From NCBI GenBank assembly GCA_019637095.1, contig JAHBWG010000001.1, forward strand, positions 62,001-126,000: a stretch of DNA of 64,000 nucleotides, read 5' to 3'. Each line of letters opens with the position of its first letter. Position 1 is the first letter of the stretch. Below are positions 1 through 64,000 of this stretch, piece after piece. A program made the translations under genes and the position numbers. Origin of the DNA: Sandaracinaceae bacterium (GTDB lineage: Bacteria > Myxococcota_A > Polyangia > Polyangiales > Sandaracinaceae). The notes below the pieces were generated by a model. The model ran no database searches. It was not told the origin of the DNA and worked only from the letters and a program-made list of their open reading frames with translations.

Positions 1-1131
1 CCGAACTCGCGCACCGTCTACAACATCGGCCTGTGCTTCCTGCGCATGCGCCGGCCCGCCGACGCCTTCTTCTTCTTGAGCGAGTACCTCGCGCTCGACG
101 ACGACGGCGATGGCGCCGAGGCGCGACGGGGCTTCGCCGAGTCCTCGCTGCGCACCCTCGCGCCGAGCGTCGCCCGCGTCGCGGTGCGCGTGGAGCCGCC
201 GCGCGAGGGCGCGGTGATCTACGTCGACCAGCGCGAGTACGGCAGCTACGGCACCGCGCCGCGCGTGCTCGCGCTCGCGCCGGGCCCGCACCGCGTGTGG
301 GTGGAGCTCGAGGGGCACCGGCGCGCGACGGCCGAGGTCGTCGCGGTCCTCGGCGAGGAGGTCGCGCTCGTGCTCGCGCCCGAGCTCATCGTCGGCACGA
401 TCGCGCTCGAGGGGCCGCCGGGCGCCGCGGTGCGCGCGTTCGACGCGCGGGGCGTGGAGGTCGGCGCGGGGCGCCTGCCGCTCGACCTCGCGACCCCGCC
501 CGGCCGCGTCGAGGTCGAGGTCGTCGCGGACGGCTACCGCCCGTGGCGCGGCTTCGTCGTCGTCACCGCGGACGAGCGCACGACGCTCGTGGTCGATCCC
601 GAGCGCGCGCCCGGGCCGACCGGCGACGTCACGGTCACCGCCAACGTGGCCGAGGCGGTGATCGAGCTCGACGGCGAGCCGGTCGGGCTCGCGCCGCTCG
701 TCCTGACGGACCTGCGCGTCGCGTCGCGCCGCGTGCGCGTGAGCGCGCCGGGCGCGCAGCCGTGGGCGGGCGAGCTCGAGATCGAGGCCGACACGCGCGG
801 GTGGCTCACGGTGCAGCTCGCGCCGCTGCCCACCGGGCCCTCGCCGCTCACCTGGGTGATCGGCGGGCTCGGGCTCGCGGCGCTCATCACGGGAGGCGTG
901 ACCGCGGGCCTCGCGCTCGAGCGCGCGGACCAGTTCCGCGCGCGATGGAGCGCGCCGGGCGGAGGCGCGGTCGCGGGCCTTCGCGACGAAGCGAGCGCGC
1001 TCGCGCTCGCGTCGGACGTCGCCTTCGGGATCGGCCTCGTCGCGCTCGGGGCCGCCATCGCGATCTACTTCGCCACCGACGACGCGAACATCGCCGCGTC
1101 GAGCGCGACGTTCACCCGGAGGCCGCGGTGA
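1..1131 (+). CDS. PEGA-domain membrane protein, 5' end missing
   Basis: The reading frame is open from the first base, so the true start lies outside the window; the first in-frame ATG is at 46. The first visible residues (YNIGLCFLRM then FLSEYLAL) look like the last helix pair of a TPR repeat. Two or three PEGA-like beta modules follow (GAVIYVDQREYGSYGTAP, then VIELDGEPVGLAPL), a fold known from surface and kinase-linked proteins of myxobacteria. Two hydrophobic segments near the C-terminus (around SPLTWVIGGLGLAALITGG and GIGLVALGAAIAIYFA) should anchor it in the membrane. The stop overlaps the next start by four bases (GTGA), so it is the head of a three-gene unit. The exact role is unknown; a cell-envelope scaffold is a guess. 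Confidence 0.8.
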   Translation, partial: PNSRTVYNIGLCFLRMRRPADAFFFLSEYLALDDDGDGAEARRGFAESSLRTLAPSVARVAVRVEPPREGAVIYVDQREYGSYGTAPRVLALAPGPHRVWVELEGHRRATAEVVAVLGEEVALVLAPELIVGTIALEGPPGAAVRAFDARGVEVGAGRLPLDLATPPGRVEVEVVADGYRPWRGFVVVTADERTTLVVDPERAPGPTGDVTVTANVAEAVIELDGEPVGLAPLVLTDLRVASRRVRVSAPGAQPWAGELEIEADTRGWLTVQLAPLPTGPSPLTWVIGGLGLAALITGGVTAGLALERADQFRARWSAPGGGAVAGLRDEASALALASDVAFGIGLVALGAAIAIYFATDDANIAASSATFTRRPR

Positions 1132-2732
1132 GGCGCGCCGCCGCGCTCGCGCTCGTGGCGAGCGGCTGTACGCTGGTCGTGGACCTCCCGAGCGCGGCCC
1201 CCGAAGAGAGCCCGCGCGCCTGCATGAACGGCATCGATGACGACCTCGACGGAGAGGTCGACTGCGCCGACCCGTCCTGCCGGGCGTTCTGCTGGAGCGA
1301 GTCGCGGCTCACCCCACCGAGCGTCGAGGACTGCTTCGTCGACGCCGCGCACGGGCTCGCGTTTCGGGTCGTGACGACCGCCGGCACGAACACGCGCTGT
1401 GAGCCCGACCCCGACGAGACGCCGCCGTGCGAGGGCGGCGCGCACCGTCCGCCCGGCGCCGCCTCGTGCCGCACGCCGGGGACGGACTGCCCCGAGGGAG
1501 ACTGGCCCGCGCCGATCGACGACGGCCGCGCCACGCTCCACGTGCGCGCCGGCGCGAGCGGCGGCGACGGCAGCGCGGGCGCACCGTTCGGCACCCTCGC
1601 CGAGGCGCTCGCGGCGGCGCCCGACGGCGCGCGTGTCGTGCTCGCGCGCGGCGCGCACGACGCCCCGCCGCCGATCGAGCGCGCGCTCGAGCTGCGCGGC
1701 GCCTGCGCGAACGAGACGACGATCCTCGGCGCGGTGGCGGTGCGCGCCCCGGGCGTCGCGCTCGCCGATCTCTCGCTCGTCGGGCCCGAGGACGAGCCCG
1801 CGCTCGACGCCGGCGCGGACACCGCGCTCGCGGGCGTCGCGGTCGAGGGCGCGGTGCTCGTGCGCGGCGCGCTGCTCGAGGCCGAGGATACGAAGTTCAC
1901 GCACGCCGGCGGCCTCGCCATCACGGCGCGCGAGGGCGCGCGCGTGCGCGTCGTCGCCTCGACGATCACCGCCGCCAGCGGCGTCGACGCCGAGGCCAGC
2001 GCGCTGACGCTGAGCGGGGTGCGCGTCGCGGGGAGCACCGGGCGCGGGCTGCGGCTGGGGCCGGGCGCGCGCACGGACGGCGCGGCGGGCGTGGTCGTCG
2101 ATCCCGTGCGCGGGACGGCGGTCGAGCTCGCGTGCGACGCGGGCGAGGTGCGCTGCGCGGACTTCGACGCCCTCGTCGTGCGCTTCCCGCGGGGCCTGCC
2201 CACGAGCGGTCGCGGCGTGCTCGTGCGGAGCGGGCGGGTCCGCCTGCGGCGCGCGTACGTCGCGCGCAGCTTCGAGCCCGCGCTCGACGTCGAGGGCGGG
2301 GCCGTCGACCTCGAGGACGGCACGATCGAGAGCAGCGAGGGAGGCGCGGCCCGCGTGGGCTCCGGCGGCCGCCTCGTCCTCTTGCGCACCTACCTCCACC
2401 ACAACCGCCAGTTCGCGCTGCGCGCCGAGGCGGGCAGCGAGATCAACGGCATCAACGTGGGCATGGTCGGCGGCCCATTGAACGGCGGCGACGTCTGTGT
2501 CGAGGCGGCGCCTGGCAGCCAACTCTGGCTGACGCGGTTCCTCACGGAGCAGTGCCGGCTCTGCGGAGTGCGCGTCGAGCGCGACGTCGACCTCTCGCTC
2601 CGCGACGGGGTGATCGCCGGCAACATGATCGGCCTCTGCGCCGTCGAGGGCGCGTCGTACCCGGTGAGCGACTTGACCAGCTCGGTCGCGTATCGCGACA
2701 ATGGAGCGAACTTGGCCCCGATCCGCCGATGA
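1128..2732 (+). CDS. Lipoprotein with right-handed beta-helix (DUF1565-like) domain
   Basis: The GTG start at 1128 overlaps the upstream stop and gives a clean lipoprotein signal ending in LVASGC. The long open frame upstream of 1128 is only a shadow of the previous gene. After the signal comes a Ca-binding-like, Cys-containing motif common in myxobacterial lipoproteins (NGIDDDLDGEVDCADPSC). About 330 residues follow that begin GASGGDGSAGAPFGTLAEAL, the hallmark opening of DUF1565/pectin-lyase-fold surface proteins, and continue as short beta-coil turns (GVRVAGSTGRGLRLG, GTIESSEGG). It probably displays a beta-helix outside the cell. Ligand and enzyme activity are unknown and I see no catalytic lyase signature. 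It overlaps the next gene by ATGA. Confidence 0.8.
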   Translation: MRRAAALALVASGCTLVVDLPSAAPEESPRACMNGIDDDLDGEVDCADPSCRAFCWSESRLTPPSVEDCFVDAAHGLAFRVVTTAGTNTRCEPDPDETPPCEGGAHRPPGAASCRTPGTDCPEGDWPAPIDDGRATLHVRAGASGGDGSAGAPFGTLAEALAAAPDGARVVLARGAHDAPPPIERALELRGACANETTILGAVAVRAPGVALADLSLVGPEDEPALDAGADTALAGVAVEGAVLVRGALLEAEDTKFTHAGGLAITAREGARVRVVASTITAASGVDAEASALTLSGVRVAGSTGRGLRLGPGARTDGAAGVVVDPVRGTAVELACDAGEVRCADFDALVVRFPRGLPTSGRGVLVRSGRVRLRRAYVARSFEPALDVEGGAVDLEDGTIESSEGGAARVGSGGRLVLLRTYLHHNRQFALRAEAGSEINGINVGMVGGPLNGGDVCVEAAPGSQLWLTRFLTEQCRLCGVRVERDVDLSLRDGVIAGNMIGLCAVEGASYPVSDLTSSVAYRDNGANLAPIRR

Positions 2733-3478
2733 GCACGCCACGTGACCTCGCCGCCCTGGCCGCGCTCGCGCTCGGCGCGTGCGCGGAGCCCGCGCCCGAC
2801 CCCTACTGCGGCGGCTTCGACGAGCCGCTCGCGTACGAGCTGAGCCTCGCGAAGCTCACCCTCGACGTCGACGACTACGTCCCGGTCGAGGGCGAGCTCT
2901 GCCTCGAGCTGCCGCGCCGCTGCGACTGCGTCCCGACCGACCCCAACGGGTTCCTCCGCGTCGAGGCGCCGGCCCGCTCGGACCTGCTCGCGGAGGTGCA
3001 CGCTCCCGGCTACCTGACCACGGTGCTGGTGCACACCTCGACCGACGTCCCGCACGCCTCGACCCTGCGCGTCCTCGACCGCGCGACGGTGATGATCCTC
3101 GGCGGCGCGATCGGCGAGCGCACCGATCGCACCCGCGGGCAGATGGCGATCCGCGCCGCGCCCGCGGAGGGCGGCGACGTGACGGGCACGGTGTTCTCGC
3201 TGCGCAACCTCGACACGGGCGCCGAGGAGCGCGTCATCTATACGGCGGGGGGCGTCCCGAGCGTCGACGCGACGGCCACCGACGCGACCGGCGTCGCGAT
3301 CGGCGTGAATCTCCCGGTCGGGCGCTACGAGATCGCCTCGCCGGTGTTCGCGACCTGCAGCATCCACGAGGCGGGCTGGCCGCGCTACGACGCCGAAGGC
3401 CGCGTGCGCGCGCTCGAGCTCGTGGTGCGCGCGGACTCGGTGACGCTGCTCGACACGCTGCGCTGCTTCGGGCCCTGA
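2729..3478 (+). CDS. Lipoprotein of unknown function
   Basis: ATG at 2729 sits in an ATGA overlap with the preceding gene. The 249-residue product has a lipoprotein signal ending in LALGAC, followed by a Cys pair region (LCLELPRRCDCVPTDPNG). The rest reads as beta-rich domains, with carboxypeptidase-regulatory-like phrases such as FLRVEAPARSDLLAEVHAPGY. I do not recognise a named family. The co-translational overlap with the PEGA and beta-helix genes suggests that the three products act together at the outer surface. It ends 4 bases from the stop of a convergent gene. Confidence 0.72.
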   Translation: MSTPRDLAALAALALGACAEPAPDPYCGGFDEPLAYELSLAKLTLDVDDYVPVEGELCLELPRRCDCVPTDPNGFLRVEAPARSDLLAEVHAPGYLTTVLVHTSTDVPHASTLRVLDRATVMILGGAIGERTDRTRGQMAIRAAPAEGGDVTGTVFSLRNLDTGAEERVIYTAGGVPSVDATATDATGVAIGVNLPVGRYEIASPVFATCSIHEAGWPRYDAEGRVRALELVVRADSVTLLDTLRCFGP

Positions 3479-3482
3479 GGGC

Positions 3483-3998
3483 TCACTGCCACGTGAGGTG
3501 GAGCACCGGATCGACGACGACGACGGTCGCGTCCGAGTCGCCGTACTGGATCGTGACCGCCGCGCCCTCGCGCACCCTCGCGCGGTCCGCGAGGATGAAG
3601 CGCAAGATGCCCGGCCGCGGGGTCTCGGGCCGCTCGAGGACGAGGTCGCCGACGTGCAGGATGAGCGGCGCGCCCTCGGCGCGGCGCGGGACGAGGCGCG
3701 CGTCGACCTCGAACGCGACCGCGCGCTCGGCGCGCACGACGTGTCCCTCGCCGTCCTCCGCCTCGCTGACGCCGTCGAGCGGGCGCAGCACCAACGGCGG
3801 GATGCGCAGCGGCGCGCCCTCGAGCGCGGCGTTGGTCACGGTCGGGTCGACGGACGCGTGCGAGGTGGGGTGCGGCTCGTCGTCGTGCTCGTGGGCGTCG
3901 TCCTCGTCGCCGGCGCTCGTGTCGCGCGCCGCGCTCGAGGTGCCGCCCCCGCAGCCGAGCGCGAAGGCGAGGAGGAGGTTGAGGATCCAGCGCGCCAT
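3483..3998 (-). CDS. Small lipoprotein, Asp/His-rich linker
   Basis: The ATG at 3998 gives MARWILNLLLAFALGCGGG, a canonical lipoprotein signal; the longer frame above it begins in unlikely upstream sequence. The mature 150 residues start with an acidic, His-rich linker (DEDDAHEHDDEPHP) that could bind metal. A compact beta-rich domain follows, ending in ILRFILADRARVREGAAVTIQYGD. The family is not recognised. It is convergent with the previous lipoprotein operon and alone on its strand. Confidence 0.65.
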   Translation of the reverse strand: MARWILNLLLAFALGCGGGTSSAARDTSAGDEDDAHEHDDEPHPTSHASVDPTVTNAALEGAPLRIPPLVLRPLDGVSEAEDGEGHVVRAERAVAFEVDARLVPRRAEGAPLILHVGDLVLERPETPRPGILRFILADRARVREGAAVTIQYGDSDATVVVVDPVLHLTWQ

Positions 3999-4056
3999 AC
4001 CTCCATGGTAGGCCCATCGTGGCGCGCGTCGAGCCCCGAGCCGTTGACCACCCGCG

Positions 4057-4755
4057 CTAGCGCTCTTCGCCGCCTTCGCCGTCACCGTCGTCCGGGTCCG
4101 CGCCGAGCTGCGCGCGCAGCATCCGCTCGAGCTCCGGATCGGCCGCGAGCATCGACTGGGCCTGCGCCATCATCGCGCCGAGGTCCATGCCGCCGGGCGC
4201 CGACGCGTTGGAGAACGCGGCCGTCGGATCCCCCCCCGCGCGCATCCGCGCGGCGAGGTCGTCGAGCGCGCCGCTCGACGCGAGCCGCTGCGCCATCTGC
4301 ATCGCCTGCTCGAGCATCGCCGCGCCCGCCTCCGTCTCGAGGTGCGCCGCGAGCCCCGCGAGCCCGGCCGGCGCGCCGGCGCCGAGCAGCGCCGACAGAT
4401 CCGGCATCGTGGCCGCAGCGCGCGGGAGCGGGAGCCACTCCGCGGCGTCGCCGAGCTCCGCGAGCGCCGCGTCCCACCGCGTCGCGGCGAGCGCGTACGA
4501 CTCCGGGAACGCGGGCACGCCGCGCGGCTCGAGGTGCGCGAGGAGCAGGTCGCCGAGCTTCGCGACGAGCCGCATCCCGAGGAGGTCGGGCTCTTCCGTC
4601 AGCGGCGCGTCGAGGTAGACGAGCGTCGCGTCCTCGAGCGCGCGCACGCGCACCGGCGCGCCGTCCTCGCCGCGATGGAGGCCCTCGCCGGCGAGCGCCG
4701 GCAGCGCGGCCGTGACCACCGCGGGGTCGATCTTGACGATGGCGATCGCGTTCAT
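4057..4755 (-). CDS. Hypothetical cytoplasmic protein
   Basis: The start is set at MNAIAIVKID (4755); an ATG two codons earlier (4761) is an alternative. The 232-residue product has no signal peptide. It begins with a beta-strand-rich part (TLVYLDAPLTEEPDLLG) and continues as Ala/Met-rich helices (AAMLEQAMQMAQRL; GGMDLGAMMAQAQSMLA), ending in an acidic tail (DPDDGDGEGGEE). No family is recognised. It is divergent from the large lipase-like gene, with 62 bases between the start codons. Confidence 0.6.
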   Translation of the reverse strand: MNAIAIVKIDPAVVTAALPALAGEGLHRGEDGAPVRVRALEDATLVYLDAPLTEEPDLLGMRLVAKLGDLLLAHLEPRGVPAFPESYALAATRWDAALAELGDAAEWLPLPRAAATMPDLSALLGAGAPAGLAGLAAHLETEAGAAMLEQAMQMAQRLASSGALDDLAARMRAGGDPTAAFSNASAPGGMDLGAMMAQAQSMLAADPELERMLRAQLGADPDDGDGEGGEER

Positions 4756-4817
4756 GCGCATGCCCCACGGCGTAGCACGAGCCGGCGGGCTCGGGATCGA
4801 ATAGAGTCGGAGGCCGG

Positions 4818-7800
4818 ATGCGCGCCGTACCGTTCGCGTGGGTCGCCCTCTTGGTCGCCGGCTGCGAGGGCGGCGGGTTGGCCGCCGGCTTCGCCGAAAC
4901 GCCGCTCGGCGACGGACCGCGGATCGTCTGGGACCTCGACGCGGAGCCGCTCCCCGAGATCCCCCTGCCCAACGACGTCGCGACGTGGCCCGATCCCACC
5001 TCGCCGACCGGCCGGCGGATCAACGCGAGCCTGATCGCGCCGACCGAGATGGAGGCGCGGCTGCGCGCGGAGTTCGATCGCCTCGACGGCTGGGGGACGT
5101 TCGCGCCGATCACCATCCCGTTCGACGCACCGCTCGACGTGGAGGAGCTCATGGCCCGACAGGGTCGCGGGCGCTTCTCGGCGAGCGCGTGGGCCGAGCA
5201 CGCCGTCTACGTGATCGACCTCGACACGGGCGTGCCCGTCCCGCTCGACGTCGACAGCGGCCTGCTCCCGCGCGTGACCGCCGACCCGAACGCGTACTAC
5301 GAGGCCGACCCGCGGCGCGGCGAGTCGAACCTCCTGTTCGAGACGGTCGACGAGGACCAGAACGGCAACGGCGTGCTCGACCCCGGAGAGGACACCGACT
5401 TCGACGGCGTCCTCGATCGACCGAACACGTTCGACGGAACGCTGCGCGGAGAGCCCTTCGAGACGATCGATCGGATGGCGTGGTTCTACGAGCGCGAGTC
5501 CTCGACGCTCGTGCTGCGCCCGCTCGTCCCGCTCGAGGAGGCGACGGAGTACGCGGTCGTCGTGACGCGCCGGCTGACCGGCGAGGGCGGCGCGCCGGTG
5601 CGCTCGCCGTTCGACTGGGTGCACCACCTCGGGCAGCGCGAGTCGCTCGCGAACCTCCCGGACGTGCTCGCGGCGCGCCCCGACCTCTACGGCTCGCTCG
5701 CGGCGGACGGCTGGCGCGGCGTCGCGTTCGCGTGGTCGTTCACCACGCAGTCGGTGCGCCGCGATCTGATCGCGCTGCGCGAGGGGCTCTACGGCCGCGG
5801 CCCGTTCGCGCGCCTCGCCGAGGAGTTCCCGCCGCACCTCGTCGTCGCGCCCCTGCGCGGCGGGACGCGCACGGAGCGGTGCGAGCCGGGGCCGCGCGTC
5901 CGCACGGTGACTCCGGCGCAGCTGCGCGCCGCGCTCGACGGCCTGCCCGTCGACGACCTCGGCATCCCGAGCGCGCAGCTCGACGCGGTGCTCGAGGCGC
6001 TCGAGGTGAGCGTCTCGCACATGGCCTTCGGCTTCTTCGAGTCGCCCTACCTGCTCGGGGACCCGGACGCGGAGGACGTGAACGACACGTGGGACCTCGA
6101 CGCGGCCACGGGAGAGGCGCGCATCGCGCGCGACGTGGTGCCGATGTTCGTCATCGTGCCCAAGGAGACGGCGACGCACCGGCAGCCGTTCCCGACCACG
6201 CTCTACGCGCACGGCTACGGCAGCCTGAACCTCGAGGCGATCGCGTTCGCCGCGCAGGTCGCCAACCACGGGGTCGCCACCGTGTCGATCGACGCGCAGG
6301 GACACGGGCTGCCGCTCGGCGACGACCTGCGCCCGCTCTTGACCGCGGTGCTCGGCCGCAACTGCCTCGCGCCGCTCGGCCGCGCGCTCGCGTTCGATCG
6401 CGCGCGCGATCTCAACGGCGATGGCAGCGCGGACAGCGCGGGGCTCTTCTTCAGCGCGTACATGTTCCACACGCGCGACGCGCTGCGGCAGAGCGTCGTC
6501 GACTGGATGCAGGCGACGCGCATCCTGCGGACGTGGCACGGCCAGCCCGGCGTCGCGGATCCGACGTGGGCGGCGGGCGAGGTGCAGCCGCGCGACGGAG
6601 GGCCGCCGCTCGCGTTCGACGGAGACATCGACGGCGACGGCGACGTGGACCCGGCCGGCGACTTCGACGGAGACGGGCGCCCCGACCTCGGCGGCTGGAG
6701 CGTCGGCTACGGCCAGTGGGGCTCCTCGCTCGGCGGGATCATCTCGATGCTCAACGCCGGCGTGGAGCCCGCGATCGATCGCGCGGCGCCGGTCAGCGGC
6801 GGCGGAGGCCTCTTCGACATCGGGATGCGCACGAGCCTCGGCACCGCGCGCCACCCGATCTGGCTGCGCGTGCTGGGCCCGATCATCGCGAGCCGCCCCT
6901 CGAGCGGGCGCGACGGGAGCACGGCCTGCGAGGACGGCGAGCGCTCGATCTTCTTCCGCCTGCCGAACCTGAACGATCAGGCGACGACGGAAGCGGCGTG
7001 CGTCGCCGCGGCGGACCTCGTCGAGGGCGACGCGGTGGTGCTCACCAACCTGCGCAACGGCGAGGTGCGCTGCGCCGGCGTCGGCCCCGACGGCGTCTTC
7101 CGGCTCACGATCCCGGCCGACCGCGGCGATCCGCTCCGCCTCGCGATCCTCGCGGGCGCGCGCGACCGGATGGAGTACGGCGAGTGCCACTTCGAGGGCC
7201 CCGGCGAGCCCGTGGTGCGCGACGTCGTCGACACCTGGCGCTCGAGCTACGGCCTCACGCGCGCGCCCGGCACGTGCGGCTCGTGCGGGAGCTACCTCGG
7301 CACGCTCTTCGAGCCGGGCTCGCCGCTCGTCGCGCCCGCCGAGGGGCTCGGCCTGCGCCGCCAGTCCCAGGACCTGCGGCGCCTCGCGGGGCTCGCGCAG
7401 ATCGCGCTCGAGCCGGGCGATCCGATCAACTATGCGAGGCACGTCTTCTTGCGCCCCGCGAGCGCCGAGGACGTGCCCGCGCGCACGCGCTCGATCTGGG
7501 TGATGAACACCGCCGGCGACACGACCGTGCCGCCCGCGACCGGCAACGCGTACGCGCGCGCGGCGGGCATCCTCGCGTTCATGCCGCCGGACGCGCCGGA
7601 CGACTTCGCGGACTGGCGCGCGCCCGCGCGCTTCCAGGAGCGGTACGGCGTCACGAGCCCGGACGACGTGCTGGCCGCCTACCACGTGCACGAGGGCCTC
7701 GCGGACCTGCGACGACACCCGGTCGAGGGCGCGCCGCGCTTCCTGTTCGACGTCGACGACATGAGCGAGGGGCGGCAGTTCTTCGCGCCGAGCGGCAACC

Positions 7801-8135
7801 GCCAGCGCCCCGAGGCCGAGGGGGGGCTGCGCCCGAACCGCCTCGACCCGCCGCTGCGCTGGGGCCGCGAGAGCCGCCCCGCCGCGCTGGCGCCCGGCCG
7901 CGATCCGTGGCGCACGGACTCGACCTTCCGCGGCGTCTCGCTGCTCATCAACGCGATGACGATCCCGGTCGGTCAACACGTCTTGCTCCCCGTCGACCCG
8001 GACAAGGTGTTCGACGAGGGCGAGTACCTCTTGAACGCGATCGGCTGGTACCTCGCCTCGGGCGGCACCGAGCTGCCCTGGATCGTGCTCCCCGATCCGT
8101 TCTGCCTCGAGCGCTCGGCCTGCCGCCGCGAGTAG
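4818..8135 (+). CDS. Large lipoprotein alpha/beta-hydrolase (lipase-like)
   Basis: Preceded by a GGAGG ribosome site, this 1,105-residue protein begins with a lipoprotein signal ending in LLVAGC. The first ~400 residues resemble the N-terminal domain of bacterial virulence-factor-type lipases, with Ca-binding-like DxNGNGVxDxGEDTDFDG repeats near residue 180. The hydrolase core follows: an oxyanion-type LYAHGYGS near residue 462, a second HG-type stretch (SIDAQGHG), and a nucleophile motif G-S-S-L-G in GQWGSSLGG near residue 635. Candidate Asp is in NTAGDTTVP near residue 900. A DGDxDGDGxxD insertion sits just before the nucleophile. It is probably an outer-membrane-anchored esterase or lipase; the substrate is unknown. 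Confidence 0.8.
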   Translation: MRAVPFAWVALLVAGCEGGGLAAGFAETPLGDGPRIVWDLDAEPLPEIPLPNDVATWPDPTSPTGRRINASLIAPTEMEARLRAEFDRLDGWGTFAPITIPFDAPLDVEELMARQGRGRFSASAWAEHAVYVIDLDTGVPVPLDVDSGLLPRVTADPNAYYEADPRRGESNLLFETVDEDQNGNGVLDPGEDTDFDGVLDRPNTFDGTLRGEPFETIDRMAWFYERESSTLVLRPLVPLEEATEYAVVVTRRLTGEGGAPVRSPFDWVHHLGQRESLANLPDVLAARPDLYGSLAADGWRGVAFAWSFTTQSVRRDLIALREGLYGRGPFARLAEEFPPHLVVAPLRGGTRTERCEPGPRVRTVTPAQLRAALDGLPVDDLGIPSAQLDAVLEALEVSVSHMAFGFFESPYLLGDPDAEDVNDTWDLDAATGEARIARDVVPMFVIVPKETATHRQPFPTTLYAHGYGSLNLEAIAFAAQVANHGVATVSIDAQGHGLPLGDDLRPLLTAVLGRNCLAPLGRALAFDRARDLNGDGSADSAGLFFSAYMFHTRDALRQSVVDWMQATRILRTWHGQPGVADPTWAAGEVQPRDGGPPLAFDGDIDGDGDVDPAGDFDGDGRPDLGGWSVGYGQWGSSLGGIISMLNAGVEPAIDRAAPVSGGGGLFDIGMRTSLGTARHPIWLRVLGPIIASRPSSGRDGSTACEDGERSIFFRLPNLNDQATTEAACVAAADLVEGDAVVLTNLRNGEVRCAGVGPDGVFRLTIPADRGDPLRLAILAGARDRMEYGECHFEGPGEPVVRDVVDTWRSSYGLTRAPGTCGSCGSYLGTLFEPGSPLVAPAEGLGLRRQSQDLRRLAGLAQIALEPGDPINYARHVFLRPASAEDVPARTRSIWVMNTAGDTTVPPATGNAYARAAGILAFMPPDAPDDFADWRAPARFQERYGVTSPDDVLAAYHVHEGLADLRRHPVEGAPRFLFDVDDMSEGRQFFAPSGNRQRPEAEGGLRPNRLDPPLRWGRESRPAALAPGRDPWRTDSTFRGVSLLINAMTIPVGQHVLLPVDPDKVFDEGEYLLNAIGWYLASGGTELPWIVLPDPFCLERSACRRE

Positions 8136-8141
8136 CGGCGT

Positions 8142-8585
8142 TCAGGCGAGGAGCGCGGCGACGAGGCGGCTCGCGTCCTTGCCGTCGATCTGGCCGCGGT
8201 AGCGCGCCATGACCTCCTTCATCAGCGCGCCCATCTGCTTCTTGTCGGTCACGCCGAGCTCGGCGGCGAGCGCCGCGATCACGGCGCGGGCCTCGTCCTC
8301 GCTCAGCGCGCGCGGCAGGTAGCGCTCGAGCACCACGAGCTCCTCGCGCTCGGCGTCCGCGAGGTCGACGCGGCCTCCGTCCGTGTACGCCTCGATGCTG
8401 TCCTTGCGCGCCTTCACCGCTTGGGCGAGCACGACGAGCGCGTCCTCGTCCGTGAGCGGCCGGCCGAGATCGATCTCCCGCTTGCCGAGCTCGCTCTTGA
8501 GCATCCTCAGCGTGCGCTTGCCGACCTCGTCGCGGGCCTTCATCGCGGCCTTGAGATCCTCGGCGATCCTCTCGTTCAGCGACAT
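8142..8585 (-). CDS. yqeY: GatB/YqeY-domain protein
   Basis: The 147-residue product, started at MSLNERIAEDLKAAMK, is a full-length YqeY protein. Family signatures are the N-terminal helices with RTLRMLKSELGKREID, the central ERYLPRALSEDE, and a C-terminal MGALMKEVMARYRGQIDGK. The family matches the tRNA-interacting tail of the GatB amidotransferase subunit, but YqeY proteins stand alone and their exact role is not settled. It is convergent with the lipase-like gene (6-base gap) and not in an obvious operon. Upstream Met codons exist but precede the conserved start. Confidence 0.9.
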   Translation of the reverse strand: MSLNERIAEDLKAAMKARDEVGKRTLRMLKSELGKREIDLGRPLTDEDALVVLAQAVKARKDSIEAYTDGGRVDLADAEREELVVLERYLPRALSEDEARAVIAALAAELGVTDKKQMGALMKEVMARYRGQIDGKDASRLVAALLA

Positions 8586-8662
8586 GGAGCGGAGCATGGC
8601 ACGGCGCACGGCGCGGATCTCCCCTCCGCCTCGAAGTTGGCGTACCGTGAGCGCGAAGATCG

Positions 8663-10900
8663 ATGCGAAGCCGTACTACGTGGGCCGCCCTCGCGCTGGG
8701 CACTCTCCTGGGCGTGGGCTGCGGGGGCCGGACCGGCGTGACGCCGGACACCGACGCGGCGAGCGCGCGGATCGACGGCGGCGTGCCGTCGTGCGGCGAC
8801 GCGGTGTGCGGCGCGGGCGAGACCTGCGCGAGCTGCCCCGCCGACTGCGGCGAGTGCCCCCCGCCGCCGCTCTGCGGCGACGGCGCCTGCCGGCCCGATC
8901 TGATGGAGACGTGCGAGACGTGCCCGCTCGACTGCGGCGAGTGCCCCCCGCCGCCGCGCTGCGGCGACGGCGCCTGCCGCTTCGAGGAGATGGAGACGTG
9001 CGCGAGCTGCCCGGCCGACTGCGGCCCCTGCCCCTCGTGCGGCGACGGGCTGTGCCGGCCGATCGACGGCGAGAGCTGCACGAGCTGCCCCGAGGACTGC
9101 GGGACGTGCCCGCGCTTCTGCGGCGACGGGCTGTGCGACCCGATGAGCGGCGAGACCTGCACGAGCTGCCCCGAGGACTGCGGGACGTGCCCGCTCCCGA
9201 CGTGCGGCGACGGGCGCTGCCGCGCGCGCGACGGCGAGAGCTGCGCGACGTGCCCGCTCGACTGCGGAGATTGCCCGCGCTGCGGCGACGGCTTCTGCAA
9301 CCCGATGGAGATGGAGACGTGCTCGACCTGCCCGGCGGACTGCGGCACCTGCCCGCCGGTGTGCGGCGACGGGCGCTGTCGCGCGCGCGACGGCGAGACG
9401 TGCGAGACGTGCCCGCTCGACTGCGGGCGCTGCCCGTGCGGCGATGGCGTGTGCCGCCCGACGGACGGCGAGACCTGCGGGAGCTGCCCCGCCGACTGCG
9501 GCCCGTGCCCGACGTGCGGTGACGGGCGCTGCCGCCCGCGCGACGGCGAGACGTGCGCGAGCTGCCCCGCCGACTGCGGCGACTGCCCGCCCGTCTGCGG
9601 CGACATGGTGTGCAGCCCGCGCGAGACGTGCCTCGAGTGCCCGCTCGACTGCGGCCCGTGCCCGCCCGCGTGCGGCAACGCGATCTGCGAGCCGGGCGAG
9701 ACGTGCCGCACGTGCCCCGGGGACTGCGGCGCCTGCCCGCGCTGTGGCGACATGCTCTGCAACGGCCGCGAGACGTGCACGAGCTGCCCGGCGGACTGCG
9801 GGCCCTGCCCGCCGGTGTGCGGCAACATGACGTGCGAGCCCGGCGAGACGTGCACGACGTGCCCCGGCGACTGCGGGCCGTGCCCGATGACCTGCGGCGA
9901 CAGGACCTGCGGGCCCGGCGAGGACTGCGCCAACTGCCCGGTGGACTGCGGGCGTTGCCCGCCCGGCTGCGGCGATGGCGTGTGCAGCTCGGACGAGAGC
10001 TGCATGAGCTGCCCGCTCGACTGCGGCGCGTGCCCGACGAGCTGTGGCGATGGCCTGTGCCGCCCCGCGGACATGGAGAGCTGCGCGAGCTGCGCCGTCG
10101 ACTGCGGCCCCTGCCCGCCGCCGACGTGTGGCGACGGCGCGTGTCGCGCGCGCGACTCGGAGAACTGCGCCAACTGCCCCATCGACTGCGGGCGCTGCCC
10201 GACGTGCGGTGACGGAACGTGCGCGCCGATCGACGGCGAGAGCTGCTTCACCTGCCCGACGGACTGCGGCCCCTGCCCGCCGCCCGCGTGCGGCGACGGC
10301 GCGTGCCGGCCGGATCAGACCGAGACGTGCCTGAGCTGCCCCGCCGACTGCGGGCCCTGCCCCGGCGCCTGCGGCGACGGCGTGTGCAGCGCCTCGCAGG
10401 GCGAGACGTGCACGACGTGCCCCACCGACTGCGGGCCGTGCAGCTTCTGCGGCGACGGCCTCTGCGACCCACGTCAGATGGAGACGTGCGAGAGCTGCCC
10501 GGTCGACTGCGGCCCGTGCCCGGGGAGCTGCGGCGACGGCGTGTGCGACGCGATGCTCGGCGAGGACTGCATGCGCTGCCCGCGCGACTGCGGGCCGTGC
10601 CCCGGCGGCTGCGGCGACGGGACGTGCAGCACGCTGATGGGCGAGAGCTGCTTCGCGTGCCCGGCCGACTGCGGCCCGTGCGGCGTCGCGAGCTGCTCCG
10701 AGACGCTCTTCTGCGCGGTCGGCTGCAGCATGGGCGACCCGCTGTGCTTCGGGAACTGCCTCGCGCGCGCGTGCATGAGCGCGCAGTCGCTCTTGCTCGA
10801 GTCGTTCGGCTGCGTCGCGTCGAGCGGGTGCGGGAGCAACATCACTTGCTTGCTCTCGGCGTGCCCGGGCCTCTTCTCCTGCCTGTTCCACACCTGCTGA
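8663..10900 (+). CDS. Lipoprotein made of 24 six-cysteine repeats
   Basis: The 745-residue product has a lipoprotein signal ending in LGVGC. It then carries 24 tandem repeats of about 26 residues with the pattern CGDGxC-x(5-8)-E(T/S)C-xxCPxDCGxCP, each holding six cysteines. A distinct C-terminal tail with 12 cysteines begins SCSETLFCAVGCSMG and ends with CLFHTC. Repeats 11-16 are two or three residues shorter than the rest, suggesting internal amplification of sub-blocks. This is a rod-like, disulfide-stapled extracellular protein; the repeat type is found singly in many myxobacterial lipoproteins. Function is unknown; adhesion or a wall spacer are possibilities. The same repeat occurs twice in the small protein at 19837-20097. 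Confidence 0.85.
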   Translation: MRSRTTWAALALGTLLGVGCGGRTGVTPDTDAASARIDGGVPSCGDAVCGAGETCASCPADCGECPPPPLCGDGACRPDLMETCETCPLDCGECPPPPRCGDGACRFEEMETCASCPADCGPCPSCGDGLCRPIDGESCTSCPEDCGTCPRFCGDGLCDPMSGETCTSCPEDCGTCPLPTCGDGRCRARDGESCATCPLDCGDCPRCGDGFCNPMEMETCSTCPADCGTCPPVCGDGRCRARDGETCETCPLDCGRCPCGDGVCRPTDGETCGSCPADCGPCPTCGDGRCRPRDGETCASCPADCGDCPPVCGDMVCSPRETCLECPLDCGPCPPACGNAICEPGETCRTCPGDCGACPRCGDMLCNGRETCTSCPADCGPCPPVCGNMTCEPGETCTTCPGDCGPCPMTCGDRTCGPGEDCANCPVDCGRCPPGCGDGVCSSDESCMSCPLDCGACPTSCGDGLCRPADMESCASCAVDCGPCPPPTCGDGACRARDSENCANCPIDCGRCPTCGDGTCAPIDGESCFTCPTDCGPCPPPACGDGACRPDQTETCLSCPADCGPCPGACGDGVCSASQGETCTTCPTDCGPCSFCGDGLCDPRQMETCESCPVDCGPCPGSCGDGVCDAMLGEDCMRCPRDCGPCPGGCGDGTCSTLMGESCFACPADCGPCGVASCSETLFCAVGCSMGDPLCFGNCLARACMSAQSLLLESFGCVASSGCGSNITCLLSACPGLFSCLFHTC
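8792..10681 (+). repeat. Coding tandem array, 24 units of about 78 bases
   Basis: The array begins at the first CGD codon set and ends at the last GPC of the six-cysteine repeats. Unit length varies between about 69 and 84 bases because the spacer between the second and third cysteines and the Pro-rich linkers differ. Units are similar rather than identical, so this is an old, diversifying array. Confidence 0.85.
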
Positions 10901-10907
10901 CGGCGGG

Positions 10908-11477
10908 TCAGTACGCGATGTCGCCCAGCATCGGGTAGACGTGCGGCGGAGGGTACGCGGCCGCCGGGGGCAGGCCGCGCGCGTGCTTGGCGGCGGTGAG
11001 CCGGCGCTGCTCGGGCGTCGGCGTGTCGTGTGGGTCGAGCTCGCACCCGGCCGCGAGCTCGCTCGCGGACACCGGGCCGCTCGTCCGCTCGGGCTCGCGC
11101 GCCGCGGCCGCGACGGGCTCGAGCGGCGCCGCCGGCTCGAGCGGCGCCTCGACCACCGCGACGGGGACCGCCTCGTCGGGCTCGGCGCTCGCCGCGCTGC
11201 AGCCGGCGCCCGCGAGCGCGGCCGCCAACGCGAGCCCGCCCCCGCGCGGCGGGGCCGACGGCTCCGGCGGGAACCACGCCTCGCCGGTGGCGGGGTCGAC
11301 GAGCAGCCGCCCGCATACGCGCCCGCGCCGGGCGCGCACCAGCGCCTCGGCGCGCGCGCGCGGCATGCGCGACAGGTCGACCACGACGTGATCGCAGCGC
11401 GCGCAGTGGCGGCCACGCCCGACGGCCTCCATGTGGTCCCAGTCCTCGCCGCACGGCGACACGATGTGGAGGTGCAT
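10908..11477 (-). CDS. Cys-rich N-domain protein (C-x-x-x-W-x-x-M type)
   Basis: The start at 11477 has a GGAGG site 5 bases upstream. The first 65 residues form a recognisable small domain found in many Bacteroidota, Acidobacteriota and Myxococcota proteins: CGEDWDHMEAVGRGRHCARC, VVVDLSRM, then RRGRVCGRLLVD. Four cysteines could bind metal or form disulfides. A hydrophobic Ala/Gly-rich segment follows (GGLALAAALAGAGC), then a Pro/Ala/Glu-rich tail. The segment looks like an internal membrane anchor, leaving the Cys domain inside and the tail outside. Function is unknown. Confidence 0.7.
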   Translation of the reverse strand: MHLHIVSPCGEDWDHMEAVGRGRHCARCDHVVVDLSRMPRARAEALVRARRGRVCGRLLVDPATGEAWFPPEPSAPPRGGGLALAAALAGAGCSAASAEPDEAVPVAVVEAPLEPAAPLEPVAAAAREPERTSGPVSASELAAGCELDPHDTPTPEQRRLTAAKHARGLPPAAAYPPPHVYPMLGDIAY

Positions 11478-11512
11478 GGCGCCTCCGACTCGCCGCGGCG
11501 GACGAGCCTTGG

Positions 11513-13243
11513 TCACGGGCGCAGCCTGCGGTCGGCGGGGTACGGCGCGGGCTCGTGGATGCGGCCGGCCCGCACGTCCGCCTGCGTCTCGCGCCAGAAC
11601 CGCGCCGAGAAGATGTCGGCGCAGCGCTCGATCACGGCGGCCCGCAGCCGCGCCGGCAGCCCGAGGAAGCGAGAGAACTCCTCGGGGAACACGTCGTGGG
11701 GGCCGACCGCGTACCACGGCTCCGCGCGCAGCTCGTCCTCGACGTCGTCGGTCTGCGGCAGATCCCGGAAGTGGATGTCGGTCAGCGGCGCGAGCTCGTC
11801 GTAGTCGTAGAGCGCGACGCGCCCGTGCCGCGTCACCCCGAAATTCTTGAGCAGGAGGTCGCCCGGGAAGATGTTCTCCCGCGCGAGGTCGCGGATCGCC
11901 TCGCCCCACTCCTCCATCGCCGCGAGCGCGAGCGGCTCGGGCTCCGCGCGCACGTAGAGGTTCAGCGGCATCACCTGCCGCGTGACGTAGGCCAGCTCCA
12001 CGATCACGCGGTCGCCCTCGATGCGCACCGCGCGGCCGCACTGCCCGACCAGCTCCTCGAGCAGCGAGGGCTCGAAGCGCGCCTTGGGGAACGCGAGGTG
12101 CTCGAACTCCTGCGCGTCGACGAGGCGCCCCGCGCGATCGTGGTCGTAGACCCAGCGGTAGCGGTCGCGCACGACCTCGTGCGTGACGTGCTTCTCCGGC
12201 GGGAACTCGTCGCGGATGACCTTCAGGACCACGTCGAGGGTCGGCATCGTGAAGACCACCATCACGAGGCCGGGCACGCCGGGCGCGTGGACGAAGCGAT
12301 CCGCGGTCTCGCCGATGTGGTCCATCATCGCGCGGTAGAGCTCGGTCTTGCCTTGCTTGGGCTCCCCGATCGCGATGTAGATCTCCGCGATGCGCTTCTT
12401 CGGGATCAGCGAGCGCAGGAAGCGCATGACCTCGTACGGGCACGGCGCCTCGACGTGGAAGTAGCTGCGCGTGAAGCCGAAGAGGATCGAGACGTCGTCC
12501 TCGTCCGAGAGCACGGCGTCGACGCGCACGCCGCCTTGCGCGTGGCGCACCGCGAGCACGAGCGGGATCACCACGCCGGCCGGCAGCACGGCGCGGCCGA
12601 CGAGGTAGGCGGCCGTCCCGCGGAAGAACGGGCTCTCGACCACCTCGATCGCGACCACGTCCCCGCGCCCGACGCGCGCCGCCCGCTCGGCGAGCCGCGC
12701 GGCCACGAGGCGCGCGTCCTGTTCGACGTCCACCCACCGCACGCCGAGGTCGAAGCTCTCGAGCGCGTGCGACAAGAGCACCGCGGTGCCGTCGCCGGCG
12801 AAGCGCGCGTAACACGACGCGATCGGCTCGACGGGCGGTGCGTCGAAGTCGCTCGCGACGAACTCGATCAGCGGGTCGACGCCGACGGTGTCGAAGATGC
12901 GCCGCGTGATCCCGTTGAAGAACGTCTCCGCGACGTCCCAGTCCTCGCGCATGCCGATCAGCGCGGAGTAGACCGCCTTCGCGCTGACCCAGACGAGCCG
13001 GTCGCGCGTGCGATCGCCGAGCAAGACGCGGATGCGCACCTCGGCCGCGTCGATCGCGCCGCGGTAGAGCCGCAGGCGCGCCACCTGATCGGCGCGCAGC
13101 CGCGCCCAGTCGCGGGTCGCGAAGCTCTCGCGCGCGCGGCGCGTGACCTCGAGGAACCCGTCGCGGTGCTGCGTGAACGCTTCGAGGATGGCCGACGCGA
13201 CGGGCGCGGCGAGGCGACTCGGGGTAGCGGGCCGCGTCGTCAT
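11513..13243 (-). CDS. aceK: Isocitrate dehydrogenase kinase/phosphatase
   Basis: At 576 residues it matches the usual AceK length (578 in E. coli) end to end. It phosphorylates and dephosphorylates isocitrate dehydrogenase, controlling the split between the TCA cycle and the glyoxylate shunt. Visible signatures include TRDWARLRADQVARLRLYR at the N-terminus, IPKKRIAEIYIAIG, GKTELYRAMMDH, and the catalytic stretch FPGDLLLKNFGV with VALYDYDELAPL near residues 455-480, which carries the kinase Asn and metal-binding Asp. In enterobacteria aceK lies with aceBA; here no malate synthase or isocitrate lyase gene is nearby. Identification is secure. Confidence 0.97.
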   Translation of the reverse strand: MTTRPATPSRLAAPVASAILEAFTQHRDGFLEVTRRARESFATRDWARLRADQVARLRLYRGAIDAAEVRIRVLLGDRTRDRLVWVSAKAVYSALIGMREDWDVAETFFNGITRRIFDTVGVDPLIEFVASDFDAPPVEPIASCYARFAGDGTAVLLSHALESFDLGVRWVDVEQDARLVAARLAERAARVGRGDVVAIEVVESPFFRGTAAYLVGRAVLPAGVVIPLVLAVRHAQGGVRVDAVLSDEDDVSILFGFTRSYFHVEAPCPYEVMRFLRSLIPKKRIAEIYIAIGEPKQGKTELYRAMMDHIGETADRFVHAPGVPGLVMVVFTMPTLDVVLKVIRDEFPPEKHVTHEVVRDRYRWVYDHDRAGRLVDAQEFEHLAFPKARFEPSLLEELVGQCGRAVRIEGDRVIVELAYVTRQVMPLNLYVRAEPEPLALAAMEEWGEAIRDLARENIFPGDLLLKNFGVTRHGRVALYDYDELAPLTDIHFRDLPQTDDVEDELRAEPWYAVGPHDVFPEEFSRFLGLPARLRAAVIERCADIFSARFWRETQADVRAGRIHEPAPYPADRRLRP

Positions 13244-13459
13244 CGCGGCGAGGATACCGGAACCTCACCCGCAGGCGGCACGACGAGCGCGCGGCGGCCC
13301 CGGCCGCCGTGGCGGCGACCGGGGCCAGTCGGCCGTGATCGATGGAGGATGGAATGGAATGGAACGACGCGAGACTTCGCATCGCCCGTGCCAGCCCCGG
13401 CCTCCGACCGAACGTCGGCCCGTCGGTGTCAGCCTGTGCCGCCGCCCGTGCGACGGCGC

Positions 13460-13564
13460 TCACCCGAGCGCGGCGCGCGGCCTCAAGAGGGTCGCGATGA
13501 AGAGCGTCGCGAGCGTGGCCGCGCAGCCGGCGATGAAGCCGACGGAAATCCCCAACAACAGCAT
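13460..13564 (-). CDS. Possible 34-residue single-pass membrane microprotein
   Basis: A short frame starts at an ATG preceded by GGGGTGGAG and encodes 34 residues. One hydrophobic span with a small-residue face (LLLGISVGFIAGCAATLATL) runs into FIATLL and is followed by a basic end (RPRAALG). It sits alone in the 424-base gap between aceK and the repeat-protein operon. The rest of that gap (13244-13459 and 13565-13667) holds nothing I can name. The gene call rests only on the ribosome site, length and hydrophobicity. Confidence 0.4.
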   Translation of the reverse strand: MLLLGISVGFIAGCAATLATLFIATLLRPRAALG

Positions 13565-13667
13565 GATCTCCACCCCTGTCCGGCGTGCGCCCCGTCCCTG
13601 TGCGCGCGCGAAGTCTCTCACGGTGCCGGATCACGCCCGACGCACCAACGGCACGGCGTGAGGCCGC

Positions 13668-14654
13668 TCACGGCTCTGCGAGCCGCAGATCGCGTGCGCG
13701 CCAGTAGAACGCGCCCTCGTCGATGTCCACCTCGACGAGGCCGCAGCCCTGATCGTCGACGCCGATGAGGCGGACGATCCGCGCGATGCGGCCGACGTAC
13801 GCCTCCATCTCGTCCACCCAGTTGCGCTCTCCGTCCACCGCGCGGTGCGCGCCGAGGATGACGCGCCGCCCCGGCTCGAGCGCGCCCCACGCGACCGTCT
13901 CGTCCGTGGACGCGCACGCCTGCGGGACGCGCGCGTCCGGCGCGGACGGGCTCGCGTCGTCTCCGTCGGGGCGGCCGTGATCGCTCGCGAGGCCAGGGCG
14001 GTAGGCGACCGGCGGCTCGTCCCCGACGGGCACGCGCACGTCGCGCACGCGCCAGAACCACTCCGCGCCGTCGAGGTCGACGTTGACGCCCGGGCAGCCC
14101 GCCTCGTCGACGCCCGCGAGGCGCACGACGCGCGCGGCGCGCCCGACGAACGGGGTCATGTCCTCGTGCCAGTTCTCGTCGCCGCCGACCGGCCGGTGCC
14201 GGCCGAGCACGACCTCGCCCCCGACGTGGACGCGCCCGTAGACCGCGGCCTCCTCGGTCAGCCCGCACCGCTCGGGGCCGCGCGCGCTCGACGGAGGTCC
14301 CTGGGGCGTGGGCGGCGGCTCGGCGCCGATCGACAGATCGCGCACGCGCCAGAACCAGCGCCCGCCGTCGACGTCGAGGCGCACCCCGGGGCAGCCGCGC
14401 TCGTCCACGCCGCTCAGCCGCACGACGCGGGCGACCCGGCCGAGGAACCGCCCCATGCGCGGGTCCCAGTTCGGATCACCGCCGACGAAGCGGTGGCGGT
14501 GCGTCACGACCACCGCGCCGACCGCGAGCGCGCCGTAGTCGGCCGTCTGCGCGGTCTGCGCGCACGGCTCGGGCCCCACGCGCTGCGCGGACGCGGGCGC
14601 CGCGAGCCCGAGCCCCGCGAGCGCGATCACGACGACGAGGGACGAGCGCGTCAC
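13668..14654 (-). CDS. Secreted protein with three tandem ~90-residue modules
   Basis: The GTG at 14654 starts a clear Sec signal (SLVVVIALAGLGLAAPASA). The 328-residue product then holds three copies of one module. Each starts with a Cys and an acid/Thr stretch, a short YGAL or YGRV segment, then H-R-x-VGGDxNWxxxM, and ends with FVGRxARVVRLxGVDExGCP, VDxDG and FWRVRDL. The third copy is most diverged (VDGERNW; FYWRARDL). The conserved HRxVGGDxNW and VDxDGxxxFWR segments look like a small beta-barrel. I do not recognise the family. Last gene of a minus-strand operon, 32 bases after the previous gene. Confidence 0.72.
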   Translation of the reverse strand: MTRSSLVVVIALAGLGLAAPASAQRVGPEPCAQTAQTADYGALAVGAVVVTHRHRFVGGDPNWDPRMGRFLGRVARVVRLSGVDERGCPGVRLDVDGGRWFWRVRDLSIGAEPPPTPQGPPSSARGPERCGLTEEAAVYGRVHVGGEVVLGRHRPVGGDENWHEDMTPFVGRAARVVRLAGVDEAGCPGVNVDLDGAEWFWRVRDVRVPVGDEPPVAYRPGLASDHGRPDGDDASPSAPDARVPQACASTDETVAWGALEPGRRVILGAHRAVDGERNWVDEMEAYVGRIARIVRLIGVDDQGCGLVEVDIDEGAFYWRARDLRLAEP

Positions 14655-14686
14655 CGGCGCGGAGCCTACCACCCTCGCGAGGACGC

Positions 14687-15979
14687 TCACGGCGTCGGAC
14701 AGAAGCTCGAGACCGCGGCGCAGCTCGCGCGGTCCGCCGAGCACGTGCTGTTGTGGAACCGACCCGGCACGGCGTCCGGGAGGAGGAACGTCGTGCCGTC
14801 GACGTCGACGATCTGCATCCGGCTCTCCCAGCTCCCGAGGATGGTGTTGGCGCAGTCGCTGAACCCGTACGAGAAGCTCCAGTCGCCCTCGCCGGACGCG
14901 GCGATCGTCCCGCCTTCGGCGTCGGTCCACGCGGCGCCGGGGCAGCTCACCTGCCGGTTCTGCTTGCGCCAGCTCGCGCCGGGGCGGCCGAAGATCGTCT
15001 GGTGGAACCAGCCGAGCGTCGCGGGCTCGGGATCGTAGTCGCGCGCCATGTCCACGCACTCGACCCCCGCCGCGGTGCGGAGCGCCCATCCCCAGCAATG
15101 GTCGTTGACACACGTCGGCGCCTCTCGGCTGCAGCGCCCGTCGTCGTCGAGGCACGCGCCCTCGCTCCACCGGCACGTCGAGCCGCAGCTGCGCGCGCGG
15201 CTCTGGCAGGTGCCGCAAGGGACGACGTCCGAGGTCCCGGGGGTGCACTCGCAGCCCGCGTCGGGCGGCGGCCCGGCGTCGGGCGGCCCCGAGCCCGCGT
15301 CCAGCGACGGCGCGCCCGCGTCGTCGGGTGGCCGGGGCACGCAGCCGAGCTCGGCCCGGCACACCTCGTCGGCGGCGCAGCGCTCGTCGCGCGGGACGTC
15401 GTAGCAGCTCCCCGCGACGCAGCGCGGGGCCACGCACTCGGCGCCCGTCGACGGACAGTCCGCGTCGAACACGCACGCGCTCCCCGGACACGTCGGGTCG
15501 TCGCAGCGCGGCGGCACGCAGCGGCGGTCGACACACTCGGTCGCGTCGGCCGGATCGCCCGCGCCGGGGCAGCGGACGCCGGCGCAGCTGCGGGTGATCG
15601 ACACGACGATCGCGCTCGCGCAGCCGTGCTCGACCTGCGCGGTCCGGCTCAACAGCGCGGCGCCGCCGCGGGCCCGCAGCGTCGCGGTGACGCGCACCGT
15701 CCCGGCCTCGACGCCCTCGAGCTCGGCGACGCGCACGCCGCGCAGCAGATCGTCGGTGCCGGTGACCGCGCGCTCGCGCACCGCGCCGCCGGGCGTGACC
15801 GAGAGCCCGATCGAGCCGACCTCGACGCCGGGCGCGAAGTCGGAGCGTACGTCGACGACGACGAGGCCGCAGCTCGGGCCGTCGCAGCCCGCGAGCGCCG
15901 CGAGCGCGGCGACGATCGCAGCGCTCGCGCGTCCGCGGCGGAGACCGACCGAAGCGACGCGAGCGCGCGAGGCGGACAC
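14687..15979 (-). CDS. Cys-rich lipoprotein
   Basis: The 430-residue product has a twin-Arg-like basic N-terminus and a lipobox ALAALAGC. An N-terminal beta domain (SDFAPGVEVGSIGLSVTPGG) is followed by a Cys-rich stretch of CxxxxCPGxxC and CVFDADCPSTGAECV type motifs and an Asp/Ala/Gly/Pro spacer. The C-terminal half has GRPGASWRKQNRQVSC and a closing Cys cluster. It lies 7 bases downstream of the CFI-box gene, in the same operon. Such proteins are abundant on the myxobacterial surface; no function is assigned. Confidence 0.72.
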   Translation of the reverse strand: MSASRARVASVGLRRGRASAAIVAALAALAGCDGPSCGLVVVDVRSDFAPGVEVGSIGLSVTPGGAVRERAVTGTDDLLRGVRVAELEGVEAGTVRVTATLRARGGAALLSRTAQVEHGCASAIVVSITRSCAGVRCPGAGDPADATECVDRRCVPPRCDDPTCPGSACVFDADCPSTGAECVAPRCVAGSCYDVPRDERCAADEVCRAELGCVPRPPDDAGAPSLDAGSGPPDAGPPPDAGCECTPGTSDVVPCGTCQSRARSCGSTCRWSEGACLDDDGRCSREAPTCVNDHCWGWALRTAAGVECVDMARDYDPEPATLGWFHQTIFGRPGASWRKQNRQVSCPGAAWTDAEGGTIAASGEGDWSFSYGFSDCANTILGSWESRMQIVDVDGTTFLLPDAVPGRFHNSTCSADRASCAAVSSFCPTP

Positions 15980-15986
15980 CGGCGCG

Positions 15987-17858
15987 CTACTCCCCGAGCC
16001 AGCGCGCGAGCGCGACGAGCGGCGCGAGGGCGGCGCGCGCCGTCCCCCGCAGCGACTCGTCCCGCGCGATCGCGCGCGCGAGGTGCGGGCCGACCGCGTA
16101 GTACGCGCCGACGAGCGCGCGGCCGGGCGCGTTGCTCGCGAGGTGACGATCGCGCAGCCGCCGCAGCGCGCCGATCTCCGCGGCGAGCGGCGAGCCGTAC
16201 GCGGCGGTCGCGACGAAGCACGGCGACACCGTCGTGAAGTGGATCGGGGTCGTCTCGACCTCGCCGACCGCGATCGGGCTCCGCACGTTGCATCCGTCGA
16301 CGGCGCGCACGCCGATCCAGTAGTGCTGCTGCGGCGTGAGACCGCCGAGCGCGAGCTCGACGAGCGCGCCCGGCGCGGCGTCGGTCGGCACGCGCAGCTC
16401 GATCGAGTCGATCGCCGCCTCGCGGGCGGGGAGCGCGCGCTCGAAGCTCGCCTCGTCGACGATCGGGTGCGTGCCGACCCGCACCTCGTAGCGCGTGAGG
16501 CCGCGCGCGAGCTCGGGCACCCGGAACGAGAAGCGCGCCCACTGGTGCGAGCGCGACTGCTCCTCGTGCGGCCACACCCTGAGGTCCGCGACGGGCGCCG
16601 GGGTCATCGGGACGTCGCAGATGCCGACGCAGGTGTTCTCGGGGCCGCAGATGAGGTCGCGGCCACAGCGGCCGTCGCCGGGCTCGCACTCCCACCCGCA
16701 CTCGACGGGCGGCACGGGCTGGCTGCAGAGGTCCCACATCGGGACCTCGACGGCGACGCGCGCGCCGGTCGGGCTCCGGCGCAGCCGGTCCGCGCCGCTC
16801 CCGGGCGCGCCCGCGGGATCGTCGACGATGGTGCCGTCCATCGCGCGCAGCTCGCCGTCCTCCCCGTGCATCGCGCCGAAGCCCGCCACGGTCGCCGTGC
16901 TCGCGGAGCCCCCGGTCGACGCGACGCGGAACGGCACGCGATAGACGATCGAGGGCTGCCCGCGGTAGGCGTAGCCGTAGTTGATCGCCCAGTAGTCCCA
17001 GAGGCCCGAGGGGCTCTGCGGCGTGGGCAACGTCGCGTCGTTGTACACCGCGTTGTAGTCGCCCTCGACGTTCACCTCGACGTAGACGACGTAGTCCCCG
17101 TCGGGCCACCCCGCGGGGACGTCCCACACGATCCGCTGCTCCACGTCGCCGGCCGGCGTCGCCATCGTGACCGCGTCGATCTCGGGCATCACCGCGCGCG
17201 CGTCGGCGGCGTAGCGCCCGACCGTCTCGTGGTCGTTGCATCCGCCGGCGCTGCACGGCGGCACGTCGCGCCGCGGCGGGTAGAGCGAGGTCTCGCCGAG
17301 CAGCCGCATCGAGCCGGCGCCGGGCGTCGCCTCGAACGGCTCACCGTAGCCGCGCGCGACGTCGTCCGCGGTGGCGTAGCGCCCCTTGTTGCTGTTGAAC
17401 GTCGACGCGCACGTCACTGCGTCGAGCGCCTCGCGGCCCGATCGCTCGCGCTGGAAGCTCAGGCAGAAGTAGTCGTCGCGCGTGTTGCCGGGCTCGCCGC
17501 CGCTCACCGACGCGGCGCCTTCGGAGCTGCGCCCGTTGAAGATGACGCGCGGGAACGCGACGCCCTGGTGCGCGAGGCGTCGATGGGCCCAGATCGGCAG
17601 CGTCCCTTCACGACGCCCGAACGGCCAGCGGAAGCCGCTGTTCATCTGCAGCGCGCCCGGCCGATTGCCGATCCCGTAGTACGAGACCGACTGCGTCAGG
17701 CGCAGGGTCGCGAACCGCTCCTCGTCCGCGCTCTCGATCCACACCGCGAGCTGCGCGCGCGCGGTGGGCGTGAAGCGCACCTCGACGCGGCGCGCCTGCG
17801 CCGCGGCGGTCGAAGCGAGGAGAAGCGTGACCAAGAACGCGAGCCGTGCCGCCGGCAT
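15987..17858 (-). CDS. Secreted protein with CFI-box C-terminal domain
   Basis: Start at MPAARLAFLVTLLLASTAAAQA (17858), a good Sec signal; the longer frame adds an Arg-rich extension. The 623-residue protein has a large N-terminal region with Cys pairs, a middle Cys cluster (CGWECEPGDGRCGRD), a fibronectin-like region (RFSFRVPELARGLTRYEVRV), and then the telling C-terminus CFVATAAYGSPLAAEIGALR followed by LVGAYYAVGPHLA. That C-terminus matches the CFI-box-CTERM domain known from myxobacterial secreted proteins, thought to be a sorting or anchoring tag. First gene of the three-gene operon. It is divergent from the gene at 17932, with 73 bases between. Confidence 0.8.
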   Translation of the reverse strand: MPAARLAFLVTLLLASTAAAQARRVEVRFTPTARAQLAVWIESADEERFATLRLTQSVSYYGIGNRPGALQMNSGFRWPFGRREGTLPIWAHRRLAHQGVAFPRVIFNGRSSEGAASVSGGEPGNTRDDYFCLSFQRERSGREALDAVTCASTFNSNKGRYATADDVARGYGEPFEATPGAGSMRLLGETSLYPPRRDVPPCSAGGCNDHETVGRYAADARAVMPEIDAVTMATPAGDVEQRIVWDVPAGWPDGDYVVYVEVNVEGDYNAVYNDATLPTPQSPSGLWDYWAINYGYAYRGQPSIVYRVPFRVASTGGSASTATVAGFGAMHGEDGELRAMDGTIVDDPAGAPGSGADRLRRSPTGARVAVEVPMWDLCSQPVPPVECGWECEPGDGRCGRDLICGPENTCVGICDVPMTPAPVADLRVWPHEEQSRSHQWARFSFRVPELARGLTRYEVRVGTHPIVDEASFERALPAREAAIDSIELRVPTDAAPGALVELALGGLTPQQHYWIGVRAVDGCNVRSPIAVGEVETTPIHFTTVSPCFVATAAYGSPLAAEIGALRRLRDRHLASNAPGRALVGAYYAVGPHLARAIARDESLRGTARAALAPLVALARWLGE

Positions 17859-17931
17859 GGGCAGGAATCTAGCGAATCGTCGCGCGCGATGCACTTCCCA
17901 CCGCAGCCCCGCGCGCGCAGACTGGATCCCC

Positions 17932-18639
17932 GTGGGCTATCGGGACGACGCCGAGGCCATGCGCGTGCGCATCGAGACGCTGGAGCTCGAGCTCGCCCGG
18001 GCGCGGCGCCACGCCGACGACGCGGACGCGGAGGTCGCCGAGCTGCGCCTCACGATCACGCGGCTGCGCGCGGGGCTGCGCGACGAAGAGACGCTGCGGA
18101 CGGATCGGCACCTGCTCGCGAGCGAGGCGCTGTTGCCCATCGCGGGCGTGCTCGGCGCGCTCGTCACCGTCGCGGCGGCGACGGTCTTCTCGCCCTACGA
18201 GTTCCAGGGCGAGCTGCAGCTCGACGCGCGCGGCGTCGCGAACTTCCTCGTGCAGCTCGCGGACGGGGGGCTCGCCACGCTGCTCGTCACCGCGGCGGCG
18301 CTGCCGCTCGCGGTGCTGCCGAGCGTGGCGTCGGTGGGGATGCACATGCGCAAGCGCTTCGGCTGGTACGCTGCGACGCTGGCGTGGACGCTGTGGGCGC
18401 TCGTGTGCCCGCCGCTCGGCGTCTACGGCCTCTACGCGCTCTTGCGCCCGAAGGTGCGCGAGCTCTTCTTCGTCGAGGCGATGAAGGTCCCGCGGCCCGT
18501 CCGCGTCGCGACGCTCGACGAGGAGGAGGGCCCCGCGCCGACTCACGAGTACGTCGCCGTGCCCACGACCGACGAGGTGGTGCGCCGCTCGCAGCAGGAG
18601 CGCCTCGCCCGCGCGCGCGAGCGGCGCTCCGCGGGCTAG
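17932..18639 (+). CDS. Coiled-coil membrane protein
   Basis: GTG start at 17932. Residues about 8-50 form an Arg/Glu-rich coiled coil (VRIETLELELARARRHADD). Three membrane spans follow: PIAGVLGALVTVAAATVF, LATLLVTAAALPLAVLPSVA and LAWTLWALVCPPLGVYGLYA. The C-terminal tail is charged and cytoplasmic-looking. No family is recognised. The stop is followed within three bases by a strong hairpin, so it is probably transcribed alone. Confidence 0.65.
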   Translation: MGYRDDAEAMRVRIETLELELARARRHADDADAEVAELRLTITRLRAGLRDEETLRTDRHLLASEALLPIAGVLGALVTVAAATVFSPYEFQGELQLDARGVANFLVQLADGGLATLLVTAAALPLAVLPSVASVGMHMRKRFGWYAATLAWTLWALVCPPLGVYGLYALLRPKVRELFFVEAMKVPRPVRVATLDEEEGPAPTHEYVAVPTTDEVVRRSQQERLARARERRSAG

Positions 18640-18641
18640 AG

Positions 18642-18663
18642 CTAGAGCACCTCGGTGCTCTAG
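18642..18663 (+). terminator. Perfect 10-bp palindrome hairpin after the stop
   Basis: CTAGAGCACC, two bases, then GGTGCTCTAG. It begins three bases after the stop codon of the coiled-coil gene, the expected place for a terminator, though no T-run follows. Its arm shares ten bases with the outer end of the insertion sequence at 37.1-38.9 kb. Confidence 0.5.
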
Positions 18664-18674
18664 AGGCCGGCCGG

Positions 18675-18695
18675 CGAGATTTCGCACGAATCTCG
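18675..18695. promoter_or_regulatory. Inverted repeat upstream of toxin-antitoxin pair
   Basis: CGAGATT, seven bases, AATCTCG: a perfect 7-bp inverted repeat about 75 bases before the start of the nucleotidyltransferase gene. It could be an operator for autoregulation or a second hairpin; the sequence alone does not tell. Confidence 0.35.
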
Positions 18696-18768
18696 GTGAC
18701 GGGTGACCAGTCCACGAGGGCGCCGCGGACGCGCCGTGGACTGCGCGGTCGCGTGCTACGATCCGACC

Positions 18769-19125
18769 GTGTCGGTGACGCCTCGCGCCGCGGGTGAAGC
18801 GCTCGTCGATCGGGCTCGTCGCGCCCGCGAGCGCCGGGAGGCGGCGGAGCGCGAGGCCCGCGAGCGCGCGCAGTCCATCGCACACGCCCTGCGTGACGAG
18901 CACGGCGCAGATGCCGTGTACCTCTTCGGCTCGCTCGCGTGGGGCGGCTTCCACGACGGCTCCGACATCGACCTCGCGGTCGTCGGCCTGACGCCGCGCG
19001 CGCTCGCCCTCGCGGCCGCCGACGCAGAAGCGATCGCCGACCGCTCCGTCACGCTGCTCGATCTGGACGACGCGCCCGCCTCGCTCCAGCAGCGGATCCA
19101 GGAGCGGGGCGTGAGGCTCGCGTGA
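18769..19125 (+). CDS. MntA-type nucleotidyltransferase antitoxin
   Basis: GTG start at 18769; 118 residues. It carries the minimal nucleotidyltransferase signature GSX10DXD as FGSLAWGGFHDGSDIDLAVV around residues 51-70. That signature defines the MNT family that inactivates HEPN toxins by AMPylation. The Arg/Ala-rich N-terminal helix is typical. Its stop overlaps the start of a HEPN-like gene by GTGA, the usual antitoxin-toxin order of MntA/HepT modules. Function is assigned by motif and gene pairing. Inverted repeats lie upstream. Confidence 0.8.
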   Translation: MSVTPRAAGEALVDRARRARERREAAEREARERAQSIAHALRDEHGADAVYLFGSLAWGGFHDGSDIDLAVVGLTPRALALAAADAEAIADRSVTLLDLDDAPASLQQRIQERGVRLA

Positions 19126-19637
19126 CCGATCACGACGCCGTGCGGGCGCGCCTGTCGCGGCTGCTCGTCGAGGCGGAGGTCGAGGTCTCGGCCCTCGACC
19201 GGATCGCCGCCGAGCTCGCGGCCTGCGCGCGCGACCTCGCGCTCGCAGAGCCCGCGCGCGCGACGCTGGCGCTGGTCGCCCTCGATCTGCACGACTACTT
19301 CACCGCTGCCGAGGTCCTCTTCGAGAGGATCGCGCGCGCGCTCGATGGTGACGTACCGGTCGGGCAAGACTCGCACCGCGCACTCGTGGAGCAGATGGCG
19401 GCCGAGATCCCGTCAGTGCGGCCCGCCCTGCTCGACCCGCCGCTGCGGGCCTGGCTGCACGAGCTGCGCGCGTTTCGTCACGTCGTGCGGCACGCGTACG
19501 GGACCCCGCTGCGGCCCGACCGGCTCCGTGAGCTGGTCGGCGAGCTCGAGCGCCACCACCCCGCGCTGCGAGCGGCGACCGATCGGCTGCTCGAGCACGT
19601 TACGCGGATCCGTGCCGCGCTCGACCCGCCCGGCTGA
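19122..19637 (+). CDS. HepT-like HEPN ribonuclease toxin
   Basis: The GTG at 19122 overlaps the antitoxin stop. The 171-residue all-helical product has the HEPN catalytic signature R-x4-H-x-Y in FRHVVRHAYG (about residues 118-127), preceded by HDYFTAAEVLFERIA, which is characteristic of the larger HepT-like subfamily. HEPN toxins of this type cut RNA and are silenced by the partner nucleotidyltransferase, which AMPylates the Tyr near the RX4H motif; here a Tyr is present at that place. The catalytic residues look intact, so the pair should be active. Confidence 0.8.
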   Translation: MTDHDAVRARLSRLLVEAEVEVSALDRIAAELAACARDLALAEPARATLALVALDLHDYFTAAEVLFERIARALDGDVPVGQDSHRALVEQMAAEIPSVRPALLDPPLRAWLHELRAFRHVVRHAYGTPLRPDRLRELVGELERHHPALRAATDRLLEHVTRIRAALDPPG

Positions 19638-19836
19638 AGGGCTGTCGGCACCCCGGACCGTGCACCGCGGTCGAGGTGGGCCCAACCGCCGGGCGACGCG
19701 AGCAGTGGTGCGACGGACACGGCGAGCCGCGGCGAGGCCGCGGAGCGCCCCGCGTCGGCGGCAGGGGGCGACGCGAGACTCCTCGACAGACCTCGAGCCC
19801 GGCGCGCGTGTGAGCCGCCCGAGGTCTCGGCGCAGC

Positions 19837-20097
19837 TCAGCAGGGACAGTCTTGCGGGCACGAGCGGCAGTCCTCCGGCGGCTCGCAGCGGTGGTTGCCG
19901 CAGCAGTCGCCGCAGTCTTGCGGGCAGGAGCGGCAGTCCTCCGGTGGCTGGCAGCGATAGTCGCCACAGCTCCCGCCCTGCAGCGGATCCGCGGCGGGCG
20001 CGGTCGCCGGCGTCGGCGTATCGGGCGCCTGGCTCATCCCGAGACCGAGCGCGAGGGCGGCGGCGAGCGCCGCAGTGAGCATCCCGAGTCGAACCAT
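19837..20097 (-). CDS. Small secreted protein with two six-cysteine repeats
   Basis: The 86-residue product has a Sec-type signal (TAALAAALALGLGMSQA), a Thr/Pro/Ala linker, and two tandem copies of the repeat that builds the large lipoprotein at 8663-10900: CGDYRCQPPEDCRSCPQDCG and CGNHRCEPPEDCRSCPQDC. The two DNA copies are nearly identical, so the duplication is recent. The signal has no lipobox Cys, so it should be released or periplasmic. About 200 bases between the HepT gene and this gene hold nothing I can name. Confidence 0.65.
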   Translation of the reverse strand: MVRLGMLTAALAAALALGLGMSQAPDTPTPATAPAADPLQGGSCGDYRCQPPEDCRSCPQDCGDCCGNHRCEPPEDCRSCPQDCPC

Positions 20098-20186
20098 GCG
20101 GACCTCCGCGGTCGAGCGTACCGCGTCAGGCCACCGCGCGGCGCGCCGTCCGCCCCCGCCGCCGGGCGCGATGCTACGGTCGCTCG

Positions 20187-21017
20187 GTGGCCTACCGCGG
20201 AGACGGGGAGGCGAGCGCCGAGCGGCTCGCCGCGCTCGACGCCGAGATCGCCGGGCTCGAGGCGCGGCTCACTCCCATCTTCTGGGAGCGGGCGGCGCCG
20301 GTCTTCGGGATCGACCCGCCGTCGAAGCGTCCGCTCGGCTCGCTCGAGGCGCGACACGATCGGATCGCGCGCCTCGAGGCCACCCTCGAGCGCGCGCGCC
20401 ACGCGCCGGCCGCCGCGCCCGAGCTCCCGCGTCGCGGGCCGCCTCCCGAGGGAGTCCTCGCCTCGATCGGCGAGGCGCTCAGCTTCGCGCCGGCCGAGAT
20501 CCTCGACGCCGCCCGCGACGCCGCGCGCGCGCACGCGGCCGACGTCTCGCTCGACTACCGGAGCTACGCCACGTGGAGCGCGCGGTTTCGCGCGCGCGAG
20601 GCGCCGATCGATCTCACGATCGCGATCGGCAAGAAGGAGAACGACTCGAGCGTGTTCGCCACCGTCGAGACGACCGTGGCGCCCGCCGCCGTCCTGCGCC
20701 TCGATCCCGAGGGCATCCTAGAGGACCTGCTCGAGACGCTCGGCCTGCGCCGCGAGGTCGAGCTCGGCGATCCGTCCTTCGATCCCGTGTTCCTGATCCG
20801 CGGCGACGCGCCGAGCGCGCGCGCGCTCCTGACCGCGGACGTGCGCCGCGCGCTGCTCGCCGTGAACGCGCAAGCGAACTTGCGCGCCACGGTCCGCGAC
20901 GGGCTCGCTCGGATCCGGTGCGCCGCGCAGACGCGCGAGGTGTTCGCGCGGATGATCGAGGTCGCAGCCCGCTGGCACGCGACGCCCTCCCCTCACGCGC
21001 TCCTCGTGGAGCGCTGA
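20187..21017 (+). CDS. Hypothetical protein, DUF3137-like C-terminal domain
   Basis: GTG start; 276 residues. An N-terminal helical region (ERLAALDAEIAGLEARLTPI) suggests a coiled coil. The C-terminal half resembles the DUF3137 pattern, a mixed alpha/beta domain with DPSFDPVFLIRGDAP then ARALLTADVRRALLAVN and a final amphipathic helix. There is no clear membrane span. Function is unknown. It stands between a small secreted Cys protein and a zinc-ribbon lipoprotein-like gene, both on the other strand. Confidence 0.6.
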   Translation: MAYRGDGEASAERLAALDAEIAGLEARLTPIFWERAAPVFGIDPPSKRPLGSLEARHDRIARLEATLERARHAPAAAPELPRRGPPPEGVLASIGEALSFAPAEILDAARDAARAHAADVSLDYRSYATWSARFRAREAPIDLTIAIGKKENDSSVFATVETTVAPAAVLRLDPEGILEDLLETLGLRREVELGDPSFDPVFLIRGDAPSARALLTADVRRALLAVNAQANLRATVRDGLARIRCAAQTREVFARMIEVAARWHATPSPHALLVER

Positions 21018-21106
21018 AGGTTCGTCGCCGAGGGGTGCTTCGCACCCTCCCCCGCTGCGGCCCGAGCGCGACCGATCGGTTGCGCCGCCGCACGCCGGCG
21101 CGCGGT

Positions 21107-21496
21107 TCAGCCGCCGTCCGCCTCGGGCTCGCCTGCGTCTTCCGTCGGCTCGCCCGCGTCTTCCATCGCCTCGCCGGCGTCCTCCATCGCCTCGCCGGCG
21201 TCCTCCATCGCTTCGCCCGCGTCGTGGCCCGCGTCCATCAGCACCTGCGCGTCGCTCCCTGCGTCGGGCAGCGGGCCACCGTCGAAGTCCGGGTCCGGCC
21301 CGCCGTACGCGGGGCACGCGGTCACGGTGAAGAGCAACCCGGCGCCGAACGCCATCCGGGCGACGCGCCCGTGGCGGCCGGGCGGCGTCGAGGGCGCGGC
21401 GAGCTCGCCCGCGTCGACGCAGGCGTGGCAGAACGGGCAGCACGCCTCGTCCGCGCGGACGTGACGTTGGCAAGCGGTGCAGACGACGAGCGACAT
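21107..21496 (-). CDS. Zinc-ribbon membrane protein with Glu/Asp/Ala/Gly repeats
   Basis: 129 residues: a four-Cys zinc ribbon (CTACQRHVRADEACCPFC) at the N-terminus, a hydrophobic segment (ARMAFGAGLLFTVTAC), then an acidic tail with GEAMEDA repeated three times and two variants. The same layout (ribbon, membrane segment, Asp/Ala/Gly tail) is common in Polyangiales. The ribbon should be cytoplasmic and the tail outside. No function is assigned. Confidence 0.65.
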   Translation of the reverse strand: MSLVVCTACQRHVRADEACCPFCHACVDAGELAAPSTPPGRHGRVARMAFGAGLLFTVTACPAYGGPDPDFDGGPLPDAGSDAQVLMDAGHDAGEAMEDAGEAMEDAGEAMEDAGEPTEDAGEPEADGG

Positions 21497-21560
21497 GAGA
21501 CCTCCCAGGCGTCGAGCAGCGTACCACCCGATGCGAGCACCCGCCGAGGTCCCCCCGTCG

Positions 21561-21575
21561 TGGCACGAGCCATGC
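21561..21575 (+). promoter_or_regulatory. Sigma-54-type promoter candidate
   Basis: TGGCACG, four bases, then ATGC: the -24 element is perfect and the -12 element differs by one base from TTGC, with correct spacing. The predicted transcript would start only a base or two before the GTG of the cytochrome-transporter fusion, so the mRNA would be nearly leaderless. Confidence 0.4.
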
Positions 21576-21588
21576 GACCTTCACGCGC

Positions 21589-22599
21589 GTGCGCACCGCG
21601 CTCCCGGCCCACGCGCTCTGCGCGTCGCTCGCGTTCCTCGCGCTCACGGGCCCCGCTCGGGCGCAGTGCACCTCGAACGCCTCCTCGTGCGTGAGCTGCC
21701 ACGAGACGCAGGGCTTGCGCCCCGTGCTCACGAGCGCGCAACCCTGGCACGTCGACCACGGCTTCGGCGATCTCTGCGCCTCGTGCCACGGGGGCGACCC
21801 CGCGGCCGCGGCGCAGGCGCCGGCGCACGTGGGGCTCCGCTCCCCGCTCGTCGATCCGAGCGCGTCGTGCGCGGGATGCCACGCCGACGCGCAGGCGCGG
21901 GCCGCGCGCTACTCCGCCTCCGAGCGCGCCGCCCCCGCGACGCCGCCCGCCGCCGCGCCCCCGTCGCCGCCGACCGCGGGCGCCACGGCGGACCGCGTCC
22001 TCGCCGCCCTCGCGCTCGCGCTGGCCGCGCTCCTCTACCTCGCGATCCGGCGCGCGCGCGGGTCGTCGCCGAGGCGCGCGCTCGGCGCGTGGCTACGCGA
22101 GGCGACGTGGACCCCTTACGCCGCCGGCGCGCTGCTCGGCGTCGTCGTCGCGATCGCGGAGGTCCTCTGCGGCCGCCCGCTCGCCGCGTCGGGCGCGTTC
22201 GACAAGCTCGCGGCGTACCCCGGCGCGCTCCTGTTCCCGACGAGCCAGTACTACGGCCACGTGATGACGCCCGGCATCACGTGGCAGGTGTGGCTCGTCG
22301 TCGGCGTCGCGCTCGGCGCGTTCGCGTCGAGCAAGCTCGCGGGCCAGGCGCGCTGGCGGTGGCTACCCGACACGCAGTGGGAGCCGCGCTTCGGCCCGAG
22401 CCGCCGCAAGCGCCTCGCGATCGCGTTCGTCGGCGCCGCGCTCGTCCAGCTCGGCGCCGGGATCGCCGGCGGGTGCACGAGCGGCCTCGCGATCTCGGGC
22501 GGCGCGGTGCTCGCGCCGGGCGCCTTCGTCTTCATGGCGGGGATGTTCGCGGGCGGGATCCCGACCGCGTGGATCGTCTACCGCGGGAGGAGCGCGTGA
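21589..22599 (+). CDS. Triheme cytochrome c fused to YeeE/YedE-type sulfur transporter
   Basis: 336 residues from a GTG start. A Sec signal (CASLAFLALTGPARA) is followed by three heme-binding motifs, CVSCH (34-38), CASCH (63-67) and CAGCH (94-98). After a Pro/Ala linker and a first membrane span (ADRVLAALALALAALLYLAI), the rest is a YeeE/YedE half-transporter with the conserved cysteine motif GGCTSGLAISGG. YeeE/YedE proteins move thiosulfate or related sulfur compounds; the fused hemes suggest coupled redox chemistry outside the membrane. It overlaps the next gene by GTGA, and that gene supplies the second half. Confidence 0.85.
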   Translation: MRTALPAHALCASLAFLALTGPARAQCTSNASSCVSCHETQGLRPVLTSAQPWHVDHGFGDLCASCHGGDPAAAAQAPAHVGLRSPLVDPSASCAGCHADAQARAARYSASERAAPATPPAAAPPSPPTAGATADRVLAALALALAALLYLAIRRARGSSPRRALGAWLREATWTPYAAGALLGVVVAIAEVLCGRPLAASGAFDKLAAYPGALLFPTSQYYGHVMTPGITWQVWLVVGVALGAFASSKLAGQARWRWLPDTQWEPRFGPSRRKRLAIAFVGAALVQLGAGIAGGCTSGLAISGGAVLAPGAFVFMAGMFAGGIPTAWIVYRGRSA

Positions 22600-23138
22600 C
22601 GCTCGACGTGCTGAAGGCCCTCGCGCTCGGTGTCGCGTTCGGCTGGGCGCTCCACAAGGCGGGGCTCACGCACTACGCGCGGATCGTGAACGTCTATCGC
22701 CTGCGCGACATGACGGTGATGCGCTTCATGCTCACCGCGCTCGTCGTCGCCGGCGTGCTCGTGCAGCTCGGGCTCGACCTCGGGCTCCGAGAGCGCGTGC
22801 CGGTGCCGCCGACGTCGTTGCTCGCCAACGCGGTGGGCGGCGTGGTGTTCGGCGTCGGGATGGCGGCGGCCGGCTACTGCCCCGGCACCATCGCGGCGGA
22901 GGCCGGCGAGGGCCGGCTCGACGCGTGGGTCGCCGGGCTCTCCGGGCTCGTGGTCGGCGCGCTCGCGTTCGGGCTCGCGCAGCCCTGGATCATGCCCGCG
23001 CTCGCGCGGGTCGGCGCGCTCGGCCGCGTGACGTTCGCCGAGCTCGCGGGCGCGAGCCCGTGGCTCGTGCTGCTCGTGTTCGCGCAGGCCGTCGCGCTCG
23101 TGCTCGTGCTGATCGCGCGGGTCGGCCGCGCGCGGTAG
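22596..23138 (+). CDS. YeeE/YedE-type sulfur transporter, second half
   Basis: GTG start in a GTGA overlap with the cytochrome fusion. The 180-residue product is a small membrane protein whose signature GMAAAGYCPGTIAAE contains the conserved Cys of the C-terminal YeeE/YedE half. N-terminal LGVAFGWALHKAGLTHYARI is the usual start of that half. Together the two genes rebuild one transporter, so sulfur-compound transport is the likely job. The final helix ends in RVGRAR. Confidence 0.85.
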   Translation: MTLDVLKALALGVAFGWALHKAGLTHYARIVNVYRLRDMTVMRFMLTALVVAGVLVQLGLDLGLRERVPVPPTSLLANAVGGVVFGVGMAAAGYCPGTIAAEAGEGRLDAWVAGLSGLVVGALAFGLAQPWIMPALARVGALGRVTFAELAGASPWLVLLVFAQAVALVLVLIARVGRAR

Positions 23139-23141
23139 CGC

Positions 23142-23729
23142 TCAAGCCTCGTCGTCGGGGTCTTCGATGGGCGCGTCGTCGTCGTCGTCGGGCGGGGGCG
23201 CGGCGCGCAGCGCCGCCCTGAGCTCGGCGAGCTCCCGGCGCAGCTCGGCGACCGCGCTCGCCGTCGGGTCGGGCGCGGGCGGGTACGGCGCCGGCGGCGG
23301 CTGCGCCGGCACGGGCGGCGCGCCCCACGGGTTCATCATGCGCGAGAACGCGCTCGAGGCGGCCATCGGCATCCCGAGGAACGGGTTGCCGTAGGGCAAC
23401 ATGGCTTGCGCGTTCGCCTTGGCCTGGAGGTACATCTCGAGCGCGGTCGAGACGTAGAGGCCGAAGAACTCGGCGAGCGCGCCGTCGCCCATGCGGATGA
23501 GCTGCTCGAGCAGCGGCACCGGCAGGAGCTTCGACGCGCCCCGGCTCTCGAGGATGATGTGCGCGAGGGTCTGCTGCGTGAGGTCCTGGTTGCTCTTGGC
23601 GTCCACCACCTGGACGCGCGAGCCGGCGCGGATCCGCGCCGCCAGCTCCTCCAGCGTGATGTAGCGGCTCTCGTCGGTGTCGTAGAGCCGACGGTTGCCG
23701 TACTTCTTCACGACCATCGCGCGCGCCAC
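23142..23729 (-). CDS. phaR: PHA synthesis regulator PhaR
   Basis: 195 residues. Residues 6-65 are the PHB-accumulation regulatory DNA-binding domain (VVKKYGNRRLYDTDESRYIT, then DLTQQTLAHIILE). The middle (LIRMGDGALAEFFGLYVSTA) is the associated helical domain, and the tail is Pro-rich then acidic. PhaR represses phasin and PHA genes and is released by binding PHA granules. The GTG at 23729 follows the phaB stop directly; an internal ATG at 23717 is equally possible. Last gene of the phasin-phaC-phaB-phaR operon. Confidence 0.92.
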   Translation of the reverse strand: MARAMVVKKYGNRRLYDTDESRYITLEELAARIRAGSRVQVVDAKSNQDLTQQTLAHIILESRGASKLLPVPLLEQLIRMGDGALAEFFGLYVSTALEMYLQAKANAQAMLPYGNPFLGMPMAASSAFSRMMNPWGAPPVPAQPPPAPYPPAPDPTASAVAELRRELAELRAALRAAPPPDDDDDAPIEDPDDEA

Positions 23730-23730
23730 G

Positions 23731-24480
23731 CTACGTCATCACGAGGCCGCCGTCGACGTCGACGCAGCGCGCGTTGAAGTAGTCGCACTCGATGACGAAG
23801 CGGACCGCCTGCCAGATGTCCTCGGGCAGCCCGATGCGCCCGACCGGGATCGCGGCGACGAGCGCGTCGCGCGCCTTCTGGTGCATCCCCTGCGTCATCG
23901 GCGTCTCGATCATCCCCGGCGCGACCGCGCCGACGCGGATGCCGTAGCGCGACAGCTCGCGCGCCCAGCTCACCGTGTTCGCCGCGAGCGCGGCCTTGGC
24001 CGCGACGTAGGCGGTCTGCCCGCGGTTGCCGTGCCGGCTCACGCTCGAGATGTTCACGATCACGCCCGGCCGCGCCTCGGCCTCGATCATCGCCGCCGCG
24101 ACCTCGCGGACCATGAGCGTGGCGCCGCGCTGGTTCACCGCGGTCACCGCGTCGAGGTGCTCGGAGGGGAAGCGCACCACGCGGCCCGTCTCCCGATCCT
24201 GCTTCACGAGCAGCCCGTCGCGGATGATGCCTGCGTTGTTGATCAGCGTGTTGAGACCGCCCATCGCGCCCATCGCCCAGCCGACGAAGTCGGCCACGCT
24301 CGCCTCGTCCGCCACGTCGAGCCGCCGGGTCAGGACGCCCTCGGGCAGCTTCGCGAGGCCGGCCTCGTCGACGTCGCCCGCGGCCACGATCGCGCCGGCC
24401 TCGTGGAGCCGGGTCGCGAAGTGCGCGCCCATCCCGTTGGCCGCGCCGGTCACGATCACCTTCGAGTCACCGAGCTGCAT
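23731..24480 (-). CDS. phaB: Acetoacetyl-CoA reductase-type SDR
   Basis: 249 residues, a classical short-chain dehydrogenase: cofactor loop TGAANGMG (11-18), NNAG, catalytic Ser in NISSVSRHG and YVAAK, and C-terminal VDGGLVM. The setting between phaC and phaR points to reduction of acetoacetyl-CoA to (R)-3-hydroxybutyryl-CoA, the PHB monomer; a FabG-like 3-oxoacyl reductase is the alternative. Its start overlaps the end of phaC by 14 bases, so it is probably translationally coupled. Confidence 0.85.
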   Translation of the reverse strand: MQLGDSKVIVTGAANGMGAHFATRLHEAGAIVAAGDVDEAGLAKLPEGVLTRRLDVADEASVADFVGWAMGAMGGLNTLINNAGIIRDGLLVKQDRETGRVVRFPSEHLDAVTAVNQRGATLMVREVAAAMIEAEARPGVIVNISSVSRHGNRGQTAYVAAKAALAANTVSWARELSRYGIRVGAVAPGMIETPMTQGMHQKARDALVAAIPVGRIGLPEDIWQAVRFVIECDYFNARCVDVDGGLVMT

Positions 24481-25486
24481 CGTTCACTTCACTCCTCGCA
24501 TGCTCGTGGATCCACGAGACGATCTTCGGGTAGAGGGCCTTCGGGGCGCGGCTGCCGACGACGGCGCCGACGTGGCCGCCGGGGACCTCGAGCACGTCCG
24601 CGCGCTCGGAGCCGACGAGCGCGTTGAGCGCCGTCGCCGCCTCGGGCGGGCAGATGGTGTCGCGGCTCGCGACGATGGTGAGGACCGGACAACGAACGTT
24701 GCGGAGGTCCACCGCGCGGCCGCGCACGCGGAGCTCGCCCTTGGCGAGCCGGTTCTTCTGGTAGAGCTCTTCGATGTACGTGACGTAGCACGCCCCGGGG
24801 AAGGGGATGTTGTCGCCCGCCCACGCCTCGAGCGCATCGAACGCGGCGCGGAACTCGGGGTCGAGCCCGCGGTCCGCGAGCGCGACCCACTTCGACAGCT
24901 GCCCGGTCGGGCCGAGCGCCACGAAGCCGGACTGCATCATCTCCGCGGGGAGGTTCCCGGCCGAGGTCATCGCGCGCGGATCGAAGTGGTCTTCGTCGAC
25001 GAGCGCGCGCAGGAGGCCGCCCTGTTCGAAGTCGATCGGGCCGGCGAGGTTGATCAGCGCGGCGAGCTCGTCGGGGTGCAAGGCGGCGTACACGCTCGAG
25101 AGCGTCGCGCCCATGCAGTAGCCCAGCACGACGACGCGCTCCGCGCCCGTCTCGCGCTTCACCCGGCGCACCATGCGGGCGAGCCGCTCGACGGCGTCGT
25201 CCCACGTGCGGTAGCGGTCCTCGTCCTCGGGGACGCCCCAGTCGAGGAGCCAGGTGTCGTGCCCGCCCTCGACGAGCGCCGCGGCGAGGCTCACGCCCTC
25301 GCGCAGGTCCATCACGTACCAGCGGTTGATCATCGACGGCACGCACAGGACGGGCGGGCGCCCGGGCACGGCCCCCGCCGAGCGGAACCGCAAGAGGCGC
25401 GCGGTGCCGTCGGCGAGGATCGTGTCGCGAGGCGTGGGCGCGACGCGGGCCGAGGCACCCTCGGTCGGAACGGCGCGTCCGATCAC
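24467..25486 (-). CDS. phaC: PHA synthase, class III PhaC-like
   Basis: 339 residues from a GTG two bases after the phasin stop. It is an alpha/beta-hydrolase whose nucleophile box carries Cys, LGYCMGATL (C124), with Asp in ASRDTICPP (D276) and His in PGGHVGAVV (H305). These spacings match the class III synthase of Allochromatium (C149, D302, H331) with an N-terminus about 25 residues shorter. It polymerises hydroxyacyl-CoA to polyester on granules. Class III enzymes need PhaE; the adjacent 102-residue phasin-like protein or the PhaE-like protein at 33822 could fill that role. Confidence 0.9.
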   Translation of the reverse strand: MIGRAVPTEGASARVAPTPRDTILADGTARLLRFRSAGAVPGRPPVLCVPSMINRWYVMDLREGVSLAAALVEGGHDTWLLDWGVPEDEDRYRTWDDAVERLARMVRRVKRETGAERVVVLGYCMGATLSSVYAALHPDELAALINLAGPIDFEQGGLLRALVDEDHFDPRAMTSAGNLPAEMMQSGFVALGPTGQLSKWVALADRGLDPEFRAAFDALEAWAGDNIPFPGACYVTYIEELYQKNRLAKGELRVRGRAVDLRNVRCPVLTIVASRDTICPPEAATALNALVGSERADVLEVPGGHVGAVVGSRAPKALYPKIVSWIHEHARSEVNDAAR

Positions 25487-25488
25487 GC

Positions 25489-25797
25489 TCAGCCCTCCGC
25501 CTTGGGCTGCATCGCGCTCATGCTCTTCTTCGCGACCTCGACGCCGAGCTCGCGCCACTGCGTCGAGAGCTGCGCCTGGTAGTCGACGCTGCTCTTGACG
25601 AGGCGGGTGACGTCGTCGATCGCGCGCATCGTGCGGGTGTGGCGCTCCTCGTCGAGCTTGGCGAGCTCGGAGACGAGCTGCTCGAAGCGCTCGGCCTGCG
25701 CCTCCATCATCGCGCGCCACGCGTCGGCGCCGGGGACGGCGGGGAAGAGGTTGGCGGGGCTCTCGTGCTGCGCCTGCGAAGTCTTGCGGGTGGCCAT
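25489..25797 (-). CDS. Phasin-like granule protein
   Basis: 102 residues, all helical, with the phasin-type stretch ARMMEAQAERFEQLV-like heptads (visible as WRAMMEAQAERFEQLVSEL) and a C-terminal STQWRELGVEVAKKS. First gene of the PHA operon, with GGAG seven bases before the ATG. Phasins coat PHA granules and are the classic target of PhaR; a sigma-70-type promoter with an adjoining PhaR-type palindrome lies upstream. It may alternatively serve as a short PhaE-type activator of the neighbouring synthase. Confidence 0.75.
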   Translation of the reverse strand: MATRKTSQAQHESPANLFPAVPGADAWRAMMEAQAERFEQLVSELAKLDEERHTRTMRAIDDVTRLVKSSVDYQAQLSTQWRELGVEVAKKSMSAMQPKAEG

Positions 25798-25853
25798 GGG
25801 ACTCTCCTTCGGATCGGGTTGTCGTGGACGGCGCTGTGCCGTCGATGGCCGCG

Positions 25854-25882
25854 AAGCTAAGCGCCCGCCCCCGCCCGGTCAA
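25854..25882 (-). promoter_or_regulatory. Sigma-70-type promoter of the phasin-PHA operon
   Basis: On the minus strand: TTGACC at 25882-25877, exactly 17 bases, then TAGCTT at 25859-25854. The -35 box is strong and the -10 box weak. The palindrome at 25889-25908 is six bases upstream of the -35. Confidence 0.5.
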
Positions 25883-25888
25883 GGACAG

Positions 25889-25908
25889 AATGCTGCGTCC
25901 GCAGCATT
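25889..25908. promoter_or_regulatory. PhaR-type operator, perfect palindrome
   Basis: AATGCTGC, four bases, GCAGCATT: a perfect inverted repeat whose core CTGC-N4-GCAG matches the TGC-rich sequence described for PhaR of Paracoccus (cited from memory). It lies next to the -35 box of the phasin promoter. Confidence 0.6.
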
Positions 25909-25966
25909 CGCGCACCATTTCCCTCGAATCTCAGGCCTTCTTGGCCATAGACGGTGTCGCGCGATG

Positions 25967-25977
25967 CTGCTTCGCAA
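25967..25977. promoter_or_regulatory. Second PhaR-type site
   Basis: CTGC, TTC, GCAA: same pattern as the perfect site with a 3-base spacer and one base off symmetry. It lies in the divergent region between the phasin gene and the gene at 26043, so it could act on either. Confidence 0.4.
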
Positions 25978-26042
25978 CACGCCGGCGCCCGCGTGGGCGT
26001 ACGACGGAGCCACCCGCGACCGCCCGCGGTACCCTGCCCCTC

Positions 26043-26624
26043 ATGACCTCCGACGCGGAGCGCGCGCTGATCGAGATCGATCGCCTCGGCATCCTCTTGT
26101 TGCAGGATCCCCGGTTGCCGAGCCTCGCCGCGCTGGTCGCCGGCGAAACGGTGAAGGGCTCGTGGTGGGGGCACCCTGCCGGGAACCGGATCTTCGACGC
26201 CGCGGGCGCGCTCGACGCGCACGCCGACGTGTGCACGTTCAAGCTCGTCGAGGGCAAGGTGTGCTTCGTCCACCGCCGGCTCTGGCCCGCGCTGGTGGCG
26301 ATCGGGAGCGCGCGCGAGGGCTGGCAGCTCGAGGAGCTCGACGCGGACGCGCGCGCGCTGCTCGAACGCGTCGAGCGCGAGAGCGTCGTGCGCGCGAGCG
26401 GCAAGGCCGCGAAGGCGCTCGAGACACGCCTCCTCGCCGCGAGCGCGCAGGTGCACACGGCGAGCGGCAAGCACGCGACCGAGCTCTCGAGTTGGGCACG
26501 CTTCGCCCAGGATCGGGCGACTGGGACGACGCCGCCGCTCGCCGAGGCCAAGCGTCAGGTCGAGCGGGCTGCCGCCGGCTTGGCCACCGGAAGCGGCGCG
26601 CGCGCGCGCCTGCCCTGGCGGTGA
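26043..26624 (+). CDS. Conserved hypothetical protein (SWWGHP motif)
   Basis: ATG at 26043; 193 residues, soluble. The conserved core is IEIDRLGILLLQDPRLPSL, KGSWWGHPAGNRIFDA and FKLVEGKVCFVHRRLWPALV, which I recognise as a recurring family of unknown function in Proteobacteria and Actinobacteria. The C-terminal half is helical and Ala/Lys-rich. Its frame runs open further upstream, but that region lies in the regulatory gap. It is divergent from the PHA operon and separated from the downstream operon by a 323-base regulatory region. Confidence 0.7.
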   Translation: MTSDAERALIEIDRLGILLLQDPRLPSLAALVAGETVKGSWWGHPAGNRIFDAAGALDAHADVCTFKLVEGKVCFVHRRLWPALVAIGSAREGWQLEELDADARALLERVERESVVRASGKAAKALETRLLAASAQVHTASGKHATELSSWARFAQDRATGTTPPLAEAKRQVERAAAGLATGSGARARLPWR

Positions 26625-26814
26625 CGTCGCAAGCGCTCGTCATGCCCGGACCGAACGAATCGTCGGCGCGGAGCCGGCGATCATGCCGGAGCCGAGCGCG
26701 AGCGCCGAGGCCCGCATCGCGGTGAGCATCGCGAGCCGCGGCCTCGCGACCCGGATCGCGACGGGCGGGCGCGGACGTCCTCTCGCGTCGGGAGGCGACG
26801 GCGTCGCGCTTATA

Positions 26815-26825
26815 TTGCAACGCAA
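26815..26825. promoter_or_regulatory. PhaR-type palindrome upstream of the nine-gene operon
   Basis: TTGC, AAC, GCAA: perfect half-site symmetry with a 3-base spacer, in a locally AT-rich patch (TATATTGCAACG) that stands out against the GC-rich background. It lies within the 323-base gene-free stretch 26625-26947. Confidence 0.45.
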
Positions 26826-26890
26826 CAGGCCGAGAACCCCTCTATTCGGCAGCATTTCGGCGAACTTTCCCTCCGATCCCCCCGTCTATG

Positions 26891-26901
26891 CTGCTTTGCA
26901 C
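26891..26901. promoter_or_regulatory. PhaR-type site next to the nine-gene operon promoter
   Basis: CTGC, TTT, GCAC, preceded by TATG. It lies ten bases upstream of a -35 box, much as the perfect palindrome does at the phasin promoter. The flank CACCATTTCC occurs after both this site and the phasin-side palindrome (25912-25921), a shared context that argues against chance. Confidence 0.5.
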
Positions 26902-26910
26902 CATTTCCGC

Positions 26911-26939
26911 TTGACGCCACCTCGGCGCGGGCGTATTCA
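26911..26939 (+). promoter_or_regulatory. Sigma-70-type promoter of the nine-gene operon
   Basis: TTGACG, 17 bases, TATTCA. The -10 end is only eight bases from the ATG at 26948 and no Shine-Dalgarno sequence is visible between, so the first gene may be read from a leaderless transcript. Confidence 0.45.
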
Positions 26940-26947
26940 AACGCTCG

Positions 26948-27859
26948 ATGGGGCGCACGGGAACGCTGATGTTGCTGGGCAGCATGCTCGCTGCGTGCAC
27001 GCCGGGCCCCATCGTCGGCCGTTGCACCGTCGGCGCGGACTGCGCCTCCGGCGTCTGCCTCGGGGACGGCACGTGTGCACCGCAGCAGGAGGCCGACGGC
27101 GGCGCGCCGAGCCCCGACGCGTTCGTGCCGCCCGGGACGGACGCGGGCCGCCCGGACGCGGGCCCGCCCGCGCACTGCGTCCCGAACGAGGACGGCGTCG
27201 TCTCGCGCGCCGAGGCGCCGTTCGGCCCGGGCCTCGCCGCGCGCTACGTCGTGACGGGCGGCGTGCCGGTCGACACGGCGGGCGCGGGCGGCCGCTGGGA
27301 CTACGGCGGCGCGCTCCCGGGCGATCACCCCTTCGACGTGCGCACCGAGGCGCCGGACGGACGCTGGTTCGCCGACCGCTTCCCCGGCGCCGATTACGTC
27401 GCGCCGCTCGCGGAGGATCGCGATCTGCTCGGCGTGTTCCGCGTCACCAACGCGTCGCTCGAGCTGCTCGGCGTCGTCTCGCCGCTCGAGGGCGTCGGCC
27501 GCACGGAGCTCCGCTTCGAGCCCGCCGTGCGCATGCTGAGCTTCCCCCTCGCGCGCGGCGATCGCTGGACGACCGAGACGCGCGTGACCGGCCTCGCCTC
27601 GGGCCTCGCGGCGAACTTCACCGAGACCTACGAGGTCGAGGTCGACGCGCGCGGTGACGTCGTCACGCCCTACGCCCCCTTCGACGCGCTGCGCGTGCGC
27701 GTCACCCTCACGCGGACGGTCGGCTTCACGCGGACCGTCACGCGCCAGTTCCTCTTCGTGGCCGAGTGCTTCGGCACCGTCGCCACGGTGGTCTCCGAAG
27801 AGAACGAGACCGAGATCGAGTTCCGCCGCGCCGCCGAGATCCGTCGGCTCGGCTTCTGA
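26948..27859 (+). CDS. Operon lipoprotein paralog 1
   Basis: 303 residues with a lipoprotein signal ending in GSMLAAC, a CTVGADCASGVCLGDGTC cysteine knot and an Asp/Pro/Gly spacer. The ~210-residue domain after CVPNEDG is shared with the genes at 29429 and 32972: WDYGG near the start, FPGADY, LLGVVS, then RTEL, FPLARGDRW, EVEVDARG, and a C-terminal CFGTVATV followed by AEIRRL. It probably sits on the outer membrane and binds a ligand. No named family is recognised. First gene of the proposed PhaR-controlled operon. Confidence 0.75.
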   Translation: MGRTGTLMLLGSMLAACTPGPIVGRCTVGADCASGVCLGDGTCAPQQEADGGAPSPDAFVPPGTDAGRPDAGPPAHCVPNEDGVVSRAEAPFGPGLAARYVVTGGVPVDTAGAGGRWDYGGALPGDHPFDVRTEAPDGRWFADRFPGADYVAPLAEDRDLLGVFRVTNASLELLGVVSPLEGVGRTELRFEPAVRMLSFPLARGDRWTTETRVTGLASGLAANFTETYEVEVDARGDVVTPYAPFDALRVRVTLTRTVGFTRTVTRQFLFVAECFGTVATVVSEENETEIEFRRAAEIRRLGF

Positions 27860-27912
27860 GCCCTTCTAGTTCGAGCCCCACGACCCCCGACGAACCGAGA
27901 GAGGTGCGAGCC

Positions 27913-29409
27913 ATGGATCGCGACCTGACGGCCTGGTGCGCCTTCGGCGCCTACGTAGTCTTGACCACCGCGCTCGCGCTGCGCGGCATGAAGAAGACCA
28001 AGGACTTCAGCGGCTTCGCCCTCGGCAACGGGGACCTCGGCCCGCTCGTGGTCGGGATCACGCTCGCCGCCTCGATCGCGTCGACGGCGACGTTCGTGAT
28101 CAACCCCGGCTTCGTCTACACGCACGGCGTCTCGGCGCTCTTGCACCTCGGGCTCGCCGCGAGCCTCGGCGTGATCGTCGCGCTCGTCGTGTTCTCCAAG
28201 GGCTTCCGGCGGCTCGGCAAGGAGCACGCCGCGTTGACGCTCCCGCACTGGATCGGCGCGCGCTTCGGCCACTCGGGGATGCGCACGTACTTCGCGCTCC
28301 TGAACCTCGTGCTCGCCGTCTCGTTCGTCGTGCTGATCGTGAAGGGCTCGGCGCTCGTGATGCAGCACACGCTCGGCCTCGGATACGTGACGAGCGTGCT
28401 CGTGATCGTCGCGTTCGTGTTCGGCTACATCTTGCTCGGCGGCACGTACGCGCACGTCTACACCAACGCGTTCCAGGGCGCGCTGATGGTGCTCGTCGCG
28501 ATCGCGATCTTCGGCTCGGGCCTCTACCTCTTCGCGGACGGCCTCGGGCCCTTCCTCGATCGACTCGCGGCGCAGGACGCGAACCTCGTCGCGCCGGTGA
28601 ACGCGGCGAGCCCGCTCTTCGGCTCGTGGTGGGACGTCGTCCTGTGCGGCTTCGTCGTCGGCGCGGGGCTCACCTGCCAGCCGCACATCCTGACCAAGAG
28701 CCTCTACCTGAAGAGCGATCGCGACCTGAACCGCTTCCTCGTGGTCAGCGCGGTGATCGGCGTCGTGTTCGCGCTCGTGCTCGTCGCGGGGCTCTACGCG
28801 CGCATCCGCATGCCGGGCATCGAGAGCCAGGACGCGGTGATGCCGCTCTACCTCACGCAGGCGTTCGGGCCGATCGCCGGTGTGCTGATCAGCGTCGCAC
28901 TCCTCGCGGCCGGCATGAGCACGCTCGACGGGCTCCTCGTCGGCGCCTCGACGATCGCCGCGAACGACCTCGTGCTCGGCGACCTCGGCGACCGCGTGCT
29001 CGGGGCGCGCGCGCCCGAGGATCGGCAGCGCATCGCGCTGTCGGCGAGCCGCTGGATCCTCGTGCTGATGGGCGTGCTCTCGGCGGGGCTCGCGCTCGAC
29101 CCGCCGGAGCTCGTCGGGATCTTCGCGCAGGTCGGCGTCTACGGCTTGGTCGCGGCGAGCCTCGCGCCCGTCGCGCTCGGCGTCCTGGTGAAGGACCTCG
29201 ACCCCCGCTTCGTGTTCGCCGCGGCGCTCGCGGGCCCGCTCGTCCACTTCACGCACTACCTCGTGTCGGTCTACGGTCTGGGGGTGTTCGTGAACCCCGC
29301 GTCCACCGCGACGGAGGGCGTGCTCGCGTCGTTCGCCGTGCTCGGCGCGCTCGAGGCGTGGCGGCGCGCGCGCCGGCCGAGCGCGCCGATGCTCGGGGTC
29401 ACGCGCTGA
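27913..29409 (+). CDS. Sodium:solute symporter (SSS family)
   Basis: 498 residues from an ATG with a GAGAGG ribosome site; about 13 membrane spans. SSS signatures are the N-terminal KKTKDFSGFALGNGDLGPLV, GITLAASIASTATFV, the WIGARFG loop, and GMSTLDGLLVGASTIAANDL near residue 340. The family couples Na+ entry to uptake of carboxylates, amino acids or sugars; the Ser/Thr sites for Na+ look present. In this operon a short hydroxy-acid or fatty acid is a reasonable but unproven substrate. A longer upstream frame overlaps the previous lipoprotein and lacks membrane character. Confidence 0.9.
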   Translation: MDRDLTAWCAFGAYVVLTTALALRGMKKTKDFSGFALGNGDLGPLVVGITLAASIASTATFVINPGFVYTHGVSALLHLGLAASLGVIVALVVFSKGFRRLGKEHAALTLPHWIGARFGHSGMRTYFALLNLVLAVSFVVLIVKGSALVMQHTLGLGYVTSVLVIVAFVFGYILLGGTYAHVYTNAFQGALMVLVAIAIFGSGLYLFADGLGPFLDRLAAQDANLVAPVNAASPLFGSWWDVVLCGFVVGAGLTCQPHILTKSLYLKSDRDLNRFLVVSAVIGVVFALVLVAGLYARIRMPGIESQDAVMPLYLTQAFGPIAGVLISVALLAAGMSTLDGLLVGASTIAANDLVLGDLGDRVLGARAPEDRQRIALSASRWILVLMGVLSAGLALDPPELVGIFAQVGVYGLVAASLAPVALGVLVKDLDPRFVFAAALAGPLVHFTHYLVSVYGLGVFVNPASTATEGVLASFAVLGALEAWRRARRPSAPMLGVTR

Positions 29410-29428
29410 GCGACACGGGAGCCGCGCC

Positions 29429-30415
29429 ATGACGACCGCACGCACGCACGACGCTCGACGCTCGACGACGCTCGGCGCGCTCTTCGCCCTCGCGCTCTTC
29501 GGCTGCGCGGCGGGCGACGAGTGCCGCTTCGGGGCGGAGTGTCCGTCGGGCGTGTGCCTGCCCGAGGGGCGCTGCGTCGCGCCGGGCGAGGACGCGGGCG
29601 CGCCGCCCGAGGACGCGGCGACGCCGCTCCTCGACGCCGCGGCGCTCGACGCGAGCGCGGACGACGCGGCCACCCCCGACGCCAGCCTGGACGACGCCGC
29701 CGCGCCCGACGCGGGGCCGCCCGCCTGCCACGACGGCGACGCGCGCCTCACGGCCGACGAGCTGCCGCTGCCGCTCGGCGTACCGCAGCGCCAGCGCGTC
29801 GCCGCGGACGTCGCGCTCGACACGCGCGGGACCGAGCGCGCGGACGGAACGCGCCTCTGGGACTTCGAGGGCCCGTACGCGGGCGACACCGACCGCGTGG
29901 TGATGCGCACATCGACGAGCGGCGCCTGGTACGCGGGGAGCTTCCCCGACGCGACCTACGCGCTCCCGCTCGGCGCGGGCGACGACCTCATCGGCGTCTT
30001 CCGCGCCGACCGTGACGCGCTCGTCTTGCTCGGCGTCGTCTCGCCCGAGGGCGGGCTCGCGCGCACCGAGCTCACCTACGCGCCGCCCGCGCCCGTCTGG
30101 CGCTTCCCCCTCGAGGTCGGCGCGAGCTGGGACGTGACCTCCACGGTGAGCGGCGTGACCTCCGGCGTCGCGAGCGTCTACACCGAGCGCTGGCGCGTCG
30201 CGGCCGACGCGCGCGGGCAGCTCGCGACCCCCGCGGGCGTGCGCGACGTGTGGCGCGTCGACACGCGCATCACCCGCACCGTCGGCGCGCTCGTCACCGA
30301 GCTGCGCCGCCACTCCTACGTCGAGCCGTGCGCGGGCACCGTCGCGCAGGTCTTCGCGACCGGCGTCGCGAGCGAGCCCACGCGCGTCGACGAGCTCTGG
30401 CGGATCGCGCCATGA
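29429..30415 (+). CDS. Operon lipoprotein paralog 2
   Basis: 328 residues; lipoprotein signal ending in ALALFGC, then CRFGAECPSGVCLPEGRC and a long Ala/Asp spacer. The C-terminal domain matches paralogs 1 and 3: LWDFEGPYAGD, FPDATYALPLG, LLGVVSPEGG then RTELTY, FPLEVGASWDV, RITRTVGALV, and CAGTVAQV. The expected CFGTVA is CAGTVA here. ATGA overlap with the hydrolase gene. Ligand unknown. Confidence 0.75.
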   Translation: MTTARTHDARRSTTLGALFALALFGCAAGDECRFGAECPSGVCLPEGRCVAPGEDAGAPPEDAATPLLDAAALDASADDAATPDASLDDAAAPDAGPPACHDGDARLTADELPLPLGVPQRQRVAADVALDTRGTERADGTRLWDFEGPYAGDTDRVVMRTSTSGAWYAGSFPDATYALPLGAGDDLIGVFRADRDALVLLGVVSPEGGLARTELTYAPPAPVWRFPLEVGASWDVTSTVSGVTSGVASVYTERWRVAADARGQLATPAGVRDVWRVDTRITRTVGALVTELRRHSYVEPCAGTVAQVFATGVASEPTRVDELWRIAP

Positions 30416-31398
30416 CGCGCCTGTCCACGTCGTTTGCGATGCTCCTCGCGAGCGGGTGTCTGTCGTTCCACGCCGGGCCGATGGACGGCGAGCCGGCGGA
30501 CGCGACCTACGCGTCCGTCGAGGGCGCGCGCGTGCGCTTCGTCGACGAGGGCGAGGGCCCCGCCGTCGTTCTGATCCACGGCTTCGCCAGCTCGCTCGAG
30601 ACGTGGGAGGGCGTGCGCCCGGCGCTGCGCGAGCGCCACCGCGTGGTCGCGCTCGACCTCAAGGGGTTCGGCTGGACCGACCGGCCGCGCGGCGACTACT
30701 CGCCCGCCGCGCAGGCGCGCCTCGTGCTCGCGCTGATGGACGCGCGGGGCATCGAGCGCGCGGCGCTCGTCGCGCACTCGTGGGGGAGCTCCGTGGCGCT
30801 CCAGCTCGCGCTCGAGGCGCCCGAGCGCGTCACCCGCCTCGCGCTCTACGACGCGTACGTCTACCCCGAGCAGCGCAACACGTTCTTCCAGTGGGCCGAC
30901 GCCGACGGGATGGGGGAGATCCTCTTCGGCCTCTTCTACGACCAGCGCCCCGAGGAGCGCATCGCGCTCGCGTTCTTCGACCCCGACTCGATCCCGCAGG
31001 CGCTGATCGACGCGATCGAGCGCGCCGCCGCGCGACCGGGCACCGGCGCCGCCGCGCTCGCCGCCGCGCGCGGCATGCAGGCGTTCGAGTCGAGCCGCTA
31101 CGGCGACGTCCGCGCGCCGATCCTGCTCCTCTGGGGCCGCGAGGACCGCGTCACGCCGCTGTCGTACGGCGAGCGCCTCCAGAACGAGCTCGCCGACGCG
31201 CGCCTGCGCGTCTACCCGCGCTGCGGCCACTTCCCGATGATCGAGGCGGCGCGCCCGAGCTTGCGCGACCTCTCGGAGTTCCTCGCGGCCGAGGTCGAGC
31301 AAGACACCTCGCCGACGCTGCGCGCCGCCGAGCCGCCCCGCACGCTCGAGCCGGCGCCGGCCCAGGACGGCGCGCCCGACGAGGAGGCGCTCCCGTGA
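30412..31398 (+). CDS. Lipoprotein alpha/beta-hydrolase
   Basis: 328 residues. The lipobox LLASGC anchors a complete alpha/beta-hydrolase: oxyanion loop LIHGFASSLETW, nucleophile Ser in LVAHSWGSSVAL, Asp in WGREDRVTP and His in YPRCGHFPMIEA. The lid region between contains FFQWADADGMGEIL. An acidic Pro-rich tail extends past the fold. This family includes esterases and haloalkane- or epoxide-type hydrolases; Ser as nucleophile favours an esterase. Being exported and lipid-anchored, it could release acids that the symporter takes in. Overlaps both neighbours by four bases. Confidence 0.85.
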   Translation: MTRLSTSFAMLLASGCLSFHAGPMDGEPADATYASVEGARVRFVDEGEGPAVVLIHGFASSLETWEGVRPALRERHRVVALDLKGFGWTDRPRGDYSPAAQARLVLALMDARGIERAALVAHSWGSSVALQLALEAPERVTRLALYDAYVYPEQRNTFFQWADADGMGEILFGLFYDQRPEERIALAFFDPDSIPQALIDAIERAAARPGTGAAALAAARGMQAFESSRYGDVRAPILLLWGREDRVTPLSYGERLQNELADARLRVYPRCGHFPMIEAARPSLRDLSEFLAAEVEQDTSPTLRAAEPPRTLEPAPAQDGAPDEEALP

Positions 31399-32975
31399 GC
31401 GCGCGCGCCCGGCTGGTGCTCGCCGCGCTCGCGTGCTCGATCGCGCCGTCGATCGCGCCCTCGACCGCCGCGGCGCAGGCGGTCGTCCGGCGCGTGCCGC
31501 CGCCGGGCGAGCCGAACCTCGTCGACTACCGCGTCTTCTTCCGCAGCCGCGGCGAGGTCTTCTACAACCTGGACCTCGACCGCGGCCCGACACCGAGCGG
31601 CGAACCGCTCTTCCCGGTCCCGCAGGCCGACCCGCGCTCGCAGCTCCTCACGCACGGCGACATGCGCCTGCGCACCGACCTCGCGTTCAACGTGCCCGAG
31701 TCCACCGTCAGCGTGCACGTGCGCGTCGACGTGCTCGACAACCTCAGCCTCGGCAGCCTCCCGGTCGGCCCGCCCGCGGACACGCGCCAGCAGCGCAGCC
31801 CCGGCAGCGCGTTCGTGATCAAGCGCGCGTGGGCGCAGGTGCTCACGCCGATCGGCCTCATCGCCGCCGGCCGCATCGGCTCGCACTGGGGCCTGGGCAT
31901 GCTCTCGAACGGCGGCGACTGTCCGAGCTGCGACACCGACGACGCGGCGGACCGCGTGTTCTTCGCGACCGCGTTCGCCGATCACCTCTGGACCCTCGCG
32001 TTCGACTTCACCTCCGTCGGCCCCAACGTCCCGCGCTCGGACGGCGTGCGCTTCCTCGACCTCGACCCGCTCGACGACACCTCGACGCTGACGTTCGCGG
32101 TGATGAACGTGCGCGACGGGACCGCCCTGCGCCGCCGCACGCGCGCCGAGCGCACCACGCTCGAGTACGGCGCGTTCGTCTCGTACCGCTGGCAGCTCTT
32201 CGACTGGTCGCCGAGCTATCTGCCCGGCCCCGAGCGCTACGAGCTGTCGCGCACGCAGCTCGTCGGCCGCGGCTACCAGGCCGTCGCGGGGGACGCGTTC
32301 GTGCGCCTCACCGGCCCGTGGGGCTACGTCGGCGCCGAGGGCGCGATCATCGGCGGCCGCTTCGAAGAGGCCTCCCTCGTGCCCGGCGTGTTCCTGCGCG
32401 ACCCGGTCGAGTCGCTCCAGTGGGGGCTCGCCGTCGAGTCCACCTTCGTGCCCGTCCCGAACGTGCTCGAGCTCGGCCTCGACCTCGGCGCCGCCTCGGG
32501 CGACCCGGCGCCCGGCTTCGGCGCGTTCCCCGGCACGCGCGGCCCGGGCCGCCCGGGCGACCGCGACGGCGCGCAGCTCGGGCCGCCGTTCGACATGCGC
32601 GTCGACAACTTTCGTTTCCATCCCAACTACCGCGTCGACCGCATCCTCTTCCGCGAGATCATCGGCACCGTCACCGACGTCTTCTACCTGCGCCCGCACG
32701 CGCGCCTCACGCTCGTGGAGCACCCGACCGGGCGCCTGCGGCTCGGGCTCGCGGGCGTCTTCACCACCGCGCTCGAGGCGTCGAGCACGCCCGGCGGCGA
32801 CGCCCTGCTCGGCTTCGAGCTCGACCCGACGCTCAGCTACGAGAACGACGAGGGCTGGTCCTTCGTCGCCGAGTACGCGGTGCTCGTGCCGTTCGCCGGC
32901 CTGAACAACCCCGCGCTCGGGCTCGACGCGCAGCCCGCGCAGCTCCTGCGCCTCCAGCTCTGGGTGACGCTGTGA
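31395..32975 (+). CDS. Outer-membrane beta-barrel (TIGR04551-like)
   Basis: GTG start in a GTGA overlap; 526 residues with a Sec signal (IAPSIAPSTAAAQA). Alternating hydrophobic strands run throughout and the chain ends in LRLQLWVTL, typical of an outer-membrane barrel C-terminus. GRIGSHWGLGMLSNGGDC followed by DTDDAADRVFF resembles the myxobacterial family TIGR04551; this match is from memory. The likely role is passage of a substrate or lipid across the outer membrane for the operon. Overlaps the next gene by GTGA. Confidence 0.75.
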   Translation: MSARARLVLAALACSIAPSIAPSTAAAQAVVRRVPPPGEPNLVDYRVFFRSRGEVFYNLDLDRGPTPSGEPLFPVPQADPRSQLLTHGDMRLRTDLAFNVPESTVSVHVRVDVLDNLSLGSLPVGPPADTRQQRSPGSAFVIKRAWAQVLTPIGLIAAGRIGSHWGLGMLSNGGDCPSCDTDDAADRVFFATAFADHLWTLAFDFTSVGPNVPRSDGVRFLDLDPLDDTSTLTFAVMNVRDGTALRRRTRAERTTLEYGAFVSYRWQLFDWSPSYLPGPERYELSRTQLVGRGYQAVAGDAFVRLTGPWGYVGAEGAIIGGRFEEASLVPGVFLRDPVESLQWGLAVESTFVPVPNVLELGLDLGAASGDPAPGFGAFPGTRGPGRPGDRDGAQLGPPFDMRVDNFRFHPNYRVDRILFREIIGTVTDVFYLRPHARLTLVEHPTGRLRLGLAGVFTTALEASSTPGGDALLGFELDPTLSYENDEGWSFVAEYAVLVPFAGLNNPALGLDAQPAQLLRLQLWVTL

Positions 32976-33817
32976 GCACACGCAACGTCCTCTGCTCGCT
33001 GCTCTGCTCGCTGCTCTGCGCGCCGATCCTCGGCGCGTGCGGCGAGAACCGCACGCTCCCCGGGCCGCGCCCGTACGCGCCCGGCGCCGAGCCGCGCTTC
33101 GAGTGCCTGCCGAACCTCGACGGGGTGCTCGAGGCGGGCGAGCTGCCCATCGCGGTCGGCGAGACCGTCGGCTACCTCGTCGGGCAGAACCGCCCCGTCG
33201 GGCTCGAGGGCACCGTCGACGACGAGGGCCGTCGCCGCTGGGACCTCGCGACCGACTACGCCGACGACCGCATCGTCCGCGTCGGCCCGACGCGCCTGTC
33301 CGACGCGTGGTTCGGGCCCGACTTCCCCGGCGCCGACTACGCCGCGCCGGTCGACGTCGACGGCCGCGTGCTCGGCGCCTACCACCTCGACGAGCGCGGG
33401 CTCTGGCTCCACGGCGTCGCCTCGTCCGAGCCGAGCCCCCCCGAGGGCCGCACGCTGTTGCGCTACGACGCGCCGGTCCTCTTGTTCGCGCTCCCGATCG
33501 AGCCCGGCCGCCGCTGGACCTCGACCGGGACGATCAGCGCCGGCACCGCGCTCGGCCTCGCGTACCGCGGCGAGGACACCTACGAGGTCGAGGTCGTCGG
33601 CGCCGGGCGCCTGGACCTGCCCGACTGGAGCTTCGGCCAGGCGTTCCGTCTCGACCAGCAGGTCACGGTGACGCCCGCGATCGGCGAGCCCGCGCGCCGC
33701 CGCATCACGAGCTGGTTGTTCGAGTGCTTCGGCGAGGTCGCCCGCGCAGAGAGCGCGCTCGGCGTCACCGCCCCGTTCGAGGAAGCCGCCGAGCTGCGGC
33801 GCATCACGCTGAGGTGA
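32972..33817 (+). CDS. Operon lipoprotein paralog 3
   Basis: 281 residues; signal with a repeated CSLLCSLLC stretch and a lipobox APILGAC. It lacks the Cys knot and Asp/Ala spacer of the other two paralogs and goes almost directly to the shared domain: CLPNLDGVLEAGELPIAVG, RRWDLA, FPGADYAAPV, FALPIEPGRRW, YEVEVVGAG, then CFGEVARAESA and AAELRRITL. The CSLLC codons are a short perfect DNA repeat (CTCGCTGCTCTG). Four bases before the PhaE-like gene. Confidence 0.75.
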   Translation: MSTRNVLCSLLCSLLCAPILGACGENRTLPGPRPYAPGAEPRFECLPNLDGVLEAGELPIAVGETVGYLVGQNRPVGLEGTVDDEGRRRWDLATDYADDRIVRVGPTRLSDAWFGPDFPGADYAAPVDVDGRVLGAYHLDERGLWLHGVASSEPSPPEGRTLLRYDAPVLLFALPIEPGRRWTSTGTISAGTALGLAYRGEDTYEVEVVGAGRLDLPDWSFGQAFRLDQQVTVTPAIGEPARRRITSWLFECFGEVARAESALGVTAPFEEAAELRRITLR

Positions 33818-33821
33818 AGAC

Positions 33822-34139
33822 ATGACCGAGATGTGGGATCAGTGGAAGAAGGGCTTCTACGCGTGGGAGAACGCGACGGCCGCGTACATGGAGGACGTGC
33901 TCAAGAACCCCGCCGTGCTCGGCCCGAGCGGGCACCTCTTGAGCGGGGCGATGAAGGCGCGCGCGCAGGGCGCCGAGGCGCTCGCCAAGTTCTGGGGCGG
34001 CTGGGGCCTGCCGACCAAGCGCGACCAGGAGCGGTCGCTCCACGCGCTCAACCAGATCCAGAGCAAGCTGCTCGACCTCGAGGAGCGCCTCGCCGACCTC
34101 GAGGAGACGCGCAACGGGAACGAGCGCGACGGAGCCTGA
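33822..34139 (+). CDS. Miniature PhaE-like synthase subunit
   Basis: 105 residues, helical, with a strong GAGGTGA ribosome site. [20 protein letters not shown] resembles the phasin/PhaE N-terminal helix, and [19 protein letters not shown] followed by [13 protein letters not shown] is the C-terminal LPTR-type coiled coil that PhaE uses to contact PhaC. Usual PhaE proteins are near 360 residues; this one keeps only the two ends. It lies in one transcription unit with a PhaC-like gene (via the ligase gene), as phaE does in class III systems. A phasin is the alternative reading. Confidence 0.7.
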
Positions 34140-34140
34140 C

Positions 34141-35825
<1,685 letters not shown>

Positions 35826-35829
<4 letters not shown>

Positions 35830-36833
35830 ACCGCTGGCTACGCCTCGCCGAGCGCCTGCGCCGCGGCCGCCCTCCCGTCGGCACCACCCCGGCGGACGTC
35901 GTCCACCGCGAGAACAAGTGGCGCCTCTTGCGCTACCGCTCCGAGCGCGTCCGCTACCGCACGCCCATCCTCCTCGTCCCCTCGCTCATCAACCGCCACT
36001 ACGTGCTCGATCTGTTGCCCGGCAAGAGCTTCGCCGAGCACCTCGTCGCGCAGGGCTTCGACGTCTTCTGCATCGACTGGGGCACCCCCGCCGACGAGGA
36101 CCGCTACCTCACGTTCGACGACGTCTGCGGCCGCACGCTCGCGCGCGCCGTCCGCGCCGCCTCGCGCCACGGCGCGCGCGGCACCTGCCACGTCCTGGGC
36201 TACTGCATGGGCGGTACGCTCGCCGCGATCCACGCCGCCCGCTTCCCCGACCGCCTCGCCTCGCTCCTCGTCCTCGCCGCTCCGGTCGAGTTCGACGACG
36301 AGGGCTTGCTCAGCGCGTGGACCCGCTCGGACGGCTTCGACGTCGACGCGCTCGTCGACGGCCTCGGCAACGTCCCATGGCCGCTCCTGCAAGCGAGCTT
36401 CCACATGCTCCGCCCCACCCTCAACCTCGCCAAGGCCGTCACCCTCGCCGACCGCGCGTGGGACGACCGCTTCCTCGACGGCTTCTTCGCCCTCGAGACG
36501 TGGGGTAACGACAACGTCGACTTCCCTGGAGAGTGCTACCGCACCTGGATCCGCGACGTCTACCGAGCCAACGCCCTCGTCCGCGGCGAGCTCTCGCTCA
36601 TGGGCCGCCGCGTCCGCCTCTCCGACGTCACCTGCCCGCTCCTCGCCGTCACCTTCGAGCACGACAACATCGTCCCCCACCGCTCCGCGAGCGCGCTGGT
36701 CGAGCGCGCCGGCTCCGCCGACAAGCAGCACCTGCACCTGCCCGGCGGCCACGTCGGCGCCGTCGTCTCCAGCGGCGCCAAGGCCCACCTCTGGCCCACC
36801 CTCACCGCGTGGTGGGCCGCCCGCGATGTGTGA
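35826..36833 (+). CDS. Second PHA synthase, class III PhaC-like
   Basis: 335 residues. Nucleophile box [13 protein letters not shown] (C127), Asp in FEHDNIVPH (D280) and His in [12 protein letters not shown] (H309), with the same spacings as the PhaC at 24467-25486 but clearly diverged. Basic N-terminus ([15 protein letters not shown]). The pair of synthases probably differ in substrate or timing. Being last in an operon with an acyl-CoA synthetase, this one is likely fed from exogenous acids rather than acetyl-CoA. An acyltransferase acting on other acceptors is possible. Confidence 0.85.
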
Positions 36834-37133
36834 CGCGCAACTCGCGCCCTCCACCTTTCGCCGCAACCGCAACCCGCGGGCGTCATCCCGCCTGGGAACA
36901 ACATAGCATCACGCCGACGGCGCGGTCCTCGCCGTGGTCATCGCAGCACCCAGCACTTGCAGCTCACAGTGCGCTTGTCGGACCAGGCCGTCGAGCTGCA
37001 ACAGGCTGTTCGATGTACTGCGTTACTCTAGTAGCAGCGGTATGCGCTACCTGCCCCCGAGCCGTCCCGTAAGACGACAGATCCGAAAGCAACGTAGGAT
37101 CCGATTCAGAGGCCAGAGGCCACAGGCCCCCCC
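36834..37133. other. Gene-free stretch with raised A+T
   Basis: Three hundred bases between the second phaC and the insertion sequence. The composition is visibly less GC-rich than neighbouring genes (e.g. AACAACATAGCATCACG; TACTGCGTTACTCTAGTAG). No ORF with coding character, no clear hairpin terminator. It may be a remnant of earlier insertions. Confidence 0.5.
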
Positions 37134-37137
37134 CTAG

Positions 37138-37155
37138 AACACCGAATCGTTTGAA
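37138..37155 (+). repeat. Left terminal inverted repeat of the IS
   Basis: AACACCGAATCGTTTGAA, next to CTAG at 37134-37137. It pairs with the right end at 38890-38907. Confidence 0.75.
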
Positions 37156-37165
37156 TCCATCGTGA

Positions 37166-38782
37166 TTACGCGGCCATGGGGAGCTGGGCACGCTGCATGG
37201 CGAGCTGTGTGTGCTCGAGGTTGAGGGTCGCCGCATGACGACGAGCGTCAAAGGTGTTGTTGCGGATCCCGCGGTAGCGTGCGCGGGTGCCTTGGCGGCG
37301 CGCGTGGTGAGAGATTCGGTGCTCGATGTGGACGCGCTCACGAAGCCGTTCGCGCCCGTCGGAGGTCGCGATCTGCGTACGCAGCTGCTTCTGCAGGGGC
37401 TCGTCCTGGGCGATGCTGACGGAGCGTCCCTTGCCTCGAGCAGCGTCCGTGCACTGCGCGCGGAGAGGGCAGGAGTCGCAGCGCTCGGCTGGGAAGCGTG
37501 TGGTGGTTCCGAAAGCGATCTTCTCGGTGTGGCCTGCGGGGCAGGTGATCGTGCGATGTCCGAGGTGGAGCTTGAAGTCGCGCTTGGTGAACAGCTCGCC
37601 GGCGGGGGCTCGCCAGGGCCTGGAGAGGATGGGGACGTCGTCGGCATGGAGCTGGCGAACGAGGTCGCTGGCGACGTAGCCGCGGTCGATGTGCAGCTCG
37701 CCCACGCCGTTGCGTTCCGAGTACCTGGAGAGGTCCTGGACGATCTCCGGCAGAGCCTCGGCCTCGGGGCGGTTGGCCGGGGTGATGGCGCACGCGACGA
37801 TCAAGCCGGTGTCGAGGTCGGCGCCGAGATGGCTCTTGTAGCCTTTGATGGTCTTGCTCTTGCTCTTGCGTCCGTGGCGCATGTCGGGGTCCGCGACGGA
37901 GATCTGCCGCTCGGGCGCGACGGCGGGGCGAACTCGCGGCCCACCACCGTCAGGGTCGGGCTCCAGGTCCTGCTCGCGCAGCCGCGCGATGGTCGCAAGC
38001 ATCTGCGACAGCGGCGGCCCTTCGGCGGCTGCCGAGAGGTGCTCGGCGACCCACGCTTCAAGCCGGTCGATCTGCTTGACCAGCACCTTGATGGCGTCCG
38101 CCTTCTGCTCCGGGTCGTTCCAGTCGATGTCGAGGCCGCGCTTGACGCTGCTGGCTGCGAGCGCCGGGGCGCCGATCGCGTGGGCGAGCTCCTCGGGCGC
38201 GCGCTCAGCGAGCGCGGCGGCAACACGCAGGACCTTGCGAGCCGCATGACCGAGCAAGTTGAAGGTGTCCTCGACGCGCCCTGCACCTTCGAGCGGACGC
38301 GAGTCCACCGCCAGGCGCACCGTCTTGGGAAGCTTGCGGTGGTCGAAGCCCCCGACTTCCTTGGCGAACTCGACGGTCCGCTCGAGAAGCCGCCGATCCA
38401 TGTCATGGGCGATGAGCCGCTCGCGGAAGCGCTGCAGCGTACCCTGCGAGAACGGCGGCCCCGTTTCCTCATCGTCGAGCACCCCCAGGACCATTCGCCA
38501 GCGCGCGTCGGCGACCGCGTTCTCCACCGCCTCGGCGTCCGAGCACCCGGTGTAGGCCTGCAGGAGAACGGCCACCGCGAGCATCGCGGGCGGCGCGGGA
38601 ACCTTGCCCTCGCCCGTGTCCCGGTACATCTCAGCGAGCTCGTCCTGAAAGGCGTCGTCGAACAGCTCCAGCCGATGCTCGCGCAGCAAGCGGAAGAGCT
38701 TCTTCGTCCGGACCATCCGCTTCAGCAGGAACGCCTCCCGCTTACTGATCTCACTCCCCGGCCTCCAGCGCGGTACACCCAT
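37166..38782 (-). CDS. IS1182-family transposase
   Basis: 538 residues from MGVPRWRPGSEISKREAF (38782); the upstream extension of the frame is read-through to the IS edge. Family signatures: N-terminal HRLELFDDAFQDELAEMY, the first catalytic region RLAVDSRPLEGAGRVEDT, then KSKTIKGYKSHLGADLDTG, HIDRGYVASDLV, a cysteine cluster CDSCPLRAQC, and the C-terminal ARYRGIRNNTFDARRHAATLN. No stop or frame break is seen, so it should be functional. Codon use is less biased to G/C at third positions than in the neighbours, as expected of an incomer. Confidence 0.92.
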   Translation of the reverse strand: MGVPRWRPGSEISKREAFLLKRMVRTKKLFRLLREHRLELFDDAFQDELAEMYRDTGEGKVPAPPAMLAVAVLLQAYTGCSDAEAVENAVADARWRMVLGVLDDEETGPPFSQGTLQRFRERLIAHDMDRRLLERTVEFAKEVGGFDHRKLPKTVRLAVDSRPLEGAGRVEDTFNLLGHAARKVLRVAAALAERAPEELAHAIGAPALAASSVKRGLDIDWNDPEQKADAIKVLVKQIDRLEAWVAEHLSAAAEGPPLSQMLATIARLREQDLEPDPDGGGPRVRPAVAPERQISVADPDMRHGRKSKSKTIKGYKSHLGADLDTGLIVACAITPANRPEAEALPEIVQDLSRYSERNGVGELHIDRGYVASDLVRQLHADDVPILSRPWRAPAGELFTKRDFKLHLGHRTITCPAGHTEKIAFGTTTRFPAERCDSCPLRAQCTDAARGKGRSVSIAQDEPLQKQLRTQIATSDGRERLRERVHIEHRISHHARRQGTRARYRGIRNNTFDARRHAATLNLEHTQLAMQRAQLPMAA

Positions 38783-38889
38783 GCTCGCCTCCTCGGACCG
38801 CGTTCCAGACGGCCCGCGAAGAGCGAGCCGATCACGATCGACCCCCTCCTGTCGATCCCCGCGCGCCAAGTGATCGAGATGACACGGCT

Positions 38890-38907
38890 TTCAAACGGAT
38901 CGGTGCT
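38890..38907 (-). repeat. Right terminal inverted repeat of the IS
   Basis: Reverse complement reads AGCACCGATCCGTTTGAA; CTAG follows at 38908-38911. Fifteen of 18 positions match the left end. Confidence 0.75.
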
Positions 38908-38914
38908 CTAGTCC

Positions 38915-38970
38915 CAGCCGGGCGTCATGCTCTACACCTCTGGCACCAGCGGCCCGCCCAAGGGCGCGCC
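38915..38970 (+). pseudogene. Scar of an AMP-forming acyl-CoA ligase
   Basis: Fifty-six bases directly beside the IS align without gaps to 34750-34805 of the acyl-CoA synthetase gene at 51 positions and encode its P-loop ([19 protein letters not shown]). Nothing else of such a gene is left; the next gene ends 14 bases on. It is best read as the remains of a paralog or a partial duplication lost around the IS insertion. Confidence 0.65.
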
Positions 38971-38983
38971 TCGCGCACGGTCA

Positions 38984-39349
38984 TCACGTCGCGGACGTCG
39001 GCGGGACGCGCTCCCGTTCGCGCGCGGAGAGGCCTTGCGCTTCGAGCTCGCGCCGGCGCTGCTTCGCGGCCTTGCGGGCGACGCGCTTCTGGGCCTCGAC
39101 GCGGGCCAGCTCCTCGATCGAGCGAACGTGCTCGGGCCGCGCGTGGCCGAAGCGCTTCTCGTACAAGTGCTCGATGTACTCCGGCAGCGGCGCCTTCCAC
39201 GGCTCTTGGCGGTGGTTCGCGAGACCACCGAGCTTGTGTGGGTTCATCCCGAGCTCGCGCGCCATCTGGACGTGCGCGTGGCTGAGCCCGTAACGGCCGC
39301 GCGCGGCGACCCACTCGGCGAGCTTCGGCGGCAGCTTCTGCTTTCCCAT
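38984..39349 (-). CDS. Conserved small protein (MGKQKLPPKLAEWV family)
   Basis: 121 residues beginning MGKQKLPPKLAEWVAARGRY. The highly conserved core LSHAHVQMARELGMNPHKLG, NHRQEPWKAPLPEYIEHLYE and KRFGHARPEHVRSIEELA is a recurrent family of unknown function across bacteria. The C-terminal third is a Lys/Arg-rich helix (RVARKAAKQRRRELEAQG) suited to RNA or DNA contact. The start is set at the conserved MGKQK; longer frames upstream lack similarity. Confidence 0.8.
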   Translation of the reverse strand: MGKQKLPPKLAEWVAARGRYGLSHAHVQMARELGMNPHKLGGLANHRQEPWKAPLPEYIEHLYEKRFGHARPEHVRSIEELARVEAQKRVARKAAKQRRRELEAQGLSARERERVPPTSAT

Positions 39350-39501
39350 GGGGTATGAAGTAGCACGCCGCGATGGCGCGCGGGGCCTCGTCGTTGGCGG
39401 GCGACCATCGCCGCTGCCCTCGGCTCGCGGCTCCGCGTCCCCCGCGAGGCGGCTCCCGTTGCGCTCACGCGCCCGCTGCGCGTAGCGTTCACCGCGTCTC
39501 G

Positions 39502-39887
39502 ATGTCCCGTCCCCTCGCCCGCACCTGGTCCCGAGCCTTGGCGTACCTGACGCTCGCGATCCCGATCCTCGCGTGCGGCGGAGGCCCCCCCCTGCCTCGG
39601 CTGGGTCGAAGACGACCAGGGCGCTCGCCACACGCCGGCCTCGGGCGTCTGACCGTGGGCAGGCCCAGCGAAGCGCGTGCAACGGCTACTGCGTCGAAGC
39701 CGACCCGCAGGCGGACGCGATGTACCGGATCTGGTTGAGCTCACCGCAGGGCAACCCGAACCTGAAGCGGTGGGTGGGCATGTACGAGGACCCTCGCATC
39801 GCGAGCTACCTCGCGCAGTGTGTCGACAGGTGCGTGTCGGACGTCGCCGCGGGGACCCGCGGGGGCGGCGTCGACTGCGCGGAGTGA
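39502..39887 (+). pseudogene. Frameshifted small lipoprotein
   Basis: The ATG at 39502 gives a good lipoprotein signal (ARTWSRALAYLTLAIPILAC) that runs into a C8 tract (39585-39592). A shift there puts the frame on CLGWVEDDQGARHTPASG, and a second shift before 39652 reaches CNGYCVEADPQADAMYRIW, WVGMYEDPRIASYLAQCV and the stop at 39887. The three pieces join into one plausible Cys-rich lipoprotein of about 125 residues, but no single frame encodes it. Decay and sequencing error are both possible. Confidence 0.5.
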
Positions 39888-39901
39888 CCCTCCATCGTCG
39901 G

Positions 39902-40615
39902 CTACTCGCCGGCCGGAGCGAAGCGCGGGTCGCCTTCGATCAGCCACTCGAACGTCTCGCGGATCGCGGGCGCCATCACCTCGAGGTCGTGGTGCGCACC
40001 GGGGCGGCGCTCGACGCGCGCCTCGGCGGGGCCGCGGGCGAGCCTCGCGGCCGACGCGCGCCCGCGCTGATCGCACCAGCCGACCGCGCAGACGAACGCG
40101 ACGCGGCCGCGCGTGCGCGCCCAGCGCACGGGGCCGCGCCAGAACGTGTCGCCGCCCTCGACGAGCTGGATCCGCGGGAACGCCTCGGGCCGCGCCTCGG
40201 CCATGCGCGAGACGCGGTGCGCGCCCTGCGAGAAGCCGACGTAGAGGTCGGGGCCGTCGTCGAGCCGACCCTCGAAGCGCGCCCCGAGCGCGCGACGCGC
40301 CGCGGCGATCTCGCGCGCGAGCGGGCCCGCGAGCGGGAGCTGCCAGCGGTCCTGCCCTGGCGCGTCCGTGCGGGGGATCCCGCGCGGGCAGAGGAGGAAC
40401 GCGCGCCCTCGCACGACGGTCGCCCAGAAGCGGCACATCCACTCGGGCCGATCGAAGTTGCCATGGAGCGCGACCACGACCGGCCGCGGTCCTTCGCCGC
40501 CAGGCGCGACGAAGACCGACGGGTGATGGCCGGGCACGTCGAGCGGCTGCTGCGCGGCCGCCGAGGTCGTGGCGAACAGGGCCAGCAAGATCGCTCCGCA
40601 CGCAAAGCGACGCAC
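39902..40615 (-). CDS. Secreted alpha/beta-hydrolase (esterase-like)
   Basis: 237 residues with a Sec signal (FACGAILLALFATTSAAAQ). HGN-type oxyanion loop VVVALHGNFDRPEWMCRFW, nucleophile Ser in LYVGFSQGAHRVS, and His in GAHHDLEVMAP; the Asp is probably in the region after CAVGWCDQRG. The fold recalls small esterases and PHB-depolymerase-like enzymes. WMCRFW, LLCPRG and the VCAVGWC cysteines may form disulfides. It lies near the PHA-linked operon, but a functional link is only suggested. A 12-bp palindrome lies 95 bases upstream. Confidence 0.75.
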   Translation of the reverse strand: MRRFACGAILLALFATTSAAAQQPLDVPGHHPSVFVAPGGEGPRPVVVALHGNFDRPEWMCRFWATVVRGRAFLLCPRGIPRTDAPGQDRWQLPLAGPLAREIAAARRALGARFEGRLDDGPDLYVGFSQGAHRVSRMAEARPEAFPRIQLVEGGDTFWRGPVRWARTRGRVAFVCAVGWCDQRGRASAARLARGPAEARVERRPGAHHDLEVMAPAIRETFEWLIEGDPRFAPAGE

Positions 40616-40709
40616 GGCTCCTCGACCCCAGGGGCGGCGCGACCTTGGATCGATCGCGCGCGCGGCGGTCCGCGTGACGCGCCGCGCGCCACGATGCCCG
40701 GCGCGGCGT

Positions 40710-40721
40710 CAACGTACGTTG
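40710..40721. promoter_or_regulatory. Palindrome CAACGTACGTTG, possible operator
   Basis: A perfect 12-bp palindrome, with TACGTT repeated 12 bases further on, in the 151-base gap upstream of the secreted esterase gene. The arrangement suggests a regulator site; no regulator gene is next to it. Confidence 0.35.
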
Positions 40722-40766
40722 CTGAGTACGTTAGGGGGCCCGCGCGTCGGCCGAGCGGGCGCGGTG

Positions 40767-43700
40767 TCACGGCGCCGGTGGGATCCAGGTGGTGATCCCG
40801 GCGGCGCGCGCCACCTCGACGATCGCGCGCGCGACCGCCTCGTCCTCGGCGATCGCGGCGCGGAGGGAGGCGAGCCGCCGGCGCTCGTCGTCGCGCAGCG
40901 GCGCGCTCGCCTCGAGGGCGGCCGCCTCCGCGTGCCGCGCGCGGATCGTCGCGAGCAGCCCGAAGCCCACGTCGGGGTACTCGTCGACGCCGTCGCGCCA
41001 GGGGAACGCCGGGCTCGCCGCGGCCACCCACCGCTCCCCCGTCGCGGACGACTGCACGCGGTACGCCGCGGTGCGGGGATCGGCGCAGATCGGGTGGCCG
41101 CTGCCGGGCAACGCGGCGCCCGCCGCGCACGCGCCCGCGTCCGGCCATGGCGCCGCCTCGTCGAGCGGCCACACGCGCGCGTAGAGACCGGACGCCGCCG
41201 GCGGCGTGGCGAGGACGCCCGCGAAGCGGCGCGTCGATCGCGTGCCCGTCGCGACGACCGGCGTGTCGGCGCCGAGCATGTCCGCGAGGGGCGCGCGGCA
41301 CGCATGGAATTCGCCCGTGCGAGCGTCGCGGCAGCGCGCGACGAACCGCCACGGCGTCGCGAGGGCGGGCGCGCCCGTCGCGTCCGAGCCCACGCGCGGG
41401 CCCGCCGAGCGCGCGTGATCCGTCGCGAGGCCCGTGACGAGCTCGCGCCAGGCCAGCGGGAAGAAGTCGGCGAACGCGGCGTCGCCAGGGCCGCTCGGCC
41501 ACGTCATGCCGAAGTCGCGGTGCGCGGTGAACGCGGCCGCCGCCACGCGCTCCCACTCCGCGCCGAGCTCCGCGACACGTCCGCCGGCGTCGAAGCGCGT
41601 CGCGACCGAGAAACCGAGCCCTCGACCCAGCTCGAGCGCGCCCGGGTCGTCGCCGGCGTGCTCGAACAGCCCGCGCACCGCGTCGAAGCGGTAGCGGCCG
41701 ATGTCCGGTCGCGCCGCGAGCTCGGCCAGCCACGTGTGCGCCGCCTGCATCGCGACGTAGTGGTCGGTGAACCCGAGCGGGCCGCGGCTCGGCCGGAACA
41801 CCGGCTCGTGGTAGTAGCGGTGCAACATGTGTTGCGCGATGCGCGCGGCGAGCACCCGGTCGCGCGCCGACGTGGTGGGCATCGGCCACGCCCTGGTGTG
41901 ACCCCACGGGTAGGCCTCTCGCTCGAGCGCGCGCTGGTGGGCCACGATCGCGGTGAGGCTCTCGCCCGCGTCGTCGAGGTTGCAGTGCGCGTCGTGCGAG
42001 TCGGCGGGACCGCAGGCGGCGTACTCGACCGGGTGGTACGAGGGCCACTCGGGATCGCCCGCGACGTACGACGGGGGCCCGGCGCCCTCGACGTAGTCGA
42101 TGAGATCCGACGCGAGCGAGGAGCACGCGCACCCGCGGGCGCCGCCGCACGGCACCGGGACGGGCGAGCCCGCCAAGCAGCGCTGATGGACGCGCTGCCC
42201 GCTCGCGAGCGTGGGGCTGCCTTCGCGCGAGGGGCAGTCGGCGTCCGTCTCGCAAGGCTCGCCCCCGCCGTACCAGCGCACGAGGCGGCGCGGGTGGAGA
42301 TCGGAGCGCAGCAAGCGCTCGTGCCCGTCGTCCGAGAGGTGGAACGGGTGGACACCGCGGCCGCCCGTCACGATCACCTCGACGAGATCGAAGTAGTCGA
42401 AGAACGCGGCGGCCCGGTCGTACCGCCCGACGCCGGCGAGGTCCGACAGGTCGCCGTGGACGTCGAGCACGCTCGCGCTCGACGCGTTGCCGAGCCCGCT
42501 CGCCATCCGTCGCTCGCGGTGCGCCTGGTGCGCCGCCCAGAAGCGCTCTCCGTCGAGCTCCGAGGTGCCGGGGTCGGTGTGCTCCTCCACCCTCGGCATC
42601 GGATCGGCGAGCGCCTGCGCGAACCAGGCGTCCGGGTAGTGGTCGCGATCGAGCGAGGCGGCGAGGTTCGGCGCGAGGCCGAGCCCGTGGCCGACGAGGC
42701 GCGCGATGAGCGCGCGGTGCAGCGCCTGCTGCCAGCGCAGCCTCGCCTCTCCCGCCGGGCGCCCCGCGAACGCGCGCGCCCAGTAGCGCTGCGGGCCCGC
42801 GGCGTAGTGCGCAGGGCGCGGGTGGAAGATCAGGTGATCGACGAGGAGCCGGTCGCGGTGCTCCTGCGCGATCAGCGGGCGCACCGCGCCGCCGCGCAGC
42901 GGCGAGAGCGCGACGATCGCGGCCGTGAGATCGCGCGGCGAGGGATCGTCCGCCGTCACGCCGAGCCGCGCGGCGGCGAGCGGATCGTCCCGCAGGAGAT
43001 GCGCGGCGGCCTCCGCGACGAAGGGCTCGACGAGCTCGCGCTCCGCCGCGCCCGGGGGTCCGCCGCCCAGGAGCGAGAACCTCGGATCCCCGGGATCGCG
43101 CGCCGGCAGCTCGGGGCGCCGCGGCGTCGCCGGCGCGCGCCAGGCGATGGGCGACGGGCCCGGACGCGCGCCGCCGCCACCCGCGCCGCGCGGCAGCGCG
43201 ATCCGGGCGATGCGCTCGTAGTAGCCGTCCCACGCGGGATCCCCGAACAGGGCGCCCTCGCTCCGCTCGCCGCGCAGGACGGGCCAGAGCGCGTCGGCGA
43301 TGTCGCCGAGCTGCGCGAGGCACCCGCCGCCGACGTGGAGGCGCGACGTGACGATCTCGCCGGTCGTGGGATCGAGCCGCGGCTGGGCGATCGCGCACCA
43401 CGCCGCGTCGGGCACGTGCTGGATGCGATGCGCGCGCAGGTCCTCGAGGGCGCGCTCGGCGAACGTGACGGTGAGCCGGCACTCCTCGCCGACGAAGCGC
43501 ATCGCGAGGACCTCGTCCCCGTACGCATCCGGCGCCGACGGGCGCGCGGGATCCGGCCGCCCCTCGATCCAGCAGTCGAACGCGCCGGGCGCGCGCGCGG
43601 CGGGCGGCGTGAACCAGTCGGAGCGCGCGGAGCACTCGCGGGTGTCCGGCATCACCTCCGGCGCGCGGACGTCGCCGCCGCAGTAGCACCACGCGGTCGG

Positions 43701-44891
43701 GTCGTCGGGCTGGCAGGTCACCACGTCGCGCATCGGCGGCGCGCGTCCGTCGATCGCGCGCTGCGCCGTCATCAGCGCCTCGTTCCACTGCGCCACCGCC
43801 TCGAAGACCCCGCGCACGAGGTGCCGTGGGTAGTCGGGCGGCAGCTCGAACGAGGCACGCGCCGGCACGCGCGCGCGGAGCGGCAGCGTGCACCGGCGCG
43901 CCACGGGATCGCACGTCGAGCCGTCGAAGGGATCACAGGCCGCGTCGGAGGTGCAGGCCGCGTCGCGCAGCGACGTCTCCCACAGCTGGCGCAGCGCGCG
44001 GTACGCGACGGGCGCGCCGGCCTCTTCGCCCGCGACGCGGAGCAGCGCGAAGCGCGCCTCTTCGTCGGCGTGGTGGCGCCGGACCTCGTAGCGCGGCGTC
44101 GGGGGCACTCGCAGGAACGCCAGGCGGCGCGACACCGCGAGCTCCTCGCAGCGCGCGAGCGCACAATCCTCGGGCGTCCACGTCTCGGAGACACCGGCCG
44201 AGAAGTAGTGGACCGTCCCCGCGTCGCGCGCGGGCCAGCGGGCCGCGGCGCTCGGATCCTCGGCGACGCGCTCGACGTGGAGCGCGACCGGCGCGCCGGT
44301 CGCCGCGAGCCGCCGCCGGTAGCGCAGCGCCGAGGTCGCGCCGTCGAGCGTGGCGCCGAAGAGCCCGGCCTCGAGCAGCGCGCGATCCCAGCCCACGCGC
44401 AGGTAGCGCCGCTCGTGGGGCGGCCGGTCGCGCGAGTGCGCGCCGGTCTCCGGGTCGACGTCGAGCCGCTCGAGGATCGGGAACGCGGCGAGCGGCGCGG
44501 CGCGCGCGTCGTCCACCGTGAGGAGGAGGACCTCGTCGCCGGTGAGCTGGAAGCGCACCCGCGCCAGCGTCGGCTCGCGGTCCGTCGCGCGTCCGAGCGA
44601 CAGCGCGCCGACGAACGGCGCCGTCGCGCCGCCGCGCCCGACGTCGGGCTGCGCCCCGGAGACGTGGGTGACGGCCGCCGCGTGCCACCACTCACCCTCG
44701 AGCGCCTCGACGGGAATCACACCCGGCGGCAGGGGCGGGAGCGCCGCTCCTCCGTCGGCGAGGGAGCCGCCGTCGCCAGAGGGCGCTCCGTCCGGCGGAG
44801 GTGAGGCGACGTGAGAGCAGTAGCAGCCCGCCGCCGAGGTCGAGGCGACGAAGAGCCAGAGCGCGGGGAGGGTCGAGCGTCTCCAAAGCAT
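40767..44891 (-). CDS. 1,374-residue lipoprotein with degenerate metalloprotease motif
   Basis: Lipoprotein signal ending in STSAAGC, then Pro/Asp/Gly-rich linker. The chain resembles the very large myxobacterial lipoproteins annotated as zinc-dependent metalloproteases: many Cys pairs (CTSDAACDPFDGSTCDPVARR), WNEALMTAQRAI, and near residue 722-745 LVGHGLGLAPNLAASLDRDH. In active members that segment reads HEVGHTLGLRHNFAAS. Here the first His and Glu are replaced by R and L and the third His by P, while the second His is kept. I infer a non-catalytic paralog. Intact single frame over 4.1 kb; alone on its strand. Function unknown. Confidence 0.7.
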   Translation of the reverse strand: MLWRRSTLPALWLFVASTSAAGCYCSHVASPPPDGAPSGDGGSLADGGAALPPLPPGVIPVEALEGEWWHAAAVTHVSGAQPDVGRGGATAPFVGALSLGRATDREPTLARVRFQLTGDEVLLLTVDDARAAPLAAFPILERLDVDPETGAHSRDRPPHERRYLRVGWDRALLEAGLFGATLDGATSALRYRRRLAATGAPVALHVERVAEDPSAAARWPARDAGTVHYFSAGVSETWTPEDCALARCEELAVSRRLAFLRVPPTPRYEVRRHHADEEARFALLRVAGEEAGAPVAYRALRQLWETSLRDAACTSDAACDPFDGSTCDPVARRCTLPLRARVPARASFELPPDYPRHLVRGVFEAVAQWNEALMTAQRAIDGRAPPMRDVVTCQPDDPTAWCYCGGDVRAPEVMPDTRECSARSDWFTPPAARAPGAFDCWIEGRPDPARPSAPDAYGDEVLAMRFVGEECRLTVTFAERALEDLRAHRIQHVPDAAWCAIAQPRLDPTTGEIVTSRLHVGGGCLAQLGDIADALWPVLRGERSEGALFGDPAWDGYYERIARIALPRGAGGGGARPGPSPIAWRAPATPRRPELPARDPGDPRFSLLGGGPPGAAERELVEPFVAEAAAHLLRDDPLAAARLGVTADDPSPRDLTAAIVALSPLRGGAVRPLIAQEHRDRLLVDHLIFHPRPAHYAAGPQRYWARAFAGRPAGEARLRWQQALHRALIARLVGHGLGLAPNLAASLDRDHYPDAWFAQALADPMPRVEEHTDPGTSELDGERFWAAHQAHRERRMASGLGNASSASVLDVHGDLSDLAGVGRYDRAAAFFDYFDLVEVIVTGGRGVHPFHLSDDGHERLLRSDLHPRRLVRWYGGGEPCETDADCPSREGSPTLASGQRVHQRCLAGSPVPVPCGGARGCACSSLASDLIDYVEGAGPPSYVAGDPEWPSYHPVEYAACGPADSHDAHCNLDDAGESLTAIVAHQRALEREAYPWGHTRAWPMPTTSARDRVLAARIAQHMLHRYYHEPVFRPSRGPLGFTDHYVAMQAAHTWLAELAARPDIGRYRFDAVRGLFEHAGDDPGALELGRGLGFSVATRFDAGGRVAELGAEWERVAAAAFTAHRDFGMTWPSGPGDAAFADFFPLAWRELVTGLATDHARSAGPRVGSDATGAPALATPWRFVARCRDARTGEFHACRAPLADMLGADTPVVATGTRSTRRFAGVLATPPAASGLYARVWPLDEAAPWPDAGACAAGAALPGSGHPICADPRTAAYRVQSSATGERWVAAASPAFPWRDGVDEYPDVGFGLLATIRARHAEAAALEASAPLRDDERRRLASLRAAIAEDEAVARAIVEVARAAGITTWIPPAP

Positions 44892-45058
44892 GGGGCGCGT
44901 ACCGTGCAGACACCGTACCCACGCGCTCCGGGCCGCGGAGCGGGGCGGAGCACGTCCGCGCCGACGCCTCCGGGGTGCGCTCGGAGCGCGCGACCGAAAC
45001 GAACGTTACGCGCGCCGCGTGGGATCGCCGCGCGCGGCCCGGGGTGTAGGTAGCCGGC

Positions 45059-45364
45059 GTGACCCCGACGACCGACACCGTCCGCGGTGCGCTGCGCCAA
45101 GTCCTCGACCCGGAGATCGGGCTCGACGTGGTGGCCCTGGGCCTCGTGTACGACGTCGTCGTGCGCGAGGGAGAGGTGCGCGTGGAGCTCACCATGACCA
45201 CGGCCGCGTGCCCGCTCGCCGAGAGCATCGTCGAGGACGCGCGCCGCGTGGTGGCCGCGCTCCCCGGCGTGCGCGCGGTGGAGGTGCGCCTCGTGTGGGA
45301 GCCGCCGTGGACCCCGGCGCGCATGAGCAGCGAGGCGCGCCGCGAGCTCGGGTGGGATCGGTGA
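45059..45364 (+). CDS. MIP18/DUF59 iron-sulfur assembly-type protein
   Basis: GTG start; 101 residues, the full length of a stand-alone DUF59 domain. Key stretches: LRQVLDPEIGLDVVALGLVYDV and LTMTTAACPLAESIVED with the conserved Cys, then VEVRLVWEPPWTPARMS. Relatives (SufT, PaaD, MIP18) help mature Fe-S or other metal centres. GTGA overlap with an NnrS-like membrane protein gene suggests the two act in one heme/metal or nitrogen-oxide pathway. Confidence 0.88.
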   Translation: MTPTTDTVRGALRQVLDPEIGLDVVALGLVYDVVVREGEVRVELTMTTAACPLAESIVEDARRVVAALPGVRAVEVRLVWEPPWTPARMSSEARRELGWDR

Positions 45365-46440
45365 GCGGAGCCGGCCCGTCGCCCCGGGAGATCGGGGCGC
45401 GGCGCGCGCTGCTGCTCGGCGCGGCGGCGGGCGCGCTCAGCGCGATCCTCGGGGGCTTGGCGCGCTTCGGCTGGAGCGTGCCCGCGTTGCGGACGGGGAC
45501 CGCGGCGCATGGCCCGCTGCTCGTCGTCGGGGTGTTCGCGACGGTGATCGGGCTCGAGCGCGCGGTCGCGCTCGGCGCGCGGTGGGCCTACGCGGGCCCC
45601 GCGTTCGGTGTCGCGGCGATCGGCGCGCACGCGCTCGGCGCGCACGCCGCCGCGGCGTGGCTCGCGAGCGGCAGCGCGGCCGGCCTCGTGGCCGTCGACG
45701 TCGCGATCGTGCGGCGCCAGCCCGCGGCGTTCACCGCGCTGATGCTGCTCGGCGCGCTGGTCCTGTTCGGCGCGACGCTCGCGTCGGCGCTCGGGCGGCC
45801 GGTCCCCGAGGTCGCGCTCGCGTGGGTGGCGTTCTTCGTCTGCACGATCGTCGCGGAGCGGCTCGAGCTGTCGCGGCTGGTGCGCACGCCGCGCGCGGCG
45901 ACGCTCGCGCTGAGCGCGCTGCTGGTCGTGACCGCGATCGCCGCCGGCCTCGCCGCGCAGTGGCCGATCGCGACGCGCGCGCTCGGCGGCGCGCTCGTGC
46001 TCGTCGCCCTCTGGGAGCTGCGCTTCGACGTCGCCTCGCGCACCATCCGTCGCGCGGGCCTGCCGCGCTTCGTGGCGGTGGGCGTGCTGTCCGGCGTGGG
46101 CTGGCTCGCGGTCGCGGGCGCGCTGCTCGCCGCGAAGGGCTTCGAGCGCACCGCCGCGTACGACGCGACGCTGCACGCGGTCTTCGTGGGCTTCGTGCTG
46201 TCGATGGTGTTCGCGCACGCGCCGATCATCTTGCCGGCGGTCGCGCGCGTGGAGCTGCCCTTCCACCCGATCCTCTACGCGCCGCTCGCCGCGCTCCACG
46301 CGAGCCTCGCCCTCCGCGTCGTCGCGGGGCTCGCCGGCGCCGCCGAGCTGCGCGCGCTCGGCGGGCTCGGGAACGCGCTCGCGCTCGGCCTCCTCGTGCT
46401 GGCCGTGCTCTTCGCGCGCGCGGCGCCGCGCGCCGCGTAG
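45361..46440 (+). CDS. NnrS-like multi-span membrane protein
   Basis: 359 residues with about eleven hydrophobic spans. The stretch LRTGTAAHGPLLVVGVFATV followed by GLERAVALGARWAYAGP, and the C-terminal FAHAPIILPAVARVELPFHP, match the NnrS-related family, whose His residues bind heme and Cu and which is tied to nitrosative-stress or nitrogen-oxide metabolism. Translational overlap with the DUF59 gene. I see no FNR or NNR box upstream, so regulation is unclear. Confidence 0.78.
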   Translation: MSGAGPSPREIGARRALLLGAAAGALSAILGGLARFGWSVPALRTGTAAHGPLLVVGVFATVIGLERAVALGARWAYAGPAFGVAAIGAHALGAHAAAAWLASGSAAGLVAVDVAIVRRQPAAFTALMLLGALVLFGATLASALGRPVPEVALAWVAFFVCTIVAERLELSRLVRTPRAATLALSALLVVTAIAAGLAAQWPIATRALGGALVLVALWELRFDVASRTIRRAGLPRFVAVGVLSGVGWLAVAGALLAAKGFERTAAYDATLHAVFVGFVLSMVFAHAPIILPAVARVELPFHPILYAPLAALHASLALRVVAGLAGAAELRALGGLGNALALGLLVLAVLFARAAPRAA

Positions 46441-46579
46441 CGCCGCCCCCCGCACGCCCACGGTGGCAGGATCGGTGATCTCGGCGCCGCGGGCACGCGC
46501 TCCCTCGACGACTCGGCGCGCCGTCGTCGCGCTTGACGCAGGCGGATCCCGGCACGTAAGAGTGCGCGCTCGTCACGCG

Positions 46580-47074
46580 ATGCAGTACGAGCCCACGCCC
46601 CCCATCGGCGCGCACGGCTGGGCCATCCAGCGGGTCGGCCCGTGGGTCCTCGGGCACTGGGACGCGTCGCTGAACGAGGAGCGGGTGCTCGCGTGCGCCC
46701 GCCTCTACCGCGCGGCGCGGGACGCGCACGGCCGCTTCTCGGTGCTCGCCGTGTTCACGGGCTACCCCTTCGAGATGGATCTGCTGGTGGCGGGCCGCAC
46801 GCGGGCGCTGGTGACCTCGCTGTTCATGGAGGTGCGCCCCTCGGTCGACGCCCTGATCTTCCCGCTCGAGGGCTCGGGCCTGATCGCGTCGATCATGCGG
46901 AGCGCGGCGGCGAGCGTGGTGCAGGCGCTCCCGAGCCGCATGCCGCTCTACTTCCCCGCGAACCTCGAGGAGGGCTTCCGGCTCGCGCGCGACGCGCAGC
47001 TCTTCGATCGCGTGCCCGAGCCCACGATCCGAATGCAGATGGAGGTCCTGCGCTCCCACGCGCGCAGACCGTGA
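46580..47074 (+). CDS. Hypothetical protein
   Basis: Start chosen at MQYEPTPPIGAHGW (46580), where coding-like sequence begins; the frame is open further upstream. 164 residues, soluble, alpha/beta with WVLGHWDASLNEERVLACAR, LYRAARDAHGRFSVLAVFTG and MRSAAASVVQALPSRMPLYF. It looks like a SpoIIAA/STAS-sized protein, a pattern common in Polyangiales, but I cannot place it in a named family. Its 3' end overlaps the antisense end of the Uma2 gene by 127 bases. Confidence 0.65.
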   Translation: MQYEPTPPIGAHGWAIQRVGPWVLGHWDASLNEERVLACARLYRAARDAHGRFSVLAVFTGYPFEMDLLVAGRTRALVTSLFMEVRPSVDALIFPLEGSGLIASIMRSAAASVVQALPSRMPLYFPANLEEGFRLARDAQLFDRVPEPTIRMQMEVLRSHARRP

Positions 47075-47648
47075 GCGCGCGGGTCAGCCGGCGGGTCGAG
47101 GTAGATCGCGTCGACGTCGGGCACGACGTCGATCGAGCGCAGCGTGAGCCGATCGCCGGCCGCGGCCTCGCGCAGCATCCAGCCGTCGGGCGTCCGCTGG
47201 AACACCTCGATCCGCGGGACCTCCTGGCTCACGAGGACGTACTCGTCGAGCGAGGCGAGGCGCCGGTAGTGCGCGAACTTCTCGCCGCGATCGTCGCGCT
47301 CGGTCTCGCTCGAGGAGACCTCGACGAGGACGACCGGGTTCGTGACCGCGTGGCGATCCCTCGGCGAGGTCTGCCGGGGGCCGCACACGACCGAGGCGTC
47401 CGGGTAGGTCGTACGGTCGGTCTCGTCGACCCGGACGCGGCCGCCCGAGCTCAGCACGACGCACGGCTTGCCGGCGGGGGCGACGCCGAGCTCACGGACG
47501 ATCGCCGCCTGCAGGCGGGCGTGCTCGATCGAGCCGCCGGGCCACGGCCCAGACGACGCCGCGGAGGTACTCGTGCTTTCTGCGCGCTGCCCGCCGCGAG
47601 GGCGAGGTACTCGTCGTAGGTCGCACGGATCGGCTCGGCCGCGGTCAT
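46948..47648 (-). pseudogene. Uma2-family (DUF820) nuclease with two frameshifts
   Basis: Read from 47648: MTAAEPIRATYDEYLALAAG then AQK; skipping one base at 47576 gives HEYLRGVVWAVA; skipping one base in 47539-47541 gives GGSIEHARLQAAIVRELG and on through YPDASVVCGPRQ, VVLVEVSSSETERDD and GEKFAHYRRLASLDEYV. The joined protein is a textbook Uma2 (PD-(D/E)xK fold) with catalytic PD and E...D...K residues intact. Two single-base insertions so close together, with the rest perfect, could be sequencing error or very recent decay. Uma2 genes are numerous in such genomes; role unknown. Confidence 0.7.
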
Positions 47649-47806
47649 CGACGCCAGCGTAGCGCGGGCGCGGCGGCGCTCCACGCGCTCGGCCACTCAC
47701 GCGCGCGCCGGCGGCGCGGGCCGCCCCCGTAGGCCCGCGCAAGCGAGCTTGCTCGGCGCGCGCCCTGGGGCGTGATAGCGTGCGGCTGACGCGAAGGGGG
47801 ACTCGG

Positions 47807-49678
47807 ATGAAGCTCGCACGGTGCATGGCGCTCGGCGCCCTGTGGCTCTCGCTCGCGGGCTGCGACGGCGACCCGCCGATGGACGGCGGGACGGCGATGG
47901 ACGCGGGCGCGCGCGACGCGGCGACGATCGACGGCGCGCCGGACGACGCGCCGCGCGCGGACGGCGCGATGGCCGACGGCGCGGCGCCCGACGCGGCGCC
48001 CCCCGCGAGCTGTGACGGCGTGACGTGCAGCGACCACGGCACCTGCGTCGAGGGCCCCGTGCGCTGCGAGTGCGACGCGGGCTACGTCGCGTCCGGGCTC
48101 GAGTGCGTCCCCGACGTCGTGCCTTCGACCGGCGACCTGTTCGTGGCGCTGCCGGCGACGGGCTCGGTCGCGGCGACGATGCACCCGAACGAGAGCGTGG
48201 CGCTCGGCGCGCCGACCGTCGTCTCGTTCGGCGTGCCGTTCCCGCGCGGCGTGGTCGACGACGTCGCCCGCGTACGCGTGACGACGGCGGACGGCGCGGA
48301 GATCCCCGCGCACGTGGAGGAGCTCGCGCGCTGGCGCTCGCTCGGCAGCGGCGCGGGCTTCCCCGGCGGCGTGCGCGCGGCCCTCGTCCAGCTCGCGTGG
48401 ACCTTCACCGCGCGTGAGCCGGTGGGCCTGCGCGTCCACTGGGGCACCGCGCCCGCGGCCTCGCCCGCGCGCATGGGTGATCCGTGGGACGGATGGACGC
48501 CGATCGAGGCGAGCGCGTTCTTCCCCACCGAGTACCCCGCCGGCGTGCGCGAGCCGAGCGTGCTCGTGACGTTCCCGGCGTCGTGGCTGGGCTCGTGCAT
48601 CCTGCGCACGCGCACCGAGCCGTTCGGCACGGACCCCGAGTGGGCGTTCTTCGACGACGCGTACCCCGAGTTCGCGCGTACCGGCGTCAACGACGTGGAC
48701 CCGCGCGTCACCGCGGGCAACCGCATCGACTACGTGGGCCAGGCGGAGCCGTGGCTCTTCCAGCGCGCGCTCACGCTCTTGGGCGCGTACGTGCGCAGCG
48801 GTGACGTCGCGTGGCTGCGGCACGCGCACCGCGCGGCGCAGTACTACGCGTCGCGGCTGACGAGCGCGGGCTACTTCGAGCTCGCGGCGGGCGACCTCAA
48901 GTACGCGTACGGCGGCGCGCTCTTCGCCGACCTGATGCTCACCGGCGACACGCGGCACCTCGCGCGCATCCGCGCCGTGGCGACCGCGGGGAGCAGCTGG
49001 AACCCGGTCTACACCGCGACGACGCGGTTCTGGACGGAGCGGCACCAGACCTACGCGCTCTACGCCGCGCTGATCGCGTGGGAGGCGACCGGCGAGGAGG
49101 CGTACGCGACGCGCGCGGGGGCGGTCGTCGACGCGACGCTGCGCATGGCGCGCGAGCCGGTGAACGGCTGGGCCCCGGAGGGCTGCTTGCTCCACACGAG
49201 CGACTCGCACGAGGCCGACGGACGCGCGGATCGCATCTGCTCGCCGTGGATGAGCGCGCTGCTCGCGGAGGCGCTCTTCCGCTACTACGTCCACTCCGAA
49301 GACGAGGGCGTGCTCGACATGCTCGCAGGGCTCGCGGACTTCGTGCGCACGACCGGCGCGGCCGCCGACGGCGCGGGGCTGTCGCCGTACTACCTCGTCT
49401 CGAGCGTCACGCGCGACGCGCCGGACATCGAGCACGCCTGCGACGTCGCGGGGCTCGTGGCGCGCGGCGCGTGGGCGCGGCGCGCGCGCGGCGGCGATCC
49501 GAGCGCGCTGCTCGAGACGACGCGGCGCCTGCTCACGAACTGCCGCGCCAACCTCGCGAGTTGGCACCGTCCCGGCGGCCCCGCCTCGGGGCTGAGCGAG
49601 TGGCGGCTCTCGCCGCCGCGCAAGCTCAACTGGTGGTTCGGCACGACGCTCGATCTGCCCTGGCTCGCCGAGCCCTGA
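47807..49678 (+). CDS. Lipoprotein with EGF-like repeat and helical-barrel domain
   Basis: ATG at 47807 with GAAGGGGG upstream; 623 residues. Lipobox LWLSLAGC, Asp/Ala/Gly/Met spacer, then an EGF-like Cys module (CDGVTCSDHGTC and CECDAGYVASGLEC). The N-terminal half of the rest is beta-rich (VPFPRGVVDDVARVRVTTAD); the C-terminal ~350 residues are helical with repeating motifs (HRAAQYYASRLTSAGYFELA; YAYGGALFADLMLTGDTRHL; YALYAALIAWEATGEEAY), typical of an (alpha/alpha)6 barrel as in glycan lyases or hydrolases. No catalytic pair is identified. It opens the secreted carbohydrate-enzyme region. Confidence 0.72.
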   Translation: MKLARCMALGALWLSLAGCDGDPPMDGGTAMDAGARDAATIDGAPDDAPRADGAMADGAAPDAAPPASCDGVTCSDHGTCVEGPVRCECDAGYVASGLECVPDVVPSTGDLFVALPATGSVAATMHPNESVALGAPTVVSFGVPFPRGVVDDVARVRVTTADGAEIPAHVEELARWRSLGSGAGFPGGVRAALVQLAWTFTAREPVGLRVHWGTAPAASPARMGDPWDGWTPIEASAFFPTEYPAGVREPSVLVTFPASWLGSCILRTRTEPFGTDPEWAFFDDAYPEFARTGVNDVDPRVTAGNRIDYVGQAEPWLFQRALTLLGAYVRSGDVAWLRHAHRAAQYYASRLTSAGYFELAAGDLKYAYGGALFADLMLTGDTRHLARIRAVATAGSSWNPVYTATTRFWTERHQTYALYAALIAWEATGEEAYATRAGAVVDATLRMAREPVNGWAPEGCLLHTSDSHEADGRADRICSPWMSALLAEALFRYYVHSEDEGVLDMLAGLADFVRTTGAAADGAGLSPYYLVSSVTRDAPDIEHACDVAGLVARGAWARRARGGDPSALLETTRRLLTNCRANLASWHRPGGPASGLSEWRLSPPRKLNWWFGTTLDLPWLAEP

Positions 49679-49686
49679 CGCTCGCG

Positions 49687-51297
49687 ATGGCGCGGGACGG
49701 GCGGCGGATCCTCGAGGGCATCGGGGTGCTCGCCCTCGCGAGCGGCCCCGCCGTCGCCACGCTCGCGCTGAACGCCGGCGCCGCGCACCTCGAGCTCTTC
49801 GCGGCGAGCGCCGGGGTCGGCGCGCTCGCCGTCGCGCTCGGCGCGTGGCCGCGCGCCGCCCTCGCGCGCGCGAGCGCGCTCGCCGCGGGCGCCCTGCCGA
49901 CGATCGCGTCCGGCGCGGTCCTGCCGGAGGTGTCGAGCCCGCTCTCCACGCAGCCGCAGGTGCTCGCGACGAGCGCGGTGGCCACGGCGGCCGAGGGGGA
50001 GGTGCTGGCCCTCTGCCTCGCGTCGGCCCTCGGCGCGGGGTGGCTCGCGGCGCGCGCGCTCCGCGCGGGCCTCGCCGCGGGCGCGTGGTCGTGGGGGACC
50101 GCGCTCGCCGCGCTCGCGACCGCGGGCGCCTTCCCCGCCTTCGTGCTCGCGACCTCGACCGGGCCCAACGAGAGCGCGTGGTATCGCTGGCTCGGGGCGG
50201 GCGTCGGGGCGCTCGCCTTCGTGGCGATCTGCGCGCGCCGCGAGCGGGACGGCGAGCGAGGCGGCGCGCACGTGCCGGAGATCGCGGCCGGCGCGATCGT
50301 GCTCGCGGGCGTCGTCGCGCTCTCCCTCCTCGCCAACGCGGCGTACTACCAGAGCAGCGTGCTCGTCGCGTCGACGCACGGTGATCCGTGGACGCTCGTG
50401 CGCATGTCGGAGGGCCTGGCGTCGGACGCGGCCATGCTCGGCCGGCGCTGGGGCCCGTGGGGATACGCGGTCGCGGCGTCGCCGGCGCTGGTGGCGTTCG
50501 GCCTCGCCGCGCGCGCGCCGACGCGGGCGGCGCTGTCCCACGGCGGCGCGGCGCTCGCAGGGCTCGCGATCGCGATCGCGAGCGCCCTCTTCCTGTCGCA
50601 CCGGCTCGACGAGCACGCCACGCGCGCCGCGGCGCCAGGCACGCTCGCCGAGCTCGAGCTCCCCCGCGAGCGGTCGCGCCGCATCGGCGTCGACGCGCTC
50701 GGCTGGGCCGACATCGCCGTCCGACCGGAGGGCGTGTTCGATGCGCGCGGGGCGCGGCTCGACGAGGCGGCGCTCACCCGCGCTCGCGCGCCGCTGGCGA
50801 TCGCGATCGATCGCCGCGTGCCCGGGGCGACGCTCGCCGCGATCACCGAGCGGTTGACGGAGGCGGGTCACGACGAGGTCTACCTCGCCGTCGAGCGGAC
50901 GGACCCGGCGCTCGCGCAGGCGGCCCGCGCGCTCGCGCCGATCGCGCCGCGCGCGATCCCTCGGATCGAGGCGAGCCGCCTCGGAGCCCTCTCGGTCTAC
51001 CTCTTCGACGAGCGCGTGCTGGTGCGGGAGGTGCGCTGCGAGGTCCTCCTCGAGCTCGGCCCGGAGGGACGCGAGGTGCTCGTCGAGCGCGCGGCGCCGT
51101 TCAGGCGGCTCGCGCCGTCGGCCTCGACCGAGGATCAACGCGAGCTCGTGGGCGAGCGCGAGGTGTGCCTGCGCCTCGACGGCGGGCACGTCGAGGACAT
51201 CCTGCGGGCGCTCGACCGCGGCCGCGCGTGGGCCGACGGACCGCCCGTCACCCCCGCGCTGTGGCCGCGCGCACCGAGCTCGGTGCGCGAACCGTGA
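49687..51297 (+). CDS. Membrane protein with ExbD-like C-terminal domain
   Basis: 536 residues. About nine hydrophobic spans fill the first 320 residues. After the last span the soluble part reads RRIGVDALGWADIAVRPEGV, then LDEAALTRARAPLAIAIDRR and LTEAGHDEVYLAVERTDP, which resembles the periplasmic domain of ExbD/TolR proteins (strand-helix-strand with a bound Arg). If so, it is an unusual fusion of a long membrane domain with an ExbD-type domain. No ExbB gene is near. Nine bases after the previous gene, so likely co-transcribed. Confidence 0.6.
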   Translation: MARDGRRILEGIGVLALASGPAVATLALNAGAAHLELFAASAGVGALAVALGAWPRAALARASALAAGALPTIASGAVLPEVSSPLSTQPQVLATSAVATAAEGEVLALCLASALGAGWLAARALRAGLAAGAWSWGTALAALATAGAFPAFVLATSTGPNESAWYRWLGAGVGALAFVAICARRERDGERGGAHVPEIAAGAIVLAGVVALSLLANAAYYQSSVLVASTHGDPWTLVRMSEGLASDAAMLGRRWGPWGYAVAASPALVAFGLAARAPTRAALSHGGAALAGLAIAIASALFLSHRLDEHATRAAAPGTLAELELPRERSRRIGVDALGWADIAVRPEGVFDARGARLDEAALTRARAPLAIAIDRRVPGATLAAITERLTEAGHDEVYLAVERTDPALAQAARALAPIAPRAIPRIEASRLGALSVYLFDERVLVREVRCEVLLELGPEGREVLVERAAPFRRLAPSASTEDQRELVGEREVCLRLDGGHVEDILRALDRGRAWADGPPVTPALWPRAPSSVREP

Positions 51298-51316
51298 GCC
51301 GCTCGGCGCACACCGC

Positions 51317-51886
51317 TCAGCGACAACGTACCGTGCGATGGACATCACCCGGGCACGGTTGGTCCACGCGCTCCTGACAGGTGCGATAGACGGCGCGCTC
51401 TCCGCAGACGGGATCGACCCACCCGATCCGACAGCTCGCGCACGGCAAGCCGCCCACGAAGATCTCGCTCCGTAGCGGCGTCTCTCGCCCGTCGCAGTCG
51501 TAGTCGAAGCTCGGCACCCCGTCGCGATCGTAGGGCTCGGCGAAGAACTGCAGCTGCCCCGGCCACACGCGCTCGTCACCATCGAAGCAGTCGACCCGGC
51601 CCCCCGTGTCGGGCGCCCAACCCTCGGGGCAGGGCGCGCACCCCTCGACGCTCGGCCCGGCGCCCCAGCCGTCGCCGTCGCCGTCCTCGCGGCAGGCGAC
51701 GAGCTCGCCTCCGTCGCAGGCCGGGTCGCCGTCGAGCGCGGCGCCGGAGGCGTCGCGCAGGCGGTCCTCGTTGCTGCGCGGCGGGGTGCAGCCGAGCCCC
51801 ACGGCGAGCAGCGCCACGAGACAGGCGCCGACATGATCGTTCGCGGCGAGGGCGCGCCTTCGCTCCAGTCTGACGTTGGGCTCCAT
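51317..51886 (-). CDS. Cys-rich lipoprotein
   Basis: Start at MEPNVRLERRRALAAN (51886); 189 residues. Signal ends in LLAVGLGC. Short Ca-loop-like DGDGDGWG and repeated Cys/Asp motifs (CFDGDERVWPGQ; YDCDGRETPL; GLPCASCRIGW) follow, similar to the myxobacterial metal-loop lipoproteins. The frame extends upstream without coding character. Function unknown. Convergent with the ExbD-like gene. Confidence 0.62.
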   Translation of the reverse strand: MEPNVRLERRRALAANDHVGACLVALLAVGLGCTPPRSNEDRLRDASGAALDGDPACDGGELVACREDGDGDGWGAGPSVEGCAPCPEGWAPDTGGRVDCFDGDERVWPGQLQFFAEPYDRDGVPSFDYDCDGRETPLRSEIFVGGLPCASCRIGWVDPVCGERAVYRTCQERVDQPCPGDVHRTVRCR

Positions 51887-52010
51887 ACGACGCGCGACCG
51901 TAGCATCAACGCCGGGCCCTCGCGCGACCCGCACCGACGGACGGGCCGTCACCCCGCCCCGTGGCCGCGCGCACGCCGAGGAGCGCGGCACGCGGCGTCA
52001 CCGGCGGCGC

Positions 52011-54323
52011 TCACTCCATCGTGTCGAGGCGCAGCGTCGCGCCGGCGCGCACGCGCGCGTGCGGCAGGCGGTAGTCGGAGAGCACCTCGCCGTCGATGCG
52101 CGCCTCGCGCAGCGCCGGCTGCGCGTCGCTCGCGTCGGGCGCCTCGATCACGAAGACTCCGTCGCCGATCTGGATCTCGGTGCGCGTCGAGAGCGCGCCG
52201 CCGATCAGGTAGCTGTCCTCCCCGGTGAGGGAGTAGAGGCCCATCGTGGTGAAGACGAGCCACGCGCTCAGCGTGCCGGCGTCGTCGTTGCCGGGCAGCC
52301 CGCGCGGCCCGTCGCCGTACCACGACTGCGCGACCCAGCGCGCCCAGCGCGCGCCCTCGGCGCCCTCGCCGAGCGCGGTGAACACGTACGGCGCGTGGAT
52401 GTCGGGCTCGTTGCCGTGCCAGTACCAGCGCGGCGGCAGGAACGTGCGCCGCTCGGTGAGCGACTGCTCGAAGAAGTACCGCAGCCGCTCGAGCATCACG
52501 CCGCGGCCCCCCATGTGCTCGGCGAGCCCGACCAGATCGTGCGGGACGAGCCAGAGGTACTGCCACGCGTTGCCCTCGCTGTACTCCTCCTGCCACGAGT
52601 CGTCGTAGAAGTGCTCGACGAAGCGGCCGTCCTCGTGGCGGCCGACGAAGAACTGCCGCGCCGGGTCCCAGGTGTTGCGCCAGTTCCCCGCGCGCTCGCG
52701 GAAGCGCGCCGCGTCGGCCGCCTCGCCGAGCGCGTCGGCGAGGAACGCGAGCGCCCAGTCGGCGTACGCGAACTCGAGCGTCTTGCTCGTGCTCCAGCCG
52801 CCCGTCTCGTAGGGCACGTAGCCGAGCCGATCGTAGACCTCGGCGTGCCCTCGGCCGCGGAACGCCGGGCTCGCGTCGCCGAACGCGCCGGCGCGCATCG
52901 CGTCGTAGGCGGTGCGCAGGTCGAAGTCGGTCAGGCCCTTGCGCCACGAGTCGGCGATCACCATCGCCGCCGGATCACCGAGCATGCCGCCCGTGTAGCC
53001 GATCCCGTGCGGCCAGCGCGGCATCGCGCCGCCGGCCGCCGCCATCGCGGTGAGCGAGCGGAGGAAGTCGAGCTGCACCTCGGGGTACACGAGCGTGAGC
53101 AGCGGGTGCAGCGTGCGGTACGTGTCCCAGAGCGAGAAGTCCGTGTAGTAGAGCCAGCCGTCCGCCTCGTGGACCTCCTTGTCGAGGCCGCGGTAGCGGC
53201 CGTCGACGTCGGTCGCGAGCGTCGGCATCAAGAGCGCGTGGTAGAGCGCCGTGTAGAAGCGGCGGATGTCGTGCTCGTAGCGCGCCTCGATCACGATGCG
53301 CCCGAGCCAGCGCTCCCAGACCTCCTCGCTCTCGCGGCGGACCGCGTCGAAGTCGAACGCGCGCGACTCGGCGGCGAGGTTGGCGCGCGCGCCCTCGACG
53401 CTCACGTACGAGATCGCCACCTCGAGCACGACCTCTCGGCCGCCGCTCGGATCGAACGTGATCCACGCGCCGCTGCGCCCGCCGGTCGCCGCGCTGCGAT
53501 CGGCGTGGAGCACGTCCTGTTCCCACACGCCGTGCGAGACGAAGGGGCGGCTCGCGCGCGCGACGAACCAGAGCGGCTGGCCGCCGAAGCGGCTCGAGTA
53601 GCCGCCCGCGGTGCTCGCGAACCCGGTGATCTCGCCGCTCGCGACGTCGACGTCGATCGCGCCGTCGACCGAGTGGTTGTCGCTCGAGAGGCGGTGCCCG
53701 AGGTCGAAGAGGATCGCCTGCGAGGAGCCCTCCGCGAAGGTGTAGCGGTGCACGGCGACGCGGTCGGTCGAGGTCAGCTCCGCGCGGATGCCGCCGCGCT
53801 CGAGGGTGACCGCATAGTAGCCGGCCGACGCGACCTCGTCGGAGCGGCGCGTCATGTGCCCGCTCTGGTCGGTGAACGCGGGCTCCATCGCCGGCACCGG
53901 CATCACGCCGAGGTTGCCGTAGCCGGGCGTGCCGGTGCCGTGCATGCGCGCGTGGCTGAAGCCGTTGATGAAGTCGTCGGTGAACGCGTAGCCGGCGCAG
54001 TGCGTGAAGCCGGGCGCGCCGCCCTCGTTCTGCGTGTCCGGGCCGGGGCGCACCATGCCGTACGGGCGCGTCGGGCCGGGGTAGGTGTTGCCGAGATCGT
54101 TGTAGCCGGAGCCGCCGGTGCCGAGGAACGGGTCGACGTGCTCGATGAGCGGCGTCGCGGCGCGCACCGACGGCGGCGGCGGCGGCGGAGGTCCCGCGTC
54201 GGCGAGCGCGGCGTCGGTGCCGCCGTCGGCCGGCGGCGAGCTCCCATCGCACGCGACGAAGAGGACGAAGGTGAGCAGGACGAAGAGGAGCGGCGCGAGG
54301 GTGAGGCGGTGCGGCACGACCAT
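52011..54323 (-). CDS. GH92-family alpha-mannosidase, lipoprotein
   Basis: 770 residues. Signal LLFVLLTFVLFVAC, Pro-rich linker, then a full GH92 enzyme: HVDPFLGTGGSGYNDLGNTY, PTRPYGMVRPGPDTQNEGG, FSHARMHGTGTPGYGNLG, the acid/base region YWHGNEPDIHAPYVF and the metal/catalytic loop GLPGNDDAGTLSAWLVFTTM. GH92 enzymes are Ca-dependent exo-alpha-mannosidases that trim alpha-1,2, -1,3 or -1,6 mannose from glycoproteins or fungal wall mannan. Lipid anchor suggests work at the cell surface. Start at MVVPHRL (54323); four codons more are possible. Downstream of two lipoprotein/GH5 genes on the same strand. Confidence 0.92.
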   Translation of the reverse strand: MVVPHRLTLAPLLFVLLTFVLFVACDGSSPPADGGTDAALADAGPPPPPPPSVRAATPLIEHVDPFLGTGGSGYNDLGNTYPGPTRPYGMVRPGPDTQNEGGAPGFTHCAGYAFTDDFINGFSHARMHGTGTPGYGNLGVMPVPAMEPAFTDQSGHMTRRSDEVASAGYYAVTLERGGIRAELTSTDRVAVHRYTFAEGSSQAILFDLGHRLSSDNHSVDGAIDVDVASGEITGFASTAGGYSSRFGGQPLWFVARASRPFVSHGVWEQDVLHADRSAATGGRSGAWITFDPSGGREVVLEVAISYVSVEGARANLAAESRAFDFDAVRRESEEVWERWLGRIVIEARYEHDIRRFYTALYHALLMPTLATDVDGRYRGLDKEVHEADGWLYYTDFSLWDTYRTLHPLLTLVYPEVQLDFLRSLTAMAAAGGAMPRWPHGIGYTGGMLGDPAAMVIADSWRKGLTDFDLRTAYDAMRAGAFGDASPAFRGRGHAEVYDRLGYVPYETGGWSTSKTLEFAYADWALAFLADALGEAADAARFRERAGNWRNTWDPARQFFVGRHEDGRFVEHFYDDSWQEEYSEGNAWQYLWLVPHDLVGLAEHMGGRGVMLERLRYFFEQSLTERRTFLPPRWYWHGNEPDIHAPYVFTALGEGAEGARWARWVAQSWYGDGPRGLPGNDDAGTLSAWLVFTTMGLYSLTGEDSYLIGGALSTRTEIQIGDGVFVIEAPDASDAQPALREARIDGEVLSDYRLPHARVRAGATLRLDTME

Positions 54324-54348
54324 CGGAAGGTACACCCGGCCGGCACGC

Positions 54349-55845
54349 TCAGGGTACGAGCGCGAGGTCGTCGATGCCGAATCCCTCGCCCCCGGCGCTG
54401 CCGTCGCTGTGGAAGAGGACGCGAACTCTCACGGCCCCGTGTCCGGCTGCACCCATCAAAGGGTGTTGCGCGGCCATCCATTGGCCGGCGCCGCTCGATC
54501 CCGACCATCCGCGGGCCATCGCGTACCAGTTCGTCCCGCCCGAGGTGGGCGTGCCGACGGTGACGAAGTCCGCGCCGTCGATCGAGACCTCGACGCGCCC
54601 GAAGTCGCAGCACGCCTCCGTCTGGTACGCGCGCGACAACGAAACTTGCGGATCTCGCGTGTGCGCGCGCATGTCGTAGCAGGGGAGCATCAGCGCGCCG
54701 CGCTCGTTGTTGCCGTAGCCCGCGCCCAGCCCGGTCATCCACGCGCGCGAGCCGCTCGCCGCGCTGCGGATCAGCGCGCCGGCCGGCGTGCCCCACGCCC
54801 AGCTCGAGGGCGCGCCCATCACGTAGAGGCCGCCGTCGTCCGCCTCGAAGTCGCTGAAGTAGCCGGTGAACGGCTGGCTCGCGTGGCCCCACGACGCGGC
54901 GTCGTTCGAGGCGTCCTCGTCGCCGACGGTCGAGACCGTCGCGCGCGTCGTCGTCGCGAGCGGCCCCCCGATCTCCACCGTCTGCGTCGCGAGGTAGCCG
55001 AGCGTGTCGTCGAACGGGCGGCGCAGCGTCTCGACGCCGTCGACCTCGCCGCGGATCTCGAAGCCGGTGACGGGGAGCCCGCCGACGTTGGTCACCGTCG
55101 CGACCATCCAGCCGCACCGCGCCGCCTCCGAGGCGCTCATCGCGAGGTCGAACGACGCGGGCCGCAGCTCGAAGTCGTCGATCGCCGCGCCGTCGCCGCC
55201 GATCGCGCTGCCGTCGCTGCGGAACCGCAAGCGTACTTGCACCGCGCGGCTCCCCGCGGTGCCCGGCAAGAGCGTCGAGCCGCGCTGCCACTCGTACGCG
55301 CCGCTCCAGCCCACGCCGGGGTAGAAGCCGATCCGCGCCTCGCCGGTCGCGAGCTGCCACGTCTCGCCGCCGTCCGCCGTGTACTCGAGCGAGAGCCGGT
55401 CGCAGCACTGCTCGCTGAAGACCGTCCAGTCGAGGCTCACGAGCAGATCGGCGCGCGCGGCCGAGGCGTCGAAGCACGGCGAGACGAGCAGCGACGCGTC
55501 GTGGTCGTCGTAGGGCTCGGCGAGCCGCGTCACGAACGCGTGCTCGCCCTCCGACGCGCGGGTGATCTGCGCGCCCGTCGGGCGGCCCCACTCCCAGCTC
55601 GCCGGCGTGCGCTCGCTCTCGGTGGTCACGCCCCAGCCGCCCGGGCCGGCCTCGAAGCCCTCGCGGTAACCGGCGCCCAGTACGATCGGCGAGGTGCAGT
55701 CGGGCACCGGCAGGGGCCTGCCCGCGTCGCGCGAGGGCGGCGGGCGCCCGGCGTCTTCGCCCTCGCGCACCACGCGCCACCCGCCGAGGTTCGGCACGCA
55801 GCCCACGAGCGCGAGGGCGAGCGAAGCGAGCAGGGCGGCGCGCAT
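54349..55845 (-). CDS. Lipoprotein with two MAM/jelly-roll-like domains
   Basis: 498 residues; lipobox LALALVGC. Two similar ~190-residue domains flank a short Ig-like segment: each has a Trp/Gly start (WEWGRPTGAQITRASEG; WAWGTPAGALIRSAASG), a CFD or CYD strand with two cysteines, and LDWTVFSEQCCDRLSLEYTA versus YQTEACCDFGRVEVSIDG, then an IDDFEL or IDDLAL end. This is the laminin-G/MAM-type fold used to bind carbohydrate or protein. The paired Cys (QCCDR, ACCDF) are conserved in both copies. It lies between GH92 and GH5 genes and likely targets their substrate. Confidence 0.75.
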   Translation of the reverse strand: MRAALLASLALALVGCVPNLGGWRVVREGEDAGRPPPSRDAGRPLPVPDCTSPIVLGAGYREGFEAGPGGWGVTTESERTPASWEWGRPTGAQITRASEGEHAFVTRLAEPYDDHDASLLVSPCFDASAARADLLVSLDWTVFSEQCCDRLSLEYTADGGETWQLATGEARIGFYPGVGWSGAYEWQRGSTLLPGTAGSRAVQVRLRFRSDGSAIGGDGAAIDDFELRPASFDLAMSASEAARCGWMVATVTNVGGLPVTGFEIRGEVDGVETLRRPFDDTLGYLATQTVEIGGPLATTTRATVSTVGDEDASNDAASWGHASQPFTGYFSDFEADDGGLYVMGAPSSWAWGTPAGALIRSAASGSRAWMTGLGAGYGNNERGALMLPCYDMRAHTRDPQVSLSRAYQTEACCDFGRVEVSIDGADFVTVGTPTSGGTNWYAMARGWSGSSGAGQWMAAQHPLMGAAGHGAVRVRVLFHSDGSAGGEGFGIDDLALVP

Positions 55846-55901
55846 GCGACGACGCAGTCTACGTCCTCGCGCCGGCCGGTGCCCCCGCGCCTTCGCCGCG
55901 C

Positions 55902-57353
55902 TCACTCGGGCTCGATCCGCACCAGCCGGCGGCCCGCGCCCGCGCACAGGACCTCGACGCGCCCCGTCGCCGCGTCGCGCGCGGGCGGATCGAGCGGCGC
56001 GCCGTCGCAGCGCACGACGAAGCGCTCGGGGTACGTCACCGGCACGTAGATCACGTGCGGCGCGGTGTCCGTGCGGCCCTCGTAGGCGAGCTCGAACACG
56101 CGCGTGTCGGCGTCGTAGCGCATCGAGACGGGCTCGCCGGCGATGCGCTCGGCGTACACGCGACCGTGCGCCGCGATCACCGCCGGCCGCTCCGTCCAGC
56201 TCCCGTCCGGCGCCTGCTCGAAGAAGCCCCACCGGCCCTGGCTCTCCTCCTTCCAGAGCCACACCGCGGCGCTCGCGAGCCGCTCGTCGAAGAGCTCGTG
56301 CATGAAGCGCACGTAGCGATCCGCGTTGGGCGCGTCGGGCCCGATCCCCCACTCGCCGACGAGGAGCGGCACGTCCCAGCGCGCCGCCTCGTTCACCGCG
56401 TTCTCGACGTTCGGCTCGAGGTCCGCGCGCGTGAGCCGCTCGAGCTCGGCGCGGCTGTCGGAGAACGCGAACGTGTAGAGGTGCACCGCGTACACGCCGC
56501 CGTCGTCGGCGAACGGGGCGCGCGCGAGCGGCGCCCGCTCGGTGAAGTTCCGTGTCGCGCTCGGCTCGAAGAGCAGGAGGTGCCGCGCGTCGACCTCGCG
56601 GATCGCGCGCGAGACGCGATCGTGGAACGCGACGAGGTACCGGTCCGCGGTGATCGGCTCGTTGTAGAGGTCGTAGCCCAGCACGAGCGGCTCGTCCGCG
56701 AAGCGCGCCGCGACGTGGCGCGCCATCCGCGCGAACGCCGCCTGCAGCCGCACGTCCTCGACGTCCTCGTCGTCGTCGACGAAGAACGAGGTGTACGCGC
56801 GCTGGACCTGCGCGCTCGCGATCCGCGCGGGCAGCGAGTCGCCGAGCGGGCCCTCGAGCAGCATCTCGGGCGCGGGGTGGATCGCCCAGAGCGGCGCGCC
56901 GTCCTCGCCGATCTCCTTGCTGTAGGCGTCCTGGTGGAAGTCCACGATCACGTGCACGCCGGCGCGCGCGCACGCCGCGACCACCGCCTCGACGCGATCG
57001 AGGTACGCCTCGTCGAAGGTCCCCTCGGTCGGCTCGACCCCGGACCAGTTGATCGGCAGGCGCAGGACCGAGAGGCCGAGCTCGCGCATCCGCCGCGCGT
57101 CGGTCTCGTCGAACGCGGGGATCTCCTCGAGCGCGGTGCGGCCGTCGTCGAACGTCACGTCGAAGACCCCGTCGACGCGCGCGTTCACGCCGCGCAGGAT
57201 CACCACGCGCCCCGTGTCGTCGCGCAGGTGGCGCCGGTCCGAGCCCACCCATGCCTCGCTCGGCGGGGCATACGGATCGAGCGGCGCGGGCGCGGGATCG
57301 CAGCCCACGGCGAGTGAGAAGAGGCAAGCGAGCGGAAGCAGGCGGCGCGTCAC
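55902..57353 (-). CDS. GH5 endoglycoceramidase-like lipoprotein
   Basis: 483 residues; lipobox FSLAVGC. GH5 (alpha/beta)8 enzyme with VRLP-type LSVLRLPINWSGVEPTEG, HVIVDFHQDAYSKEIGEDG (the FHQD form typical of endoglycoceramidases), acid/base Glu in LYNEP (E232) and nucleophile Glu in LLVGEWGIG (E334). A C-terminal beta domain ends the chain, as in known EGCases. It should cut the glycan from glycosphingolipids or related glycolipids at the cell surface. Its start codon is only 23 bases from that of the divergent TAXI-type gene. Confidence 0.88.
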   Translation of the reverse strand: MTRRLLPLACLFSLAVGCDPAPAPLDPYAPPSEAWVGSDRRHLRDDTGRVVILRGVNARVDGVFDVTFDDGRTALEEIPAFDETDARRMRELGLSVLRLPINWSGVEPTEGTFDEAYLDRVEAVVAACARAGVHVIVDFHQDAYSKEIGEDGAPLWAIHPAPEMLLEGPLGDSLPARIASAQVQRAYTSFFVDDDEDVEDVRLQAAFARMARHVAARFADEPLVLGYDLYNEPITADRYLVAFHDRVSRAIREVDARHLLLFEPSATRNFTERAPLARAPFADDGGVYAVHLYTFAFSDSRAELERLTRADLEPNVENAVNEAARWDVPLLVGEWGIGPDAPNADRYVRFMHELFDERLASAAVWLWKEESQGRWGFFEQAPDGSWTERPAVIAAHGRVYAERIAGEPVSMRYDADTRVFELAYEGRTDTAPHVIYVPVTYPERFVVRCDGAPLDPPARDAATGRVEVLCAGAGRRLVRIEPE

Positions 57354-57376
57354 GCCGAGAGGCTACCATCGCGCGG

Positions 57377-58792
57377 ATGGCCGACCAGCCGAGCCCCGTC
57401 CCGATCTCCCCGCGCCGCCGCGCGCTGATCCGCGGCGCGCTGATCGCCGTCGCGGTCCTCGCGATCCTCGCGATCGCGCTCTCGGTCGACTTCGCGCCGA
57501 ACCTCGCGCACGTCGACGTCGGCGTCGTGAGCGGCGCGCCGGGCGGCCACTACCACGCGGAGGTCGAGCGGCTGCGGGCGCGCGCGGAGCGCGAGGGCGG
57601 CCGCGTCCGCAACCTCGCCACCGCGGGCTCGGGCGAGAACCTCGCGCGGCTCGCGGCGCCGGGCGAAGCGTGCGAGGTGGACTTCGGGCTCGTGCAGGAC
57701 GGCATGGCGTTCGATCCGGCGAGCGGGATCGAGGTCGTCGCGCGGCTCCCGCGCCCCGAGACGCTGTTCTTCTTCGGCCGCGACGCCGACGCGATCGAGG
57801 ACTTCCGCGATCTGCGCGGCCGCCGGATCGGCGCGGGCCCCGAGGGCAGCGGCACCGCCGCGCTGGTCGCGGCGCTCTTCGCGCTGCCCGGCTTCGACGG
57901 GCTCGAGGTGACGCTCGAGCACGCGCCCGTCGCCGCGCAGATCGAGCGCGCCGCCGCGGGCGAGCTCGACCTCGCGGCGGTCGTCGTGTTCGAGGACGCC
58001 GGGCTCGCGCGCGACGCGGTGCGGCGCGGCCTGCGGCTCGCCAGCTTCGCGAGCGCGCGCGCGGTCGCCACGCAGCTCCCCGGCGCGCGCGCGCACCGCA
58101 TCGACGCCGGCCACTACGACGCGGTGCGCGGCGTCCCTCGGCGCGACGTGGACGTGCTCGCGCTCGACACGCTCGTGCTCGCGAGCCCGTGCGCGCGGCG
58201 CTCCGAGATCCACGCGCTGCTCACCGTGCTGTCGCGCGAGCTCCCCGGCTTCTTCGAGCGCAACCGCCGGGCCGTCGAGCCGCACGGGCTCGCGCTCAGC
58301 GCCGTCGCGCGCGAGCACTTCGACAACCGCGGCCCGCCGCTGGTCGACCTCTACCTCCCGCGGATCGTCGACGTGATCCCGCTCAGCAACTTCATGACGT
58401 TCGTCATGGGGGTGAGCCTCTTGTTCAACGCGATGAGCTTCTTCAACCGCTTCCGGCTCTGGCGGCTCGACACGCGCCGCGTGAAGCTCGAGCGCGAGCT
58501 GCGCGAGCTGTTCGGCGGCGGCATCACGCGCGCGGAGCTCGACCTGCTCGACGCGCACGCCACGTTGACGGACACCGCAGCGCGCGAGCGCTTCCGGGGC
58601 ATCGTGCAGCGCCTGAGCGAGCTGCTCGAGGTCTGCCGCGAGCACGCCGTCTCGTTCCTCGTCCCGATGGGACAGGAGATGTCCTACCGCTACCAGGAGG
58701 ACCTCATGATCGACACGCTCGCGGAGCTGCGCCGCTTCGAGAAGCGCCTGCCGCCCCTCGCCGCGCCGGCACCACCCGCCGAAGAGCGATAG
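57377..58792 (+). CDS. TAXI-family solute-binding protein, membrane anchored
   Basis: 471 residues. One N-terminal span (LIRGALIAVAVLAILAIALS), then a TRAP-type TAXI domain: VDVGVVSGAPGGHYHAEVER, NLATAGSGENLARLAAPGE, DFGLVQDGMA, and FRDLRGRRIGAGPEGSGTAA. A second span (LSNFMTFVMGVSLLFNAMSF) and a cytoplasmic-looking helical tail follow. TAXI proteins bind small carboxylates for TRAP transporters, but no TRAP membrane genes are present and the protein stays anchored by two spans. A sensor role, perhaps with the kinase ten bases downstream, is my inference. Confidence 0.8.
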   Translation: MADQPSPVPISPRRRALIRGALIAVAVLAILAIALSVDFAPNLAHVDVGVVSGAPGGHYHAEVERLRARAEREGGRVRNLATAGSGENLARLAAPGEACEVDFGLVQDGMAFDPASGIEVVARLPRPETLFFFGRDADAIEDFRDLRGRRIGAGPEGSGTAALVAALFALPGFDGLEVTLEHAPVAAQIERAAAGELDLAAVVVFEDAGLARDAVRRGLRLASFASARAVATQLPGARAHRIDAGHYDAVRGVPRRDVDVLALDTLVLASPCARRSEIHALLTVLSRELPGFFERNRRAVEPHGLALSAVAREHFDNRGPPLVDLYLPRIVDVIPLSNFMTFVMGVSLLFNAMSFFNRFRLWRLDTRRVKLERELRELFGGGITRAELDLLDAHATLTDTAARERFRGIVQRLSELLEVCREHAVSFLVPMGQEMSYRYQEDLMIDTLAELRRFEKRLPPLAAPAPPAEER

Positions 58793-58801
58793 GCTGGCAG
58801 G

Positions 58802-60592
58802 GTGTCGCCGAGACGGCTCGCGCCGGGATCGACCTTCGCCGGCGAGTACACCATCACCCGCCTGCTCGCCGAGGGCGGCATGGGCGAGGTGTACGTCGCG
58901 CGGCAGGCCTCCACGGGCCGCGAGCGCGCGCTCAAGGTCATGCACCCCTGGCTCGCCGACGACCCGACGAGCCGCGAGCGCTTCGAGCGCGAGGCGCGGG
59001 TCGGCGCGCGCATCGCGAGCGACCACGTCGTCGACGTCATCGCGGCCGGGGTCGAAGCACAGAGCGGGCGCCCGTGGCTCGCGATGGAGCTCGTGCGCGG
59101 CGAGACGCTCCAGGCCTACGTCGCGGCGCGCGGCGCGCTCCCGCCCGCCGAGGCGCGCGAGATCCTCGCGCAGATCGCGCACGCGCTCGGCGCGGCGCAC
59201 CGCGAGCGCCTCGTCCATCGCGACCTCAAGCCCGACAACGTGATGGTCTCGGACGCGCGCGCCGAGGGTGGTCGCCTGACGGTCAAGCTCCTCGACTTCG
59301 GGATCGCGAAGCTGGTGCAGGAGCGGCGCGCGGGCGCGGCGGTGACCGGCGCGATCGGCTCGCCGCAGTGGATGGCGCCCGAGCAGACGGAGGCGAGCGA
59401 CGCCATCGGGCCGCGCACCGACGTGTGGGCGTTCGGGCTGCTCGCGTTCTGGCTCCTCACCGGCGAGCTCTACTGGCTCGGCGCGAACGCGGGCGTGCAC
59501 GCGATCTTGCGGGAGCTGCACGTCGATCCGCTGGAGCCCGCGAGCGCTCGCGCGGCGCGGCGCGGCGCACGCGCGGCGTTGCCCGCGGGCTTCGACGAGT
59601 GGTTCGCGCGCGCGGTCGCGCGGCCGCTCGAGCACCGCTACGCGGACGCGAGCGAGGCGATGGCGGCCCTCGATCCGATCCTCGCGCGCGCCGCCCTCGG
59701 CGTCGCGGGCACGCTCGCCGTACCGATCGGGGCCCTCGCGCCGGCGACGCCGATCACCCTACCGCCGGCCCCGCAGGCGTGGCCGGGCGGCGCGCCCGCG
59801 ACGGCCCCCGGCTGGCCGACCCCCGCGGGTCACCCCGCGTGGCGCGAGCGCCCGCACGCGCCGTCGGCGAGCCCGTGGGCGCCGGCGTCTCCTGTCGGCT
59901 GGACCGCGCCTGCGCCGCGCGCGAGCCCGTCGCCGTGGCTGCTCGGCTTGCTCGCGCTGGGGCTCGGCGCGGCCGCGGTGGGCGTCGGCTTCCTCGCGTG
60001 GGCGCTCGCGACGCGCGACGACGCGCCCGCGCACCACGACGTCGCCGCCGCGGGGCCCGCGCCGGCGCCGGCCGCACCGATCGACGACGCGGGCGCGCCG
60101 CTCGTCCCGCTCGCCGCCGTCCCCATCGGCGTCCCTGTCGACGTCCCCGTCACCCCGGTGCCCGCGCGCGCGCCGGCCCCGGCGGTCGCGTCCACCCCGC
60201 GGCCGGTCGCGACGCCCGCCGCGCGGCCGCCGGCGGCGCCGATGGAGCCCGCGCCGCCGCCGATCCCGTTCCGCGCCGGACAGCGCTGGCGCGGGACCTA
60301 CCAGTGCGCGCAGGGCCACACCCAGCTCACCCTCTCGATCCGCGCGGTGACCGGCCGACGCGTCGCCGCCATCTTCCGCTTCCAGCACGCGACCGCCCGC
60401 GGCGCCTACCACCTCGCGGGCGACTACCAGCCCGCCACGCGACGCCTCGCGCTCAGCCCGGGTGCGTGGATCGAGCGCCCACCAAACTACGAGACGGTCG
60501 GCATGGACGGCGCCGTCGATCCTTCCGGCCGCCTCTACGCGGGTCGGATCACCAACCCCGCGTGCGGCGCCTTCCGCGTCACGAACGACTGA
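58802..60592 (+). CDS. Ser/Thr protein kinase, single-pass membrane
   Basis: GTG start; 596 residues. N-terminal Hanks-type kinase with Gly loop LLAEGGMGEVYVA, catalytic Lys in ERALKVMHP (K45), HRDLKPDNVMV (D141), DFG (D165), and APEQ; all key residues intact. A Pro/Ala-rich linker, one span (LLGLLALGLGAAAVGVGFLA, about 378-403), another Pro/Ala linker, then a ~110-residue C-terminal domain with a Cys pair and TRRLALSPGAWIERPP outside. It probably senses an envelope signal. Gap of nine bases after the TAXI gene suggests one transcript. Confidence 0.92.
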   Translation: MSPRRLAPGSTFAGEYTITRLLAEGGMGEVYVARQASTGRERALKVMHPWLADDPTSRERFEREARVGARIASDHVVDVIAAGVEAQSGRPWLAMELVRGETLQAYVAARGALPPAEAREILAQIAHALGAAHRERLVHRDLKPDNVMVSDARAEGGRLTVKLLDFGIAKLVQERRAGAAVTGAIGSPQWMAPEQTEASDAIGPRTDVWAFGLLAFWLLTGELYWLGANAGVHAILRELHVDPLEPASARAARRGARAALPAGFDEWFARAVARPLEHRYADASEAMAALDPILARAALGVAGTLAVPIGALAPATPITLPPAPQAWPGGAPATAPGWPTPAGHPAWRERPHAPSASPWAPASPVGWTAPAPRASPSPWLLGLLALGLGAAAVGVGFLAWALATRDDAPAHHDVAAAGPAPAPAAPIDDAGAPLVPLAAVPIGVPVDVPVTPVPARAPAPAVASTPRPVATPAARPPAAPMEPAPPPIPFRAGQRWRGTYQCAQGHTQLTLSIRAVTGRRVAAIFRFQHATARGAYHLAGDYQPATRRLALSPGAWIERPPNYETVGMDGAVDPSGRLYAGRITNPACGAFRVTND

Positions 60593-60751
60593 CCCGACCC
60601 GACCGTCGCGAGCGAGCGTCGAGAAGCTCGCGTGCGTCGGTGCACCGCGCCGCCATCGAGGTTCGTCCGCCGCGCGGCCTCGTCGACGAAGGCACGTTGC
60701 GCTATCCTCTCGTCACCTTCGCGGCGCCGCCCTCGGAGGGGGGAGGTGCCC

Positions 60752-63700
60752 TTGGCTCGCTCGTCGCTCACACCGTCCGTGTTCCTCCTCGCCGCTGCCT
60801 GCGCCGCGCCCACCTCGGGGGGGGGGACGACATCGGTAGCGCCGCGCTCGCGGTGACCGGCGGCGTCGCCGCGCCGGACCCCACGTTCCGCGCGGTGGTG
60901 TGTACCCCCGACGACATCTTCGGACGGGACCCGGAGATTCCGGGATCACGGGAGGATAACTGCGATCTCGTTCCGTCCGGACGCCGTTGCCCCGTCGATC
61001 GACCGTGCGCCAACGGCGTGTGCGTCGACGGCGAGTGCTGGAGCTACACCGCGGCGGGCTGGCCGGTCGGCGAATGCCCCTCGCGCTGCTCGAACGGGAC
61101 CCTCGTCACGCCGAACCTCGTGATGGTCAGCAGCTTCGGGTACCATCGTTGGGGCAAAGGCTACACTCGCGAAGGTCTGACGCAGTACTCGATCGCGCTC
61201 GGCGCCGACGTCCTCGGCGACAGCCGGCGCGGTGAGGATCCGGCCGGCGGCCGCCCCGACCTCGTCGTGCACCCCGTCGCGTGTTACGAGGTCCGGGCGA
61301 GCGGGATCGCCCCCTGCTGCTTCCACCCGTACTACGCAGAATGGCAGCCGGGGTACGACTTCCCAGAGCAGTATTGGCTCGAGGGCCGAGCGTACATCCC
61401 GCCTCCCGAGCGCTACGCGGACCCCTACCCGCCCGGCGTCGACGGGCCGGGGAGCGGGGAGAACAGGACCTACGCCCGGTACCTGGAGAGCTGCCCCGCC
61501 CCGCTCGCCTCAGATGACCAGGTCATCTCCGGCCTCATCTTCCTCCAGCTCCCGGAGCGGGTCGCGCGCGCCGGAGAGGGCGTGGATCGTCGCTACGACT
61601 TCGAGGCGCTCCCGCTCGCCGAGGCGTTCCCCGACGGGTCGACGGACCTCGCGTACTGGACGCGAGAGCCGCGCCCGCGCGGCGACGCCGTGGGCTACGG
61701 CGCGGCCACGAACTGCGGCGGCGGGCAGCCCCTGGGCGCCCGCAACGTCGCCTTCGGCGCCACCACGCTCGCGCCACGGGAGGACCGAGTGAGCGTCGCC
61801 GCGGACGGCACCGTGTTCCGGCTCGAGAACTACTTCCTCCACGGTGATGGTGAGCCGCCGGGCTTCGGCAAGATCGACTTCGGCGGCCCGCTCCTCGTCA
61901 CGTTCCCGCCGAGCCGCATGCGCTCGGACGGCCGGCGCGTGGTAGCTGCCTACGGGCCCCTGGCGGTCCTCGGGCTCTGCGACCTCTCGTTCGAGACACA
62001 CTTGCACCCCCGCGTCTGGCCGGAGCTGCGACGCTTCCTCGATCCGGACGGCGACGGAATCCATCGCGGCTTCGTCGACGCCCGCGACCGAGGCCCGATC
62101 CCCGGGTACATCGACCTCGACGGCGACGGCCTCTCGGAGTACCGCGAGGTGCCGCGGGCCGAAGGCGGCGACGCGTGCGTCGAGGCCGTCCCACCGCGGC
62201 CCGATCGCTGCTGGCTCGCGACCCGCAACGACAATTGCGCACCTCCACCCGATCTCTCGTGGCAGTTCCGCTATTCGAACCTGGACCAGCGCGACAGCGA
62301 TGGCGACGGGCTCGGGGACGTGTGCGATCCGTGCCCGCAGGTCCACGGTGAGGTCGCGACCTGCCCGGCGTGGCGAGACCTGACCGCGGAGGAGAGCCCG
62401 AGCGGCTTCCCCGTCGTGGCCGGCGCCCCCGTCGGCCTCTCTTGCCCGCGGAGCGGCCGGCAAGGCCTCGACAACGACGGCGACGGATTGCCGGACCTCA
62501 CGTGCGACAACTGCGCGCGCTACCCACCCGCCGCCGACTCGGCGGGCTCGTCGGCCTCGGGAGCGGGACGGCAAGACTGCGTCGGAGAGCCCGACATGCA
62601 GCCCGGTTGCGTCAACCCCGACCAGGCGGACCGCGACGGTGACGGCGTCGGAGACGTGTGCGACCTCTGCCCCGACTTCCCGAACCCGCGGGTCTTCCGC
62701 AGCCCGGGCGGCGGCCGCGCGCGGGTGTGGATGCAGGATCCTACGGACACCGACGACGACGGCGTGATCGACGCGTGCGACAACTGCCCCGGTGTCGCCA
62801 ACCCGGATCAGGCCGACCGCGACGGAGACCGCATCGGTGACGCCTGCGACAACTGCCCGCGCCACCCCAACCCGGCGCAGCAGAACTGCAACCTCGAGGC
62901 GGAGACCTTCCTCGGCGTGGGCCCCGCCGGCGACGCCTGCGATCCGGTGCCCTGCGCCGAGACGTGGCTGACCGTCGGCTCGTCGTCGACCGACCCGCTC
63001 GGGCGGCGCACGACCTCGATGGACCGCATCAGCTTCGACGCGCGCGTCGGCACCACGCTCCCTCCGCCGGCGCCGGCGCACTCGATCCGAGGCCGGACGA
63101 CGTTCCGGTTCTGTCGGTGCTCGGATGCGGGAAGTGACTCACCAGCGGCCCGCGCGCGATGTGCGGAGACCGATCTCGGCCTCGGCGACGGCCTCTGCGA
63201 GCTGCTCGACATCGACGCCCACGACGACCCCATCGAGCGCGCACCCTGGCGCTGGACCTCGCAGGCCGGCCTCGGCACCAACCCCACCATGGTCGACACC
63301 TACGGCCCGCCGACCGGCACCTTCGACGCCGACCGCGCCACCCGCTGGCGCCTCCATGACCTCGACGTCCCGCGCTGGCTCCGAGACCGCGTCGCGAACC
63401 CCGACCGCCCCGACCTCCTCGAGTCGATCCCGACGGGCGTGCCGCTCCCCGGCGTGCTCTGGACCCACACGCCCGGCGAGCTCGGCCAGCCGAACTTCGA
63501 CGTCGTCCCCGGCGGCAGCCGCGCGTTCCGCCAGCTCGCCAGCTTCTACTGGAGCGGCGGCGTCGAGCCGCCGATCACCACGCGCGAGCCCTTCCCGTGC
63601 TTCCTGCCGTTCGCGCCGTTCCTCGGCGGCAGCGCGATCTGCCCCTTCTGCCGCGGGCACGTCCCGCAGCCCTGGCTCGCCTTCCCGGCCCTCGCCGGCT

Positions 63701-64000
63701 GCGGGGGCGTGCGCTTCGACGTCCCCTTCATCCAGCTCGGCGACTTCGTCATCGAGCCCAACGAGCTCCGCCCCCTCCCCGGGCTCGCCGGCTTCGCCGA
63801 CGACCCTGGGCCGTGGGTCCCCGCCGCCGAGACCGGGCGTTGGCTCCACGCGCAAGACGGCTTGCGATACGCCACCCTGGCGCAGGGCGCGCGCGTGGGC
63901 CGCGTGGTCTACGAGCTCGACGGGGGGCTCTTCGACGTCCCGCTCGGCTGCAACGTCCCGCCGTGCGACCTCGTCGGCCCGTTCGCCGCGGGCGGCGGCG
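60752..64000 (+). CDS. Thrombospondin type-3 repeat lipoprotein, frame broken at G10 tract, 3' end missing
   Basis: A TTG preceded by GGGGGAGG (60752) starts a good lipoprotein signal (SLTPSVFLLAAAC). After CAAPTSGGG the frame meets ten G (60817-60826) and then hits a stop at 60856. One frame over, an open frame runs from the G tract to the end of the window (over 1,050 residues), beginning DDIGSAPLAVTGGVAAPD. That part holds four or more TSP3-type Ca-binding repeats (DSDGDGLGDVCDPCP; DRDGDGVGDVCDLCPD; DTDDDGVIDACDNCP; DRDGDRIGDACDNCP) and a Cys-rich tail. I treat the two as one gene. No in-frame start for the long frame looks better than the TTG. Confidence 0.7.
60817..60826 (+). repeat. G10 homopolymer at the frame break
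   Basis: Ten consecutive G inside the region joining signal peptide and mature protein. A change of one base up or two down would fuse the two frames. Such tracts can act as phase-variation switches, and are also where long-read assemblies err. Confidence 0.8.

Follow-up and report, generated by a model that had tools for sequence, protein, structure and literature searches.

Candidate PhaR operators upstream of two divergent operons suggest a shared PHA regulon in a myxobacterial genome and its relatives

The identification of related palindromic sites directly upstream of two divergent promoters strongly supports the notion that the PHA operon and the neighboring nine-gene operon of genome G000 would form one PhaR regulon. 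In the likely reading, these sites are operators of the PhaR-like protein encoded at 23142-23729, which would co-repress both operons until PHA granules titrate PhaR away; one PHA-sensing regulator very probably controls both operons together. Regulation by PhaR has been elucidated in proteobacteria. The literature searched yielded no account of a PhaR regulon in Myxococcota, and a survey from 2024 reporting PHA genes in most activated-sludge Myxococcota bins did not cover regulation (PMC11821767). The stretch of DNA analyzed here, called the window, comprises 64 kb (G000:C1:62001-126000) of a 9.25-Mb genome in 197 contigs with 75% G+C.

Two transcription units diverge within the window. The minus-strand unit has the order phasin-like gene, phaC1, PhaB-like reductase and phaR-like regulator, and the phaR-like gene thus lies in the phasin operon, as stated already in a preliminary description of this DNA. 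The plus-strand unit consists of nine genes (26948-36833) and ends with phaE, an acyl-CoA synthetase gene and phaC2. The minus-strand genes and an ORF located between the two promoters are:

25489-25797, minus strand: phasin-like small protein; G002, G005 and G008 have ORFs of about 52% identity in the equivalent position
24467-25486, minus strand: PhaC1, class III-like PHA synthase, start approximate (TIGR01836 261 bits, under the cut-off of 365.3)
23731-24480, minus strand: PhaB-like short-chain reductase (PF13561 1.4e-41)
23142-23729, minus strand: phaR-like regulator, last gene of the phasin operon (PF07879 86.2 bits; TIGR01848 92.4 bits)
26043-26624, plus strand: AlkZ-related ORF between both promoters (PF24741 20.3 bits, under the cut-off)

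The small protein at 25489-25797 had no match in the profile libraries and a PF09361 search of G000 found no phasin; its label, phasin-like, is based on size, position and conservation. The AlkZ-related ORF has no counterpart in the relatives' loci, G000 being alone in carrying it among the genomes compared. The corresponding slot is filled by a transporter-like gene in G015 and G022, and the divergent region seems to accept gene insertions while the operators stay on both sides. At the other end of the nine-gene operon, a transposase-like ORF (37166-38869) lies directly 3' of phaC2.

The sites and promoter elements are given in the order of their coordinates, from the phasin side to the nine-gene operon:

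25854-25859, minus strand: phasin promoter -10, TAGCTT, after a 17-base spacer; at the same spacing TTAGCTTC in G005 and G008, and CTAGCTTC in G002
25877-25882, minus strand: phasin promoter -35, TTGACC, read directly; relatives keep TTGAC 9-12 bases past the operator
25888-25909, unstranded: phasin-promoter candidate operator GAATGCTGCG-TC-CGCAGCATTC with a TGC-N4-GCA core; top N4 match (18.9)
25912-25922, plus strand: solo half-site GCACCATTTCC, described before as CACCATTTCC; resembles the right arm of the relatives' operator, GCAACATTTTC
25964-25980, unstranded: auxiliary candidate operator ATGCTGC-TTC-GCAACAC (CTGCTTCGCAA at 25967); third-best N3 site in the window (17.5)
26812-26828, unstranded: auxiliary candidate operator ATATTGC-AAC-GCAACAG (TTGCAACGCAA at 26815); second-best N3 site in the window (22.1)
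26849-26857, unstranded: possible half-site GCAGCATTTC (GCAGCATTT on the plus strand), read from the sequence and newly described
26888-26908, unstranded: operon-promoter candidate operator ATGCTGC-TTT-GCACCATTTCC (CTGCTTTGCAC at 26891); best site in the 64-kb window (24.3)
26911-26916, plus strand: operon promoter -35, TTGACG, read directly; kept in G005 and G008
26934-26939, plus strand: operon promoter -10, TATTCA, after a 17-base spacer, with the ATG at 26948; TA..T is enriched there over 97 cassettes
26969-26985, unstranded: fifth site ATGTTGC-TGG-GCAGCAT, newly described; fourth N3 site in the window (14.3)

Direct reading recovered the four sites of the preliminary description at their places (25888-25909, 25967, 26815 and 26891) and both of its promoters, each with TTGAC, a 17-base spacer and a TA-type -10. 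The phasin palindrome has two perfect 10-base arms around a 2-base centre, six bases separate its inner 20-mer from the -35 TTGACC, and G005 carries TTTGCTGCGGCGCAACATTTTCTCGTTGACA at the equivalent position. On the other side, ten bases lie between CTGCTTTGCAC and the -35 TTGACG of the operon, and the orthologous operon promoters match closely (TATGCTGCTTTGCACCATTTCCGCTTGACG in G000, TATGCTGCTCTGCACAAGATTCGGCTTGACG in G005). The auxiliary candidate operators are situated about 73 bp from the phasin candidate operator and 76 bp upstream of the operon candidate operator, respectively. The short sequence CACCATTTCC was indeed found at 25913 and 26899, its only occurrences in the window; as an independent element it had to be abandoned, because it equals the operator's own arm or a half-site (GCAACATTTTC in relatives). 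A generic promoter scan called neither promoter, because both -10 boxes are degenerate; nevertheless, we regard both promoters as real because the cassette is conserved in relatives. Eight bases separate the operon -10 from the ATG (26934-26950), hence the mRNA of the nine-gene operon may be leaderless. The fifth site lies within the lipoprotein signal-peptide codons of the first operon ORF and may be coincidental. In the same lipoprotein gene, positions 27072-27088 match the R. eutropha PhaR consensus with one mismatch and have a matrix score of 10.3.

The training set, 3,437 bp located between the PHA operons of 16 relatives or adjoining them, contains 30 TGC-N3-GCA sites, compared with 2.0 in shuffled sequence (at most 9 in any of 200 shuffles), and no TGC-N4-GCA. 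The N3/4 spacing assumed earlier thus gives way to N3 as the rule; judged by these counts, N3 is the motif of the lineage and the phasin palindrome of G000 an N4 variant. A symmetric matrix of 23 positions was built from the relatives' sites, with G000 left out. Applied to the 64-kb window, its top N3 positions are 26892 (24.3), 26816 (22.1), 25968 (17.5) and 26973 (14.3), followed by a next score of 12.3, while its top N4 position, 25894 (18.9), is the phasin palindrome. As a set, the relatives' sites show the TGC-N3-GCA core, an RNY centre and T/A at position 7. In the three N3 sites of G000, TGC/GCA and the T/A of position 7 are preserved, but RNY is preserved at 26816 only; the centres TTT, TTC and TGG found in G000 differ from the RNY centre typical of the lineage, and the phasin site has the N4 spacing.

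Alignment of the outer-membrane barrel provided 80 named loci, almost all of them with myxobacterial or delta-proteobacterial labels and including Minicystis rosea as well as Archangium, Labilithrix and Sandaracinus bins; five loci overlapping the training genomes were left out. Among the phaR-divergent loci outside the training set, 55 of 55 have at least one intergenic site scoring >13 (median intergenic length 353 bp), and in 18 of these 55 the highest-scoring site anywhere in the locus falls in the phaR-operon intergenic region, with 1.7 expected by length. Where TTGAC occurs within 60 bases, it is 9-12 bases from the operator in 84 of 110 cases; the spacings in G000 are 10 (operon) and 11 (phasin). 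Of the 97 operator-TTGAC cassettes with a distance of 8-13 bases, 43 are directed at operon gene 1, 24 at the phasin gene and 18 at phaC1; over these cassettes, TA...T is enriched where a -10 is expected relative to TTGAC. Hence, the same operator-promoter cassette precedes both operons and is kept in relatives, and the earlier proposal of one PhaR regulon gains from the relatives-only matrix, from the sites at all 55 loci and from the fixed -35 spacing before both operons. The loci share ancestry, so the 55 of 55 and the cassette counts are not independent events; distant genera agree. Operator distances also showed a periodicity of 10.5 bp (Rayleigh p about 8e-4), which we left unused because it depends too heavily on the common descent of the loci. 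Many relatives have a second site just past the -10, with a peak 38-44 bases after TTGAC; the second sites of G000 are instead 73-76 bp upstream of the primary candidate operators. Further sites occur in some relatives; G037 and G027, for example, have site clusters around their PHA loci. Extra pairs of PhaR-type sites were seen at other locus promoters in relatives (L108:4874-4894, L165:16571-16681, L177:5613-5633), such as those close to PhaB and the symporter, which suggests that moved genes keep their own operator.

The arrangement resembles PhaR systems described before. In R. eutropha (Cupriavidus necator), the motif YTKNTGCRNYGCANMAR is near-invariant at positions 1-4 and 7 from the centre (PMC12849132), and these positions are conserved likewise in the myxobacterial matrix. 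As at R. eutropha phaP1, where BS1 adjoins the -35, there are several sites per promoter, one of them directly upstream of the sigma-70 -35 of the phasin gene (PMC12849132); the degenerate palindrome of R. eutropha, with a TGC-RNY-GCA core and T/A seven bases from the centre, has its likeness in the relatives' sites as a set. The candidate operator adjoins the phasin -35 in G000 as well as in relatives, and the relatives' second site just past the -10 is the arrangement of R. eutropha phaP1. In R. eutropha, sites at the phasin gene also occur around the start site (PMC12849132), whereas in G000 the same operator also precedes a divergent operon whose products include a second synthase as well as envelope proteins, and the core on the phasin side is N4. 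Similarities were also seen to AniA/PhaR of Sinorhizobium meliloti, with the core YGCRNYGCR, A+T-rich arms and PHB genes as targets, and there two motif copies flank the -35 of phaP1 and phaP2 (PMC12542648). However, S. meliloti has dozens of targets across the genome (PMC12542648), whereas the pattern searches of G000 gave no convincing operator outside the locus. The Bradyrhizobium diazoefficiens box NGC-N3-GC[GA] likewise has N3-spaced GC pairs, and at its phaP1 two boxes are both needed for full binding (PMC10888616); unlike in G000, this box is shorter and looser and serves a global regulon (PMC10888616).

We propose repression, relief by granules and feedback because they are established PhaR biology and because the sites adjoin the -35. 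The PhaR-like protein would recognize TKNTGC-N3-GCANMA directly upstream of the -35 at two back-to-back promoters, and the auxiliary sites about 73-76 bp further upstream might aid occupancy. When granules are absent, PhaR dimers would block both promoters, and the block at the phasin promoter would also lower phaR transcription and thereby act as negative feedback. Once PHA granules form, PhaR would be titrated away and both operons induced together. Binding, repression, granule titration and the help of the auxiliary sites are inferred from PhaR biology. It is less likely, though it deserves to be taken seriously, that PhaR binds both promoters and activates one or both of them, with the operator next to the -35 contacting RNA polymerase. 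In both G000 operons the primary candidate operator is placed upstream of the promoter rather than across it, the G000 phasin promoter lacks a second operator around the start site, and R. eutropha PhaR is reported to activate phaP3 (PMC12849132); however, the position is equal to that of BS1 at the repressed R. eutropha phaP1 promoter, and the second site 38-44 bases after TTGAC in many relatives is a repressor arrangement.

The product of 23142-23729 is claimed here to work like PhaR. Its PHB_acc_N DNA-binding domain passes PF07879 (86.2 bits, cut-off 25); it is called PhaR-like because the single weak match to PF05233 (21.3 bits, gathering score 27) and the match to the NCBIfam equivalog TIGR01848 (92.4 bits, cut-off 109.45) stay below their cut-offs. 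A sequence search for a solved PhaR structure found none. The dyad could alternatively be read by another regulator, such as a second PHB_acc_N protein (G000:C131:69455-69709; L077:7468-7716) or an unlinked factor. The second protein shares the DNA-binding domain (43% identity; PF07879 7e-27), but the DNA-binding gene accompanying the sites in the compared loci is phaR (55 of 55), no sites were found near the second gene in G000 (L077) and none convincing in the relatives' loci, and the motif published for PhaR is the same, making this explanation improbable. The second protein is kept across the order even where phaR was not found.

The preliminary description had named frequent occurrence of the motif at random places in the genome as speaking against its proposal; this applies to the loose motif and not to the extended dyad. 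The loose pattern YTGC-N3/4-GCAR is frequent, as DNA of this kind leads one to expect, with about 15 places in the 64-kb window, and is weak as sole evidence. ATGCTGC-N3/4-GCA has 37 oriented matches per 9.25 Mb, six of them within the 1.1 kb of the locus (the palindrome counted twice). The extended dyad TKNTGC-N3-GCANMA is rare, occurring at 12 places genome-wide with three in these 1.1 kb; the Poisson P of about 2e-10 is a guide only, the pattern having been chosen after seeing the relatives' sites. The extended dyads at the locus are not due to chance. An origin of the palindromes by chance or coding constraint in a genome of 75% G+C is hardly credible, for although the loose motif is common and the matches at 26973 and 27072 fall in a coding region, three of the 12 extended dyads sit at the locus, the sites are conserved at orthologous promoters of other genera, and the relatives show the excess of 30 over 2.0. 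The two copies of GCACCATTTCC in the window are mildly unusual (with at most one mismatch, two copies were reached in 4 of 100 shuffles).

The weight matrix was run over the 64-kb window and the remainder of G000 was searched by patterns, which weaker operators may escape; these searches gave no convincing operator outside the locus, none near the thiolase genes and the third PhaC-like gene of G000, and no match to the strict pattern TKNTGCRNYGCANMA anywhere in G000. The strongest other matches of the motif in G000 fall inside genes: C66:399 was rejected as lying inside the end of a transposase-like ORF, C110:59443 and C110:61542 as lying inside kinase-type and antiporter-type ORFs. No proof was drawn from the published R. 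eutropha consensus by itself, because with 29 matches in the window at up to three mismatches it fails to single out the locus sites.

Among the targets of the putative regulon, the nine-gene operon is of particular interest:

26948-27859, plus strand: gene 1, lipoprotein, YmcC/LolA-like half-barrel (structure model, fold search)
27913-29409, plus strand: gene 2, sodium:solute symporter (PF00474 8e-34)
29429-30415, plus strand: gene 3, paralogous lipoprotein (sequence comparison)
30412-31398, plus strand: gene 4, alpha/beta hydrolase with lipoprotein-type signal (PF00561 5e-35)
31395-32975, plus strand: gene 5, outer-membrane beta-barrel (structure model, fold search)
32972-33817, plus strand: gene 6, paralogous lipoprotein (sequence comparison)
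33822-34139, plus strand: gene 7, PhaE-like (TIGR01834 19.2 bits, weak); conserved between gene 6 and the synthetase
34141-35829, plus strand: gene 8, acyl-CoA synthetase (PF00501 1.5e-62)
35826-36833, plus strand: gene 9, PhaC2, class III-like PHA synthase (TIGR01836 280 bits, under the cut-off of 365.3)

PhaC2 and PhaC1 both score below the class III cut-off of TIGR01836 and are named class III-like only. Genes 1, 3 and 6 are paralogues and had no Pfam match; the lipoprotein model (pLDDT 85) has its best fold matches in YmcC-type proteins (Z 10.6, 171 residues, rmsd 3.9). The barrel, whose closest named match is found in a Sandaracinaceae bin (L106, 77%), was modelled with pLDDT 66 and pTM 0.69, and a substrate assignment from its fold was dropped, because AlgE, MOMP and Occ/OprD channels match alike (Z 22-26). 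Hydrolase, barrel and lipoproteins occur in 57-58 of 58 phaR-bearing loci, the barrel by construction of the search; PhaE and synthetase are present in 53 and PhaC2 in 47, counts partly limited by contig ends, and the symporter in 10.

If PhaR controls both promoters as proposed, its regulation would tie PHA metabolism to the envelope apparatus. Through the conserved cassette, an uncharacterized envelope operon is assigned to PHA metabolism by regulation, beyond neighborhood, and the relatives-only matrix offers a ready means to find PhaR targets in Myxococcota. More tentatively, and with somewhat greater doubt than confidence on our side, PhaR might across Myxococcota couple granule synthesis to an envelope apparatus, predicted to comprise an Occ/AlgE-like outer-membrane channel together with YmcC/LolA-like lipoproteins and a hydrolase that is itself a lipoprotein, all encoded in the same operon as PhaE, acyl-CoA synthetase and PhaC2, so that the storage system would be tied to the cell surface. 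If true, such surface-tied storage could, for example, serve the uptake or release of hydroxyalkanoate oligomers, or of other acids to be polymerized.
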